Below, one piece after another: positions 1 to 46,886 of a stretch of DNA of 46,886 nt. Below the pieces are notes generated by a model that saw only the letters and a list, made by a program, of their open reading frames with translations, was not told the DNA's origin and made no database searches. The stretch is taken from positions 1-46,886 of IMG/VR virus record IMGVR_UViG_3300003690_000025. One strand, written 5' to 3'. This DNA comes from a virus. Numbering within the stretch: the stretch's first letter is position 1; each line of letters opens with the position of its first letter. The translations under genes and the position numbers were made by a program.

Positions 1-40
1 GTTTTTGGTATTTGCTAGGGGTGGGGGTTGTTTGTACCGG

Positions 41-115
41 GTACCTGTAATTGAAGTACCTGTAATTGTAATTACTAGTACTAGTATTACTTGTAATTGT
101 AATTACTAGTATAAG
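41..115. repeat. AT-rich direct repeats at the left end, possible operator or origin
   Basis: The 13-mer GTACCTGTAATTG occurs at 41-53 and 56-68. The 20-mer TGTAATTGTAATTACTAGTA occurs at 61-80 and 92-111, a 31 bp period, with ACTAGT palindromes inside and between the copies. A -10-like TATAAG lies at 110-115 but has no good -35. The repeats sit upstream of the first rightward gene. If the genome is circular they also lie beside the leftward promoter near 46.8 kb. Iterated AT-rich sequence of this kind suits an operator or a replication origin; which one is inference. Confidence 0.55.
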
Positions 116-219
116 AGTAATTATTTTTGGAAGGGTCTGGGAAACCTTTTAATCTATCTCTTGACAAAAGCGGACTTCCGGGGATAATCGGGGGTCTGGT
201 TACTGAGGAGGTAATGAAA

Positions 220-555
220 ATGATAGTGCGTGTATTGGAGTATCAGAAGATCGGCAAGGGTAACTTGCTAGGTAAGGCGGACTTGCTCCTTGAGGGTGTT
301 GGCCTGGAGCTCAGGGGCTGCAGCCACATCGAGGGAAAGACTGGCGCGTTCATTGGTCTGCCGTCTCGTGAGTACAAGGATGAAGATACTGGCGAGAGGC
401 GGTGGTTTCAGGTTGTAAGGTTTCCGGACTCGGAAGATTACTACGAGTTTCAGCGGGTATCTGTAGCCGCTATTGAGAAACACAACGCTGGAGACATGCA
501 GGCGGCACAATCGGAGCCGTTTGCCCAGGATTCTGTTGACGACGTGCCCTTCTGA
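220..555 (+). CDS. SpoVG-like small protein with an SSB-type acidic C-terminal tip
   Basis: The start is placed at ATG 220 because GAGGAGG at 205-211 sits 8 nt upstream; ATG 214 is too close and a TTG at 127 has no such site. This gives 111 residues. The core, with an LxGxSHIEGKTGAFIGLPSR-like stretch followed by a FQVVRFPDSE strand, resembles the compact SpoVG fold (nucleic-acid binding). The last residues are acidic and end in DDVPF, like the DDIPF tip of bacterial single-stranded DNA binding proteins, which recruits repair and replication partners. A role in handling single-stranded DNA, or in attracting host SSB-interacting proteins, is inferred. It is the first gene of the rightward operon, next to replication genes. 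Confidence 0.6.
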   Translation: MIVRVLEYQKIGKGNLLGKADLLLEGVGLELRGCSHIEGKTGAFIGLPSREYKDEDTGERRWFQVVRFPDSEDYYEFQRVSVAAIEKHNAGDMQAAQSEPFAQDSVDDVPF

Positions 556-572
556 GCGTAGAACATAGCGTT

Positions 573-1259
573 ATGGATGCTGAGGTATACAACCAGACCC
601 AGATGGACTCTGGGAAGCTCAACGGGGGCCGCATAGTGCAGCTCGTACGGCACTTTCAGAGGGCTTCTGGGCTGGATGTGGATGGTAAATGTGGTCCGGA
701 GACGCTATCCCACCTCCATATGCATCAAAGCCCTGCCCGGTTTGGTCTGAATCCGGGTTTTGGGCACGAGGTTCTTACGATTGCACGCGAGTATATCGGT
801 AAAGGCGAGGTAGGGGGCAACAACCAGGGCCATTGGGTAGCCTTGTTCAAGGGTGAAGAGCGTGAAGACGTTGATTTAGGCCCCTGGTGTGCAGCGTTTC
901 TCTCCTTTGTCATCAAAACCGCTGCAGAGGCCCGCGATAAGCCTCTACCCTTCCGGGTATCCCAGGGAGCGAAGCGATTGTACAAGAATGTGGGCGCGGT
1001 TGGTGGTTTTACTAGCACTCCACAGCCTGGAATGCTCGTATGCTGGGATAGAGGCGATGTTGTCAACGGTAAGAAGAACGTATTCGGCCATATAGGTATT
1101 GTCGAGTCCGTTATCTACGATGCGGACGGTCTAGTTGAGTTCACAAGCATTGAAGGCAACAAGGGGAGCTTTCGACGCACGCAGGGCAAGGTCCGACGTA
1201 TCCAACACTACCCTGGCAACGACCGGCTCGAAGGATTCGCGATACTACCAGAAGTCTAA
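573..1259 (+). CDS. CHAP-domain endolysin with N-terminal peptidoglycan-binding-like segment
   Basis: This 228-residue protein is a probable peptidoglycan amidase or endopeptidase. Residues about 18-50 (GLDVDGKCGPETL) match the peptidoglycan_binding_1 signature. The rest is a CHAP domain with the expected nucleophile in GPWCAAF (Cys106), the histidine in FGHIGIV (His173) and a polar residue in IEGN (Asn196). No signal peptide is visible, so export would rely on a holin. It lies in the first operon, more than 33 kb from the holin/spanin-like cassette, which is unusual for a lysis gene. The ribosome site is weak, and ATG 603 is an alternative start. Confidence 0.85.
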   Translation: MDAEVYNQTQMDSGKLNGGRIVQLVRHFQRASGLDVDGKCGPETLSHLHMHQSPARFGLNPGFGHEVLTIAREYIGKGEVGGNNQGHWVALFKGEEREDVDLGPWCAAFLSFVIKTAAEARDKPLPFRVSQGAKRLYKNVGAVGGFTSTPQPGMLVCWDRGDVVNGKKNVFGHIGIVESVIYDADGLVEFTSIEGNKGSFRRTQGKVRRIQHYPGNDRLEGFAILPEV

Positions 1260-1270
1260 AAGGGGGAACT

Positions 1271-1543
1271 ATGGAACAACGCTTCAATGCGTGGGCATTG
1301 ACAGGGGTATTCGTGCCGAATGCCATCCTGGCTGCAGGGGACGTGTCCTGTCGGGCAAAGCTGGTATATGCCAAGCTGCTGCAGGGCTGTGATAGCACCG
1401 GCATCAGCCGGCCAAGGCAAACACAGATGGCCGTAGAGCTGGGCATGAACGTCAAGACGCTCAGGAAGGCGATATCTGAACTCGTCAAGGCAGCCTACGT
1501 CCCTTCCGGAAGTCCCTATGGGTGGTTCTCCGGAGCAGTGTGA
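1271..1543 (+). CDS. N-terminal half of a winged-helix replication protein (split by frame)
   Basis: The 90-residue frame encodes the helix-turn-helix part of a phage replisome-organiser-type protein: a FVPNAIL opening, an RAKLVYAKLL helix, then SRPRQTQMAVELGMNVKTLR as the recognition unit. Family members continue directly into a wing (GNGxSxxF) and a C-terminal domain. Here the wing appears in the next frame, in the overlapping downstream ORF. The start has an AAAAGGGGGAACTATG context. The last 10 or so residues do not look like the family. A +1 shift, a genuine split, or a base error near 1500-1545 are all possible. It would bind DNA at an origin; this is inference from the family. Confidence 0.65.
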   Translation: MEQRFNAWALTGVFVPNAILAAGDVSCRAKLVYAKLLQGCDSTGISRPRQTQMAVELGMNVKTLRKAISELVKAAYVPSGSPYGWFSGAV

Positions 1544-2120
1544 CGATGGTGAAATTATTAGACATGGTGGAAACGGTGTTAGCGGCGTTTTTCCTGTTGT
1601 GGCCCTTGTTGATCTGTACAATGTTGAATTTGCGGGGAGGAAGGGTCGTGATCGGGTAAATCAGATCTCCCCCAGCTCTCGTCGCTACCTTCAGCTCAGG
1701 ACTCGTTGGCGTGAACATCCGGACCTGGAGTGGTGGAGGGGGGTGTTTAAGCGTGCGGCCCAGTGTGACATCCCGATGGGCAAGGCGGTGTGGTGGCCCA
1801 AGGGTTTTAACCTGGACCAGTTCACGAGGCCGGACAAGCTGGATAAGCTTTTGAATGGGGAGTACGACCCGCCGGAGACTATCAACCTGTCGGATACTCG
1901 AGCGGCCCGTGAGAGGTATGCGAAGATCCGAGAGACCGCGATTGAAAGAATCCGCACGTACCTGATGAGCTGTCACCATGAGGGCAAGTCTCCCAAGGCC
2001 GGCTTCGCGGAGATAGGCGGACAGGTCCGACAGATACTGGTAGCCGAAGGCTGCGAGTGGATGGGGGATGAGCTGGAGAAGTACGCGACACAATACTGGC
2101 AAGGCTTGAGGAGGCAGTAA
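1518..2120 (+). CDS. C-terminal half of the winged-helix replication protein
   Basis: This 200-codon frame is in the +1 frame relative to the upstream ORF and overlaps it by 26 nt. Residues about 14-28 (IRHGGNGVSGVF) look like the wing of the upstream winged helix. The segment HPDLEWWRGVFKRA, then KGFNLDQFTRPDKLDKLLNGEYD, matches the conserved C-terminal region of phage replication proteins, which bind the helicase or its loader. The first dozen residues after ATG 1518 look non-family. The body is therefore real, but the start is uncertain: it may be made by frameshift from the upstream gene. It overlaps the next gene by TAATG. Confidence 0.65.
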   Translation: MGGSPEQCDDGEIIRHGGNGVSGVFPVVALVDLYNVEFAGRKGRDRVNQISPSSRRYLQLRTRWREHPDLEWWRGVFKRAAQCDIPMGKAVWWPKGFNLDQFTRPDKLDKLLNGEYDPPETINLSDTRAARERYAKIRETAIERIRTYLMSCHHEGKSPKAGFAEIGGQVRQILVAEGCEWMGDELEKYATQYWQGLRRQ

Positions 2121-2320
2121 TGGCGAAGAAGAAGATTGAGATAAAGGGCAGATGGGTTGGTTATACACCCAGCGGTGGTAGCCGTATCGAGGACCAGGAG
2201 GAGGCTCTGCGGCTATTGCGCCGAAGGACCTGTTTTGAGTGTGAACATGAGCAGTCATCCGATGGGCCTTGTGAGAAGTGTGGTGGGTCTTGTGAGTGGA
2301 GGGGGAGGGGAAATGAATGA
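2120..2320 (+). CDS. Small zinc-finger-like protein
   Basis: A 66-residue basic protein preceded by a GAGGAGG-type ribosome site. It has two cysteine pairs, CFEC and CEKC, with a further GGSC, spaced as in a zinc ribbon. Such small zinc proteins often bind nucleic acid, but no specific function is recognised. It starts in the stop of the preceding gene (TAATG) and overlaps the methyltransferase start by 8 nt, so the three are probably translationally coupled. Confidence 0.65.
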   Translation: MAKKKIEIKGRWVGYTPSGGSRIEDQEEALRLLRRRTCFECEHEQSSDGPCEKCGGSCEWRGRGNE

Positions 2321-3191
2321 GTTGGCTTTATTCGCGGGTGCTGGTGGAGGAATACTCGGTGGTCAGCTCCTTGGGTGGCGAACCGTCTGCGCAGTCGAAA
2401 ACGACGCCTATGCCGCAAGCATACTTGTCGCCCGTCAAAACGACGGGTGCTTGGAGCCGTTTCCGGTCTGGGATGACGTTAGGACATTTAACGGAAAGCC
2501 GTGGCGAGGAGTTGTTGACGTTGTATCGGGCGGGTTTCCGTGCCAGGACATCAGCGCGGCTGGAGGAGGGGCGGGGATTAGTGGTTCCCGAAGCGGGCTC
2601 TGGGTGGAGTTTGCTAGGGTCATTTACGAAGTTCGACCCCGATACGTCTTCGTGGAAAACTCGCCAGTTCTCACTTCTCGGGGGCTCGGAGAGGTACTCG
2701 GAGACCTGGCCGAGATGGGGTACGATGCGGAGTGGGGAGTGCTTGGAGCGCACCATGCCGACGCGCCTCATAAGCGAGATCGAATCTGGGTGTGCGCCCA
2801 ACGACAACAAGCGGGACAAGTGGCCTACCCCGCGTGCGAGCCCGAACGAGAACCGTCAAACAAAGCCATCCCCGACCCAACTCGCATGCCGGCGCGGCAT
2901 GAGCCTAGCTGTGGCTGTGAATCTATGGCCTACACCAGCGGCGACAGACTACAAAGGCAGCTCCAGAAAGGGGCAGAGGCGCGGCCAGCTAACCGACCCG
3001 GCAATGGGCGTGATCCCGGCTGGTGGGAGTCTGAACCCAACGTGGGTCGAGTGGCTGATGGGGTGGCCGCTCGGGTGGACCGACTTCGATGTGTCGGAAA
3101 CGGACAGGTCCCAGCGGTGGCAGCAATGGCGTGGGGCGTTCTGTCCCAGCGACTCGGGAAACCACGCGCCACAAAAGGAGAATTGAAATGA
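2313..3191 (+). CDS. DNA (cytosine-5) methyltransferase
   Basis: A 292-residue C5-cytosine methyltransferase. Motif I is LFAGAGGG near the N-terminus (SAM binding). Motif IV is GGFPCQDIS with the catalytic nucleophile Cys77. Motif VI is FVENS, motif VIII RDRIWV, and motif X GNGQVPAVAA at the end. The region between VIII and X, the target-recognition part, is short and low in obvious structure. I place the start at ATG 2313 behind GGGGGAGGGG; an upstream in-frame start would run through the preceding gene. It probably protects phage DNA from host restriction, as no restriction enzyme is nearby. Almost its whole length is also open in the +1 frame (2317-3186). Confidence 0.9.
   Translation: MNELALFAGAGGGILGGQLLGWRTVCAVENDAYAASILVARQNDGCLEPFPVWDDVRTFNGKPWRGVVDVVSGGFPCQDISAAGGGAGISGSRSGLWVEFARVIYEVRPRYVFVENSPVLTSRGLGEVLGDLAEMGYDAEWGVLGAHHADAPHKRDRIWVCAQRQQAGQVAYPACEPEREPSNKAIPDPTRMPARHEPSCGCESMAYTSGDRLQRQLQKGAEARPANRPGNGRDPGWWESEPNVGRVADGVAARVDRLRCVGNGQVPAVAAMAWGVLSQRLGKPRATKGELK
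2317..3186 (+). CDS. Long overprinted frame inside the methyltransferase, WPTP / NPxWVEWLMGW family
   Basis: A 289-codon frame in the +1 frame of the methyltransferase. Its ATG lies 4 nt after the methyltransferase ATG, so both could use the same ribosome site, and its stop lies 5 nt before that gene's stop. It has ordered features: FDPDTSSWKT at residue 106, a W-P-R-x-G-T-M-R-S-G stretch near 130, WPTP at 169 and 204, and NPTWVEWLMGWPLGWTD at 240-256. I recall these same motifs, in this order, from proteins in other phages, often near cytosine methyltransferases. They may be a real overprinted gene, or a family that exists only as frame-shifted reading of methyltransferase genes. Function unknown. 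Confidence 0.5.
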   Translation: MSWLYSRVLVEEYSVVSSLGGEPSAQSKTTPMPQAYLSPVKTTGAWSRFRSGMTLGHLTESRGEELLTLYRAGFRARTSARLEEGRGLVVPEAGSGWSLLGSFTKFDPDTSSWKTRQFSLLGGSERYSETWPRWGTMRSGECLERTMPTRLISEIESGCAPNDNKRDKWPTPRASPNENRQTKPSPTQLACRRGMSLAVAVNLWPTPAATDYKGSSRKGQRRGQLTDPAMGVIPAGGSLNPTWVEWLMGWPLGWTDFDVSETDRSQRWQQWRGAFCPSDSGNHAPQKEN

Positions 3192-3277
3192 GAATAATAA
3201 GCTTAGGCGACCCCAACCAGGTACAACTAGATCTATTCTGTAACGAGTCATGCACGAGCGGCTACTGCGCTACGTGA
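3188..3277 (+). CDS. 29-residue cysteine-containing peptide
   Basis: A short frame, MRIISLGDPNQVQLDLFC then NESCTSGYCAT, with three cysteines near the C-terminus. Its ATG has a strong AAAGGAG site at 3174-3180 with 8 nt spacing. It overlaps the methyltransferase stop (ATGA). The good ribosome site and tight placement argue that it is translated. Function unknown. Confidence 0.5.
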   Translation: MRIISLGDPNQVQLDLFCNESCTSGYCAT

Positions 3278-3292
3278 TAGGAGGGATGACCG

Positions 3293-3991
3293 ATGCTATA
3301 CGACCACATCGCTAAACTATTCAGAGCATACAACCGCCGCATGACGGAGTCGGCAATTAGCAACTATGTAGAGTTCGCCCGAGACTACGACGATCTGGTG
3401 GTGGAACGAGCCGTCACGGAGATGATTGATAACGCCTCCCAGTTCCCCACCCCGGCGGAGCTGAAGAAATACCTTCGCGCTTATTCTGTGGCAAAGCAGC
3501 GACCGTGCAAGACCTGCAATAATGTGGGTTGGACGCTTGATGAGCGGCTAGAAGATGAGCATGGCTTTAAGATTATTGGTGGTGGCCTGGGCCTGCCGTG
3601 CCCCTGCGGCGCAGAAATAAGCGGATCGGCTCCGGACATGATGACCTTTGACCAGGCCCGGCGCTGGACCTTGGCTCGTGTCTTGGCTAGAGAAGTAGCC
3701 TTGCGGGCTCGGGGCGAGGGCTGGGCTGGTGGCACAACCAAAGAGTTCGCTTTCTACTGGTGGACCAAGAAAGAGGCAGCCAAGTGGATAGATCTAGTAG
3801 ACAAGGTCGCGGCCTTTGCTCTCGTGTACGTCACAGGGCTCTTGAAAGACTACGAGCCGTTTCGTTGTGCGAGCGACCCTTATGGTGTAGTGGGTGAGAT
3901 TATAGACCGCGTAAACGCAGGAGAGATACCAGATGATTACATTTTCGGTGCCGATAGTCCCCAAAGGCAAGGCACGTCACAGAACGGCTAA
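3293..3991 (+). CDS. Helicase-loader-like protein (G39P / loader-and-inhibitor type) with zinc knuckle
   Basis: A 232-residue protein with a GGAGG site upstream. The first 65 residues (FRAYNRRMTESAISNYVEFARDY, then FPTPAELKKYL) resemble the helical N-terminal domain of phage helicase loaders of the G39P type: a conserved helix, a run of aromatic residues, then FPP/T near residue 50. A cysteine cluster, CKTC at residue 66-69 and CPCG near 103, could bind zinc. The C-terminal half is unassigned. It would load the phage DnaB-type helicase (38391-40193); this link is inferred. RusA starts inside its 3' end. Confidence 0.5.
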   Translation: MLYDHIAKLFRAYNRRMTESAISNYVEFARDYDDLVVERAVTEMIDNASQFPTPAELKKYLRAYSVAKQRPCKTCNNVGWTLDERLEDEHGFKIIGGGLGLPCPCGAEISGSAPDMMTFDQARRWTLARVLAREVALRARGEGWAGGTTKEFAFYWWTKKEAAKWIDLVDKVAAFALVYVTGLLKDYEPFRCASDPYGVVGEIIDRVNAGEIPDDYIFGADSPQRQGTSQNG

Positions 3992-4406
3992 CGGTCGTGC
4001 CTACACGCCGCAGAAGCAAGTCCACTGGGAAGCACAGTTCGCCCTGTTCTCCAGCCAATATAAACCCGCCCAGCCTATGGATGGCCCCCTGTGGGTAGAG
4101 GTCGTGGCGGTGTTCCCGAGGCCGAAGCGGTTGCGCCGGAAGGTGGATGCCAAGGAAAGACCCGGCCTGCTGCCGATGGATAAAAAACCGGATTGTGATA
4201 ATGTGGGCAAGAGCGTCTTGGACTCCTTGCAGACCATGTTTTTTCGCGACGACTGCACAGTCACCTCATTGAAGGTGGAGAAATACTATGAAGAAATTAC
4301 GGGAACGGGTCCTCGGGTTGAAATCAAAATCGGCTTTGTCGAAAAAAGGCGACAAGCTGAAGCTATTGGAAATGCGATGGACTGTACAATCGCCCCATAT
4401 TTCTAA
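3933..4406 (+). CDS. rusA: RusA-family Holliday junction resolvase
   Basis: A 157-residue RusA-type endonuclease that cuts four-way DNA junctions during recombination and before packaging. It starts with the family's FSVPIVPKGKARHR opening. The catalytic acidic cluster is present: KPDCDN (Asp87 and Asp89), LDSLQ (Asp97) and FRDD (Asp106, Asp107). The length is slightly above the usual 120 or so, with a short C-terminal extension. It overlaps the loader-like gene by 59 nt with GGAG ahead of its ATG, so it is coupled to replication genes. It probably resolves intermediates made by the exonuclease/annealing pair on the other arm. Confidence 0.88.
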   Translation: MITFSVPIVPKGKARHRTANGRAYTPQKQVHWEAQFALFSSQYKPAQPMDGPLWVEVVAVFPRPKRLRRKVDAKERPGLLPMDKKPDCDNVGKSVLDSLQTMFFRDDCTVTSLKVEKYYEEITGTGPRVEIKIGFVEKRRQAEAIGNAMDCTIAPYF

Positions 4407-4551
4407 AGAAGGACAAGACGATATCTTCTACCTGATAGAGGAAATCCACCGGTCCAGGGCGGATCTGCAGCTAGCCAATAGCGTAATCGAAATGTTGAGC
4501 TACGAGCTGTCCTTCGCGTACGGCCACGGCTCAAAGACAATGCATAACTAA
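4288..4551 (+). CDS. Small hypothetical protein
   Basis: An 87-residue frame starting inside rusA (119 nt overlap) behind AAGGTGGAG. The N-terminus is lysine-rich, followed by a helical, slightly acidic segment (DDIFYLIEEIHRSRADLQLANS). No family recognised. It ends in the ATG of the lytic transglycosylase, suggesting coupling. A shorter start at 4372 is possible. Confidence 0.5.
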   Translation: MKKLRERVLGLKSKSALSKKGDKLKLLEMRWTVQSPHISKEGQDDIFYLIEEIHRSRADLQLANSVIEMLSYELSFAYGHGSKTMHN

Positions 4552-4979
4552 TGGACGCCGTTCTAATCTGCATCCTCCTCCTCGGAGGACATGACTTCAA
4601 TAAATATGAGCTCGGTGAGCGCATGACGCACTGCGTTGACCTCGTGCAACGCGCCGACGAGGCTGGTGTAGACCCTCATCTCACCGCTGCCCTGGCCTAC
4701 TACGAGAGCCACTTCAACCACCGGGCCGTCTCAAAGGCCGGCGCTCGTGGGGTGCTTCAGGTGATCCCCTACCACCACTGCCCCCGAAAGGGCGAATGCG
4801 ACTATGTTGGGGTGGGGCTGAAAGCCCTCAAGAGACTGCTGAAGCGAAAGAGAGATCCACTCATGGCGGTATGCCACTACAACGGGGGAACCCGCTGCGG
4901 CAAACGCTCCAAGCGATGGGCGAAACACGTCGTCCGAACCGCCAAGCGCCTGAGACGTGTGGACATCTCGGCCAACTGA
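4551..4979 (+). CDS. SLT-family lytic transglycosylase
   Basis: A 142-residue lytic transglycosylase that would cleave the glycan strand of peptidoglycan. The catalytic glutamate is Glu52 in ALAYYESHF, followed by the family motifs AGARGVLQVIP and AVCHYNGG. A short hydrophobic N-terminus (DAVLICILLLGG) may be a signal or an anchor. The C-terminus is very basic. It may act in lysis, or be carried in the virion to help DNA entry. The phage thus has two separate peptidoglycan-active enzymes in this block. Confidence 0.8.
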   Translation: MDAVLICILLLGGHDFNKYELGERMTHCVDLVQRADEAGVDPHLTAALAYYESHFNHRAVSKAGARGVLQVIPYHHCPRKGECDYVGVGLKALKRLLKRKRDPLMAVCHYNGGTRCGKRSKRWAKHVVRTAKRLRRVDISAN

Positions 4980-5015
4980 TGGCATTATCTACCAATCACC
5001 TGTATGGAGCTACAG

Positions 5016-5171
5016 ATGCTGAAGAAGAAGCCGACCAAGCTGAAGAAGAAACATACCAAGCTATCGTTTCACGATACCTGGAAGCTGCAGGGAGCCAAAG
5101 CCAACCCGTTCGATGTCTTAAGGACAAAGTTCTCAGAAAAGCTTAAAAAACATAAAAGCAAGAAGAAGTAG
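5016..5171 (+). CDS. 51-residue lysine-rich protein
   Basis: MLKKKPTKLKKKHTK at the start and KKHKSKKK at the end; about a third of residues are lysine. The start is set at ATG 5016 because it has the same GGAGCTACAG leader as the next gene. It is probably a nucleic-acid-binding or DNA-condensing small protein; this is inference from charge alone. It overlaps by a TAG-GAG junction with the leader of the next gene. Confidence 0.6.
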   Translation: MLKKKPTKLKKKHTKLSFHDTWKLQGAKANPFDVLRTKFSEKLKKHKSKKK

Positions 5172-5180
5172 GAGCTACAG

Positions 5181-5288
5181 ATGCCGAAAGTAAAGAAAGG
5201 CGGCAAGGTCGTCAGTTATCCTTATACCACCGCAGGCAAGGCAGCAGCAAAGAAAGCCAAAGCCAAGAAAAAGAAGCGAAAGAAGTAA
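5181..5288 (+). CDS. 35-residue basic protein of the PYTxAGKAAAKK type
   Basis: MPKVKKGGKVVSYPYTTAGK followed by an alanine/lysine tail. Small proteins of this pattern, with PYTxAGxxAAK and a basic tail, are common in podovirus genomes next to terminase genes; this is from memory. Function unknown, possibly DNA binding or a minor virion peptide. It has the GGAGCTACAG leader and its stop overlaps the next start (TAATG). Confidence 0.65.
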   Translation: MPKVKKGGKVVSYPYTTAGKAAAKKAKAKKKKRKK

Positions 5289-5620
5289 TGACACGCAAGT
5301 CGGCGGCAGCCCAGGTGGATGAGGAGCTCTTAGAGTTATATCATAGAACTTCTGCCGCTACCCGTAACGGCGACCTGGAGGAGGCGGCTGATGCGGTGCT
5401 GCAAGCGACTTGCTACCACGGGATTGTGAATGGCAACATCAAGGCGCTGGAGCTTTTCATGGTGGGCAGTGGTGTGATCCAGGGCATCCAGCAGCGCCAG
5501 CGTGCGGCTCGGAGCATGGCGGCCAGCGCTGTCAAGCTTTTGGGTGATGGTAGTGATCTCTCTGAAGAAGAGAAGCCAGTAGACTACGAGAAGGCGCTGC
5601 GCGAATCAGGCAAGGAATGA
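5288..5620 (+). CDS. Candidate terminase small subunit
   Basis: A 110-residue helical, mostly acidic protein with no clear family motif. It sits directly upstream of the large terminase and overlaps it by ATGA, the classic place for the small subunit that recognises the packaging site. A central helical region (EEAADAVLQATCYHG, then ALELFMVGSG) could oligomerise. It is shorter than most small terminases and I see no helix-turn-helix, so the call rests mainly on position. Confidence 0.45.
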   Translation: MTRKSAAAQVDEELLELYHRTSAATRNGDLEEAADAVLQATCYHGIVNGNIKALELFMVGSGVIQGIQQRQRAARSMAASAVKLLGDGSDLSEEEKPVDYEKALRESGKE

Positions 5621-7551
5621 ACGCACGAGAGCGATACCTAAAGGCGTGCGAGGAAGACTTTGCTTTCTTTGCCTCAAATGAGGTTTGGATTCGCCCCAAG
5701 TACAAAGTGAAGGGCGGCCTGACGCAGTTGGACCTTAACCCCGGCCAGCTCGTCCTGCACGAAACCATCGAGAGGGTGGAAAACGAAAACCAGGCCTTGT
5801 GGTTGCTGGTCCTTAAGCATAGGCAATGGGGGTCCTCTACCTTTTTCCAGGCCTGGACAATGTACCGCTGTCGGTTTGTGCCGTACACCCAGGCGCTGGT
5901 AATCGGTGACCGTGAGCGAACGACCCGTGGACTGATGGCCATGAATCGGCGCATGTGGGACAACTTCACACCGGCCATCCGAGATGATTGGGAGCGCACC
6001 ATCGAGCGGACGGATTCCTTCTATGAGTGGAACAACGGCTCTGTTCTGTCCATTGATACTGCCGGCCAGAGCCAGGCAGCTCGTGGCATGACGGCTGACC
6101 TTATTCATGGCTCCGAGGTGGCGTTTTGGCCCAACGGGGACCGCATTATCCCTGCTATGACATCCGCCTTGGCTGATGTATCAGGTGCCAGTTGCGTGCT
6201 TGAGTCTACCTCTGCGGGGCCGCATGGTATCTTTTGGGAGCTCTGGGACCAGGCAGACGACCCCTGGTCACAATGGAGACGTGTCTTCGTGCCCTGGAGC
6301 AGCCATCCGGAGTACGACGATACTGAGACCCTTGACCCGGAGCTCAGGGCGCTGGGAGAGCTGGCGTCTACGGGGGATAAAGAAGCCCTCAAGCAGCTAC
6401 GGAACCTGGACGAGAAGGAGTTTAACTGGCTGGTAAACGGCGAGCTAAACCTGGGTCAGATCTATTGGCGCAAGCGCACCATCGCTACACGGCTGATGGG
6501 CAAAGAAGAAGAGTTTTCTAGGGAATACCCACTCACAGCAGAAGATGCATTCAGAAGCAGCACTTACGACTTCCTCAACGATTACGGCGCAGGGCTGCAG
6601 CGAGAGCGGGAGAGCGATGAGTATGAGGTTTACGATGTTGTCTTGGAGGATATGTCCATTGCAGAAGCAGACAAAAAGCCATTCGAGTGTGACCCTGTCC
6701 TTAGCTTCCTCGACACCGAGCCCGACGAGAGAGAGGTGCCTATCAAACATTCCGATGGATGGGTGCACGTCTTTGAGGAGCCCGAAGAGAAGTCAGAGTA
6801 CATCATTGGCTGCGACCCAGCTGAAGGGACGGGCGGGGACAACTCGGCGTTCCTGGTTCGTACTGCAGGCAGAACAGTGGCCTGCGGATTTCGCAACGAT
6901 GTCTCAACTGACGTACTCGCCCTATACCTGGACGCTCTGGGCCGATGGTACAATAACGCGACAATCAATATCGAACGTGCCGGTGGTGGTCTCGCAGTCG
7001 TCAACAGCCTGATTCGGTTGGGCTACGGCAATCTGTATGGGACTGAGGCGTTCGATGAGTTTGGTGAATCGAAGGGCCGCAGGGTGGGGTTCACGCCCAC
7101 GGCGGAGTCGGTGCGGTCATTGTTGGCCATGTTCCGTCATGACCTGAACTCTGGGACATTCATCATGCGCCATCCGCGTTTGCTGAAAGAGTGTGGTTGG
7201 GTAAAGCGAATAGCTCGGAGAACATCAGACGAGAGCATCTCTTACTCTTGGCGTTGTCCCGGTAAGGGCAGGGCGCTCAAGGATGGCTTCAGATTGTCGG
7301 ACGACTTGTTTCGGGCGGCGGCTTTAACCACCATCCCATCGAGAGACAATGAGTGGTTCCGCGAGCTCGAACGGAAAAAGGTCTCTATGGGTGAGCCTGA
7401 CCGTTCTGTGATTAGCGATGTCAGGCTGCCGGAGTTCCACAACCCGCTGTTCGAGGAAGAGGTCGAGCATGTGGTGGTGTCGGATGGGACGTATGACCTG
7501 ATCGAATTAGAACCAGAGCTTGACGATGACTACGAAATGCCGTTACCGTAG
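5617..7551 (+). CDS. terL: Terminase large subunit
   Basis: A 644-residue packaging motor: ATPase plus nuclease. The N-terminal ATPase has a deviant Walker A, KHRQWGSST (residues about 68-76), and a Walker B-like HGSEVAFW. The C-terminal RNase H-like nuclease carries Asp400 (IGCDPAEGTGGDNSA), Glu453 (NIERAGGG) and Asp556 or Asp562/563 (DGFRLSDD). It drives ATP-dependent filling of the prohead through the portal and cuts concatemers. Length and motif order fit complete large terminases of podo- and myoviruses. Confidence 0.93.
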   Translation: MNARERYLKACEEDFAFFASNEVWIRPKYKVKGGLTQLDLNPGQLVLHETIERVENENQALWLLVLKHRQWGSSTFFQAWTMYRCRFVPYTQALVIGDRERTTRGLMAMNRRMWDNFTPAIRDDWERTIERTDSFYEWNNGSVLSIDTAGQSQAARGMTADLIHGSEVAFWPNGDRIIPAMTSALADVSGASCVLESTSAGPHGIFWELWDQADDPWSQWRRVFVPWSSHPEYDDTETLDPELRALGELASTGDKEALKQLRNLDEKEFNWLVNGELNLGQIYWRKRTIATRLMGKEEEFSREYPLTAEDAFRSSTYDFLNDYGAGLQRERESDEYEVYDVVLEDMSIAEADKKPFECDPVLSFLDTEPDEREVPIKHSDGWVHVFEEPEEKSEYIIGCDPAEGTGGDNSAFLVRTAGRTVACGFRNDVSTDVLALYLDALGRWYNNATINIERAGGGLAVVNSLIRLGYGNLYGTEAFDEFGESKGRRVGFTPTAESVRSLLAMFRHDLNSGTFIMRHPRLLKECGWVKRIARRTSDESISYSWRCPGKGRALKDGFRLSDDLFRAAALTTIPSRDNEWFRELERKKVSMGEPDRSVISDVRLPEFHNPLFEEEVEHVVVSDGTYDLIELEPELDDDYEMPLP

Positions 7552-7559
7552 GTGGCGTT

Positions 7560-7763
7560 ATGGTGGAACTAGTTTACCTTGCAATGTTATTGGTTGTGGG
7601 TCATGTCGCATCGATTTATTTCATAATGCGCGGCATGGCACGTATAGCTGAAGAAAACCGCAAAGTTGTCTTGGAGCGTGAAAACACAGAACGGCTTCTC
7701 TATGCCAAAGGCCCAGACCTGGGGACCGATCAAGACGGCGAAGACTATTACGCGGTGATGTGA
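7560..7763 (+). CDS. Small single-span membrane protein
   Basis: 67 residues with one N-terminal membrane helix (LVYLAMLLVVGHVASIYFIM) followed by a charged helix and an acidic tail. It lies between the terminase and a glycine-rich protein in the morphogenesis operon. No family recognised. It could be a small virion or membrane protein; a pinholin-like role is conceivable but unsupported. Confidence 0.6.
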   Translation: MVELVYLAMLLVVGHVASIYFIMRGMARIAEENRKVVLERENTERLLYAKGPDLGTDQDGEDYYAVM

Positions 7764-8800
7764 CTGTGATAAACAGCAACCAAAAGAGAGCTGTCCAGCC
7801 AGTAAAAAACAAGAGTCTGGATGAGTGGGATAAGCTCACCAATCTGGTTATAGATTTAGCCGTTCCGCTGGTGGGCACGGCCATAGCAGGCCCTGCTGGT
7901 GGGGTTTTGGCAGAGCTTGGGCTGTCTGCGAAGGTTGCCGGCATTACCGCCAGTGTTTTGGGCTATGCTACAGCCAGTGCGGCTGGAGAGGCGACAAAGG
8001 GGGCTGTCAGCGGAGAGCCGCTTGACCCAGACCGAATCAGCGAAGGGGCGCTGTATGGCGGTGCTATGGGTGGAATAGGGGCAGCAAAGCTGGCGTTGAA
8101 GGGCAAGCTTTTGACGCAGATAAGAGCGGAAGAGATGCTTGAAAAGAAAACTATGGAAGATAAGCTGAAGGCCATTGCTCCCCCGATGGACCCACCGAAA
8201 GCAACAGGTGACGCGCTTGGAGATCGGGCTGTCCTTCAGAACTGGGATCAGAGACAGATCGACATGGACGCGAAAAGATACGGCGTTCGCCCCGGTGGGC
8301 TCAGAGGCACAAGGTTGCCGGAAAGGGTGGCCGAGCTGGCGGGACCGCCAACCAGGGACATTTTAGGATCAGTAGAAGAAAATCGAATAACACCAAGAAG
8401 TGGCCGCATGACGACAGACAGCGGTTTGCTGTTAGACCTGCCTACCCGCAGCGGGGAAGGCCGGGGGGCCACCCCCAGCGCCAGGATGCGAAACTACCTG
8501 ACCGCCACCAACGAAGGCGAGGAGAGGCTCAGAAACCTCACCGCAGCGGCTGGCTGGCGGACAACCCCGGAGCAGCCGATGGGTGGCGAGATGGCACGAG
8601 TAGACCCGCGAGTGGCTGGACCAACAACACCAAGCCTTGACTTTGGCATGACGGCGGAGGACTTTGGCGTGTCAGAGGAAGATTTCCTTGACGCTATTTC
8701 TCCAGACCCGCTAGACATGGACGCCTGGGGCGAAAAGTTCTGGGAAAGGCTTGAGAGCCAGATTATGGTTTCGCCGCCACGACAAGCACCAAGGCCTTAA
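7760..8800 (+). CDS. Glycine-rich putative virion protein
   Basis: A 346-residue protein starting at GTG 7760 that overlaps the preceding stop. Residues about 30-75 form a hydrophobic glycine/alanine-rich stretch (GTAIAGPAGGVLAELG) of the glycine-zipper type that could insert in a membrane. The remainder is proline- and charge-rich and probably partly disordered. Its position between terminase and portal suggests a minor virion or ejection protein. No family recognised. Confidence 0.6.
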   Translation: MTVINSNQKRAVQPVKNKSLDEWDKLTNLVIDLAVPLVGTAIAGPAGGVLAELGLSAKVAGITASVLGYATASAAGEATKGAVSGEPLDPDRISEGALYGGAMGGIGAAKLALKGKLLTQIRAEEMLEKKTMEDKLKAIAPPMDPPKATGDALGDRAVLQNWDQRQIDMDAKRYGVRPGGLRGTRLPERVAELAGPPTRDILGSVEENRITPRSGRMTTDSGLLLDLPTRSGEGRGATPSARMRNYLTATNEGEERLRNLTAAAGWRTTPEQPMGGEMARVDPRVAGPTTPSLDFGMTAEDFGVSEEDFLDAISPDPLDMDAWGEKFWERLESQIMVSPPRQAPRP

Positions 8801-8814
8801 ATACAGAGTCAAAA

Positions 8815-10806
8815 ATGGCAACGAAAAAGGCCGATATAAAAAAACAAGAAGCCCAGGACAAGCTCATCAGCATGGTCGAGGCCAAGCTTGAGCACTGCCT
8901 GAAAATGAAGGCCGGTCGGATGGAGGAGGCTCTCACGGCCCTCTTGGCATATGCCGGCTACTCCATCGACACAATCAGGGCCTACACAGCGAAAAACCAA
9001 CAGTCCACGGCCTTGCCGCGCTGGTTTGAGGACAGGGTAGTTCTCAACGTGCTGCAGCCAATTGCCAGGACTGCAGCTGCTATTATCACATCAAACAACC
9101 CGGTCTGGCTTGTTGAGCCAGCAGGGGATACTGCAGAGAAGCGCCAGGCTGCCAGAGGCGTACAGGCTATGCTCGACTGGTTCTACAGAACAAACGAGAT
9201 GCCGAACGTGCTCGACGAAGTAATGCTCCGCGCTGTCCTCATCGGCTATGCTGGCGTGTATGTTGACTGGGACAGCCAGGTGGGGGCCGGGGACTTCAAG
9301 GATGAGAACTATGGCCGAAACGGCTGGTTCATGTGTGAGCCCGTGGATATCTTCTCGTGGCACCATGAGCCGGGCGTCGGTGATGAGAGCCGTGCGCATT
9401 GGGGTATCCGTGAGACCACGATGCACATTGAAGAGGCTAGGTTGTACTTTAACAACCCAAACATTGAGCCGAACAAGGCTGATGATGACCAGGGCGATAC
9501 CGTGCGCCGGCATCTCAAGCTTGTTACGGAGTCTGAGGGCATAGACTACAGTGAGGCTGGCGAGACGGACAGGGTTCGCATTCTCCAGTATTATCAGAAG
9601 CCTGGTTATGCTTTCCCGAAAGGTCTCGAGATTATCATTGCTGGCAATCAGGTTGTAGAATATGACGAGAAGCTGCTGGGTGGCGAGTTCCCCGTCTATA
9701 TGATGCGATACATGCTGGAGCCGCACCGTGACTACGGCGCGGGTCTCGGGACCTCACTTATCCAGCTGCAGCGTGACTTGAGCTTGACCTGGAACGGGTA
9801 TAGAGCTCGTCGCGACCAGGAGATAATGCCTCCGTGGCTGGTCCCGAAAGGCGCTTTAACGCGCCCAATCAACACAAGACCGAAGGCCTTGAATGAGTAT
9901 AACGCTAGGGCTGGTGCTCCACAGCCGATTCGCATGGACCCATTGAGCCATGTGGTCGGTGGGTTTGCGGAGACGACTGTCGGTATGATGGAGTACGTCT
10001 CTGGCATCAACGACAGCTCCAGGGGTGAGGCCCCTACGTCTAACGCAACAGGCCGCCTTACAGCGTTCTTAGCGGAGCTCGACAATCGCCGGTTAGCACC
10101 AACGGTGCGCCAGGCTACCCGAATGCTGCAGCGTGTTGGAAAGAGGATGATTCGTTTGTGGCAGGAGTTTGGTAGTGAGACGGTGATATTGAATGTTATT
10201 GGTCGTGGCCATGCTGCGGAGATAGCGGAGATCCGCAAGGCCGATCTTGTGTACAACGACATTGACGTGGACGTGGCCAGCATGATGCCGAGGACCCAAC
10301 CGCTGCGGCAGGAGACTATATTGAACCTGTTGCAGATGGGCGTTATTACGCAGGAGCAGGCGCTGAAGTCGCTTGAGTTTGGCGGGTTTGAGGAGGCTGT
10401 CGGCATCCGCTCAACAGAGGCTCTTAATGCTCGCGCAGAGAACGCGGAGTTGTCAGACCTCATGATTGACCCAGAGGAAATTGAGGTTCTTCCTTACGAG
10501 GACCATGACGCTCACCTCCGAGAACATATCGAATTTGTCCTCACCAACCAACCGGCTATTGATATTCGACAGCGATTCGACCAGCACATTTCTCAGCACA
10601 AGGCTATGGTCCAGCAGGCCTCCGCAGAGGCCCAGGCTATGGCTGCCCAGGCTGAAGGCGGTGCAGGCCCCACCCCTGGTGGCCCTCCGGTGATTGAGGG
10701 GGCCTTGGCTGAGACTGGTGGTTTGCCATCTGCAATGGTCCAGGTTGAAGAGCCTGGGGTTGACAAAGTCGCTGAAGAGGAACTAGCATCATTGGCTGGA
10801 CTATAA
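8815..10806 (+). CDS. Portal protein
   Basis: A 663-residue protein placed between the terminase and the scaffold, the standard place for the portal. The N-terminal half has the usual mixed fold (RWFEDRVVLNVLQPIARTAAA; VYVDWDSQVG; a WHHEPG segment). A central PHRDYGAGLGTSLIQLQRDL region precedes the stem, and a long helical C-terminus ends in an alanine/glutamine-rich tail. It forms the dodecameric ring through which DNA is packaged and ejected. The length fits podoviral portals, but the call rests on context plus overall pattern rather than one diagnostic motif. Confidence 0.8.
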   Translation: MATKKADIKKQEAQDKLISMVEAKLEHCLKMKAGRMEEALTALLAYAGYSIDTIRAYTAKNQQSTALPRWFEDRVVLNVLQPIARTAAAIITSNNPVWLVEPAGDTAEKRQAARGVQAMLDWFYRTNEMPNVLDEVMLRAVLIGYAGVYVDWDSQVGAGDFKDENYGRNGWFMCEPVDIFSWHHEPGVGDESRAHWGIRETTMHIEEARLYFNNPNIEPNKADDDQGDTVRRHLKLVTESEGIDYSEAGETDRVRILQYYQKPGYAFPKGLEIIIAGNQVVEYDEKLLGGEFPVYMMRYMLEPHRDYGAGLGTSLIQLQRDLSLTWNGYRARRDQEIMPPWLVPKGALTRPINTRPKALNEYNARAGAPQPIRMDPLSHVVGGFAETTVGMMEYVSGINDSSRGEAPTSNATGRLTAFLAELDNRRLAPTVRQATRMLQRVGKRMIRLWQEFGSETVILNVIGRGHAAEIAEIRKADLVYNDIDVDVASMMPRTQPLRQETILNLLQMGVITQEQALKSLEFGGFEEAVGIRSTEALNARAENAELSDLMIDPEEIEVLPYEDHDAHLREHIEFVLTNQPAIDIRQRFDQHISQHKAMVQQASAEAQAMAAQAEGGAGPTPGGPPVIEGALAETGGLPSAMVQVEEPGVDKVAEEELASLAGL

Positions 10807-10816
10807 GGAGAGTATA

Positions 10817-11572
10817 ATGGCTGAACAACAGGAACTACTTCCGGAAGAAGGGCTGGCCCAGGCTGGGGCGGCTCCTGTTGAAGATATGGTAGCAGATGCT
10901 GCTATGGCTGTTGCTCCAGAAATGGCTGGAGAGGTTGCCCCACCGCCCGATGGTTTGGGTGATCTAGACCAGCTTTTGAGTGAGATTGACGCTGTACAAG
11001 GAGATCAACCGCAAGCTGAAGCCCCGCAAGGGAACCGTGCGTCGATGTTGGACGAGTTTAAACGGGCTCGCGACCAACTACGACAAGATGAAGAGTTTGA
11101 ATCTCAAGATTCTATCACGAAAAAGTTCCAAAATATTGAGCAGGAGCTCGCCCGTCTCAAGCAAGAGAAGGAAGTTCTGGCTGCTCAAAAAACGCGAGAC
11201 AACATCAACACAAGCATTAACGCGCATGTGCATGATGCTTTGTCTCGCTTAGAGCTGCAAGGCGATTCCGGACTGGCCAAGGGCTTTTCCAGGGTCGTAG
11301 CAGAATGTGCGATGGTGGCTGTAGCTAAACAACAGGCAAGAACTGGAAGCAACAACATAGATCCGGCTGTAATTGGTCAGGTCGTCCGTGGTTATTCCAA
11401 GATTGTCGAGCGTTTAGGCAAAGAGTTTGCGGCGAGAGAAACTGCCAAACAACGACGTGCCCCTGCTGGCGCTACCAAAGCACCCACAGCACCCTCGAAG
11501 GCCGTGGGTGATATGTCTGAAAACGAGTTCGAGGCTGCGGTCTCGGCTGCATTCAAAGCACTAGCAGGATAG
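10817..11572 (+). CDS. Scaffolding protein
   Basis: A 251-residue protein with an acidic N-terminus rich in E, P and A, a central coiled coil (KKFQNIEQELARLKQEKEVLAAQK), and a basic C-terminal region before a short helical end. Position between portal and capsid, low complexity and charge pattern are typical of internal scaffolds that direct prohead assembly and are then lost. The ribosome site AAGGAG is strong, as expected for an abundant protein. Confidence 0.8.
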   Translation: MAEQQELLPEEGLAQAGAAPVEDMVADAAMAVAPEMAGEVAPPPDGLGDLDQLLSEIDAVQGDQPQAEAPQGNRASMLDEFKRARDQLRQDEEFESQDSITKKFQNIEQELARLKQEKEVLAAQKTRDNINTSINAHVHDALSRLELQGDSGLAKGFSRVVAECAMVAVAKQQARTGSNNIDPAVIGQVVRGYSKIVERLGKEFAARETAKQRRAPAGATKAPTAPSKAVGDMSENEFEAAVSAAFKALAG

Positions 11573-11582
11573 GAGATTTTAG

Positions 11583-13079
11583 ATGGCCACAGCTTCATTT
11601 TCGGGTAATTCCTCACTCGATCTGGCAGCGATCAACGACATTCTGACGACATATTATATCCCACGTATGTTCGAGCAGATTAAAGTTGAGACCCCCAGTT
11701 ACGAGTTTTTTAAGGATCAATCAGCAGGTATCGATTGGGGTCCGGGTAATACCGCGACTTTCTACACACGTAAGAAGGCGAAACGAGCCGTAGTCGGTGG
11801 TAATATGGGGCGCTTGCCGAAAGGCGGGACACCCTCATGGACCAAGCACGAGTTTGAATACCCGGTATTCCGCGTGCTGATGTCTTTCCTTTGGGACGCT
11901 CGTCTCAAGGGTAGCCACGAGCGCTACATCAAGTCGATGATCGAAGATTCGATTCGTGACGCCAAGCAAGAGTATACCCGTCGTTTCAACACCTACCTTT
12001 ATGGTGGGTCGCGTGACAAGGTTGCGTCTGCTCACTCTGCGGCGCTTTTCCATGACAGCGCAACGGATGTTTATGGTAAGACCTGTATTGTTGGTCTTCT
12101 CCAGGAAGCATCCGTGGACGCTAGCGCGGAGATTAAGGTCAAGCATCCGTGGACAGACGGCGGCGGAGCTCATCTTCCGTATGGCGGCCAGTGGCTTCAG
12201 GCCGGCGACTACGTTATGGTCGTTGGTAATGTCTTGGCAAATGCTGATGATCAGTATGTGCATCACAAGATTAAAACTGTAGACCGCAGCACTTACAGCA
12301 GCGGCTATGCCACAATTACGCTGGAAAACAACATGGGCGATGTTTTTCCGGTTGGCTCGCCAATCTACTTCAGTTCACCGGAAACCCTTGCGGATGTGCA
12401 AACCCGTTCTGGCGGAGTAGGCGGCGCTACGTTCAGCGACACTTCGTGGGAGCTTTCTGACTACGCTTCCGAGTTCCTGGGATTGGCAAACTTCCTTGAA
12501 GACAATTCCGTCTTTGGGACGACGCGGCAGTCTGCGGGTGGCACGGACGAGTACTGGGACAGTGTAATCCACACTGGTGCCAATGCTGGTGGTGCTGCTG
12601 GTACGGCTCAGGCCCTTACTTATGAGCGTCTTGACGCATTGCTTCTTGAGTCGAGTGAGTTATTCTTCACCCGGCCCAACATGGCAATGATGCAGTCTGG
12701 TATGTTCCATGAGTTCTTAGCGCTTGCGGAGGCTAACCATGCCTTCTTCAACCAGCAAACGCTTCAGCCTGGGCATCAGCCTGGTATCAACAAGAACTAT
12801 ACGACAGTGAAGGCAACCATGGGTGCTGGAGATCTCAATATCCTTGTAGATCCTTATTGCCCCCATGAGACCATCATCTGCTGCAACACTGACGACATGG
12901 GTTATGCAACCCTGCAAGGGCTCAGTGAAGCAGGCGAGGATGGAAAGTTCCTTCGTCATATCGCTGGAGATTACGATGAATGGCACGGTTGGCTCCGATG
13001 GGCCGGCCAGTTCGTCACGTACTCCCCTGCGAACGTGTCGTGTCTGAAGGACATCACCCAGTCCATCGTGGCTCTGTAA
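11583..13079 (+). CDS. Major capsid protein
   Basis: A 498-residue protein directly after the scaffold with a strong AGGAGA site and followed by a terminator, all typical of the major head protein. It has an N-terminal helix (LDLAAINDILTTYYIPRMFEQIKVE), an exposed loop with TFYTRKKAKRAVVGGNMG, a long helix (YIKSMIEDSIRDAKQEYTRR), and later beta-rich segments, in line with an HK97-type fold. I see no cleavable propeptide. The call rests on context and length more than on a single motif. Confidence 0.85.
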   Translation: MATASFSGNSSLDLAAINDILTTYYIPRMFEQIKVETPSYEFFKDQSAGIDWGPGNTATFYTRKKAKRAVVGGNMGRLPKGGTPSWTKHEFEYPVFRVLMSFLWDARLKGSHERYIKSMIEDSIRDAKQEYTRRFNTYLYGGSRDKVASAHSAALFHDSATDVYGKTCIVGLLQEASVDASAEIKVKHPWTDGGGAHLPYGGQWLQAGDYVMVVGNVLANADDQYVHHKIKTVDRSTYSSGYATITLENNMGDVFPVGSPIYFSSPETLADVQTRSGGVGGATFSDTSWELSDYASEFLGLANFLEDNSVFGTTRQSAGGTDEYWDSVIHTGANAGGAAGTAQALTYERLDALLLESSELFFTRPNMAMMQSGMFHEFLALAEANHAFFNQQTLQPGHQPGINKNYTTVKATMGAGDLNILVDPYCPHETIICCNTDDMGYATLQGLSEAGEDGKFLRHIAGDYDEWHGWLRWAGQFVTYSPANVSCLKDITQSIVAL

Positions 13080-13107
13080 CATCGCTCCCTCCTCGAGTGA
13101 TCAAAAA

Positions 13108-13146
13108 GGGGGGCTCCAGCTCAGTTTGGAGTCCCTCTTTTTTCTT
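13108..13146 (+). terminator. Intrinsic terminator after the capsid gene
   Basis: A stem of about 11 bp (13108-13118 with 13127-13137, including G-U pairs), an 8 nt loop, then TTTTTTCTT. It lies between the capsid stop and the next gene and would trim or attenuate transcripts, giving more capsid than downstream tail mRNA. Confidence 0.85.
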
Positions 13147-13156
13147 ATGAGAAAAA

Positions 13157-13552
13157 ATGTACTCCTTTGACATTGAAGACCCAAAGCCATTTCAACTACC
13201 ACCGCTTACTGCACCGCCGACGTACTTCTCTGGAGCGTTGCCTAGAGATATCATCCGCGCACTGAAAAGACTTGATAGGCGGCTAGAGCTTAAATGGTCC
13301 CCAAGGTTTGAGTGTTGGGAAGTGTGGCACGAGCGGAACGGCAAGCGTTATCCGTTCTACCGGCATACCGCTCCTGACGGTCGTTATTTAGAGGCAGACA
13401 CTCGTTTGCTAAAGCAGGTCATCAGCCGGGCCATGTGGACCGCGTTTGGCCAGAACCATCTGAGAAGGTCGAAGCAGATGGTTGTTGATAATGCTAGCAT
13501 TGAACCAAACCGAGACCCTGAACAAGTGGCCTGGGAAATGATGCGGAGGTAG
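13157..13552 (+). CDS. Hypothetical virion-region protein
   Basis: 131 residues: a proline-rich N-terminus (PFQLPPLTAPPTYF) and a compact domain with FECWEVWHERNGKRYPFYRH. No family recognised. It follows the capsid terminator and precedes the head-tail adaptor by 3 nt, so it is likely a minor head or tail component. The ribosome site is weak. Confidence 0.6.
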   Translation: MYSFDIEDPKPFQLPPLTAPPTYFSGALPRDIIRALKRLDRRLELKWSPRFECWEVWHERNGKRYPFYRHTAPDGRYLEADTRLLKQVISRAMWTAFGQNHLRRSKQMVVDNASIEPNRDPEQVAWEMMRR

Positions 13553-13555
13553 CTA

Positions 13556-14269
13556 ATGGATTTGGGAACCGCACGCTCGCTCTTGAGACAGATGTTGGGC
13601 GATCAATCGCAGAGCGTTTGGAGCGACAGCGATTTGAACTCGTTCCTGAATCGGGCCAACATCCGCATTCACAGGCGGTTGGTGATTGAGCAGCCCGAGC
13701 TCGCTACCACGATATATCTCTGGGACTTCACAGCCAACTCTGAGGAGCTTCCAATACAAGGGACATCGGCAAGCGTGCCGGGTGGTACTGTGAGAGATAC
13801 TGCTGGAACAGCGGTAGACCCTATCATCTCGATAGAGCGCCTGTTCTGGAAGAGAAGCGGGCTTACCTCCTACCACAGCCTGCCTATCCGCAGCCTGGAC
13901 GACATGGAGGAGCTGACAGCCGGCTCCAATATAGCCTACGACCTTTTGTCGGTGATCCCCGCTGTAGCCGGAGGCATCTCTGCCTATGTCATAGACGCAT
14001 ATACAAAACTGCTCATCCGCCCTACACCGCAGTTCAACATGGTGATTAAGGGCTACGTGAATACCGATATAAGTGAGACCGCTCTATCTTCAGACTCGTC
14101 GGACCTTCTCAACGGGAAGTTCTTGCCGCTCCACGATGCCGTAATGCACGACGCAGGCTTCATGGCGACCTTTAAGGATGAGAGCCTGCGGCAAGAGTTC
14201 TTAATGCAACGTGAAGACGTGATGCAGCTTCACACCCAACGGGCGCTTACGAACCGTGAGGCGTACTAA
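13556..14269 (+). CDS. Head-tail adaptor (tail tubular A-like)
   Basis: A 237-residue protein with GGAGG ahead of ATG 13556. It begins with the pattern of podoviral adaptor proteins: TARSLLRQMLGDQSQSVWSDSD then LNSFLNRANIRIHRR, with a central PIISIERLFWKRSG and a late LPLHDAVMHDAGFMA helix. These proteins form the ring under the portal. It is followed with no gap by the nozzle-like protein, matching the adaptor-nozzle order of many short-tailed phages. Confidence 0.7.
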   Translation: MDLGTARSLLRQMLGDQSQSVWSDSDLNSFLNRANIRIHRRLVIEQPELATTIYLWDFTANSEELPIQGTSASVPGGTVRDTAGTAVDPIISIERLFWKRSGLTSYHSLPIRSLDDMEELTAGSNIAYDLLSVIPAVAGGISAYVIDAYTKLLIRPTPQFNMVIKGYVNTDISETALSSDSSDLLNGKFLPLHDAVMHDAGFMATFKDESLRQEFLMQREDVMQLHTQRALTNREAY

Positions 14270-16479
14270 TGGCCCAGCCGAACCATGCACCCCTGAAGCC
14301 CACAATGGGAGCTGGGGCGGAAAGCTTTCGCCTGCTGCTGAATGTTATCCCTAGAGATGGCGTTCTAACCCCAAGACCACGCATTAAATGTACACAGCTC
14401 GGGATCTGTCCCACTGACTACAGCCCCAACTCAACGTACATCAACATTCCCTCCTTCACCGGGACCGACAACGACGCCACGCTGAACTCGTATACCGAGA
14501 TGAACACGGCTGCGGAGATCGACATCGTTGAAGGTATCGACATAGAGCTAGTCAATAGCAGGCTAGTGTGCCTGTACTTGCGCAGAAGCTCCGACATGAC
14601 CACTGACGACCCTCCAGTACGGGTTACAGATGTGAAGTTTGGCTACTCCTGGCACCCGGTAACGGAGACGCTGTACGGTCCACCAAGCATAGCCGGCAGC
14701 TTTGAGACCGTGAGCAAGACTGACCTGGGAGCCTCGTTAGAGCATGGACGCCACGCATATACGGTGGCCAGATACTGGGACCGGCGAATCCACAAGGTGT
14801 TGGACAGCTTTATCATTGCAGGAAAAAATGTTGGAGCTGGCCGCCTGGTGAGTGGCTCTAGCGTTGTTTCTGTCAAGACCTTGCATCCTGACGATACGCC
14901 GATAAACAACGATGGTGAGATCGTTCTGTTTGACGGCACGCCGATGAAGATGATGGGTGCGCCGCTGGACGTGACCCGTGTTGATGATTCTGATACCAAC
15001 AAGGCGGTTATCCCAAGGGTAGATCCGTTCAGCACAATATACGTGAAGCACGCCCCGATTGGCGCGTTTGCTCACACAGACCGCTTAGGTCAGACCATTT
15101 GGTATGGGTTTGACACCAGGGCTTACGAGCTAGACTCCGCCCTTCCTGCCGATCAGGTGCTCATCTCTATCCTGCAAAAAGACATCGACAGTACAGGCAC
15201 ATTCATTAAAGCGCAGCCGTATGATGTGTGGTACAGCGAGCCAGGCATTCCACAGTCACTGCCCATAGCCGGGCTAGTGCCATGCCTTAACAGCTCCGTC
15301 TCGGATAGGGTCGTTGGTCTGGCTGAGTTCCAGGGCGGCACCGCTGTTGTTACCGATGAGAGCGTGCAGTTCCTGCAAGGTGTTGGGGCTGACTGGAACG
15401 GACTCACGAAGCAGATCGTGTATCGAGGCATTGGCTCAACATCAAGACACTCCGTGAAGGCTGTTGGTAATGGCGTGGTATTCGCAAACAACGAAGGGCT
15501 ACACTACCTGGAGCCAAATGCCCAACTAGCCAGACTAGACCAGTTCAATGAGCTGTTTGGTCGTGGAGTAGAGATATCTCGAGGCCCATACGACGAGCTC
15601 CAAGGAAGCAGCTCTGCCGACTATGGCACGGAGATGGGCTACTGTAACACCGCAGACGTGGTGCCATGGAGAACCTATGCGGTTGATAAACACAAACTCG
15701 ACAGAGCTGTCGGAGCAGTCTGGGATGACCTCTACCTGTTTTTCTGCACCCACGAAGGGGCAGACGCTGGCGATGACAACAGACTGGTCCTTGTATGGAA
15801 CTGGCAGCAGAACATGGCTGCCGTGTGGATGCTCCCGAAAGACATGGGGGTCCGTGGCTGGGCATATGACGGAAATGTATCCACCCCGTATGTTATGACC
15901 CGTGGTGGAGTGGCTCGGTTTGAGCTAACCGGCGGTCGTGACCAGATGTGGATAAACGCATACGCCTCATCTAACGCCCACGCCATCAACCCGGTCGAAC
16001 CGAATGTTCCGATTGTTGGCCAGACAAACCACTACCCGCAAACAACAGACGCCTTTGTTGCTGCAGACATTGTTGTAAACCACACCGCTAACGTGGACGA
16101 CTCGCTTGACAACGACTACAAAATGCGCATCCAGATGTGGCAGCACATATCCGAACTCTCTGTTGGGCAGAAGACCAGGGATACGAACACGCTGAACAAC
16201 AGCGACTCTACAGCCTTGCAGAACCTCTACCAGGGGACGTTCTCGTCCTGGCGAAAGTCGAGCACTGCAGTCGCCGGCACGAACCACCAGCAAAAGACCG
16301 CCGAAGGCAACGACGACTCATCCCATCGCGTGCCCCAGGACATCATAAGGGCGAGCATTGGCAGGTCTGGTGGCCATGCCCTTAGTCACAAGGCTCAGTT
16401 CAGCACGCTGCAACCTGCGACGATCTACAGCACTCAGGTCGGGGTAATAGCTGCAGCGCCCAGGGGGAGGCGTTCGTGA
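14269..16479 (+). CDS. Tail nozzle / beta-propeller-like structural protein
   Basis: A 736-residue beta-rich protein with repeated short blades such as GLAEFQGGTAVVTDESVQFL, GNGVVFANNEGLHYL and WDDLYLFFCTHEG, and a region RLVLVWNWQQNMAAVW, as in the nozzle (tail tubular B, gp10-like) proteins of podoviruses. These plug and extend the tail tube below the adaptor. It overlaps the adaptor stop by TAATGG and the next gene by GTGA. The C-terminal 120 residues are low in hydrophobics and may bind fibres. Confidence 0.65.
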   Translation: MAQPNHAPLKPTMGAGAESFRLLLNVIPRDGVLTPRPRIKCTQLGICPTDYSPNSTYINIPSFTGTDNDATLNSYTEMNTAAEIDIVEGIDIELVNSRLVCLYLRRSSDMTTDDPPVRVTDVKFGYSWHPVTETLYGPPSIAGSFETVSKTDLGASLEHGRHAYTVARYWDRRIHKVLDSFIIAGKNVGAGRLVSGSSVVSVKTLHPDDTPINNDGEIVLFDGTPMKMMGAPLDVTRVDDSDTNKAVIPRVDPFSTIYVKHAPIGAFAHTDRLGQTIWYGFDTRAYELDSALPADQVLISILQKDIDSTGTFIKAQPYDVWYSEPGIPQSLPIAGLVPCLNSSVSDRVVGLAEFQGGTAVVTDESVQFLQGVGADWNGLTKQIVYRGIGSTSRHSVKAVGNGVVFANNEGLHYLEPNAQLARLDQFNELFGRGVEISRGPYDELQGSSSADYGTEMGYCNTADVVPWRTYAVDKHKLDRAVGAVWDDLYLFFCTHEGADAGDDNRLVLVWNWQQNMAAVWMLPKDMGVRGWAYDGNVSTPYVMTRGGVARFELTGGRDQMWINAYASSNAHAINPVEPNVPIVGQTNHYPQTTDAFVAADIVVNHTANVDDSLDNDYKMRIQMWQHISELSVGQKTRDTNTLNNSDSTALQNLYQGTFSSWRKSSTAVAGTNHQQKTAEGNDDSSHRVPQDIIRASIGRSGGHALSHKAQFSTLQPATIYSTQVGVIAAAPRGRRS

Positions 16480-17225
16480 GCCAGTTTGTAAAGCGGTCTA
16501 TGGCTATACGCCAAATGAACTCACAGGCGTTTTCTGCTCCGGAGGTGAGCGGGACACAGGGTTTAAACGCTCTCTTGTGGAGCGCCTATATGCAGGGCGG
16601 TGACGCGATTCACCTTGGCCCTTACACGTATGTGATTAAAGAGCCCATCACGATCCCCGACTATTGCACCCTCGTAGGCGTCCCCCACAGAACAAGACTG
16701 CTGAAGACCCACACAGCCGGCGACACGGCCGCCTCTACGTGGGGTCCGATTGTGAACATCAAGAAAGGGGCTCGCCTGGTTAACTGTAAGCTGGAGCTCG
16801 AACTGAGCGGTGACCTGATGTTCACAAACCCGGCAGCGTACCAGAGGGGTATAACGGTTGCGGCTGGGACGGTTGTAACGACGCTTGGTACATTCGGCTA
16901 TTCGTCCGGAACTGGCACGACATTGACGGGTAGCGAGAACGCGATGGTGACACTGGACGGTGACTTGGCGCGTGTTGAGGGCTGTTATTTTATTGAAAGC
17001 CAGGCCCGCGCTATTTATGTGAAATCGGACAATGGGATTGCAATTGGCAATGAAATAGAACATGACCAGACATCTGGAAACCAATGTATATATCTTGAGG
17101 ACGACGTAGATGGTTGTGTGGTAACATCCAACTGGTGTAGAGATGATTCAGCGGGTGTGATTTCTTACCAGGGTGCTACGACGAATGAGATATCTGCGAA
17201 CCTGGCGCTTACGAATGTGAGGTAG
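16476..17225 (+). CDS. Right-handed beta-helix (pectate-lyase-like) tail protein
   Basis: 249 residues starting at GTG 16476. The sequence alternates short strands and turns (AIYVKSDNGIAIGNEIEH; GNQCIYLEDDVDGCVVTSN) as in parallel beta-helices, and begins with TYVIKEPITIPDYCTLVG, a common opening of pectate-lyase-fold phage spikes. It may contact or cleave surface polysaccharide, or be a structural spike. It is shorter than most enzymatic spikes and no catalytic residues can be assigned. Confidence 0.6.
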   Translation: MSQFVKRSMAIRQMNSQAFSAPEVSGTQGLNALLWSAYMQGGDAIHLGPYTYVIKEPITIPDYCTLVGVPHRTRLLKTHTAGDTAASTWGPIVNIKKGARLVNCKLELELSGDLMFTNPAAYQRGITVAAGTVVTTLGTFGYSSGTGTTLTGSENAMVTLDGDLARVEGCYFIESQARAIYVKSDNGIAIGNEIEHDQTSGNQCIYLEDDVDGCVVTSNWCRDDSAGVISYQGATTNEISANLALTNVR

Positions 17226-17228
17226 ACG

Positions 17229-17936
17229 ATGCCAACCTGGCCACTGACACGAACAGGATCTTACACCGATGGCTCTCTCTGCAAGGCGAGTGACTACAAG
17301 ACCGACTTCGACAATATCATCGCGGCTGTCAACGGGCTCCACGAGCGGTTTGGCGTCTTCGAGTTCAGCGCAGAGCTCAACCACTACCAAGAGTACACAG
17401 CCAGTGGTGGCGGCGCTGTCACGGACGGCAGCTTTGTGGCAGACACCAACTCAACGACAAGGCTGTGCCTTGCTGTAACGAAAATCCCCGACTGGATGCA
17501 GGCCATTCGGATACGAGCTCTCACGGTTGTGAATGGTACAGTATTTAAGGATGCCGGCGGCTCGGCTACCTTTAACCGGGACTCCTCAACGTCGAGCGAG
17601 CTCCAGTTTGTGGTCGCCCACGCCTCTAACCTGGAAGACTTTTCCCCTAAGTCCGCCACGGCCCCTACAACGATCATGTCGGTGAAGTACCTTGGCAATG
17701 ATGACAACCAGCCGGCACCACCTCAATTTGTGACCTCAGCAAACTACGACACCAACTGTGTTCAGACGATTGCAACACCTGTCAAGGTGATCACTGCCGG
17801 GGACTATCTTGGCGTCTATGTCGTGGGGTCTCTCGAGGGCTGGGACATGGCTGGCTGCACCGCAGACACTGTCATTAAAGCGCAGTGGTCATATGGTGTA
17901 GCCGTTCTTTGCGACACGATGGCACCGATCCCATAA
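17229..17936 (+). CDS. Beta-rich tail-region protein
   Basis: 235 residues beginning WPLTRTGSYTDGS and predicted to be mostly beta strands. A central segment is rich in serine and threonine. No family recognised. It follows the beta-helix protein by 3 nt and lies among tail genes, so a minor tail or fibre-attachment role is likely. Confidence 0.6.
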   Translation: MPTWPLTRTGSYTDGSLCKASDYKTDFDNIIAAVNGLHERFGVFEFSAELNHYQEYTASGGGAVTDGSFVADTNSTTRLCLAVTKIPDWMQAIRIRALTVVNGTVFKDAGGSATFNRDSSTSSELQFVVAHASNLEDFSPKSATAPTTIMSVKYLGNDDNQPAPPQFVTSANYDTNCVQTIATPVKVITAGDYLGVYVVGSLEGWDMAGCTADTVIKAQWSYGVAVLCDTMAPIP

Positions 17937-17954
17937 CAAGAGAGAGGCTTTGAG

Positions 17955-18752
17955 ATGGCAGAGGCAGAGAAGGCACCAAAAAGCATAAAAAAGGTAGACG
18001 TTTGGGAGCCGGTAGAAGGGGAGCCAGGCGTAACGTATAACAAAAATACCGGCGAGTACAACATTGACATGGACCGTCAGGTCCACTGGGCCGCCGAGCC
18101 GGCGGACTACGGCCCCGGATGGGTCTCCATTGGCGGCAAGTGGACCAGAATGGTGGGCGGCAAGCAGTCAAAGGCATTAGGGGAAGGCCTTAAAGGCACT
18201 AAGTTTGATCAGTACGGATCCAAGGTCGTAGAGGGCCAGGAGCCGTTCATGGCCGCACTGAAGGGCCTCGTCACACCAGAGGGCGAACAAGCCCAAAGAG
18301 CAGCCCAGCAGGCAGAGCTACTAAAGGGGGCCGGTGGTGCCTTGCAGAAGATACGGTATGGTGCAGCGGGTCGCGGACTCGTTGGCCGTGGTGCGGGCTA
18401 TCAAACACAGCCAGTTGAGGCTAGCATTGCCACTGGAATGGCTACCATTGAGGCCAACCTAGCACAGCAGCGCACCGACAAGGTCATAAAAGCAGCCACG
18501 CTTGCCGATACGTTTGTGCAGAAACAGATCGACGCAATGGGCCTAGACCAACAGGCTGCAGAAAACTTCTACGAGGCTTTCGACCTGGCATTGCAGAACA
18601 TGCTGGCTGCTGACGAGCTGCACAACGATAGCGATTACGTGGACCTTGCCCAGGCACAACAGCTGGCTATGGAGTTCTACCGAGACACGGACAACCTGCA
18701 GGCAGCCCTGCTCTACTTCCAGCAGCTGGCTACAGGAATAATGGCAGACTAG
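17955..18752 (+). CDS. Putative internal virion protein A
   Basis: 265 residues with AGAGAGG ahead of the start. The N-terminus has a beta-type segment with GVTYNKNTGEY and WVSIGGKWTRM; the rest is helical and rich in alanine and glutamine. It is followed by two much larger helical proteins, a grouping like the T7 internal core proteins that are ejected into the host. Function is inferred from order only. Confidence 0.5.
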   Translation: MAEAEKAPKSIKKVDVWEPVEGEPGVTYNKNTGEYNIDMDRQVHWAAEPADYGPGWVSIGGKWTRMVGGKQSKALGEGLKGTKFDQYGSKVVEGQEPFMAALKGLVTPEGEQAQRAAQQAELLKGAGGALQKIRYGAAGRGLVGRGAGYQTQPVEASIATGMATIEANLAQQRTDKVIKAATLADTFVQKQIDAMGLDQQAAENFYEAFDLALQNMLAADELHNDSDYVDLAQAQQLAMEFYRDTDNLQAALLYFQQLATGIMAD

Positions 18753-18773
18753 AACAACCGGGAGCGAGCAGCG

Positions 18774-20684
18774 ATGGCTATTAAACCAAGACCAAGACCT
18801 AGTGCGCCACCGACCAAACCGAAAGGGCAGACATTTAGTGAGAAGCTGGAGAACCTGCTTCTTCAGGCAGGCGGCGTGGCTGCGCAAAGCTATCTTCAGC
18901 GGGCTCTGTTTCACGACCCGCTACAGGAAGACAAGCAAGCTCACGAGATGGCGATGAGGGGTCAAGCAGAGATCCACGACCGGGCTATGCGCGAGTTGGA
19001 GGCTGACGTTAAGATACGCGACCAGGCCAGGACGCAGGCGCATGAGACTGAGAAGGCACGCAAGGCGAGCATTCAGCATACTTTGGATGCCTGGGTTGAG
19101 AACATGAAGTACGGTGCGGCCTTTGGCGCTTCTGATGAGCTGCAGAAGGCTCTCGGAAAAAAAGAAAAGAGACAGCACGGCACAGAGTATGCTGTAGGGG
19201 CTACAGCTACAGCGAAAAGAACTGGTGCGGCTTCTGAGATAAACGCTCTGAACGCCGCCCTCAAGAGTGCGGTTAGTACGGAGCAGCAGGTTGAGTTGAG
19301 GCAAAGGATTGCAGATGCAACCCAGCGGATGGATGACATCGCCTCTTTTGGTGATGCGAGGGCTCGAGAGATCAAAAAACAGTATGGCACGGTAGATAAG
19401 ATACCGAAGCGGCACCTGGACGAGCTCCGCCGCATTCGGGACCGGATAACCAGAGAGAAGAGGCGTATTTCTATTAGTGTTGCGTCGATCCTCAAGCGCC
19501 GCTTTAAAGAGCTTGGTGGTGGGGATATTGAGCAGCACTTCGAGGCCCGGCTGGTTCCAGAGAAGTGGGAGCGAGCCAAGCAAGGCCTCGCGGCTTCCCC
19601 TGGCGGACCATCACTTCCAGCTTCGCAGGCCCAAAGCGCTGCTGCTCCGGTCACACCGAGCGGCAAGACCAAGAGCAGTCTGAAAGCAACAAACCCGAGC
19701 CTTACCTCCCAATCACCCAAGCTGACCGCCCTGATGGCGGACGCAAACACCCCGGAAGAGTTTGAGGCTGCATCGCTGGCCAAGCACAACGACACCAACG
19801 AGGGGTATTCGCTCGTCGCTGCGGAGCTTAAAAAGAGCGTGCAACATAGGTGGAAAGATGAAGACAGGCAATATAGGATGTACCTGGGGAAGGCGAGAGC
19901 AGCCATCGACGCGGCCCAGAGGCTTGAGTCTGGTGTTGCCCAGGCAGAGCGAGCCAAGAGAAAGGTCGTCCCGCTTGGCCAGCAGTTAAAGATACTAGAA
20001 GCGGACAGGGCCTTGTTTGATGACCTTACAGACCTTCAAAACGCCCGCGTCAACGAAATGTGGGTTAAGGCGCTACGGTCAAAGCTTGAGGCAGAGGGGA
20101 TAACTTTTAGCGGGCTCCCGAATATGCCCGAAAAGACGAGGGAGCGGGTATTGGAGGAGGTGTGGAAAAAAACAGCCGCCAATCTGTCAGAGCCTGTCGT
20201 GGTAATCAAGGGCAACAAAAAGCACTGGAAAAAACCAGACGGGACCTTGGTTGAATTCACCGATAAGCTCAAGCCCGCTGAGTTTGTAAGCATAAACGAT
20301 GCGCTTGGCGAGAGGCTAGCGCAGCACGGGGTGCGTATTTTGAACCCGAACTCAAGCGAGATGCAGAGAATAAGAGCGCTTGGTGTTGATAAGCCTTACG
20401 GCAGGCGGGTTATTAGTATGAAGGACATGCACAATCTGGTTCGCTATGCAGCAGGGGAGATCTCTGACGCCCCACACAGCTTCACCGAACCCGGCGCTCT
20501 GTACTGGGCTGCAGACAGCGAAAGGGGGGAGAAGAACCTCCTCGACCTCCTCGCCGGCCAGATGAAAACCTCCTACCTGGATGTCATGAAGCAGGCCTCA
20601 CAAAAAGACGCTGGCTCAATCCGCCAGGCTATTCTCAGCAATTGGCGTAGTCGCTTCATGCGCAAACGGCGAAGGAAGCGATAG
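18774..20684 (+). CDS. Putative internal virion protein B, long helical
   Basis: 636 residues, strongly helical with long charged segments (MRGQAEIHDRAMRELEADVK; AKRKVVPLGQQLKILEADR) and a proline/serine-rich linker near 290-330. The C-terminus is very basic (FMRKRRRKR). No enzymatic motif seen. It lies directly before the giant ejection-type protein and probably forms part of the same internal core. Confidence 0.55.
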   Translation: MAIKPRPRPSAPPTKPKGQTFSEKLENLLLQAGGVAAQSYLQRALFHDPLQEDKQAHEMAMRGQAEIHDRAMRELEADVKIRDQARTQAHETEKARKASIQHTLDAWVENMKYGAAFGASDELQKALGKKEKRQHGTEYAVGATATAKRTGAASEINALNAALKSAVSTEQQVELRQRIADATQRMDDIASFGDARAREIKKQYGTVDKIPKRHLDELRRIRDRITREKRRISISVASILKRRFKELGGGDIEQHFEARLVPEKWERAKQGLAASPGGPSLPASQAQSAAAPVTPSGKTKSSLKATNPSLTSQSPKLTALMADANTPEEFEAASLAKHNDTNEGYSLVAAELKKSVQHRWKDEDRQYRMYLGKARAAIDAAQRLESGVAQAERAKRKVVPLGQQLKILEADRALFDDLTDLQNARVNEMWVKALRSKLEAEGITFSGLPNMPEKTRERVLEEVWKKTAANLSEPVVVIKGNKKHWKKPDGTLVEFTDKLKPAEFVSINDALGERLAQHGVRILNPNSSEMQRIRALGVDKPYGRRVISMKDMHNLVRYAAGEISDAPHSFTEPGALYWAADSERGEKNLLDLLAGQMKTSYLDVMKQASQKDAGSIRQAILSNWRSRFMRKRRRKR

Positions 20685-20687
20685 GTT

Positions 20688-23600
20688 ATGGTTACCGGAC
20701 CAGGAAAGAGTGGCATCGAAGGGCTGCCGACCTCCGACTTCATCCAAGGCAAGACTCCAAAGCCGCTCGTGCCTGGCGGTGCGGACCCGGACGTAATGGA
20801 ACGACTCAGAGCTCCGCACCTCTACGGACCAATGTCGGAGCCAGGACTTGCTGGTGTCAGCCAGCCCGAGACCGCAACAGAGCCCTATATGTCTAAGATG
20901 TTCGAGCTTGGTGATGCCAGCCAGGAAGCAGCAGCCGCCCGGCAGAACCTCCGTGCCTTGGCAGCGGAGCCAGACTATGAGCAGCTTTTCTCCGGCTACA
21001 GGGAGCCACCAGCTCAGACTGTCGGCGCACCACCCCCTGCACCGCCAGCCCATGCGACAGGCCTCATGGACCCTGACTTTCCGTATTTTGAAGAGCCCAT
21101 GGTCGAGCGGCCACGAAAAAAGGCCCGCGACCCATTCAAGGAGCGGGTAACGGACAGGGTGGCCCTAGAGCGCCAAAAGAAGAAAGAGGTCGAAGCGAGG
21201 GTCAGCCAGCTAAAGAGCTTTATTCAAGACAGTGTCTCCAGAGAAACTGGATCTCCAGCACTGGACGCGGTTGTAGATTTCGCAGCCCGAGTTCAAGCCC
21301 ATCTCGTGCCCCCAGAAGACGAGGCCCTCGTTGGCGAGCTAGATGACTACCGCAAGGCGCTGGCCTTTGCCGATACGGACCTTGAGGTGGAGATAAATGA
21401 TATACGAGCCAGAACAGATCTGACCGAAAGACAGAAGCGCGAGCTCATCAAGCAGGCCAGGAGCGGGCATAGAGATCTAGTCTCTCGCCTGGCACCGCGC
21501 AAGGGTGAAGAGTTTGTCCAGCATTGGCTGTCAGAGTTCGACAAAGGGCGAGAGGAGCCCTATATGTCTAAGATGTTCGAGCTTGGCGAGGCTGGCGATA
21601 AGAAGGGTCAGGAGCGGCTAACCCAGGACGAGTATGCCAAGAGGGACAAGCGGGCCGCCAGGCTAAGGACGATATCTGAAAACCTAGACAACAGGCCCTT
21701 CGTCGAGCAGGAGCGCGACAAGCTGCTGAAGGGGTTTGAAAAGGAAAGAGAAGCCCTTGCCAAAGACCTTGAAGGGCGTCTAAGGCCGGTTGCCAAGCAG
21801 GTGCTCCTCGAGTCCCCTACCCAATACTTTGACCTGTGGGGCACCACCTCCCCGGACAAGCTGAAGTTTCAGATCAACCCAAACGGATCCTTTGGCTTGG
21901 TGGCACCAAAAGCCAAGTCAACCATCACGGTGGATCAGATCCGAGAGGTAATGGCTACACCTGGGAAGTATGCCGATGGCACCTCTGACCCCAAACATAG
22001 CCGCTATGTAATGGAAGGTGGGACCATCGCGTTCCCTGGCGACCCATCTAGGGGACTACGAAACAGTCCTGACGGATCGCCCGTGCTCGAGGAGGCCACT
22101 AGCCTTTTTGGTTTCGGAAAGATCGGCGCTCGTCGGCTGGCGGAAGGTGGAAGAGTTGTTATGACCCTGAAGGGCAGCGACCTTCCCGTGCGAGTCAGGC
22201 TTATACCCGGCAAGGACAACGACTATTTCATAATAGAGGACTGGGGCGACAACGCCAAAGACAGCGAGGACGAGGAGAACAAGCTCGTCTACCAGTACGC
22301 TACAACGGAAAGCAGGCTCAAAAAGCAAGACCTAAAGTATATGCTGTCAGCAAATAAGCTGCTGCCATACGCAAAGCTTATGGATGCTGGTTACCGGAAG
22401 GGCATCCTTCATGTGATCGACCCAGGGACCATGACAGGCACGTCTTTAGGCCTCCCTGCCAACCCAGCCCCGGCAGCGGAGGACGAGCACACACAAGAAG
22501 GCTACCTGGGGCTTTTGAAGGACGAGCTTAAAGGTAAGGTGGAGGCCCTGTTAAGGTCAGTCAACCCGATTAACCAAGAGGGTTATGTTAATGCTTGGAA
22601 GGGGCAGGCGGCTGGTGCCGGGATAGATCCTGAAGCTGTTGATCTGGAGATGCACCCATTTGTTCTGTCGCCCGACCTTCCACCGTGGCACTACGCAATG
22701 GCTTTCTTTGTGGCCGGATATGACTTGACTGAAGCCTCCTTTGGTGACCCCGGTGCGCCGGAAGATAAGAAGAAGGCTGCTCTGTTCAGGAAGGCGCAGG
22801 AGCTTTGGATCAGGGGAAACTTGCCCACAGACGAGGGCCTAAAGGTTCTGCAGAAGATCATCACCGACATGCGTGGGGGAGAGGATGTCGTACCGATAGA
22901 GGAGATAGAGGCCATCTGGATGGCGGATCTGCCTAAGTACCAGGCACAAGCCAAGAAAATGCTTGTAGATACCCTGTTGCCGGTCGAGAAGCGTTACGGC
23001 ATACCAGCTACGCTGGCACCGTCCAGCGCGGGTGCCGACAACATGGCAGACCTGCTTTACGCCAGTGTGGCTGTCCCCTGGTCCGTTTGGATCAGGCTGC
23101 CAGAAGAAGAGCGCTGGGTAGACAGCAGGGGTCGTCGCATCTGGCCTATTAGCGATAAAATGTATGGAGAGGTGAGCGATTTACCAGAAGACAACAAGGT
23201 GTTCCAAGACGCTGTCGATCTGTTTGGTATCCGCAATATAGACAGGCTGATTAACCCTGCATACCACTCCCTCGTGACCCTGGAAAACTACTGGGCCAGG
23301 CTTCCGTACAATAGGCACGCAACAGACAAAGCGCTCCGGAGCAGGTTGTTTAGGATACAAAAAAGCACCCCGGTCCAGAGAGAGGCCGTGGTGTCGGCCC
23401 TGGCGGTAGCGTCCACCATAGCCAATGACGGAAGCAGATCAACATCAAAAGGCGCGGCAACGTCTATGGATGTGGCGACCTCGCTGTTCAGGAACATGAC
23501 AAGGCTCGGGAAAGACATAGACACAACCGGGCTTAATTTGGCGCAAGCCCTGGCTGCACGCAAAGTGGCGTCGGGCCAGCATTACCTAGACGTGGCCGAG

Positions 23601-26600
23601 GCGGTGGGCGATGCGCACTCTAAGTTGTATGCAGACAGAACCTGGAAGGAGTTCGCTCTCGACCAATTCAATTCGGCCACCGATGTATTTCACGGCGCGG
23701 TGCATCTCGTTTTGAGCGGTGCCGAGATTGTAATTGAAGACACCCCACACCTTCTCGTCGGCGGAGGGCTAGAGCTTTCAACATGGGCGTTTGCAGATGA
23801 CCCAGACGAGGGGCTTGATGTTGGTATTCAGACGGACGAGCGCGGGAGGGTTCTGATTACAGGGAGGGATGCGCAGCGCTACCTGCGGCGGCGGGTAACC
23901 CCTCGTGGTGCGAGCAAGATGTACCGGATAGGGAAGGCTATACGGAAAGAGGGTTCCGGTGCCTTAGCGGGCAAGCTGAGGGCCTTGGTGGAGTTTCCGG
24001 AGGCTATGGCACATCACTTCTCGGAGTACTTGATCAGTCCTGTAGCCAAGGTAAAGTATGGTATTGAGTATGATAATGCAGGGATGCTGCTCGATTTTCT
24101 GGTTCTTCATGGTGCCGGCAAGGCGCTTAGTGGTCTGAATGCAAGGGGGTTTGGGAGAAGGGCTGATGGTAAGTGGGGGGAGGTTGAGATAATGCCTGCA
24201 AGGCCAGATCGCCCTGGTCGTATTTTGGAAAGGGAGAAAGCGCGGGCTCCGGAGATTATTGACATTACTCCGGCTGCTCCACGCCCGGCAGCCAAGGGTC
24301 TTGAAGATCTGCGTCAAACCAGCATACCGGAGAGCCGCACCGTTATTGATGTGACCTCAAAGGGTGCTGATATTCTGCCAGAGGTCCGAGCTAAGGCCCC
24401 AAAGGCTGCGGACGGGTTCGCTGAGAAGCTTGACCGGGCCATCACATACGGGGACGAGTCCGGTCTTATTTTGCGCCAGTTCGTGCATGAGAGTGAGCGG
24501 GGCGGGCCAGTTATTACCAAGCTAATACAGTCACACGAGGGCGGCATACGGGTCCTTGAAGTAGAAAACGCTTCGCGTAGCCACCGGGCCATAGATATGG
24601 CAGCGGCACAGCTCGGCATTGGCGGACTGCAAGGGCGGGGTGGCGGCATTCGCCCCATAACAACCGTAGAGCTGCTCGAACGAAGTTGGGAGAACTATGC
24701 ACCCAAGATTGTTGGGAAAGAGGGCAGGCATCAAATAAACATCATAACAAGAGACCCAAAAACAAGGAAGCCGAAGGGGAAGCCACGCCTCGTTGAGGTT
24801 GACATTGCAGAGACAGCCATGGCAATCGAGTCCGTGATCAACAAAGCGTCTGATGGTGGCCTGTCGCTCGCTCAGGTAATAGAGACAGCCGCAACCGGCG
24901 ATATGTTCCTGCACGCAGATGACTTCTACGTCATCGTAAAGGACCACGGCGGAGTCAGCGGGAACGAGTACGTCAGACTAAACCTAGAGGGTTTAAACGT
25001 ACTGCGCCCCGTAGACCTGCCCGGAAAACTACTAAAGAGAAAAGATGTCAAATTCTCAGAAAGGTATGTGGACAAAGCGAAGGGATATGCGCTCACTGAG
25101 CCGTTCAGGAAGTTCCTCGCAGAAAAAAAGACCGACGCCACCGACATACTAAGCTTTGTGGGTGAGCAGATGCAGACCCACGACACATTCGTGGCCGGCG
25201 GCTTAGAGCGACACAGTGTCCAGTTGTTTGATCTCGGAGAGAAGGGAACAGTGATGAAGGGGGACTACATCGCCCTCATGGACGACCAGGCAGCCGCCCA
25301 GGCCCTGCGACTTGTGCGCACGATGGCGCTCACCGACACGTCGCTTGCAAGTGTTCTCCCCGGCGGAGAGAACGCCATTGTGTTCCCACTCCTAAGAGCT
25401 CACGTCGAAATCAATACCGAGCTCAAGCTGCTTGAGTTCAACCTTCAGATGAAGGCCAGAGAAGAGAAATGGCCTCTGTCTGAGCTTGAAGGCAAGATGC
25501 GGGCTCTCCGAGAGGAGCACGGCGCTGCCCCCAGCCAACTAGAGCTATACTCAAAACCACTATACCGGCCACCAGGCCAGGCAAAGCCAACCGCAGAAAG
25601 GCTCGCTGGTGAGACCTCCACAGAGCGCGTGTGGAGAACGAGCGATATAGTAGAGGTTGACCTCCTTGACCTCGGCATACTGGAGGAGGTTGGCAACGGC
25701 GTCTACCGCCTAACCCCAAGAGCCATGAAGATATTCGTTGATGGCACCCCAGAGCTTGTCAGTCGGAACCTGGAGGTAATGGATCGAGGAGATATAATCA
25801 GCACCCTACGGAATTTCTCCGACATAACCGCCACTATGGATGACTCGCGGTTTGTTACCCCGGTAGAGACCCCGTTTAAACTGGGCGAGAAGCCCAAGGT
25901 GGCTGCGCGAGCCGTTCAAGCTTATGAGGTCGAAATAGGGGCCGGCCAAACAGGCTTTCCCAGGCCAGGTTACAGCTCGGAGGTCTTATCGTTGAGCAAG
26001 GTGCTTGAGAACCTTCGCATTGATGGGACCGCTGCGTATTCCAACATTGTTCGTGCTGAGTACGCTAGAGACTTAATCCCAGGGTCTGTCATACGGGAAA
26101 CAGTAAACTCTGTGCGAAACGTGGCCGATGTGGACCTGAAAAAGCCAAGGCTGGTCACAGTAAGGGAGGCTGACTCGCACTACCTGCTCTACAAAGAGGA
26201 CGGCAGCATTGTCACCGCGAAGGACCTCCGGCTGGCGTTCTCCGAAAAAGTGAAGTCCCTCCAGTCGATCCAGAAGATGGTGGGCGGCACTCTTGGGAAG
26301 AAAGGGACAACCGATCTGTTCCCGCCAGCGGACGCTGACCTGGCAAGCATAACGCCTGAAATGATTCACGCTCGCGCAAAGCTTGCAAAGGGTGAAAAGC
26401 GTCGGGTTATTATCGACGCCAAGGCTCTCATTGGCCGGAACGATTTGATTGAGGCAGTGCAAAAGGAAAAGCTTCGAGTGTACAAGGTCGGATTCAAGGC
26501 CGAGAACCACCTACCCGCGACCCACCCAGCCCTGCTGGTGAAAGCGAAGCCGACACGCAAGGCCATCATGGAGGCCGTTGCTCCAGACCTAACCGGCTAC

Positions 26601-29600
26601 GACCTGAGAAGCCACCCCCTTGGCGAAATGATGTACAGCTCCGCAGAGAATGTACCCCGTATACGCAAGATGATCGACCAGCTTTACCAGGGGCAGGTTT
26701 TAGGAGCCAACCTGTGGGAGCAGGGCCGCAAAGACAAAACAAACTACGGGGAGTTCAACGCCAAGGCTGCCGAAAAACAGACCAAGATGCGCCAGGAGCG
26801 ATACGCCAAGAACCCGACCGCCGCTGTTACCGACGCCTTTAGAAGCCTTTCGCAAATGGAGGCGACAGGACTCACATACCTCATGAGAACCGGCCATGTT
26901 CCACCAATTGCGTTGGGCGGGAAAAAGATGCCAAGCGGTGCGACGGAGATGGTCGAGGCCTGGGAGCGGGCTGGTTTTGTAGACATTGGCCCCGGCGGAG
27001 CTCCTCTGCTGAATGAGTTCGGTGTGCTTGGCTCTTTGCTTAACATGGACATATCCGCCAAGTTCTACGAGACCGCCTTCGCCAGGGCGCTGTTTGACAG
27101 GACTGCGATCAGGACCGGGCCGCTACAGGATCTAATGGACTTTAAGCAGTTCCTGCCCGAGGAGTATGCCGCTATCGGAGAGGTAGCAACCAGCCTATAC
27201 AACAACACGCACGCTATGCTTGGCTCCGCGCTTTCAGACCTTATCCATATCGGTGTTTACGATACGGATGCAGTGTTCAGAAACGCTATGACGCACTATT
27301 CCCTGAAGTTCCAGTCGCTTTTCCAAAAGGAGGCTGCCATGACTGACCTGATCGAGGTCATGAGAAGGACAGGTGGCGACAGGACCAAAAGTATTATGAA
27401 AAAGCGGTACACCGCCGGCATGACAATGAAAGAGATCCTCACGCTCTCCCAGACTGCCGGCCTGCCGCTCATGGCACTAACCCCATTCGAGGCAAATGTT
27501 CACTCTGTAATACAGGCAAAATACTCAATGGCCCTGGACGCTACAATCCACCAGCTTAGGCTAGATGGTATGATCCAGGCAGGCGAAAAGACCCGACGTA
27601 TCGTTGGCACAGGACCTAATCGCAAGATGGTCACTGAATGGATCTCCCCCGGCGAAGACTTTATACCACTCGACGGAGATAAGCTTATCGGCAGAACCAT
27701 CTCCAAAGACGCGGCTGAGACGAAAATACAAAAGATCATGGACAGACGCCCCGAAGCGCCAACCCTACCAACCGTAGACGACACCAAGGCGTATGTTGAG
27801 TGGTTTGAAAAAACAAGCCAGTACACAGAGGAGTTCAACCAGTGGAGCCACGACCTTGCCAGAGCTGAAGCCGAGATGGCCGAGGCCGGGCTTTCGGAGG
27901 CCCCAATCAAGCAGTACCTGCGAGACAAAGTCGGAGAGCAGTGGTTTATTAGACGCGCCCAGGCAGAGGTGCTTGGACTCGAGGCAGACATAAAGTTCCA
28001 CCTCTGGTCGAGCCGAAGAAGCCGCAGATACAACGCAGCGATGCTTGCACCAAAGCTTGTTGACGCAGCCCTGGGGATAGCCTTACGCAGAGGGGCACAG
28101 GTTGGTGACTGGCTTCGCGGTGGCAAAGGGTTTATCCCGAGAATGCAGTCCGTGTTCAAGGTGAACAAACTCATGAGGGGCGCTGCTGGCCCAATTGCGC
28201 GAAACGTCATAACGAATGTTGTGCAGCTATGGATGCACTACCCCGAATATGCTGCTGACCCCAGCTTCTGGAGGTACTTCGCAGAGTACGATGACTTTAT
28301 CGAGAACGGCCCAGACCCCAGCAATGCGTTCCACATGATGGTTGTCGAGCACAGCATCGTACAGCACGGAGTTATGCGGGAGGCCGGCCTCGGAGAGATA
28401 CCCAGCGTTGCCGGCGCTCGCCACCAAAGGATTATTAACGCCGCCTTCAACAGATCCAAGATGAGCAAGGTCTTGAGCGGCGAGGTCAACATGACGGCTG
28501 ACCACGCAGTGAGGCTTGCTGAGGCGCTTGCCGCTGGCGAGGTTGAGCTCGTAATGGACCTGATGCCGTCAACTATGACTGTTGACCAAGTCGCAGAGAT
28601 GTTCCCTGCGGTAGAGGGGCAGTCGCCTGAGATGACAAGGAAGATTATTGAAGGCCTCGTGGAGCACGCTAAAAGCCCAAAGGGGAAGGCCCAGAGACTT
28701 AAGGCAATCGCGGTGTCGCTGACAAAGGAGCTACTGCCAAGAGACGCCAGCCTGGAGTCGATACTAGACGGAAACGTCCACATCAAGGACATACCCAAAG
28801 AAGTGATTGAATACTTGACAGACCCATACGCAGAGGCACCCAAGGGCTTCAGCGCAAGAGACATCGTAAACTACGGGACACGATGGATAACCGAGCTCTT
28901 TGATAAAAACGCCCGCATTGGCACAGACAAGGTAACAGCCCGTGCAGCCAAGGCTTTCACCAAAACTGACGATGGGTTTAAGTTCGCCCTGTCCGGAAAG
29001 CTCTGGGACAAGGGCGTCCGAGACGGGTTCGAGAACAAGAAAAAGGTTGGGGAGACATATGTCAGCTACCAAAACATCAAGCCGGTAGAGAGGGCATACA
29101 CGGTGTTTGCCCCGTTCGGTGTATGGCTTACAAGGTCTGCGGGCATATTCGGACGGTTTATAAAAAGACACCCACTGCGAGCTCGAGCCCTTATGATGGT
29201 TCACGATCACTACACAGCCGACATGATGGAAGACCCAGATAACCTGATGGCCTGGATGATGCTGCCGTGGGAGAAGGCGCGGTCTGCGCACCTCACGTCA
29301 ATGGGCTGGCTCGACGGAAGTGCAGCTAACATATTTGGCCCATACGCAGAGCAGCGGGCCTTCCTGAACAATCCCGCGCTACAAATACCGTGGGAGGTAG
29401 CCAAAACGATTTACGGTGGCGGCGTCCCGTTCTACTCGGATGACCCGCTCTCATGGACAAACAAGCACGCTCTAGCGATTGGACAGCTGATCGACCAGAA
29501 CATTACCGGGGGCTACACCTACAATCTCTACAGCTCTGCCCTCAACACAGCCAACAACCTTATTCGCTACTCCGGAGACAACGAGCTCGGGTTTGATGGG

Positions 29601-30296
29601 GTGATGGATGCCATCGTGCAGGGTCAGACTGGTGGGCGGATGATTGAGTCCCTTAAGCGTGACCCCTGGGGGAAGACGGCAGAAAAGGTGACCCGAAGCC
29701 TTTTGGGTACGTCCTTGCTGCACCCCGACCCTGAAGCTAACAAGGCGCGGCTCGAAAGGTTAAACGAGGCCCTTTTGGCTGCGGCCCGAAGGGTGGAGGC
29801 AGATCCTGTTGGCCAGGCCCAGGCAAGAAGAACAAAGAAGATGTCTACCTCCGACGCGGAGCAGGTTGAGGTGAAAAACCAGGCAAGGACAGACGCCTTG
29901 AGGGCGGCCATGGCCACATCCCAGTGGATCCAAAGACAGGGCATCATGCGCAACGCGCCCTATATCTTTGCCTTGGTGGAAGATCAGCTGAAGGAAAATA
30001 TGTCGGAGTACCTCCGAGAGTACCATGTGCCGGAGAGAGTGGAGAAGATGATAAGGTATAAGTTTGCCGGCAAAGAGACCCACGATGTTCTCAGGGCCTG
30101 GTATGATTACTACTGGTCTGAGGCGTACAAGGAGGGTATTAAGATCCACGATGAGCAGATGAAAAAAGCTAACAAAAATAAAGGCATGGAGCTGGATAAG
30201 CCACCGGCAAGTGAGGGGACCGATGTGTTATACCCCTACGACGAGCCACTGCTACAGCAAATTGACGGCCTGTACGGGAGAGAGCCGCTAGATTAA
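20688..30296 (+). CDS. 3202-residue giant internal virion / polyvalent ejection-type protein
   Basis: One open frame of 9.6 kb, about a fifth of the genome. It is rich in charged helices and has no signal peptide. The C-terminal third contains segments typical of large polyvalent phage proteins: an RGAAGPIARNVITNV stretch near the last quarter, then TVFAPFGVWLTRSAGIFGRF. Such proteins are packaged in the capsid and ejected with the DNA, carrying anti-host or DNA-entry domains. I found no convincing helicase, methyltransferase, protease or RNA polymerase motifs. The N-terminal 300 residues carry the peptide EPYMSKMFELG twice (at 65 and 290). Its place after two helical virion proteins supports a core-protein role. 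Confidence 0.75.
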   Translation: MVTGPGKSGIEGLPTSDFIQGKTPKPLVPGGADPDVMERLRAPHLYGPMSEPGLAGVSQPETATEPYMSKMFELGDASQEAAAARQNLRALAAEPDYEQLFSGYREPPAQTVGAPPPAPPAHATGLMDPDFPYFEEPMVERPRKKARDPFKERVTDRVALERQKKKEVEARVSQLKSFIQDSVSRETGSPALDAVVDFAARVQAHLVPPEDEALVGELDDYRKALAFADTDLEVEINDIRARTDLTERQKRELIKQARSGHRDLVSRLAPRKGEEFVQHWLSEFDKGREEPYMSKMFELGEAGDKKGQERLTQDEYAKRDKRAARLRTISENLDNRPFVEQERDKLLKGFEKEREALAKDLEGRLRPVAKQVLLESPTQYFDLWGTTSPDKLKFQINPNGSFGLVAPKAKSTITVDQIREVMATPGKYADGTSDPKHSRYVMEGGTIAFPGDPSRGLRNSPDGSPVLEEATSLFGFGKIGARRLAEGGRVVMTLKGSDLPVRVRLIPGKDNDYFIIEDWGDNAKDSEDEENKLVYQYATTESRLKKQDLKYMLSANKLLPYAKLMDAGYRKGILHVIDPGTMTGTSLGLPANPAPAAEDEHTQEGYLGLLKDELKGKVEALLRSVNPINQEGYVNAWKGQAAGAGIDPEAVDLEMHPFVLSPDLPPWHYAMAFFVAGYDLTEASFGDPGAPEDKKKAALFRKAQELWIRGNLPTDEGLKVLQKIITDMRGGEDVVPIEEIEAIWMADLPKYQAQAKKMLVDTLLPVEKRYGIPATLAPSSAGADNMADLLYASVAVPWSVWIRLPEEERWVDSRGRRIWPISDKMYGEVSDLPEDNKVFQDAVDLFGIRNIDRLINPAYHSLVTLENYWARLPYNRHATDKALRSRLFRIQKSTPVQREAVVSALAVASTIANDGSRSTSKGAATSMDVATSLFRNMTRLGKDIDTTGLNLAQALAARKVASGQHYLDVAEAVGDAHSKLYADRTWKEFALDQFNSATDVFHGAVHLVLSGAEIVIEDTPHLLVGGGLELSTWAFADDPDEGLDVGIQTDERGRVLITGRDAQRYLRRRVTPRGASKMYRIGKAIRKEGSGALAGKLRALVEFPEAMAHHFSEYLISPVAKVKYGIEYDNAGMLLDFLVLHGAGKALSGLNARGFGRRADGKWGEVEIMPARPDRPGRILEREKARAPEIIDITPAAPRPAAKGLEDLRQTSIPESRTVIDVTSKGADILPEVRAKAPKAADGFAEKLDRAITYGDESGLILRQFVHESERGGPVITKLIQSHEGGIRVLEVENASRSHRAIDMAAAQLGIGGLQGRGGGIRPITTVELLERSWENYAPKIVGKEGRHQINIITRDPKTRKPKGKPRLVEVDIAETAMAIESVINKASDGGLSLAQVIETAATGDMFLHADDFYVIVKDHGGVSGNEYVRLNLEGLNVLRPVDLPGKLLKRKDVKFSERYVDKAKGYALTEPFRKFLAEKKTDATDILSFVGEQMQTHDTFVAGGLERHSVQLFDLGEKGTVMKGDYIALMDDQAAAQALRLVRTMALTDTSLASVLPGGENAIVFPLLRAHVEINTELKLLEFNLQMKAREEKWPLSELEGKMRALREEHGAAPSQLELYSKPLYRPPGQAKPTAERLAGETSTERVWRTSDIVEVDLLDLGILEEVGNGVYRLTPRAMKIFVDGTPELVSRNLEVMDRGDIISTLRNFSDITATMDDSRFVTPVETPFKLGEKPKVAARAVQAYEVEIGAGQTGFPRPGYSSEVLSLSKVLENLRIDGTAAYSNIVRAEYARDLIPGSVIRETVNSVRNVADVDLKKPRLVTVREADSHYLLYKEDGSIVTAKDLRLAFSEKVKSLQSIQKMVGGTLGKKGTTDLFPPADADLASITPEMIHARAKLAKGEKRRVIIDAKALIGRNDLIEAVQKEKLRVYKVGFKAENHLPATHPALLVKAKPTRKAIMEAVAPDLTGYDLRSHPLGEMMYSSAENVPRIRKMIDQLYQGQVLGANLWEQGRKDKTNYGEFNAKAAEKQTKMRQERYAKNPTAAVTDAFRSLSQMEATGLTYLMRTGHVPPIALGGKKMPSGATEMVEAWERAGFVDIGPGGAPLLNEFGVLGSLLNMDISAKFYETAFARALFDRTAIRTGPLQDLMDFKQFLPEEYAAIGEVATSLYNNTHAMLGSALSDLIHIGVYDTDAVFRNAMTHYSLKFQSLFQKEAAMTDLIEVMRRTGGDRTKSIMKKRYTAGMTMKEILTLSQTAGLPLMALTPFEANVHSVIQAKYSMALDATIHQLRLDGMIQAGEKTRRIVGTGPNRKMVTEWISPGEDFIPLDGDKLIGRTISKDAAETKIQKIMDRRPEAPTLPTVDDTKAYVEWFEKTSQYTEEFNQWSHDLARAEAEMAEAGLSEAPIKQYLRDKVGEQWFIRRAQAEVLGLEADIKFHLWSSRRSRRYNAAMLAPKLVDAALGIALRRGAQVGDWLRGGKGFIPRMQSVFKVNKLMRGAAGPIARNVITNVVQLWMHYPEYAADPSFWRYFAEYDDFIENGPDPSNAFHMMVVEHSIVQHGVMREAGLGEIPSVAGARHQRIINAAFNRSKMSKVLSGEVNMTADHAVRLAEALAAGEVELVMDLMPSTMTVDQVAEMFPAVEGQSPEMTRKIIEGLVEHAKSPKGKAQRLKAIAVSLTKELLPRDASLESILDGNVHIKDIPKEVIEYLTDPYAEAPKGFSARDIVNYGTRWITELFDKNARIGTDKVTARAAKAFTKTDDGFKFALSGKLWDKGVRDGFENKKKVGETYVSYQNIKPVERAYTVFAPFGVWLTRSAGIFGRFIKRHPLRARALMMVHDHYTADMMEDPDNLMAWMMLPWEKARSAHLTSMGWLDGSAANIFGPYAEQRAFLNNPALQIPWEVAKTIYGGGVPFYSDDPLSWTNKHALAIGQLIDQNITGGYTYNLYSSALNTANNLIRYSGDNELGFDGVMDAIVQGQTGGRMIESLKRDPWGKTAEKVTRSLLGTSLLHPDPEANKARLERLNEALLAAARRVEADPVGQAQARRTKKMSTSDAEQVEVKNQARTDALRAAMATSQWIQRQGIMRNAPYIFALVEDQLKENMSEYLREYHVPERVEKMIRYKFAGKETHDVLRAWYDYYWSEAYKEGIKIHDEQMKKANKNKGMELDKPPASEGTDVLYPYDEPLLQQIDGLYGREPLD
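20880..20911 (+). repeat. 32 bp direct repeat, copy 1, inside the giant gene
   Basis: This 32 bp stretch is identical to 21555-21586, 675 bp apart and in the same frame. It encodes EPYMSKMFELG, followed in each case by a similar acidic Gly/Ala segment. Identity at synonymous positions points to recent copying or nucleotide-level selection. Confidence 0.85.
21555..21586 (+). repeat. 32 bp direct repeat, copy 2, inside the giant gene
   Basis: Second identical copy of the 20880-20911 sequence, encoding the peptide again at residue 290. It may be a short recognition motif, for example for packaging into the head or for processing; this is inference. Confidence 0.85.
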
Positions 30297-30370
30297 AATT
30301 ATGTAGCCATTGCCGAATCTGGATTTTGTGTGTAATAGTATTCTGAGCACAACTATAGAGCGGAGATAAC

Positions 30371-30739
30371 ATGACCCTACTACGACAGCGTCACCCAGTA
30401 TTGGACACCTACGGAGTGGCTGAGTTATCACGTCTAAGCGTTAAGCATTTTGGTCATCACCGAAGCACCCGCAAGCTATTGGTATACATGGCAGTTCGAC
30501 TCGAGGAGAGTGGAGAGATGTTGGCCCGTCTGAAGGCAGAGAATGACGATCTCAAGGTCGCCGTTCAAAGCCTCCAGGCACAAGTGGAATCCATCATAGC
30601 CAGGAGTGTGTCGGATGGCATCAGCAGTAGTAAACCTAAAGGCAGCAACGGCAAAGGGCCTACAGGTTCAACGTCGAAGCCACATAAAAACAGGAATGAG
30701 TCTGGCCGGCGGCGCGGAGCTGGCACTGACGGAGACTAA
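30371..30739 (+). CDS. Coiled-coil protein with basic disordered tail
   Basis: 122 residues with a GCGGAGATAAC-ATG start. The first half is helical with a heptad-like segment (MLARLKAENDDLKVAVQSLQAQVESI); the tail is rich in Ser, Gly, Lys and Arg. No family recognised. It follows the giant gene after a 74 bp gap with only a weak promoter-like sequence (TTGCCG then TAATAG). The next gene begins inside its tail. Confidence 0.6.
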   Translation: MTLLRQRHPVLDTYGVAELSRLSVKHFGHHRSTRKLLVYMAVRLEESGEMLARLKAENDDLKVAVQSLQAQVESIIARSVSDGISSSKPKGSNGKGPTGSTSKPHKNRNESGRRRGAGTDGD

Positions 30740-30986
30740 TCTCGGGTACAACCCGCGAGGAATGTTCCATCGCGTCTACATGACTGCGACAGCAACGACG
30801 GATACGTTTATTGTTTACGGTTCTCCGGATGGTACGAACTGGTGGGAGATCGCCAAAGACGATGGCACCAATGTCTTCGTCGAAGAGATGGTCCTTGGCC
30901 CACCCCACCGTTTCTATAAGATAAAGAATGACTCACTGAGTGAGATGATTGTAAGCGTTCACAGCTACGGCGCGTTCGTAGAGTAG
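30615..30986 (+). CDS. Small beta-rich tail-region protein
   Basis: 123 residues, placed at ATG 30615 behind CAGGAG with 8 nt spacing; an upstream GTG is less likely. It overlaps the preceding gene by 125 nt in another frame. The sequence (RVYMTATATTDTFIVYGSPDGTNWWEI; FYKIKNDSLSEMIVSVHSYGAFVE) has the look of a small beta-sandwich that attaches to fibres. It lies directly before the tail fibre gene. Confidence 0.6.
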   Translation: MASAVVNLKAATAKGLQVQRRSHIKTGMSLAGGAELALTETNLGYNPRGMFHRVYMTATATTDTFIVYGSPDGTNWWEIAKDDGTNVFVEEMVLGPPHRFYKIKNDSLSEMIVSVHSYGAFVE

Positions 30987-30995
30987 GAGAGTATC

Positions 30996-33605
30996 ATGGG
31001 TGTAGTCCGTATTTCTGGCGTCGTTGGTTCAGCGGCGGGTGTAGGTTCTGGTGATTGGCAGACAGCCGTACAAGACCTTACGGCTTTAAAGGCCCTGGGC
31101 ACGGGTGACAGAAGCGATAAACAAATCCGGCTGGTAGAAGACCAGGGATACTCTTATCGCTTTGACGAGCAAAGCACGGCGGTTTCTAACGAGCCTGACG
31201 TAGCAGTTCCTGCCGACTCCCCATCCGCAGGCCGGTGGACCCGGATTGTAGGTCTCGGCGGAGATGTAGTAGGACCATCGTCATCTACTGATAATGCTAT
31301 TGCCCGCTATTCCGGTACAGGCGGTAAGACCATACAGGCTAGCACAGTGTATGTTGATGACAGCGGCAACCTGGGTGTTGGGACGGCTAGTCCAGCGAAA
31401 AACCTTCATGTTTATGGAGCATCAGGAGAAGTCGAGCTTCGTATACAATCTGATGTGTCTTTTTCGTCTATCGTTCACAAGGACTCAGGCAACGAGCTTA
31501 TAATACAGAACGCGGCCACTGATGGCGTCACCATATTCCACGACGATACCACCGAAAGGATGCGGATTGATAAAGACGGAAACGTCGGGATCGGCACAAA
31601 CGCTCCCGCAGACAAGTTCCATGTGGTTGGTGATGCTGCGCTCGTGGGTGACGTTGGTGTCGGAATAGCAAATCCGGCGAAAAACCTTCACGTTTATGGA
31701 GCGTCTGGAGAGGTTGAGCTTCGCATTCAGTCAGACACCTCCTTCTGTAGCATAGTCCAGAAAGACAACAATGAGATGATTATTCAAAACGCAGCGGGCG
31801 GCGGCGTTATGATATTCCACGATGACTCAGCGGAAAGAATGCGTATCGACACCGATGGCAACGTCGGTATTGGAACATCTAGCCCAAACTGTATGCTCCA
31901 CGTTTCAGGTGCCGCAGCATTCTCTGGGCCTAGCGAAACCTACGTGACCTTTGGCAGCAGCGACACTACGCCATCGGTGGCTACCGGAAATCTGTTTGTC
32001 GCACCCGGAGCCGTCACCATTACTACGTTTGATGACGGGGTGGCAGGACAGACAATCACCGTAATCAGCACGGCAGCAGTCGTGTTCGATGTGACCGGCA
32101 CCACACTAAAAGGCGGCAGCGCAGATGTCACTACAGCAAGTGGCGATGTAACAACCTGGACCTTCGACGGAACCAACTGGTACCTCGTCCAGTTCATGGA
32201 CGTGAGCGCGGACATGAGTAGCGTTGGCGGTGGCGGTGGCTCTGCCGCAGACGACATCAGCGTAGGAGATGCAGCAGTATCCGTAGCAACCTCTTCCGGC
32301 AGCGTAACCGTAGACTCACAGGCATCCACCGTACTGGTAGATGGGCACACTGGGGTAGAGGTAACATCCACTGGCAGTGGCATCGTTACGATTGATGGTA
32401 AGGTTGGCTTCGATATCCAAGAGAACGGCCAGTCGGTCATCACATGTGACACCAATGCTGACGTTGTATTTGGGCAGACAGGTGGCAGTGCCAGCGACCC
32501 AGACGTAGAGTTTGATGGCTTCGTCCGGTTCGATGACACAATTTCAATTGGTGCTGACGCAGACGGCACAGACAGGAAGATTGTTTTCGGCCACTCGACA
32601 GTCAAGTCTGTGATGGGGATCGATAATGACACCGAAGTCTTTGCAATAAATACCGATGCCTCGTTCCAAACAATAAATCCTTTCGCAATTGATGCGAGCG
32701 ACAATGTAATGATTGGGCTTGGGACATTGAAAGTTCGCGCGAAGTTGTTAGTGGGCGATTACAACCAGGGTGATGCGTCAAATACCGTGCAGATAGATCA
32801 TGAGGGTGACGACGGGGACGACGGCATAATCGTTGTCGTCAGCAAGACAAACATAGCCGCTGATGACATTCTCGGTGGAATCGGCTTTGATTCTACTGAC
32901 GGAAATGTCCCCTCTTCTGTAACAGAAGCATCTGCTTTTATAGCTGGATATGCCTCCGAATTCCATTCGGCAAACGACAAGGGTGGCTACCTCGTCTTTG
33001 GTACAACCACAATAGATGATAATGACGATACGGCATCTCATGAGTGGATGCGTATAAAGGACGATGGCCACATTACGATTACCTCAGCGACAGCAAACGC
33101 TACAGGCGGTGGTGCCGATGGGTCTGGTGGTGAAGGTATAGAAGTATATGTTGGGAAGGTAAACGGTGAGATTGTAACCACAATACTGATTGACCTGACG
33201 GACTTCGTTGATTCCGGCGCTGTCGGTGATGTTATTGGGGAGGACGGGGTAGCTGCTGCGTATCTGACTCAGATTACCAGCGCAGTAAACGGTGTTATAT
33301 ACAAGGTAGAGATGTCCTGTGTTGAAGTGCCTGCTGGCTCTAACTGCGCCCTGGACATTGACCTGAGCGGTAACTCAACCTCTCTCGCTGAAGATGTCTC
33401 GCTTGGTAGTGGCGGCACAACCACCTCGCTAATCCTGGCAGGGGCTGATTGGACCGCTGGCACAAGACGGGTATCGACTGCCGGGGCAGACCTGAGCGGG
33501 CTAGTGGACGACTACCTGTACCTTAGTGATGGTACTGGTGGTGCAAGTGGAGGCACCTACACTGGCGGCAAGTTTGTAATCAAGCTCTACGGGTCCGACT
33601 TCTAG
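30996..33605 (+). CDS. Tail fibre protein with duplicated GNVGIGT modules
   Basis: An 869-residue fibre with AGGAG ahead of its start. The N-terminal part (SGVVGSAAGVGSGDW; LKALGTGDRSDKQIRLVEDQ) resembles virion-attachment domains. Next come repeats of the D-x-x-GNVGIGT-x-x-P pattern, including an approximately 85-residue module at residue 133 and again 94 residues later. The rest is beta-rich, with a glycine-rich C-terminus that probably forms the receptor-binding tip. It binds the host surface. No chaperone gene is obvious, though the two short genes downstream could assist. Confidence 0.85.
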   Translation: MGVVRISGVVGSAAGVGSGDWQTAVQDLTALKALGTGDRSDKQIRLVEDQGYSYRFDEQSTAVSNEPDVAVPADSPSAGRWTRIVGLGGDVVGPSSSTDNAIARYSGTGGKTIQASTVYVDDSGNLGVGTASPAKNLHVYGASGEVELRIQSDVSFSSIVHKDSGNELIIQNAATDGVTIFHDDTTERMRIDKDGNVGIGTNAPADKFHVVGDAALVGDVGVGIANPAKNLHVYGASGEVELRIQSDTSFCSIVQKDNNEMIIQNAAGGGVMIFHDDSAERMRIDTDGNVGIGTSSPNCMLHVSGAAAFSGPSETYVTFGSSDTTPSVATGNLFVAPGAVTITTFDDGVAGQTITVISTAAVVFDVTGTTLKGGSADVTTASGDVTTWTFDGTNWYLVQFMDVSADMSSVGGGGGSAADDISVGDAAVSVATSSGSVTVDSQASTVLVDGHTGVEVTSTGSGIVTIDGKVGFDIQENGQSVITCDTNADVVFGQTGGSASDPDVEFDGFVRFDDTISIGADADGTDRKIVFGHSTVKSVMGIDNDTEVFAINTDASFQTINPFAIDASDNVMIGLGTLKVRAKLLVGDYNQGDASNTVQIDHEGDDGDDGIIVVVSKTNIAADDILGGIGFDSTDGNVPSSVTEASAFIAGYASEFHSANDKGGYLVFGTTTIDDNDDTASHEWMRIKDDGHITITSATANATGGGADGSGGEGIEVYVGKVNGEIVTTILIDLTDFVDSGAVGDVIGEDGVAAAYLTQITSAVNGVIYKVEMSCVEVPAGSNCALDIDLSGNSTSLAEDVSLGSGGTTTSLILAGADWTAGTRRVSTAGADLSGLVDDYLYLSDGTGGASGGTYTGGKFVIKLYGSDF
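31366..31890 (+). repeat. Tandem protein-level duplication in the tail fibre gene
   Basis: Two copies of an approximately 85-codon module (SPAKNLHVYGASGEVELRIQ then SFxSIVxKD, IFHDDxxERMRID and GNVGIGT). The shared start is at 31392 and again at 31674, a 282 bp offset. Differences fall mostly at third codon positions, so the copies are old and under protein-level constraint. Confidence 0.85.
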
Positions 33606-33643
33606 GAACACAATCCAATCGCGTAACCAATAGGAGAATAATT

Positions 33644-34018
33644 ATGGATATGGTGAACTCAAAGGGCTGGATGGCAGCCATGAAGAGACGACAGACAAAT
33701 GTGCTGGAGACAGAGACGGTCGCTGGTACTGGATCGAAGCTGTCAACAACAATCCCCGTCTCGCTCCTCACGCCATCTGGTGCCGAATCTATGGAGCTAC
33801 AACCACCAGACGACGAGGTGGGGTCGATAGGCCGGATAAAGCACGCCCTCTACAAGTCCGGGTCTGGCACTATCACCCTTAAAGCCCTAGAGAGCGACGG
33901 CGGCACAGCTGTTCAGGTTAGCCTGGCAGGAGCTGGAGAGGCCGCATCGTTCATTTGGTCTGGCCTGGGCTGGGAGTGCATCAGCGGTGACGCCAACGTA
34001 GAGCAGACTGGCGAATAG
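33644..34018 (+). CDS. Hypothetical fibre-associated protein
   Basis: 124 residues with a strong AATAGGAGAATA start region. The C-terminal part (HALYKSGSGTITLKALESDGG; AASFIWSGLGWECISG) is beta-rich, as in small fibre-associated or tip proteins. No family recognised. It lies between the tail fibre and the lysis cassette. Confidence 0.6.
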   Translation: MDMVNSKGWMAAMKRRQTNVLETETVAGTGSKLSTTIPVSLLTPSGAESMELQPPDDEVGSIGRIKHALYKSGSGTITLKALESDGGTAVQVSLAGAGEAASFIWSGLGWECISGDANVEQTGE

Positions 34019-34042
34019 TATAAATACAACTGAGGTTTTGTA

Positions 34043-34159
34043 ATGAGAGTCCCTCTCGGAGAAAGGCTGAAGCGAATAGAGGCTAGACTGGATGCCCTAG
34101 AAAAAGGTAAGAAGGCCAGCACCTCAAAGCCAAAGTCAAGCAGTTCAAAGAAGAAGTAA
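34043..34159 (+). CDS. 38-residue helical peptide with a Ser/Lys tail
   Basis: MRVPLGERLKRIEARLDALE forms an amphipathic helix followed by a lysine- and serine-rich tail. GAGG lies upstream with normal spacing. Short coiled-coil peptides of this kind occur before lysis genes in phages. Function unknown. Confidence 0.5.
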   Translation: MRVPLGERLKRIEARLDALEKGKKASTSKPKSSSSKKK

Positions 34160-34184
34160 TGCTCCTCTACAACAGACCGAGCTC

Positions 34185-34463
34185 ATGGAAGATACCTCTT
34201 TGCAGATAGTGGTCTCCGCTCTTCCGAGCATACTAGCCGCAGTGGCTGTTGTGTGGAGGCTGGGCGGTAAGATTACTGCACTGGATTGCAGGTTCCATGA
34301 GCTGCTCAAGCGGCTGGACAAGGTCGATATTGCTATCACGCATATGCAAGCCGATATCAAAGAGGAACTGCGCACCGCCCGAGAAGGCAGAGGCCACATC
34401 TGGACAGAGGTCAATGTGTTACGCGAAAGAACCTCCGTCATTGAAACAAGGATAGCCAAATGA
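34185..34463 (+). CDS. Small membrane protein with coiled coil, possible holin-like partner
   Basis: 92 residues: one membrane helix (IVVSALPSILAAVAVVWRL) then a long helical tail with coiled-coil character. This topology is seen in XhlA-like proteins and some class III holins. It overlaps the next gene by ATGA, so it belongs to the lysis cassette. It could assist the holin or act as a regulator. Confidence 0.55.
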   Translation: MEDTSLQIVVSALPSILAAVAVVWRLGGKITALDCRFHELLKRLDKVDIAITHMQADIKEELRTAREGRGHIWTEVNVLRERTSVIETRIAK

Positions 34464-34891
34464 GCAGAGTCACTGTTACAAAGACCAGAACCAAGGTCAC
34501 CGAATCTGGACCAGCCGCTCAAGTAATTGTAGTTGATACTGAGCCCGCCGTAACCCAAAGTAAGGATAGCCAACCCCTCCCTGGGACAACGACTATTATA
34601 ACGGTGGCGTGTATCACAGCTGTATGCGTTTGGGCGCTGGTCCAGGTCTTTAAGACCCTCATCCGTGGCTGGATGAAAAGCAAGAAGAAGGAAGAGCCGT
34701 GGTGGTACTCCGGAACACTACGACTCACTGCCATTATCCTCGGAGGTATCGCAGGCTCGGCGCTTTATGGAAGCCTCGGGGGTATAGGCTCAGGGTGGCC
34801 GTGGGGAACTCTCATCGGTTGCGGGGCGGGAGCTCTCTCGGCCATCCTGGTTGCCGTCATTAAAGCGCGATTGCGGAAGGCAGCAGGTTGA
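34460..34891 (+). CDS. Putative holin
   Basis: 143 residues with three predicted membrane segments: TTTIITVACITAVCVWALVQ, LRLTAIILGGIAGSALYGSL and TLIGCGAGALSAILVAVIKA. The N-terminal 40 residues are polar and the end is basic, as in holins. It follows a small coiled-coil membrane protein and precedes a spanin-like gene, which together make a lysis cassette. It would let the CHAP endolysin or the transglycosylase reach the cell wall. No direct family match. Confidence 0.6.
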   Translation: MSRVTVTKTRTKVTESGPAAQVIVVDTEPAVTQSKDSQPLPGTTTIITVACITAVCVWALVQVFKTLIRGWMKSKKKEEPWWYSGTLRLTAIILGGIAGSALYGSLGGIGSGWPWGTLIGCGAGALSAILVAVIKARLRKAAG

Positions 34892-35229
34892 AATATCCAG
34901 GCTGGATAGAGAAGCTGCTGTCTATTCCGCTGCTCAAATGGCTGGTCGGGGCTATCATCCTATTGGTCCTGGCGCTATGGGTCTCGATACGGGTAGCCTG
35001 GCTATACAAGCGGCGGATCTTAGTTGAACACCGCATCCGGAAGGTAGAGAAAGAATACGATAAAGGAGCCTCAGCACTCAAGGAAACCAACCTCCACAAG
35101 ATACTGGAGCTGGACACAAAGAGACGCAGCTCACTAGCGAAGCTCGAAGAGAAACGAGAAGTCATCCGCAAAGAAACAGCCAAGGGTGACCAGTCCATAG
35201 CTGACCTCATCAATAAAGCGTTCAAATGA
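34888..35229 (+). CDS. Rz-like inner-membrane spanin
   Basis: 113 residues starting at TTG 34888, overlapping the holin by 4 nt. One N-terminal membrane helix (LVGAIILLVLALWVSIRVAWL) is followed by a long charged coiled coil (KVEKEYDKGASALKETNLHK onward). This is the topology of Rz i-spanins, which bridge the inner and outer membranes in Gram-negative lysis. The partner could be the next gene, but that one lacks a clear lipobox. Confidence 0.6.
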   Translation: MKYPGWIEKLLSIPLLKWLVGAIILLVLALWVSIRVAWLYKRRILVEHRIRKVEKEYDKGASALKETNLHKILELDTKRRSSLAKLEEKREVIRKETAKGDQSIADLINKAFK

Positions 35230-35648
35230 AGTATATCGTTGCCGTTGTCTTTGCCCTCATGGTTACCTTCCTCTTCGCCCAACACAGCCTCGTGCTGGGA
35301 CAAACACCCTGTACCCAGGCCTACCCCCTAGCTACCGGGGAAACAGCCCCCTGTAGTGGTGTTGTGTGGCCCTCCCTGTGGTCCGTGCAATGCGTAGAGA
35401 TGCGCGATGTACAACTACCCCAGTGCAAGACCAACCTGGAGTTCTACGAGAAGCGGACTACCGCCTGCGAGAAACACACCACAGCCCTGGATTCTCTATG
35501 CACCGACAAGCTCGATGCCCTGCGCAAGATAGCAGAGGATGCCGCCGGCATTACACAGCCCTGGTATGAACGCCCCCTGTTCGTGGCCGTGCTGTCTTTC
35601 ACCGTTGGAGCTGCAGCTACATCAGCCGCCGTGTACCTGGCAAAATAA
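35226..35648 (+). CDS. Secreted, C-terminally anchored cysteine-rich protein of the lysis cassette
   Basis: 140 residues with an N-terminal signal segment (YIVAVVFALMVTFLF), a periplasmic part with six cysteines including APCSGVVW and VQLPQCKTNLEFYE, and a C-terminal membrane helix (FVAVLSFTVGAAATSAAVYL). I recall similar PCxGxLW-type proteins near phage lysis genes. The double-anchored topology recalls unimolecular spanins, but no lipobox is visible before the first cysteine. It ends at the convergent terminator. Confidence 0.6.
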   Translation: MKYIVAVVFALMVTFLFAQHSLVLGQTPCTQAYPLATGETAPCSGVVWPSLWSVQCVEMRDVQLPQCKTNLEFYEKRTTACEKHTTALDSLCTDKLDALRKIAEDAAGITQPWYERPLFVAVLSFTVGAAATSAAVYLAK

Positions 35649-35700
35649 AAGAAGCCCCGGCGCGGGTAAAGGGGAAACTTCAAACCTGCCGGGGCTTCTT
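35649..35700. terminator. Bidirectional terminator between convergent operons
   Basis: Perfect 13 bp stem (35649-35661 with 35688-35700, AAGAAGCCCCGGC and its complement) with inner pairing that brings the arms closer. The leftward strand has a U-rich run after the stem; the rightward side ends in CTTCTT. It lies 1 bp after the last rightward gene and before the end of the leftward operon, so it ends both. The loop contains AAAGGGGAAAC, the same string used as a start cassette in leftward genes. Confidence 0.85.
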
Positions 35701-35773
35701 GGTAGAGACTGAAGCGCTAACTTTCTGCCTGGTAAACCGAGGAGCACCCACAGTACCCAGGCATCTCTGCGGG

Positions 35774-36142
35774 CTAGTTAACCACAACCTTTACCATAAG
35801 TCCAGCGCAACCTAAGCTCTTGTAATCAATAACGCCTTTGGCTCTGAGGTCTGACATGGTGTGGCCTATGGCTGTTCGGTGGTAGTCTGTTTTGTCAGCG
35901 AGGTCTATCAGTTTGGTGATGAATGGTAGCCCGTCCTTGCTCATGTCGAGCAGGATATTGTAGATCACTATCCCCGACTCATATGACAACCTCAACCCAG
36001 CCGGGACCTTGAGAACCTCAGACTCCTCGGGCTTTAGATACGCTATCATGGCTGCGGTTGACACACTCCACCGCTCCTCTGGTGTGTGCTGGTACACGTC
36101 CCAGAGCTTTGGGCGTCCCAGGAAACACTTAGGAACTTTCAT
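35774..36142 (-). CDS. Putative winged-helix DNA-binding protein
   Basis: 122 residues. The C-terminal half (IVIYNILLDMSKDGLPFITK, then LIDLADKTDYHRTAIGHTMS and DLRAKGVIDYK) has the spacing of a winged helix with a recognition helix near RTAIGHTMSDL. It overlaps the annealing-protein stop by ATGA and is the last gene of the leftward operon. It may be a regulator or a recombination accessory; no family named. Confidence 0.5.
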   Translation of the reverse strand: MKVPKCFLGRPKLWDVYQHTPEERWSVSTAAMIAYLKPEESEVLKVPAGLRLSYESGIVIYNILLDMSKDGLPFITKLIDLADKTDYHRTAIGHTMSDLRAKGVIDYKSLGCAGLMVKVVVN

Positions 36143-36744
36143 TCGTCAGCCGCAGCCATCTGCAAAGCCTTCTTGAGCGTTGCCTCAGTCAGCTCCGACG
36201 AGTCGGTGATGCCAATGGTCTCGTAGATAACTCGAAGGCGCTCTGTCGCTGCCTCGGTGGTGTCAAACCGCCCTTTCAGGACAGTCCATAACTTGATCGA
36301 CTCAGCAGGGCGGACCTTCTTAGACCTGGACTTGGGCTTTGGGGTAGCCACCTTTACCGGAGGAGCTACACGCAGTGCAGCCTCTGTCGCTTGGGCATTC
36401 TCCACCTCGAAGGCCGAGGCATAGGCGTCCTCTATGCCGATGCCCAGACACGCAAGAGCTCTACCTATAGCAGATGTCTCTGCGTTCTCCACGAACGAGG
36501 TCAGGTTGACCATGCTCTTCTTGTCAAGCTTCCACTCGTATGCAAGGCCCGATGCTAAGACACGCCCCTCCAGGTCCTTTACGACCGCCTTGACTACGGC
36601 GTGTTCGTGGTCGAAGTGGACCAGCTCGGTGTCGATGCTGAGGTCACGGTAAAGCTCCTCCCCTCGGAAGTAAGAGATGCGATCATGTACCATCGCATAG
36701 CTCTTGCCGTGTATCTGTTGTGATTTAATCTTTGGTCGTGTCAT
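36139..36744 (-). CDS. Single-strand annealing protein, Rad52-superfamily-like
   Basis: 201 residues, start at ATG 36744 behind GAGGAG; a longer frame lacks such a site. The core has HGKSYAMVHDRISYFRGEEL, then LVHFDHEHAVVKAVVKD and the signature SFVENAETSAIGRALACLGI. This pattern is shared by phage single-strand annealing proteins of the DUF1071/Sak3 type in the Rad52 superfamily (recalled, not searched). A Pro/Lys linker leads to a helical C-terminal domain. It starts 2 nt from the end of a YqaJ-type exonuclease gene, making an exonuclease-annealing pair for recombination-dependent replication. Confidence 0.6.
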   Translation of the reverse strand: MTRPKIKSQQIHGKSYAMVHDRISYFRGEELYRDLSIDTELVHFDHEHAVVKAVVKDLEGRVLASGLAYEWKLDKKSMVNLTSFVENAETSAIGRALACLGIGIEDAYASAFEVENAQATEAALRVAPPVKVATPKPKSRSKKVRPAESIKLWTVLKGRFDTTEAATERLRVIYETIGITDSSELTEATLKKALQMAAADE

Positions 36745-36745
36745 G

Positions 36746-37831
36746 TCATTCTCCTCTTTTCCATGTGAATCTAAGTTCTCGTACTGGCTCACCTCGGGGT
36801 GATGCCGCTTCTACCATCTCTCGAAGGACAGCCGGGCCAAGCCTTCGCTCTACCTCCTGTTTAAACAGTGCCGTCTTGAGCCTGGCGCTTCCCCTCTTCT
36901 CCTTCCAGGTAGCGTGGCCCCAATGACCCTTGACCCCAAGGTTGTCTTGAATGATGTTCCTTATCTCGTTCTTGCAGCGGCCCTCTACCTCCTCCAACAC
37001 CGCACGCTCCTTCTTCAGCGCTGCCTCTTTGGCTTTCAACGCCACGATCTCCTCTCGGGTGGCATGGATAGAGGCGACAAACCCGTCCACGTCCGGGGTC
37101 GATGGGACATAGAACTCCGTAGACCGCTCCCACTTATCAGTCAGATACCTGCGGACACTATCACTACCATCCAGGCCAGGCTCTACCCCAGTCTCAACGT
37201 GGTTCTTCCAGAAAAGCTCTGCCTCCCATAACATGGCGTCGATGATCCCCTGGTCCCGCTCGATATGATAGAAACGAAAGTCCGGCTCCGTCACCAGAGC
37301 TACAAGGTCTGCCGCCTCCGGCTGCCACATCCAACCATGCTCCTCACCATAAGCCTTGATGGCTCGGCTCGATGCACGCGCACCCTTCTTAATGGCTACC
37401 ATGTCCTTGAGATTGTAGGGAGTAGCCATATACCACTGACACTGACACGCTCGCCACTTCTCCAGGTCGCCAGAAGGGAACATCTCATAGGCATGGTAAC
37501 CAAGAGATACCTTGCCCTCATAGATGAGCTTCTTTTCCAGGTTGATCCCGTCCGGAGACTTCCTGTACCACCCATCAACCACCGTCTTAAATGGACCCAT
37601 AATAGGAGTGTCAGTTACCTTCTGGTATCGATCCCTACACCACGGCTCAAGGGCCAAGCCCAGGTCCGTCTTAAAGTTACCCCGGAAATGCTCCTTATAA
37701 CCCATCAGCTCCGCCCACACATCTATGCGAGAGCGGTACGGGTGGATACCCAGTAGAGCTGCGGCATCCGTACCGCCCAGCCCCCTCGTGAAACCCTTAA
37801 GATCTCCAATGTTTCGCGCCTTCACTACCAT
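36746..37831 (-). CDS. YqaJ-family exonuclease (viral recombinase)
   Basis: 361 residues starting at ATG 37831 with AGAGGAGG. It has the lambda-exonuclease/YqaJ signatures: GLGGTDAAALLGIHPYRS near the start, Glu62 in LALEPW, Asp94 in SPDG, and Glu105 and Lys107 in YEGKVS, followed by CQCQWYMA. These make the metal site that resects one strand. The C-terminal 120 residues form a helical extension. It is paired with the annealing protein downstream, as in phage Red-like systems. Confidence 0.85.
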   Translation of the reverse strand: MVVKARNIGDLKGFTRGLGGTDAAALLGIHPYRSRIDVWAELMGYKEHFRGNFKTDLGLALEPWCRDRYQKVTDTPIMGPFKTVVDGWYRKSPDGINLEKKLIYEGKVSLGYHAYEMFPSGDLEKWRACQCQWYMATPYNLKDMVAIKKGARASSRAIKAYGEEHGWMWQPEAADLVALVTEPDFRFYHIERDQGIIDAMLWEAELFWKNHVETGVEPGLDGSDSVRRYLTDKWERSTEFYVPSTPDVDGFVASIHATREEIVALKAKEAALKKERAVLEEVEGRCKNEIRNIIQDNLGVKGHWGHATWKEKRGSARLKTALFKQEVERRLGPAVLREMVEAASPRGEPVRELRFTWKRGE

Positions 37832-37860
37832 CACAGCCTCCTCTTAGCCAAGATTAAAGC

Positions 37861-37931
37861 GGGGCAGTTTAAGGACTGCTGCCCCAGGTCCCTTGGTTTA
37901 GGTTGAACAAGAGCGCGTTTAAGGACCTGCT
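37861..37931 (-). other. Two intergenic hairpins with GTTTAAGG boxes
   Basis: In the approximately 100 bp between genes, GGGGCAG pairs with CTGCCCC (37861-37885), and GACCTG pairs with CAGGTC (about 37922-37936). Both contain GTTTAAGGAC, near matches of the GTTTAAAC palindrome. There is no clear U-tract, so they may be processing or attenuation structures rather than full terminators. Confidence 0.4.
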
Positions 37932-37935
37932 CAGG

Positions 37936-38166
37936 TCACACCTCGTTTTCTTTGTGCTCCTCGAACCTCCGCATCATCTCGACATCTAGGCCCGTACAGT
38001 AGGCATCGAACTCATCGCTGTCCTTAAACTCCTCAAAACTGAGAGGCATCCTCCCGTCTTGAATGAGCCGCATGCGATTGTCTTCACAGTAGCGGGCGTA
38101 GGTAGGAAACGCGGGGTGAATCATGTGCCTCGGGTCATGGCGGGTATGTATCACTTTTACAGTCAT
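37936..38166 (-). CDS. Small hypothetical protein
   Basis: 76 residues starting at ATG 38166 behind GAGGTGAAGTG; a longer frame has no such site. It contains HTRHDPRHMIHPAFPTYARY and an acidic C-terminus. No family recognised. It is divergent from the helicase island, sharing a 48 bp intergenic region. Confidence 0.6.
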   Translation of the reverse strand: MTVKVIHTRHDPRHMIHPAFPTYARYCEDNRMRLIQDGRMPLSFEEFKDSDEFDAYCTGLDVEMMRRFEEHKENEV

Positions 38167-38196
38167 CACTTCACCTCTTGTGTTCTTACTTAATAT

Positions 38197-38225
38197 CAAG
38201 TACAGTATGTTGAGATGGATGTCAA
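38197..38225 (-). promoter_or_regulatory. Putative leftward promoter
   Basis: A perfect TTGACA (38220-38225 on the minus strand), a 17 nt spacer and TACTTG (38197-38202). It overlaps the start of the divergent + gene. A weak + strand pair (TTGTGT, TACAGT) lies in the same region and would give a nearly leaderless message for 38215. Confidence 0.5.
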
Positions 38226-38505
38226 CAACAAAAAGATATCAGCAACAATAAGACGTAAGATAGCGGCCCAGCATGTGAAGTCAAATCGTATTCCGTTGAC
38301 TGTTGCTGTGCGCCTGGTTAAATGGTTTGACCCCCGCTGCGAGGATGCAGCTGTGGCTGTGCTTGGGGGGTCCGAGGAGGAGGTTCGCGAATGGTGGCAG
38401 CACCAAAGGAAACTGTGGAAGACCAAGGCAGACTTGACGTCGAAGCTGGAGGGGAAGATAGCGAAGGCCCAGGCCAGAGCACGGATACTCCGCGCCCTGC
38501 GGTAG
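38215..38505 (+). CDS. Small basic hypothetical protein upstream of the helicase
   Basis: 96 residues on the + strand, opposite to its flanking genes. It is basic and helical (ISATIRRKIAAQHVKSNRIP; KLEGKIAKAQARARILRALR). The start has little ribosome-site match. It overlaps the helicase gene by 115 nt in another frame and is probably coupled to it. No family recognised; a DNA-binding or helicase-partner role is inferred from place only. Confidence 0.5.
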   Translation: MDVNNKKISATIRRKIAAQHVKSNRIPLTVAVRLVKWFDPRCEDAAVAVLGGSEEEVREWWQHQRKLWKTKADLTSKLEGKIAKAQARARILRALR

Positions 38506-40193
38506 GCACTATCGGCATAGACTATACGGTCTCTGAATACCTGCTGCAGCGCCGTGTCAAGCATAAACTTACCGAGCACACGGTGCTTGCAAAGTGTCCG
38601 GCCTGCAAGGCGAGAGCCCGCACCCTCTTTATCTCTAATGACCTGGGTTCTTTTCAGTGTGGCAGTTGTGGCCGGCGTGGTGTGTTCTCAGACCTGCGTC
38701 GATTGCTTGGGGACATCTCACCTGTGACTGTTGAGGCCCCGGCTGGCCTGCAGTTTGAGGTACTGGTGCCGCAGTTCGAGACCATCCACTACCACCATGA
38801 CTACCAGAAGAACCTGAAGAACGAGGGGCAGAACTGGTTGGCCTGGTTGTTGGAGCTCGGGATAAAGGATGATCTCATTCGACGGTTGCGCATTGGCTAC
38901 AGTGTAGACTTCGATGCCCTGGTGTTCCCGTATCTTTATAGCCGGAAGAAAGGATCTACATCCTACCTCCGCTTCCTACGCCCACCAGAAGACTGGTGGA
39001 AAGCAAAGGGCGACACAAGAACCTCATCCTGGTTCGGACAACAGCTGTTTAAACTAGGCATTGACACCGCCACCATTGCGCAAACACCACTCGATGCACT
39101 CGCCCTGCTGTCAGCCGGAGAACCAAACGTCATCGCTCCCCCACTGAACACAAGCGATTCACACTGCCGCAGCCACCAGCTCGCCCTACTACAGAAGTGC
39201 TCACTCGTATACATCGTACCCAACCCAACCGAGGAGGGGATGCGGTGGGCTCTCAAGATGCAGGCTGATATTGGACGCTGGCGCACGAAGATAGTTCAGC
39301 TAGACTTCCCTACCAGGGAGGTGGCTTCCGAGGAACAGCGGCCGCGCTGGGGCCTTGCAAAGACCAAGGCTGTGTCAACCATAGGTGTTCAGGTTCGGGA
39401 TGCGAAGGGTTGGTTGTCTGACTTGGACAATGTCTATGAGGATCCGGATCGTCTATCTGGTTCTCCGACGAAGCTTGAGGGTCTTGACAAGTTGTTGGGT
39501 GGTTGGCGTCCGGGTGAGGTGACGGTGTTGAGTGGTGAGCCGGGCATAGGGAAGTCAACCTTTGCGTGCTTCCTCTCGTTGCTTCAGGCTGGCGAGGGTC
39601 GGCCCACGCTTCATGTTTCGTTTGAGGTTTTGCCGTCAGCCGTGGTGAGGAAGTGGGTGCAGATGCTGTCGGGCTCTGAGTTTCACAGCTTGCCTCGGCC
39701 TGAGTACGTCGCTACGCGGCGCAAGCTGGCCCGGCGTCCGCTGTATCTTCCGTCTGTCTATGGTGTGGTGGAGATGCCAGAGGTGAGGCGTGCGGTGTAT
39801 GATTCCGCTACCCGCCACGGTATCAAGCTTGTGGTGCTGGACCACCTAGGGTTCATGTCTGTGATGGGCGATGCGACGAACGACATCAAGGCGACCGGGT
39901 ATATGATGAGGGAGATCAAGCGATGGAGTCTTGACTTGGGGATCCACGTCCTGGTGCTGCACCACCTGCGCAAGCGCCCGGCTGGGCCTGGTGCTCAACC
40001 ACTGAGGGAGCTACAGGACCTACGCGGTTCAGCTGAGATAGCCCAGCTCGCTGATAACGTCATGTTTCTAGGTCGCAAAAGGGGTGAAACCCGCACCACA
40101 CTAGACTTAAAAAAGGTTCGTGATGATGCGGGTTTCGAGGGGAAAGTCGTGTTTGAATTTGAGCCGTGTTCTTTGCGCTACCTTCCGGTCTAA
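38391..40193 (+). CDS. DnaB-type replicative helicase with zinc ribbon and degenerate TOPRIM primase domain
   Basis: A 600-residue T7 gp4/Twinkle-like protein, start at ATG 38391 behind GAGGAGGAGG. The N-terminus has a zinc ribbon: Cys69, Cys72, Cys90 and Cys93. Next comes a TOPRIM-like domain. The expected catalytic TEGExDAL reads AQTPLDAL, and the expected DPDEAG reads NPTEEG (residues 278-283), so Glu, Asp and Asp are replaced by Gln231, Asn278 and Thr280. The RecA-like helicase is intact: Walker A GEPGIGKST (Lys388), Walker B LVVLDHL, then VLVLHHLRK and LRGSAEIAQLADN. It should unwind DNA at the fork, but priming by this domain is doubtful. Confidence 0.9.
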   Translation: MVAAPKETVEDQGRLDVEAGGEDSEGPGQSTDTPRPAVGTIGIDYTVSEYLLQRRVKHKLTEHTVLAKCPACKARARTLFISNDLGSFQCGSCGRRGVFSDLRRLLGDISPVTVEAPAGLQFEVLVPQFETIHYHHDYQKNLKNEGQNWLAWLLELGIKDDLIRRLRIGYSVDFDALVFPYLYSRKKGSTSYLRFLRPPEDWWKAKGDTRTSSWFGQQLFKLGIDTATIAQTPLDALALLSAGEPNVIAPPLNTSDSHCRSHQLALLQKCSLVYIVPNPTEEGMRWALKMQADIGRWRTKIVQLDFPTREVASEEQRPRWGLAKTKAVSTIGVQVRDAKGWLSDLDNVYEDPDRLSGSPTKLEGLDKLLGGWRPGEVTVLSGEPGIGKSTFACFLSLLQAGEGRPTLHVSFEVLPSAVVRKWVQMLSGSEFHSLPRPEYVATRRKLARRPLYLPSVYGVVEMPEVRRAVYDSATRHGIKLVVLDHLGFMSVMGDATNDIKATGYMMREIKRWSLDLGIHVLVLHHLRKRPAGPGAQPLRELQDLRGSAEIAQLADNVMFLGRKRGETRTTLDLKKVRDDAGFEGKVVFEFEPCSLRYLPV

Positions 40194-40266
40194 GAGCTCA
40201 GGAAGGCCATCAGTATGGTTGACCAGGCCAGTACATAGGGTATGGCATCCAGCCCTTCCGAGCCGG

Positions 40267-40416
40267 TCATCCTAGGCCAGAGCGTTTAAACAGGGCTATT
40301 GCCTGGTCTATCAGCTCTGTCGGTGCGTTGTGGTCTCTAGCAAGTGAGACAAGTAGGTCCCTCCCGGTGGCGAGCCGGTAGCCAGAGGTATGATCTACGG
40401 CATGTTCAACCCTCAC
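40267..40416 (-). CDS. 49-residue hypothetical peptide
   Basis: Starts at GTG 40416 inside the preceding stop, with CCTCCT/AGGAGG spaced 8 nt. It reads VRVEHAVDHTSGYRLATG then ARDHNAPTELIDQAIALFKR. The 3' end carries GTTTAAAC. A small globular helix-rich peptide; function unknown. The 73 bp between its stop and the helicase stop holds nothing obvious. Confidence 0.5.
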   Translation of the reverse strand: MRVEHAVDHTSGYRLATGRDLLVSLARDHNAPTELIDQAIALFKRSGLG

Positions 40417-40700
40417 ATCATAGTCCTCCTCGGGGTCAAGCTCCGAATAGTCCCAGCGTCCCGCTCGATAGGACCGGCCACGGTCCCAACGGGTGTGTTT
40501 GTTTTGGTGTGATAGAGAACCCAGCGGGTGTCATCATCCCACTTGTCTTCGTCTACAGTGTACCCACTACCGGCGCCGCATTCTCCGCACTCCATGTCAG
40601 AGTCTGCATAGATGACCCCCTCCCGATACTCGAATGATTCGGAGAAGGAGTCGCCGCACGCATAGCACCGGCAGTCAGCTCTAAAGATTGCCCCGTTCAT
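40413..40700 (-). CDS. Small zinc-binding protein
   Basis: 95 residues with GGAGGTG ahead of the start. Two CxxC pairs (CYAC and CGEC), with an extra CRC, form a zinc-ribbon-like N-terminus in a CRCYACGDSF...CGECGAGSGY context. The C-terminus is polar. Overlaps the pentapeptide gene by ATGA. Function unknown. Confidence 0.6.
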   Translation of the reverse strand: MNGAIFRADCRCYACGDSFSESFEYREGVIYADSDMECGECGAGSGYTVDEDKWDDDTRWVLYHTKTNTPVGTVAGPIERDAGTIRSLTPRRTMM

Positions 40701-41053
40701 GATTGCACCTCCGGATCCGGAACATAAACAAGCTCCCCGGTTGCGTGAATATAGACATGCCTACCTTTAAACGTTGCACCTACGATCATCGCGCCCTTCA
40801 GGTCCGCACCTGTCAGGTTCGCGCCTGAGAAATCCGCGCCTTGCAGGTTCGCGTGTCTTATGCAGGCACCTTGCAGGTTCGCGCCGGACAGCCTTGAGCC
40901 CTCTAGGTTCGCGCCGCTCAGTTTCGCGCCTTTCAGGTTCGCATTGCTCAGTAGCGCACCTTGCAGGTTCGCGCCTTGCAGGTTCGCGCCTGCCAGGTCC
41001 GCTACGCCATCTTTAGTTTTGGATTCAATAAATTGTTTGGTCGCGTCGTTCAT
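40697..41053 (-). CDS. Pentapeptide-repeat protein
   Basis: 118 residues, with about 15 tandem A(N/D/K)LxG pentapeptides from residue 18 to 95 (ANLQGANLQGALLSNANLKG). These fold into a right-handed quadrilateral beta-helix. Relatives such as MfpA and Qnr mimic DNA and bind gyrase, but other members have other partners. At DNA level the repeat gives a GCGAACCTG-type run on the leftward strand. It may modulate host DNA topology; this is inference. Confidence 0.85.
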   Translation of the reverse strand: MNDATKQFIESKTKDGVADLAGANLQGANLQGALLSNANLKGAKLSGANLEGSRLSGANLQGACIRHANLQGADFSGANLTGADLKGAMIVGATFKGRHVYIHATGELVYVPDPEVQS

Positions 41054-41202
41054 GATGCACCCCCTCTTAGTGCTTGTACCAGGTCACCAACCCGAGTGTC
41101 GGCACCGAAGATAGAGATCAGGACACGTAGGTCGATAGGTCTCCCGACCAGGACGACGGGTGGCTTGTGTTGTAGATAGGCGTAAAGCTGTCTGTTTCGC
41201 AT
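41050..41202 (-). CDS. 50-residue hypothetical peptide
   Basis: Starts at ATG 41202 behind the AGGGGAAACATC cassette. It contains LQHKPPVVLVGRPIDLRVLI, then a polar end. It overlaps the pentapeptide gene by ATGA. Function unknown. Confidence 0.55.
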   Translation of the reverse strand: MRNRQLYAYLQHKPPVVLVGRPIDLRVLISIFGADTRVGDLVQALRGGAS

Positions 41203-41212
41203 GATGTTTCCC

Positions 41213-41437
41213 CTATAATAAGATGAGCTGGCCGCGCTTCTTGCGTGCAGCCGGTGGTAGCAGTACCCGTACCGATTCGGTGACGGCGTGTTCCTGCGTG
41301 CATGTGTCGCAAAAGAAACCAACAACCGATTCCGAACGGCTATCATCCGCCAGGATTGTGGTAGTGTTCTGTGTGTAGCAGCCTGGGCAGATGAAGATCG
41401 GCCCCTTGCGTGCTTCGAGTGTGAATTTGTATTTCAT
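41213..41437 (-). CDS. Small zinc-ribbon protein
   Basis: 74 residues. CPGC and CDTC pairs are separated by a beta-rich loop, the pattern of a zinc ribbon. The end is basic (PAARKKRGQ). AGAGGAGG lies ahead of the start. A role in nucleic-acid binding is possible; no family named. Confidence 0.6.
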   Translation of the reverse strand: MKYKFTLEARKGPIFICPGCYTQNTTTILADDSRSESVVGFFCDTCTQEHAVTESVRVLLPPAARKKRGQLILL

Positions 41438-41454
41438 CGCTATCCTCCTCTTGG

Positions 41455-41715
41455 CTAAAGATTAAGCCTGTAGTTGGCCTTGTACCCCCCTCTACTCGCC
41501 AGCAGGCCCAGCGTGACGAGTCGCTCCATTACAATGAGGACCTTTGGCCTATCGTTGCTGTCGGTGATGCCCAGTGCCCTACAGACCGTGTCGGGAGTGC
41601 ATCGCCATCGCAGGTCGCTGGTAGCAACCACTGCGACCACGTCCCGCATTCGCTGTAGGCGTTTTTCTTTTAGGTGTCCCTTGCCGAACCAGTGTGGACC
41701 CGGTATGCCAACCAT
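41455..41715 (-). CDS. Small winged-helix-like protein
   Basis: 86 residues. After a basic start (FGKGHLKEKRLQRMRDVVAV) comes CTPDTVCRALGITDSNDRPK then VLIVMERLVTLGLLASRGG, the spacing of a winged helix. A possible transcription regulator of early genes. GGGAGGAGG ribosome site. Confidence 0.55.
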   Translation of the reverse strand: MVGIPGPHWFGKGHLKEKRLQRMRDVVAVVATSDLRWRCTPDTVCRALGITDSNDRPKVLIVMERLVTLGLLASRGGYKANYRLNL

Positions 41716-41717
41716 GA

Positions 41718-41891
41718 CTACTCCTCCTCCCGAACGACGAGCTCCAGCCTGCGCTGCAACTCGTCACGGTCTTCCTCGCTGTCTAAGCATAGAGACTCAC
41801 TGCGTTCCAGTGTCTCCTTAATGCGCTGGTCAAAGAGCGCCTCGATAAGGTTGAGAACCTGCAATAGGTGTGGAGGTTTTGGATCGTTCAT
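41718..41891 (-). CDS. 57-residue acidic helical peptide
   Basis: Starts at ATG 41891 behind AAAGGGGAAACATT. Mostly helical and acidic (VLNLIEALFDQRIKETLERS, then DSEEDRDELQRRLELVVR). Function unknown; it could mask a host protein by mimicry, but this is speculation. Confidence 0.5.
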   Translation of the reverse strand: MNDPKPPHLLQVLNLIEALFDQRIKETLERSESLCLDSEEDRDELQRRLELVVREEE

Positions 41892-41920
41892 AATGTTTCC
41901 CCTTTTTTTGTGTAGGTGTT

Positions 41921-42154
41921 TTACTCTGCGTCGTCCGGTTCGATCTCACCGGCCATGTCTGCTGCGGCCTCAGAGGCAGCGTCGTTAATATATTCCAGCG
42001 TAGCCTCTAGCCTGTCCACCAGGCCCTGGGCGAGGACAGCCCGACCCTTGCAGTCCGGGCTATGGGTGACGCCGCAGTCATTGTAATGGTTGGCTACGGC
42101 ATCGGCCACCAACCGGGCCTCGTCATGTGAAAGCTTAATGTCTACTGAAAGCAT
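41921..42154 (-). CDS. Small hypothetical protein
   Basis: 77 residues, GAGGAGGAGC ahead of the ATG. Mixed helical with HYNDCGVTHSPDCKGRAV and an acidic tail. It is the first gene behind the promoter at 42183-42212. No family recognised. Confidence 0.55.
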   Translation of the reverse strand: MLSVDIKLSHDEARLVADAVANHYNDCGVTHSPDCKGRAVLAQGLVDRLEATLEYINDAASEAAADMAGEIEPDDAE

Positions 42155-42182
42155 CTGCTCCTCCTCTCTTAGTGTATGGTTG

Positions 42183-42212
42183 ATAGTAACCTGTAGTTAT
42201 TGACATTGTCAA
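42183..42212 (-). promoter_or_regulatory. Sigma-70-like leftward promoter with overlapping dyad
   Basis: On the minus strand, TTGACA (42207-42212), an 18 nt spacer and TACTAT (42183-42188). The -35 lies within the 13 bp dyad TTGACATTGTCAA (42200-42212), which may be an operator or a second -35 facing the other way. It lies in the 66 bp gap between two leftward genes. Confidence 0.6.
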
Positions 42213-42220
42213 GTGTGTAA

Positions 42221-42433
42221 TTAATTATCTTTCTCTATGGTGATTTTGGTCACAACTGTCTTGTAGTCCACAACCCACCTGCAACCGCAGTCTTCACACC
42301 ACAATTTCATCGAGCCATCTGTCCAGTTGTGCTCCTCGCCGCCGTCTTCTAGCTCACTTTGCTTATTGTCGCAGTTCGGGCAATCCCAGTCCCGCTCGTT
42401 GCCTAAATTACCCAGTGGTATATGGCCCGCCAT
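42221..42433 (-). CDS. Small zinc-ribbon protein
   Basis: 70 residues. CPNC and CEDCGC pairs around an acidic loop (ELEDGGEEHNWTDGS). Start at ATG 42433 behind GGAGGTGAAGTG. A zinc ribbon of unknown partner, one of several in this arm. Confidence 0.6.
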   Translation of the reverse strand: MAGHIPLGNLGNERDWDCPNCDNKQSELEDGGEEHNWTDGSMKLWCEDCGCRWVVDYKTVVTKITIEKDN

Positions 42434-42645
42434 CACTTCACCTCCATTTCTTGGCGTTCTCTTTCTTTACGCTCTTCTTCGAGGCGCGCTGCGTGGTCAA
42501 GAGCAGCAATAAGATCAGCCTCAGCGTGGTTGATGTAAAAGGCTCGAACTTCTTCTCGTGTGGCGAGCCCCGCAAGCCCGTGATACAAACGAAGAAGCCG
42601 CCGCTCTAGGTTGTCTATCTCTATGGTTCCTAGTCTGACTTTCAT
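42433..42645 (-). CDS. Small helical hypothetical protein
   Basis: 70 residues. A strongly helical, charged protein (IEIDNLERRLLRLYHGLAGL; ARLEEERKERERQEMEVK). GAGGTGAAGTG cassette ahead of ATG 42645. Its stop overlaps the next start as TGATG. Function unknown. Confidence 0.55.
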   Translation of the reverse strand: MKVRLGTIEIDNLERRLLRLYHGLAGLATREEVRAFYINHAEADLIAALDHAARLEEERKERERQEMEVK

Positions 42646-42669
42646 CACTTCACCTCTGGTTGGTAGTGT

Positions 42670-42969
42670 TTAAACGCTGCCCTGTAGAAGAAAGTTGGTG
42701 GCGGTCAGCTGGGCCGAGATGCAGTTGTGCATGTCCCAGTAGTAAGGCCCGAGTGCTTGGCCGGGATAGTGTGAGATTTCGTGGTATGTGCAGTCGTAAA
42801 GCATGTCGAGCAGTCGTTCTATTTGACGGCTGTTGAGCGTTATATTGTGGAGCTGTATCCAACCGCTCTCTAAGTCGCCTGCTTCCTGGTCTATTGTTTC
42901 CTGGTCCAGGAGGAGGCAATCCATGGAGGGTCCGCTGTGCTCTTTTGCTAGCTGGTGCAGGTCTTTCAT
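42670..42969 (-). CDS. Small hypothetical protein
   Basis: 99 residues starting at ATG 42969 with GGAGGTGGGGTG. It contains SGWIQLHNITLNSRQIERLL and YDCTYHEISHYPGQALGPYY. No family recognised. The stop codon TAA is part of a GTTTAAAC. Confidence 0.55.
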   Translation of the reverse strand: MKDLHQLAKEHSGPSMDCLLLDQETIDQEAGDLESGWIQLHNITLNSRQIERLLDMLYDCTYHEISHYPGQALGPYYWDMHNCISAQLTATNFLLQGSV

Positions 42970-43214
42970 CACCCCACCTCCTTTTCTTCGTCTATGCGTC
43001 GGGCCGTGTGGTATGCGTCCTCCCACATATTTGCCTCCCGCTGGGCATCCTCTTTTTTAACGTGCGACTCGTAGCCAACCCACATAACCCTCTCACCCGA
43101 GCTGGGGTGAACCAGAGCAACGCAATACCTGCCGGTAGGGTACTTCATGCGACCGGCCTTGCCGTCAATCACGCGCATAGGTCTGAAGTGTGTATTGCCA
43201 TGTTCATCCTTCAT
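42969..43214 (-). CDS. Small hypothetical protein
   Basis: 81 residues, AAAGGGGAAACATT before ATG 43214. Beta-rich front (RVIDGKAGRMKYPTGRYCVA, then LVHPSSGERVMWVGYESH), helical and charged end. No family recognised. Its stop overlaps the next gene's start. Confidence 0.55.
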   Translation of the reverse strand: MKDEHGNTHFRPMRVIDGKAGRMKYPTGRYCVALVHPSSGERVMWVGYESHVKKEDAQREANMWEDAYHTARRIDEEKEVG

Positions 43215-43238
43215 AATGTTTCCCCTTTGTTGTGAGAA

Positions 43239-43260
43239 GGAGAGCCCTTGCGGGCTCCCC
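43239..43260 (-). terminator. Putative leftward terminator hairpin
   Basis: GAGCCC-TTGC-GGGCTC (43242-43257) with two more outer pairs, followed on the minus strand by a pyrimidine run TCTCCTTCTC rather than pure U. It lies between genes and may reduce readthrough. Confidence 0.45.
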
Positions 43261-43281
43261 CCTCGTGGTTGTTGATGGTGT

Positions 43282-43647
43282 TTAAACGCCCTCTACTCGT
43301 ACCCAGCACAAGACCCAACGCTCCCCGGTCTCGTCATCCCCATAGGCGACCTGGGCATCGTGCAAGGTTATACCGTCGGTGTTTTCTATATGGTCTACCT
43401 CTTGCCTGGTAGGTTCCATCTCTCCTGAGAAGTCGAATATTTTTGGTCTGTCAAAGTTCAACGCTTCATCCGAATCTTGTGGTTCGATGGCCTTATCCAG
43501 CTCCCTGCTAATTAACAGCGGAGAGCAGTCAAAGTGGCTCGCGATACGTTCGATTGAACACGATGTTTTGTCGTACCACCAGTGGATTCTTTCTTTCTGG
43601 TCTTGAGTAAAGACCTTCCGAGGACGCCCCGTCTTTTTCTTTTTCAT
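43282..43647 (-). CDS. Helix-turn-helix DNA-binding protein
   Basis: 121 residues. The first 50 residues (KKKTGRPRKVFTQDQKERIH, then SIERIASHFDCSPLLISREL) form a resolvase-type helix-turn-helix with a GRPRK hook that can enter the minor groove. The rest is acidic and mixed (DFSGEMEPTRQEVDHIENTD). Probably a regulator of early genes. The stop codon TAA is part of a GTTTAAAC. Ribosome site AGGGGGA. Confidence 0.7.
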   Translation of the reverse strand: MKKKKTGRPRKVFTQDQKERIHWWYDKTSCSIERIASHFDCSPLLISRELDKAIEPQDSDEALNFDRPKIFDFSGEMEPTRQEVDHIENTDGITLHDAQVAYGDDETGERWVLCWVRVEGV

Positions 43648-43648
43648 C

Positions 43649-43930
43649 TTATCCCCCTATGTGCTTTTTGATGGCTTCTACCAGCGCATCTGTTTTGTGC
43701 CACAGGTGGCGCAGGTCAACGCCACAGCTATCAAATTCCAGACGTCCAACCCTGGGAACTGGTAGGCACAAGAGCCTTGCACCGTCGCCAGACACACCCG
43801 GCGTACAGACATGTCGGATATGGGCTACCTGTTTTGTTCCCCGGTAGACAGCCCCACCAGCATAGACTATCCACTGCTCACCATCGCGATAGGTTGAGCC
43901 GCCCACGTAGGTTGTATTTCCTTTTTTCAT
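43649..43930 (-). CDS. Small hypothetical protein
   Basis: 93 residues with start at ATG 43930 behind GGAGGAG; longer frames run through the next gene. Beta-rich (TYVGGSTYRDGEQWIVYAGG), with three cysteines and a helical end. No family recognised. Confidence 0.55.
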   Translation of the reverse strand: MKKGNTTYVGGSTYRDGEQWIVYAGGAVYRGTKQVAHIRHVCTPGVSGDGARLLCLPVPRVGRLEFDSCGVDLRHLWHKTDALVEAIKKHIGG

Positions 43931-43940
43931 TTTCTCCTCC

Positions 43941-44645
43941 TTAATGTGCCACAATGGCGATATCTTTTCGGTTATCTGCAATCCCAGTACGACCATTGCA
44001 AAGTTGACAACGCTCGCACGTAGTCCGATGGCCTGCCTCCTTTGATGCGGGGCATAGTATTTCACCTGGTACCACGTCATCCACGCTATCGATGATACGA
44101 AAGGTGCGGTAACCTTTCTGCTTTGCCTGTTCTCGTTCGGCAAGGGTGTGGACGCTCGCCATAACATGCCGCCCCATGAGACGGAAAGGTGATCGCCATT
44201 GGTGGGAGTACCCGGTATGCGTGCCAGTTGCGTCCCACACAATGGGAGGTACTGCCATCGGGTCCCCATAGGAACCAACGCGCACCTTGCGACCGCCCAC
44301 CATGGCGCGTACCTCGTGCAATGGCGTCACGGGTAGGTCACGGTTCGCCTTCCATACAGAGCGCGGGGCTTGGAATACTCGCACGTAGCAAGACTTGGTT
44401 GATACCTCGTCGCGTTTAAACAGTGTCGGTCGTAGCGGACAGTCACCGCATACCGCAGAATCATCCCCCGTCTTGACCGCATGATGCGGCGGCGTATCGT
44501 ACAGTAGAATCCAAGTCTGCAACATGTCACCAGTTTTCGTGTTGGTGCTGGCCTTCTTGAGACCAGATAAGAGTACCACGATTCTCCGCCCTTCTTCGTC
44601 TATCAAAGACGGACCATCATAGATTTTAATTGTATTCGCTCGCAT
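43941..44645 (-). CDS. Conserved phage protein with VGSYGDP motif and CxxC clusters (DUF7227-like)
   Basis: 234 residues, AAGGGGAAACAAG before ATG 44645. It has the conserved pattern I recall for this family: LLSGLKKASTNTKTGDMLQT, CGDCPLR, KVRVGSYGDP, TGYSHQW, then LCPASKEAGHRTTCERCQLC at the end. The four-cysteine clusters suggest zinc or an Fe-S cluster. Function is not known to me; the name DUF7227 is from memory. The gene carries an internal GTTTAAAC (44414). Confidence 0.7.
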   Translation of the reverse strand: MRANTIKIYDGPSLIDEEGRRIVVLLSGLKKASTNTKTGDMLQTWILLYDTPPHHAVKTGDDSAVCGDCPLRPTLFKRDEVSTKSCYVRVFQAPRSVWKANRDLPVTPLHEVRAMVGGRKVRVGSYGDPMAVPPIVWDATGTHTGYSHQWRSPFRLMGRHVMASVHTLAEREQAKQKGYRTFRIIDSVDDVVPGEILCPASKEAGHRTTCERCQLCNGRTGIADNRKDIAIVAH

Positions 44646-44671
44646 CTTGTTTCCCCTTTTTTGCTAGCAAT

Positions 44672-44797
44672 TTATTTCATGTCGTAGACTACAAACCAGC
44701 CGTCAAGATTGCGTCGTATGATGGCATCCCATAGTCGGAAGCGGTCAATGTGTAGCTGGCATTCTTCCAGCGTGTAATATCGAATTACTTCTGTCAT
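44672..44797 (-). CDS. 41-residue hypothetical peptide
   Basis: MTEVIRYYTLEECQLHIDRF, then RLWDAIIRRNLDGWFVVYDMK. It has the AGGGGAAACATC cassette before ATG 44797 and overlaps the neighbour's stop. Function unknown. Confidence 0.55.
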   Translation of the reverse strand: MTEVIRYYTLEECQLHIDRFRLWDAIIRRNLDGWFVVYDMK

Positions 44798-45024
44798 GAT
44801 GTTTCCCCTGGTGCTGTGATGGCGACGATCCGAAAGGCTATGATCTCTTTGTCATCATAAAATTCCTCGTCACTGTTAGGTATCATCCATCCCTTGCCCT
44901 CACTTGTGATGATCTCGACCTCATAATTGCAGGCGATGCCGCCGGCATCCTCGGCCAGCGCATGACCTATGTTGTTCACGTCCGCCAACCATTGAAGGTG
45001 CGACGCTAATTGATAAAGTGTCAT
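44794..45024 (-). CDS. Small hypothetical protein
   Basis: 76 residues starting at ATG 45024 behind AAAGGGGAAACATT. Mixed fold with LYQLASHLQWLADVNNIGHA and an acidic middle (SDEEFYDDKEI). It is the first gene behind the promoter at 45054-45082. No family recognised. Confidence 0.55.
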   Translation of the reverse strand: MTLYQLASHLQWLADVNNIGHALAEDAGGIACNYEVEIITSEGKGWMIPNSDEEFYDDKEIIAFRIVAITAPGETS

Positions 45025-45053
45025 AATGTTTCCCCTTTTCTGATGTACTGTCA

Positions 45054-45082
45054 ATCTTAATCTATTGTGATTGATATTGCAA
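45054..45082 (-). promoter_or_regulatory. Putative leftward promoter
   Basis: TTGCAA (45077-45082), a 17 nt spacer and TAAGAT (45054-45059) on the minus strand, in a 66 bp gap before a leftward gene. It fits a sigma-70 promoter moderately. Confidence 0.5.
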
Positions 45083-45090
45083 GTAGTAAT

Positions 45091-45558
45091 TTATTCGTAC
45101 AATGGCAGCTGCTCTGGTTCGGTCTCCCATGTGAGGGTTGTACCTTTTACGGTGCCAATTTTTGCGCCGTGGCCACGCCACATCTTGACCCATAGGTCAA
45201 TGGATATATGGTCCAGACCGGACCAATTGGAATCACGCAACGCCATGGCAGCCAGCTGTTTAAACGAGCCCCCCAACCTAAAAAGATCGGTCAAACGCAC
45301 GTCCACGCTATCAATTGTGTTAGGTGGCAAGCTTACCTTGACCATTGGCGAGTCAATGGCCAGCCTTGGGTTGACCTGTAACACGGACCGCTTGTCAACT
45401 AGAACAGCGCCATCGTAGACCGACTCAAGTTTATGTGGTTTCGTTAGGTCAAGGCTGTCCGGGTTGTCATATCCCGACAACCACGAGTTACCATCCGAAT
45501 AGTATTCGGTATGACCGCCAAGTCCAAAAGAAATTAGTAATATGGTTTTGCTTTCCAT
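45091..45558 (-). CDS. Hypothetical protein
   Basis: 155 residues. It begins ILLISFGLGGHTEYYSDGNS and is beta-rich throughout. The start has AAAGGGGAATGAATC-ATG, identical over about 26 bp to the start of 45910. It contains an internal GTTTAAAC at 45258. No family recognised. Confidence 0.6.
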   Translation of the reverse strand: MESKTILLISFGLGGHTEYYSDGNSWLSGYDNPDSLDLTKPHKLESVYDGAVLVDKRSVLQVNPRLAIDSPMVKVSLPPNTIDSVDVRLTDLFRLGGSFKQLAAMALRDSNWSGLDHISIDLWVKMWRGHGAKIGTVKGTTLTWETEPEQLPLYE

Positions 45559-45598
45559 GATTCATTCCCCTTTGTTGTGTAGTAAACCAAGCCCCAAT

Positions 45599-45624
45599 CG
45601 GGAAAGCGTTTAAACACTCTCCCG
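45599..45624. promoter_or_regulatory. 26 bp dyad centred on GTTTAAAC
   Basis: CGGGAAAGCGTTT and AAACACTCTCCCG pair across 13 positions with two mismatches. This is the longest dyad seen around a GTTTAAAC site and lies between two genes. It could be a binding site or an RNA hairpin. Confidence 0.5.
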
Positions 45625-45646
45625 ACCGGACCTTGACCGGCTACAC

Positions 45647-45910
45647 CTATCCCATTATCCCCCCATCAACGTCCGGGTCTTCAATAATCCCGGCGGCATG
45701 TAGACCATTCTCGACCTCTGCTATCGCCATCCCGTCAAGAATGGCGGTCACTTGTCTCAATAAGCTTTCACGGTTCCCCTTCAAACCTAGTATCTTCCTG
45801 GCCATGGTAGTTCCTGCGGGTAGTCTACGGCTAAGCATCATCCCGTGCCCTTGTGCAATCAAGGCCTGTTTTATCATGATAATTTGGATTGTTGGTACAG
45901 TGTTTTCCAT
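45647..45910 (-). CDS. Small hypothetical protein
   Basis: 87 residues. Helical with a basic middle (RRLPAGTTMARKILGLKGNR). It has the AAAGGGGAATGAATC cassette before ATG 45910. The 88 bp between its stop and the next gene downstream holds the GTTTAAAC dyad. No family recognised. Confidence 0.55.
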   Translation of the reverse strand: MENTVPTIQIIMIKQALIAQGHGMMLSRRLPAGTTMARKILGLKGNRESLLRQVTAILDGMAIAEVENGLHAAGIIEDPDVDGGIMG

Positions 45911-45936
45911 GATTCATTCCCCTTTGTTGGTAGTGT

Positions 45937-46512
45937 TTAAACGCATTCAACCGAATCACCTGAGCAGACTGGACAACATTCGACCAGTTCCGCCCACTTG
46001 CGACTCATTCTCCAGATGGCTTCACAGCTGAAACATTCCAGCTTCAACAAGCGCGTTGACTGTTTCTTGCGGTTCGTGAAGTCCATCGTAGCATGTGGAT
46101 ACTCTCCAAGCTTCGCTACAATCTTTTCAAACGTGGCCTTTAACTCTTCGCCTGCCGTGGTTGACGTCATCTTACCTTCAAGACCGATAGCAAGCGCGAT
46201 GCGTTTAAACGGTGCCCTATGTCCGTTCACGCAATCGTCTATTGCATGGATTAGTTCATGTGCCAGAATATCCAGCACGTCCACACTATCGGCAATGGTG
46301 GGCGATATGAATATTTCGTTGACACCAGCTGCGCTAACAGAGCGGGGCCAACATTCCCCGATGCGTCTTGACTTTCGACTTGTGGCAGACTTCGAAGGCC
46401 AACCGCAAGTAACCTTGACGTCCGACGGTACCTCGTATCCGGCCCGTTTAAACACTCTGGTATTCAGTTCCCTAACCGCTTTGTTTAGGTATGTTTCTCG
46501 ATTCGTGTTCAT
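45937..46512 (-). CDS. SprT-like zinc metalloprotease
   Basis: 191 residues. The zinc site HELIH (His85, Glu86, His89) lies in ILAHELIHAIDD, with the third ligand probably His98 in NGHRAPFK. A C-terminal zinc ribbon uses Cys160, Cys163, Cys180 and Cys183. SprT/Spartan proteins act on DNA-bound or DNA-crosslinked proteins, so a role in clearing the DNA for replication is plausible. It has GGGGAAACATC before the ATG, two internal GTTTAAAC sites and another at the stop codon. Confidence 0.85.
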   Translation of the reverse strand: MNTNRETYLNKAVRELNTRVFKRAGYEVPSDVKVTCGWPSKSATSRKSRRIGECWPRSVSAAGVNEIFISPTIADSVDVLDILAHELIHAIDDCVNGHRAPFKRIALAIGLEGKMTSTTAGEELKATFEKIVAKLGEYPHATMDFTNRKKQSTRLLKLECFSCEAIWRMSRKWAELVECCPVCSGDSVECV

Positions 46513-46736
46513 GATGTTTCCCCTATGAGGCGGTCAAAGTTTCCACTGTCTAAAGACAAAGCCCATGTGATGATGCCACCGGGCTGTCTGATTTCGTCAA
46601 TCTTGTCTTCGAGGTAGTCACGGTGGTCCTCGGTGTTGACGTTGTAAATTCTTCCCAACTCTTCGATACCAGCACGCCCGACACTCCCGCATTGCAGGCG
46701 ATAGAGTCGCTGTAAAAGTGTTCTGTGTGTGTCCAT
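46509..46736 (-). CDS. Small hypothetical protein, first leftward gene
   Basis: 75 residues with start at ATG 46736 behind AGGGGAAACATC; a longer frame extends into the promoter. Mixed helical (RTLLQRLYRLQCGSVGRAGI, then YLEDKIDEIRQPGGIITWAL). It overlaps the SprT start by ATGA. As the first gene after the control region it is probably expressed early. No family recognised. Confidence 0.6.
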   Translation of the reverse strand: MDTHRTLLQRLYRLQCGSVGRAGIEELGRIYNVNTEDHRDYLEDKIDEIRQPGGIITWALSLDSGNFDRLIGETS

Positions 46737-46767
46737 GATGTTTCCCCTTGTTTGCTTTTGTCCCAAA

Positions 46768-46796
46768 AGCTTACCTGACTTTTCCCCTTTTATCAA
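46768..46796 (-). promoter_or_regulatory. Putative leftward early promoter
   Basis: TTGATA (46791-46796), a 17 nt spacer and TAAGCT (46768-46773) on the minus strand, 30 bp ahead of the first leftward start. The -35 is also one arm of TATCAA...TTGATA (46791-46818). The 50 bp beyond hold a TATAAT (46831-46836) with no fitting -35. Confidence 0.45.
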
Positions 46797-46886
46797 CAAT
46801 AAAGCGACATCATTGATACTCTCTCTCAATTATAATTCGTCGTAATTGGTATGGTTTTCTCCGAGAGAATCGGAACCGTCGAATTG

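Follow-up and report, generated by a model that had tools for sequence, protein, structure and literature searches.

Layout of the overlapping frames

The window, i.e., the whole stretch of viral DNA that was analyzed, comprises the 46,886 nt of IMG/VR record IMGVR_UViG_3300003690_000025. Two ORFs, F0 in frame 0 and F1 in frame +1, overlap on one strand of the window and, together with their flanking signals, show the following features:

2298..2310, + strand: purine-rich, Shine-Dalgarno-like stretch GGAGGGGGAGGGG, identified from the sequence and common to both starts
2313..3191, + strand: F0, 292 aa; catalytic (alpha-like) cytosine-5 methyltransferase subunit containing motifs I-VIII and X
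2317..3186, + strand: F1, a +1 ORF of 289 aa overprinted on F0; the proposed specificity (beta-like) subunit, containing recognition modules and motif IX
2317..2320, + strand: ATGA, in which the F1 start overlaps the stop of an upstream ORF (2120-2320)
2313..2792, + strand: F0 codons 1-160, motifs I-VIII, under F0-dominated constraint; F1 is open here and moderately constrained from about residue 100
2793..3020, + strand: F0 codons 161-236, where F0 is a disordered, unconstrained linker and F1 is selected
2821..2925, + strand: F1 recognition module 1, WPTPRASPNENRQTKPSPTQLACRRGMSLAVAVNL, with related modules in L035 and L318 at 63%
2926..3033, + strand: F1 recognition module 2, WPTPAATDYKGSSRKGQRRGQLTDPAMGVIPAGGSL, with a related module in L298 at 75%
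3034..3084, + strand: F1 equivalent of motif IX, NPTWVEWLMGWPLGWTD, where F0 reads EPNVGRVADGVAARVDR; assigned by hhalign and F1-type constraint, with the F0 arginines also kept
3078..3137, + strand: F0 motif X, VDRLRCVGNGQVPAVAAMAW, under F0-dominated constraint

In agreement with an earlier note on this DNA, the two ATGs (2313 and 2317) lie 4 nt apart behind a single purine-rich ribosome site, GGGGGAGGGG at 2301-2310, 5' of both, and the frames end 5 nt apart, with stops at 3191 and 3186. FDPDTSSW, two WPTP units, and NPTWVEWLMGWPLGWTD, which the note had assigned to F1, were all present in that frame. The ORF directly upstream (2120-2320, +) encodes 66 aa with CxxC pairs, is zinc-ribbon-like, and ends on the F1 ATG; translational coupling between this ORF and F1 through the ATGA overlap at 2317-2320 is possible.

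Shuffled versions of the gene that kept the F0 protein and codon usage had a mean of 3.7 stops in the F1 frame, with zero stops in 0.5% of them, and the +2 frame of the window gene contains 15 stops. Same-strand pairs of ORFs (each ≥200 codons) with an overlap of >300 nt occurred twice in the window, F0/F1 being one of them, and antisense ORF overlaps were common. The window alone is thus suggestive only, and the case rests on relatives. The other same-strand pair (43649-44645, - strand) has a shorter overlap, and one of its ORFs matches phrog_2554 (profile positions 283-512). Elsewhere in the window, Pfam and PHROG searches gave no match for a 3202-codon ORF (20688-30296, +).

Conservation of both frames in relatives

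Four separate queries supplied the relatives: F1 itself (L001-L080), F0 (L081-L154), a distant Lacticaseibacillus phage F1 (L177-L256), and an F1 alignment run against bacterial and archaeal genomes (L257-L336). These loci are the matches listed, picked by similarity, and are related sequences, so significance values are descriptive. Counts of +1 stops were made over ORF extents or codon ranges and exclude the TGA at the F0 start and the stop of F1 itself. All 240 loci listed for the F1 queries, which cover two phage types and 80 genomes, sit on an F0-type methyltransferase, 238 of them overlapping the F0 ORF at +1, and no free-standing F1 was found among them. Across L001-L080, the +1 frame was open over >90% of the F0 ORF in every locus, with F0 interrupted in L011. 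Overlap at +1 was recorded for 79 of the 80 loci fetched with the distant F1, a set in which F0 of L192 is interrupted upstream and F1 of L247 is broken, and for 79 of the 80 bacterial and archaeal loci, L316 being a rearranged gene with parts of both frames in one ORF. Copies of F0/F1 sharing the same first module were found in Myxococcus genomes (L306, L308, L311, and L317), three of these contigs belonging to one species.

Since F1-fetched loci are biased at VEWLMG, key tests were redone on F0-fetched loci, where F1 was open over >90% of F0 in 58 of 74. The earlier note had held that in a real overprinted pair the +1 frame of close homologs should stay open; none of the 55 window-class F0-fetched genes had a +1 stop over codons 2-155 (null, 2.9 per gene), and frequent stops were not seen. 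Five F0-fetched loci considered as lacking a full F1 (L132, L142, L144, L150, and L151) were rejected as such, as they encode a shorter F1 ending in or just past the motif IX-like segment. The methyltransferases of L147-L149 are monomeric, their motif IX lying in frame. In L139-L141, an indel fuses the F0 N-terminal half in frame to the F1 C-terminal half, which could be a natural fusion, the result of gene decay, or a misassembly. The F0/F1 arrangement is present in hundreds of phage and bacterial genomes and is usually annotated as one gene; in one Paenibacillus phage annotation, that of a Paenibacillus larvae Fernvirus, the +1 ORF is listed as 'g49 internal gene'.

Of 139 relatives, 100 have a Shine-Dalgarno-like 4-mer upstream and 119 have ATGA at F0+4, including relatives whose F0 begins codons earlier. 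Wherever an F0-fetched gene has Asn at F0 position 2, the codon is AAT, the one that yields the F1 ATG, yet AAC is as common as AAT in these genes overall. F1 appears to have its own start, the conserved ATG at F0+4, from which it would be translated.

Four-fold synonymous identity among diverged F0-fetched genes was 0.31 at F0 codons 81-100 (expected 0.30), rose to 0.59 at codons 121-140 (expected 0.30), and reached 0.84 at codons 241-260 (expected 0.29), bearing out the F0 synonymous-site constraint that the earlier note had looked to. As a control, synonymous constraint at motifs IX and X was sought in monomeric methyltransferases with motif IX in F0, and none was found (observed.337/.322, expected.338/.323 at IX/X). 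The substitution pattern was then read in 43 disjoint close pairs as per-codon differences at F1 positions 1/2/3. Values of.036/.229/.078 at residues 1-100 and.044/.267/.102 at residues 258-275 (motif X) mark an F0 regime, and those of.269/.252/.433 at residues 161-236 and.060/.073/.186 at residues 237-257 mark an F1 regime. The regime therefore flips along the gene, from F0 at 1-160 to F1 at 161-257 and back to F0 at 258-275. F1 residues 61-100 are under hardly any constraint except openness, and around motif IX both frames are held, F1 keeping WVEWLMGWP and F0 keeping its arginines via CGA/AGA switching. The mutual constraint of the frames described in the earlier note is limited to about 101-160 and 237-257; outside these segments the two frames share out the work, an indication of a single enzyme with two subunits.

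Each F1 contains 0-5 WPTP units, mostly 1-3, of about 28-50 aa each. Among 572 WPTP modules from 279 loci, pairs at 0.75-0.90 F1 identity averaged 0.81 in F1, 0.41 in F0, and 0.42 in the third frame, and in one phage-bacterium module pair F1 is 90% identical and F0 29%. Across the modules, therefore, F0 conservation does not exceed that of a non-coding frame. Module families recur at differing array positions and in unrelated arrays, and are common to phages and bacteria; in some gene pairs, the catalytic halves are 92-97% identical and the module regions only 16-30% identical. Such turnover is what recognition-domain swapping looks like, and the modules would accordingly be candidates for reading DNA.

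Were F1 untranslated, its openness and similarity would have to be a shadow of conserved F0 codons. Some F1 motifs are partly shadows, e.g., WGMMRNG, which also occurs in the +1 frame of monomeric methyltransferases, opposite EMGYDAEW. For the module region, where F0 behaves as non-coding, this explanation is refuted, and the synonymous constraint in F0 and the retention of F1 in F0-dead relatives also speak against it, leaving it exceedingly improbable. The mis-framed annotation that the earlier note had offered as a possible source of F1 is likewise rejected, and the real overprinted pair that it had set beside this is supported by +1 openness and synonymous constraint in relatives. Conservation across relatives confirms that the overlap is far beyond chance and that both frames code, each being selected at the protein level.

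A second, different +1 overprint was observed over F0 codons ~10-220 of monomeric phage C5 methyltransferases (L337-L416). At least 54 of 59 tested genes (GC 0.39) had an open +1 frame, with a median of 170 codons (null about 31), that ends shortly past a conserved +1 peptide, CSLSDILExxVxxKYFLSE; F0 codons 161-176 hardly varied at their third bases (.914 vs.337). This +1 ORF is widespread in Streptococcus phages, and all 26 aligned members match phrog_16143. Overprinting of these enzymes extends beyond the split type, and, given this different +1 ORF over monomeric methyltransferases, some other role is possible for the F1 N-terminal half.

Division of methyltransferase motifs between the two frames

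F0 matches Pfam PF00145 (E 3e-30) over residues 4-176 only, as well as phrog_363 (1e-63). It carries motifs I-VIII with PCQ and ENS, as expected of a single-chain C5 enzyme, and its profile match to C5 methyltransferases ends after motif VIII. The AlphaFold2 model (pTM 0.71) is well folded at 1-170 and 258-282, with 175-257 predicted to be disordered, and Foldseek related it to the large domain of M.HhaI/M.HaeIII. Motif X lies within the F0 chain as VGNGQVPAVAAMAW, in a confident helix (265-282) under F0-type constraint. A TRD and motif IX were sought in the F0 chain through the profile, predicted disorder, and module-region conservation, and neither was found. The earlier statement that frame 0 has all methyltransferase motifs does not hold, motif IX and a conserved TRD being missing from F0. 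EPNVGRVADGV, which had been taken as a C-terminal methyltransferase signature, does share its bases with NPTWVEWLMGWPLGWTD of F1 as claimed, but is not an independent signature; it is largely a shadow of the F1 motif IX, because the DNA of this segment gains F0 stops in F0-dead relatives. In three loci (L270, L284, and L286), one stop interrupts F0 near or beyond motif VIII, and downstream F0, including motif X, and F1 are both intact; this is either a sequencing error or a sign of motif X as a separate peptide.

F1 has no catalytic motif. It matches phrog_1008 (E 3e-26), as do 127 of 128 relatives, and no Pfam, NCBIfam, or PADLOC model matched F1-type proteins. Its AlphaFold model was poor (pLDDT 58), and a profile search for a solved structure gave apolipoprotein E only, which was taken as chance. 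In unguided hhalign comparisons, LNPTWVEWLMGWPLGWTD / VEWLMG of F1 lands on canonical motif IX with a weak E of 0.06, and in relatives with motif X in F1 the alignment spans IX then X in order, also with a weak E (0.02). The C-terminal segment of F1 appears to be motif IX-like, an assignment for which the positional argument is stronger than the hhalign E-values.

Motif X is not confined to F0. In L130, L305, L312, and L314, which derive from a phage contig and from Spirochaetia, Kiritimatiellae, and Paraburkholderia genomes, F0 stops after motif VIII, the downstream F0 frame has several to many stops, and F1 extends past its modules and motif IX to encode its own motif X. Since motif X is needed once and sits in either frame, this is best explained by one enzyme made from both products. 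Three further loci flagged by pattern as carrying motif X in F1 (L125, L137, and L138) were not confirmed by sequence read-out and are not counted. In Mycobacterium phages (L156 and L167-L176), the methylase is annotated as two genes in an AquI-like layout, F0 carrying motifs I-VIII and the +1 ORF carrying LPTP units and motif IX (FSEWMLGWPEGW), with motif X also in the +1 ORF of L156 and L170. Gordonia phage CheeseTouch (L155) encodes motif IX (FAEWMMGLPDG) and motif X in F0 and LPTP units in the +1 ORF, so motif IX too can lie in either frame.

We propose, with a probability of roughly 85%, that two fully overlapping genes in the window specify the two protein chains of a single cytosine-5 DNA methyltransferase, in the manner of EcoHK31I, with swappable recognition modules in F1. 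F0 would be the catalytic subunit, providing AdoMet binding, the PCQ cysteine, the ENS motif, and motif X. F1, begun 4 nt downstream on the same mRNA, would be the specificity subunit that docks on F0 and brings motif IX together with a tandem array of exchangeable WPTP modules for recognizing the target sequence. Across the module DNA, F0 would then be no more than a flexible linker that carries the ribosome on to motif X. From the sequences we infer a heterodimer of F0 and F1 with the modules as its DNA-reading units, by which the phage probably methylates its own DNA, either for escape from host restriction or for gene regulation.

Alternatively, F1 might be a real overprinted protein that is not an enzyme subunit, such as a separate anti-restriction or regulatory phage factor. 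That it has no Pfam, NCBIfam, or PADLOC match is in keeping with this, as is the persistence of its N-terminal half as a different +1 ORF over monomeric methyltransferases. We consider such a factor unlikely given that F1 never occurs apart from a methyltransferase in the 240 listed F1-fetched loci, that its motif IX-like segment falls exactly where F0 has none, and that four clean cases have motif X relocated to F1. A model in which the ribosome shifts to +1 after motif VIII, joining the F0 catalytic half to the F1 modules and motif IX in one polypeptide, is quite improbable: F1 is open upstream across the catalytic half (55/55) with ATG and Shine-Dalgarno sequence conserved, the C-terminal residues of truncated F0 products share no obvious shift site by eye, and a further, reverse shift would be required for the window type to reach motif X. 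One +1 shift would nonetheless place motifs I-VIII, modules, IX, and X in one chain in L130, L305, L312, and L314, and L139-L141 could be seen as natural F0-to-F1 frame fusions.

If the two-subunit enzyme is correct, the F0/F1 overlap on one strand would be conserved, very widespread, and functionally grounded, catalysis lying in one frame and target choice in the other, and specificity would be lost when the annotated frame is cloned alone or recoded synonymously. The F1 modules would form a library for mapping sequence to recognized target, and the placement of motif X in F0 or F1 a natural series on enzymes split between overlapping genes. The odds seem about even that many one-gene phage and bacterial cytosine methyltransferases are half-enzymes, with recognition lying in a +1 array of 1-5 exchangeable cassettes, each recognizing a target of its own and passed between phages and bacteria, opposite a catalytic frame that is here a meaningless linker.

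Comparison with known methyltransferases

Literature searches for F0/F1-type overlap in phages turned up only out-of-frame HNH insertions, as in ShiLan, where an HNH endonuclease is hidden in the phage methylase gene (PMC11855218). The two cases are alike in having an out-of-frame protein within a phage methylase gene; the ShiLan HNH is a sporadic homing insertion, whereas F1 would be a conserved enzyme partner. Among PHROG profiles, both phrog_1008 and phrog_16143 ('DNA methyltransferase') match +1-frame proteins, and the name is thereby attached to a protein without catalytic motifs.

The multispecific C5 methyltransferases of Bacillus subtilis phages (SPR and phi3T), to which PMC4081073 refers, are single chains with tandem short recognition modules that are variable in number and exchangeable. 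F1 resembles them in its tandem exchangeable modules, whose recognition of DNA is presumptive, but carries the array on a separate protein in an overprinted frame. M.AquI has catalytic motifs I-VIII on one chain and motifs IX and X on a second (PMC3404938). Motifs I-VIII and IX are likewise on separate chains in the window, and L130, L305, L312, and L314 have motif X in F1, as in AquI beta; unlike M.AquI, the window pair retains motif X in F0.

M.EcoHK31I has motifs I-VIII and X on a large subunit, to which its TRD is assigned, and motif IX on a second, small polypeptide (PMC3404938). F0, with motifs I-VIII and X, and F1, with its motif IX-like segment, match this motif layout. Lee et al. reportedly found in 1995 that the small subunit of EcoHK31I is read from a different frame within the large-subunit gene. 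By its motif layout, the window pair would work like EcoHK31I and is a candidate member of that type. Unlike M.EcoHK31I, the window enzyme is solitary, with no restriction gene recognized beside F0/F1, its F1 spans nearly all of F0 (289/292 aa), and selection places the recognition region in F1 instead of the large subunit.
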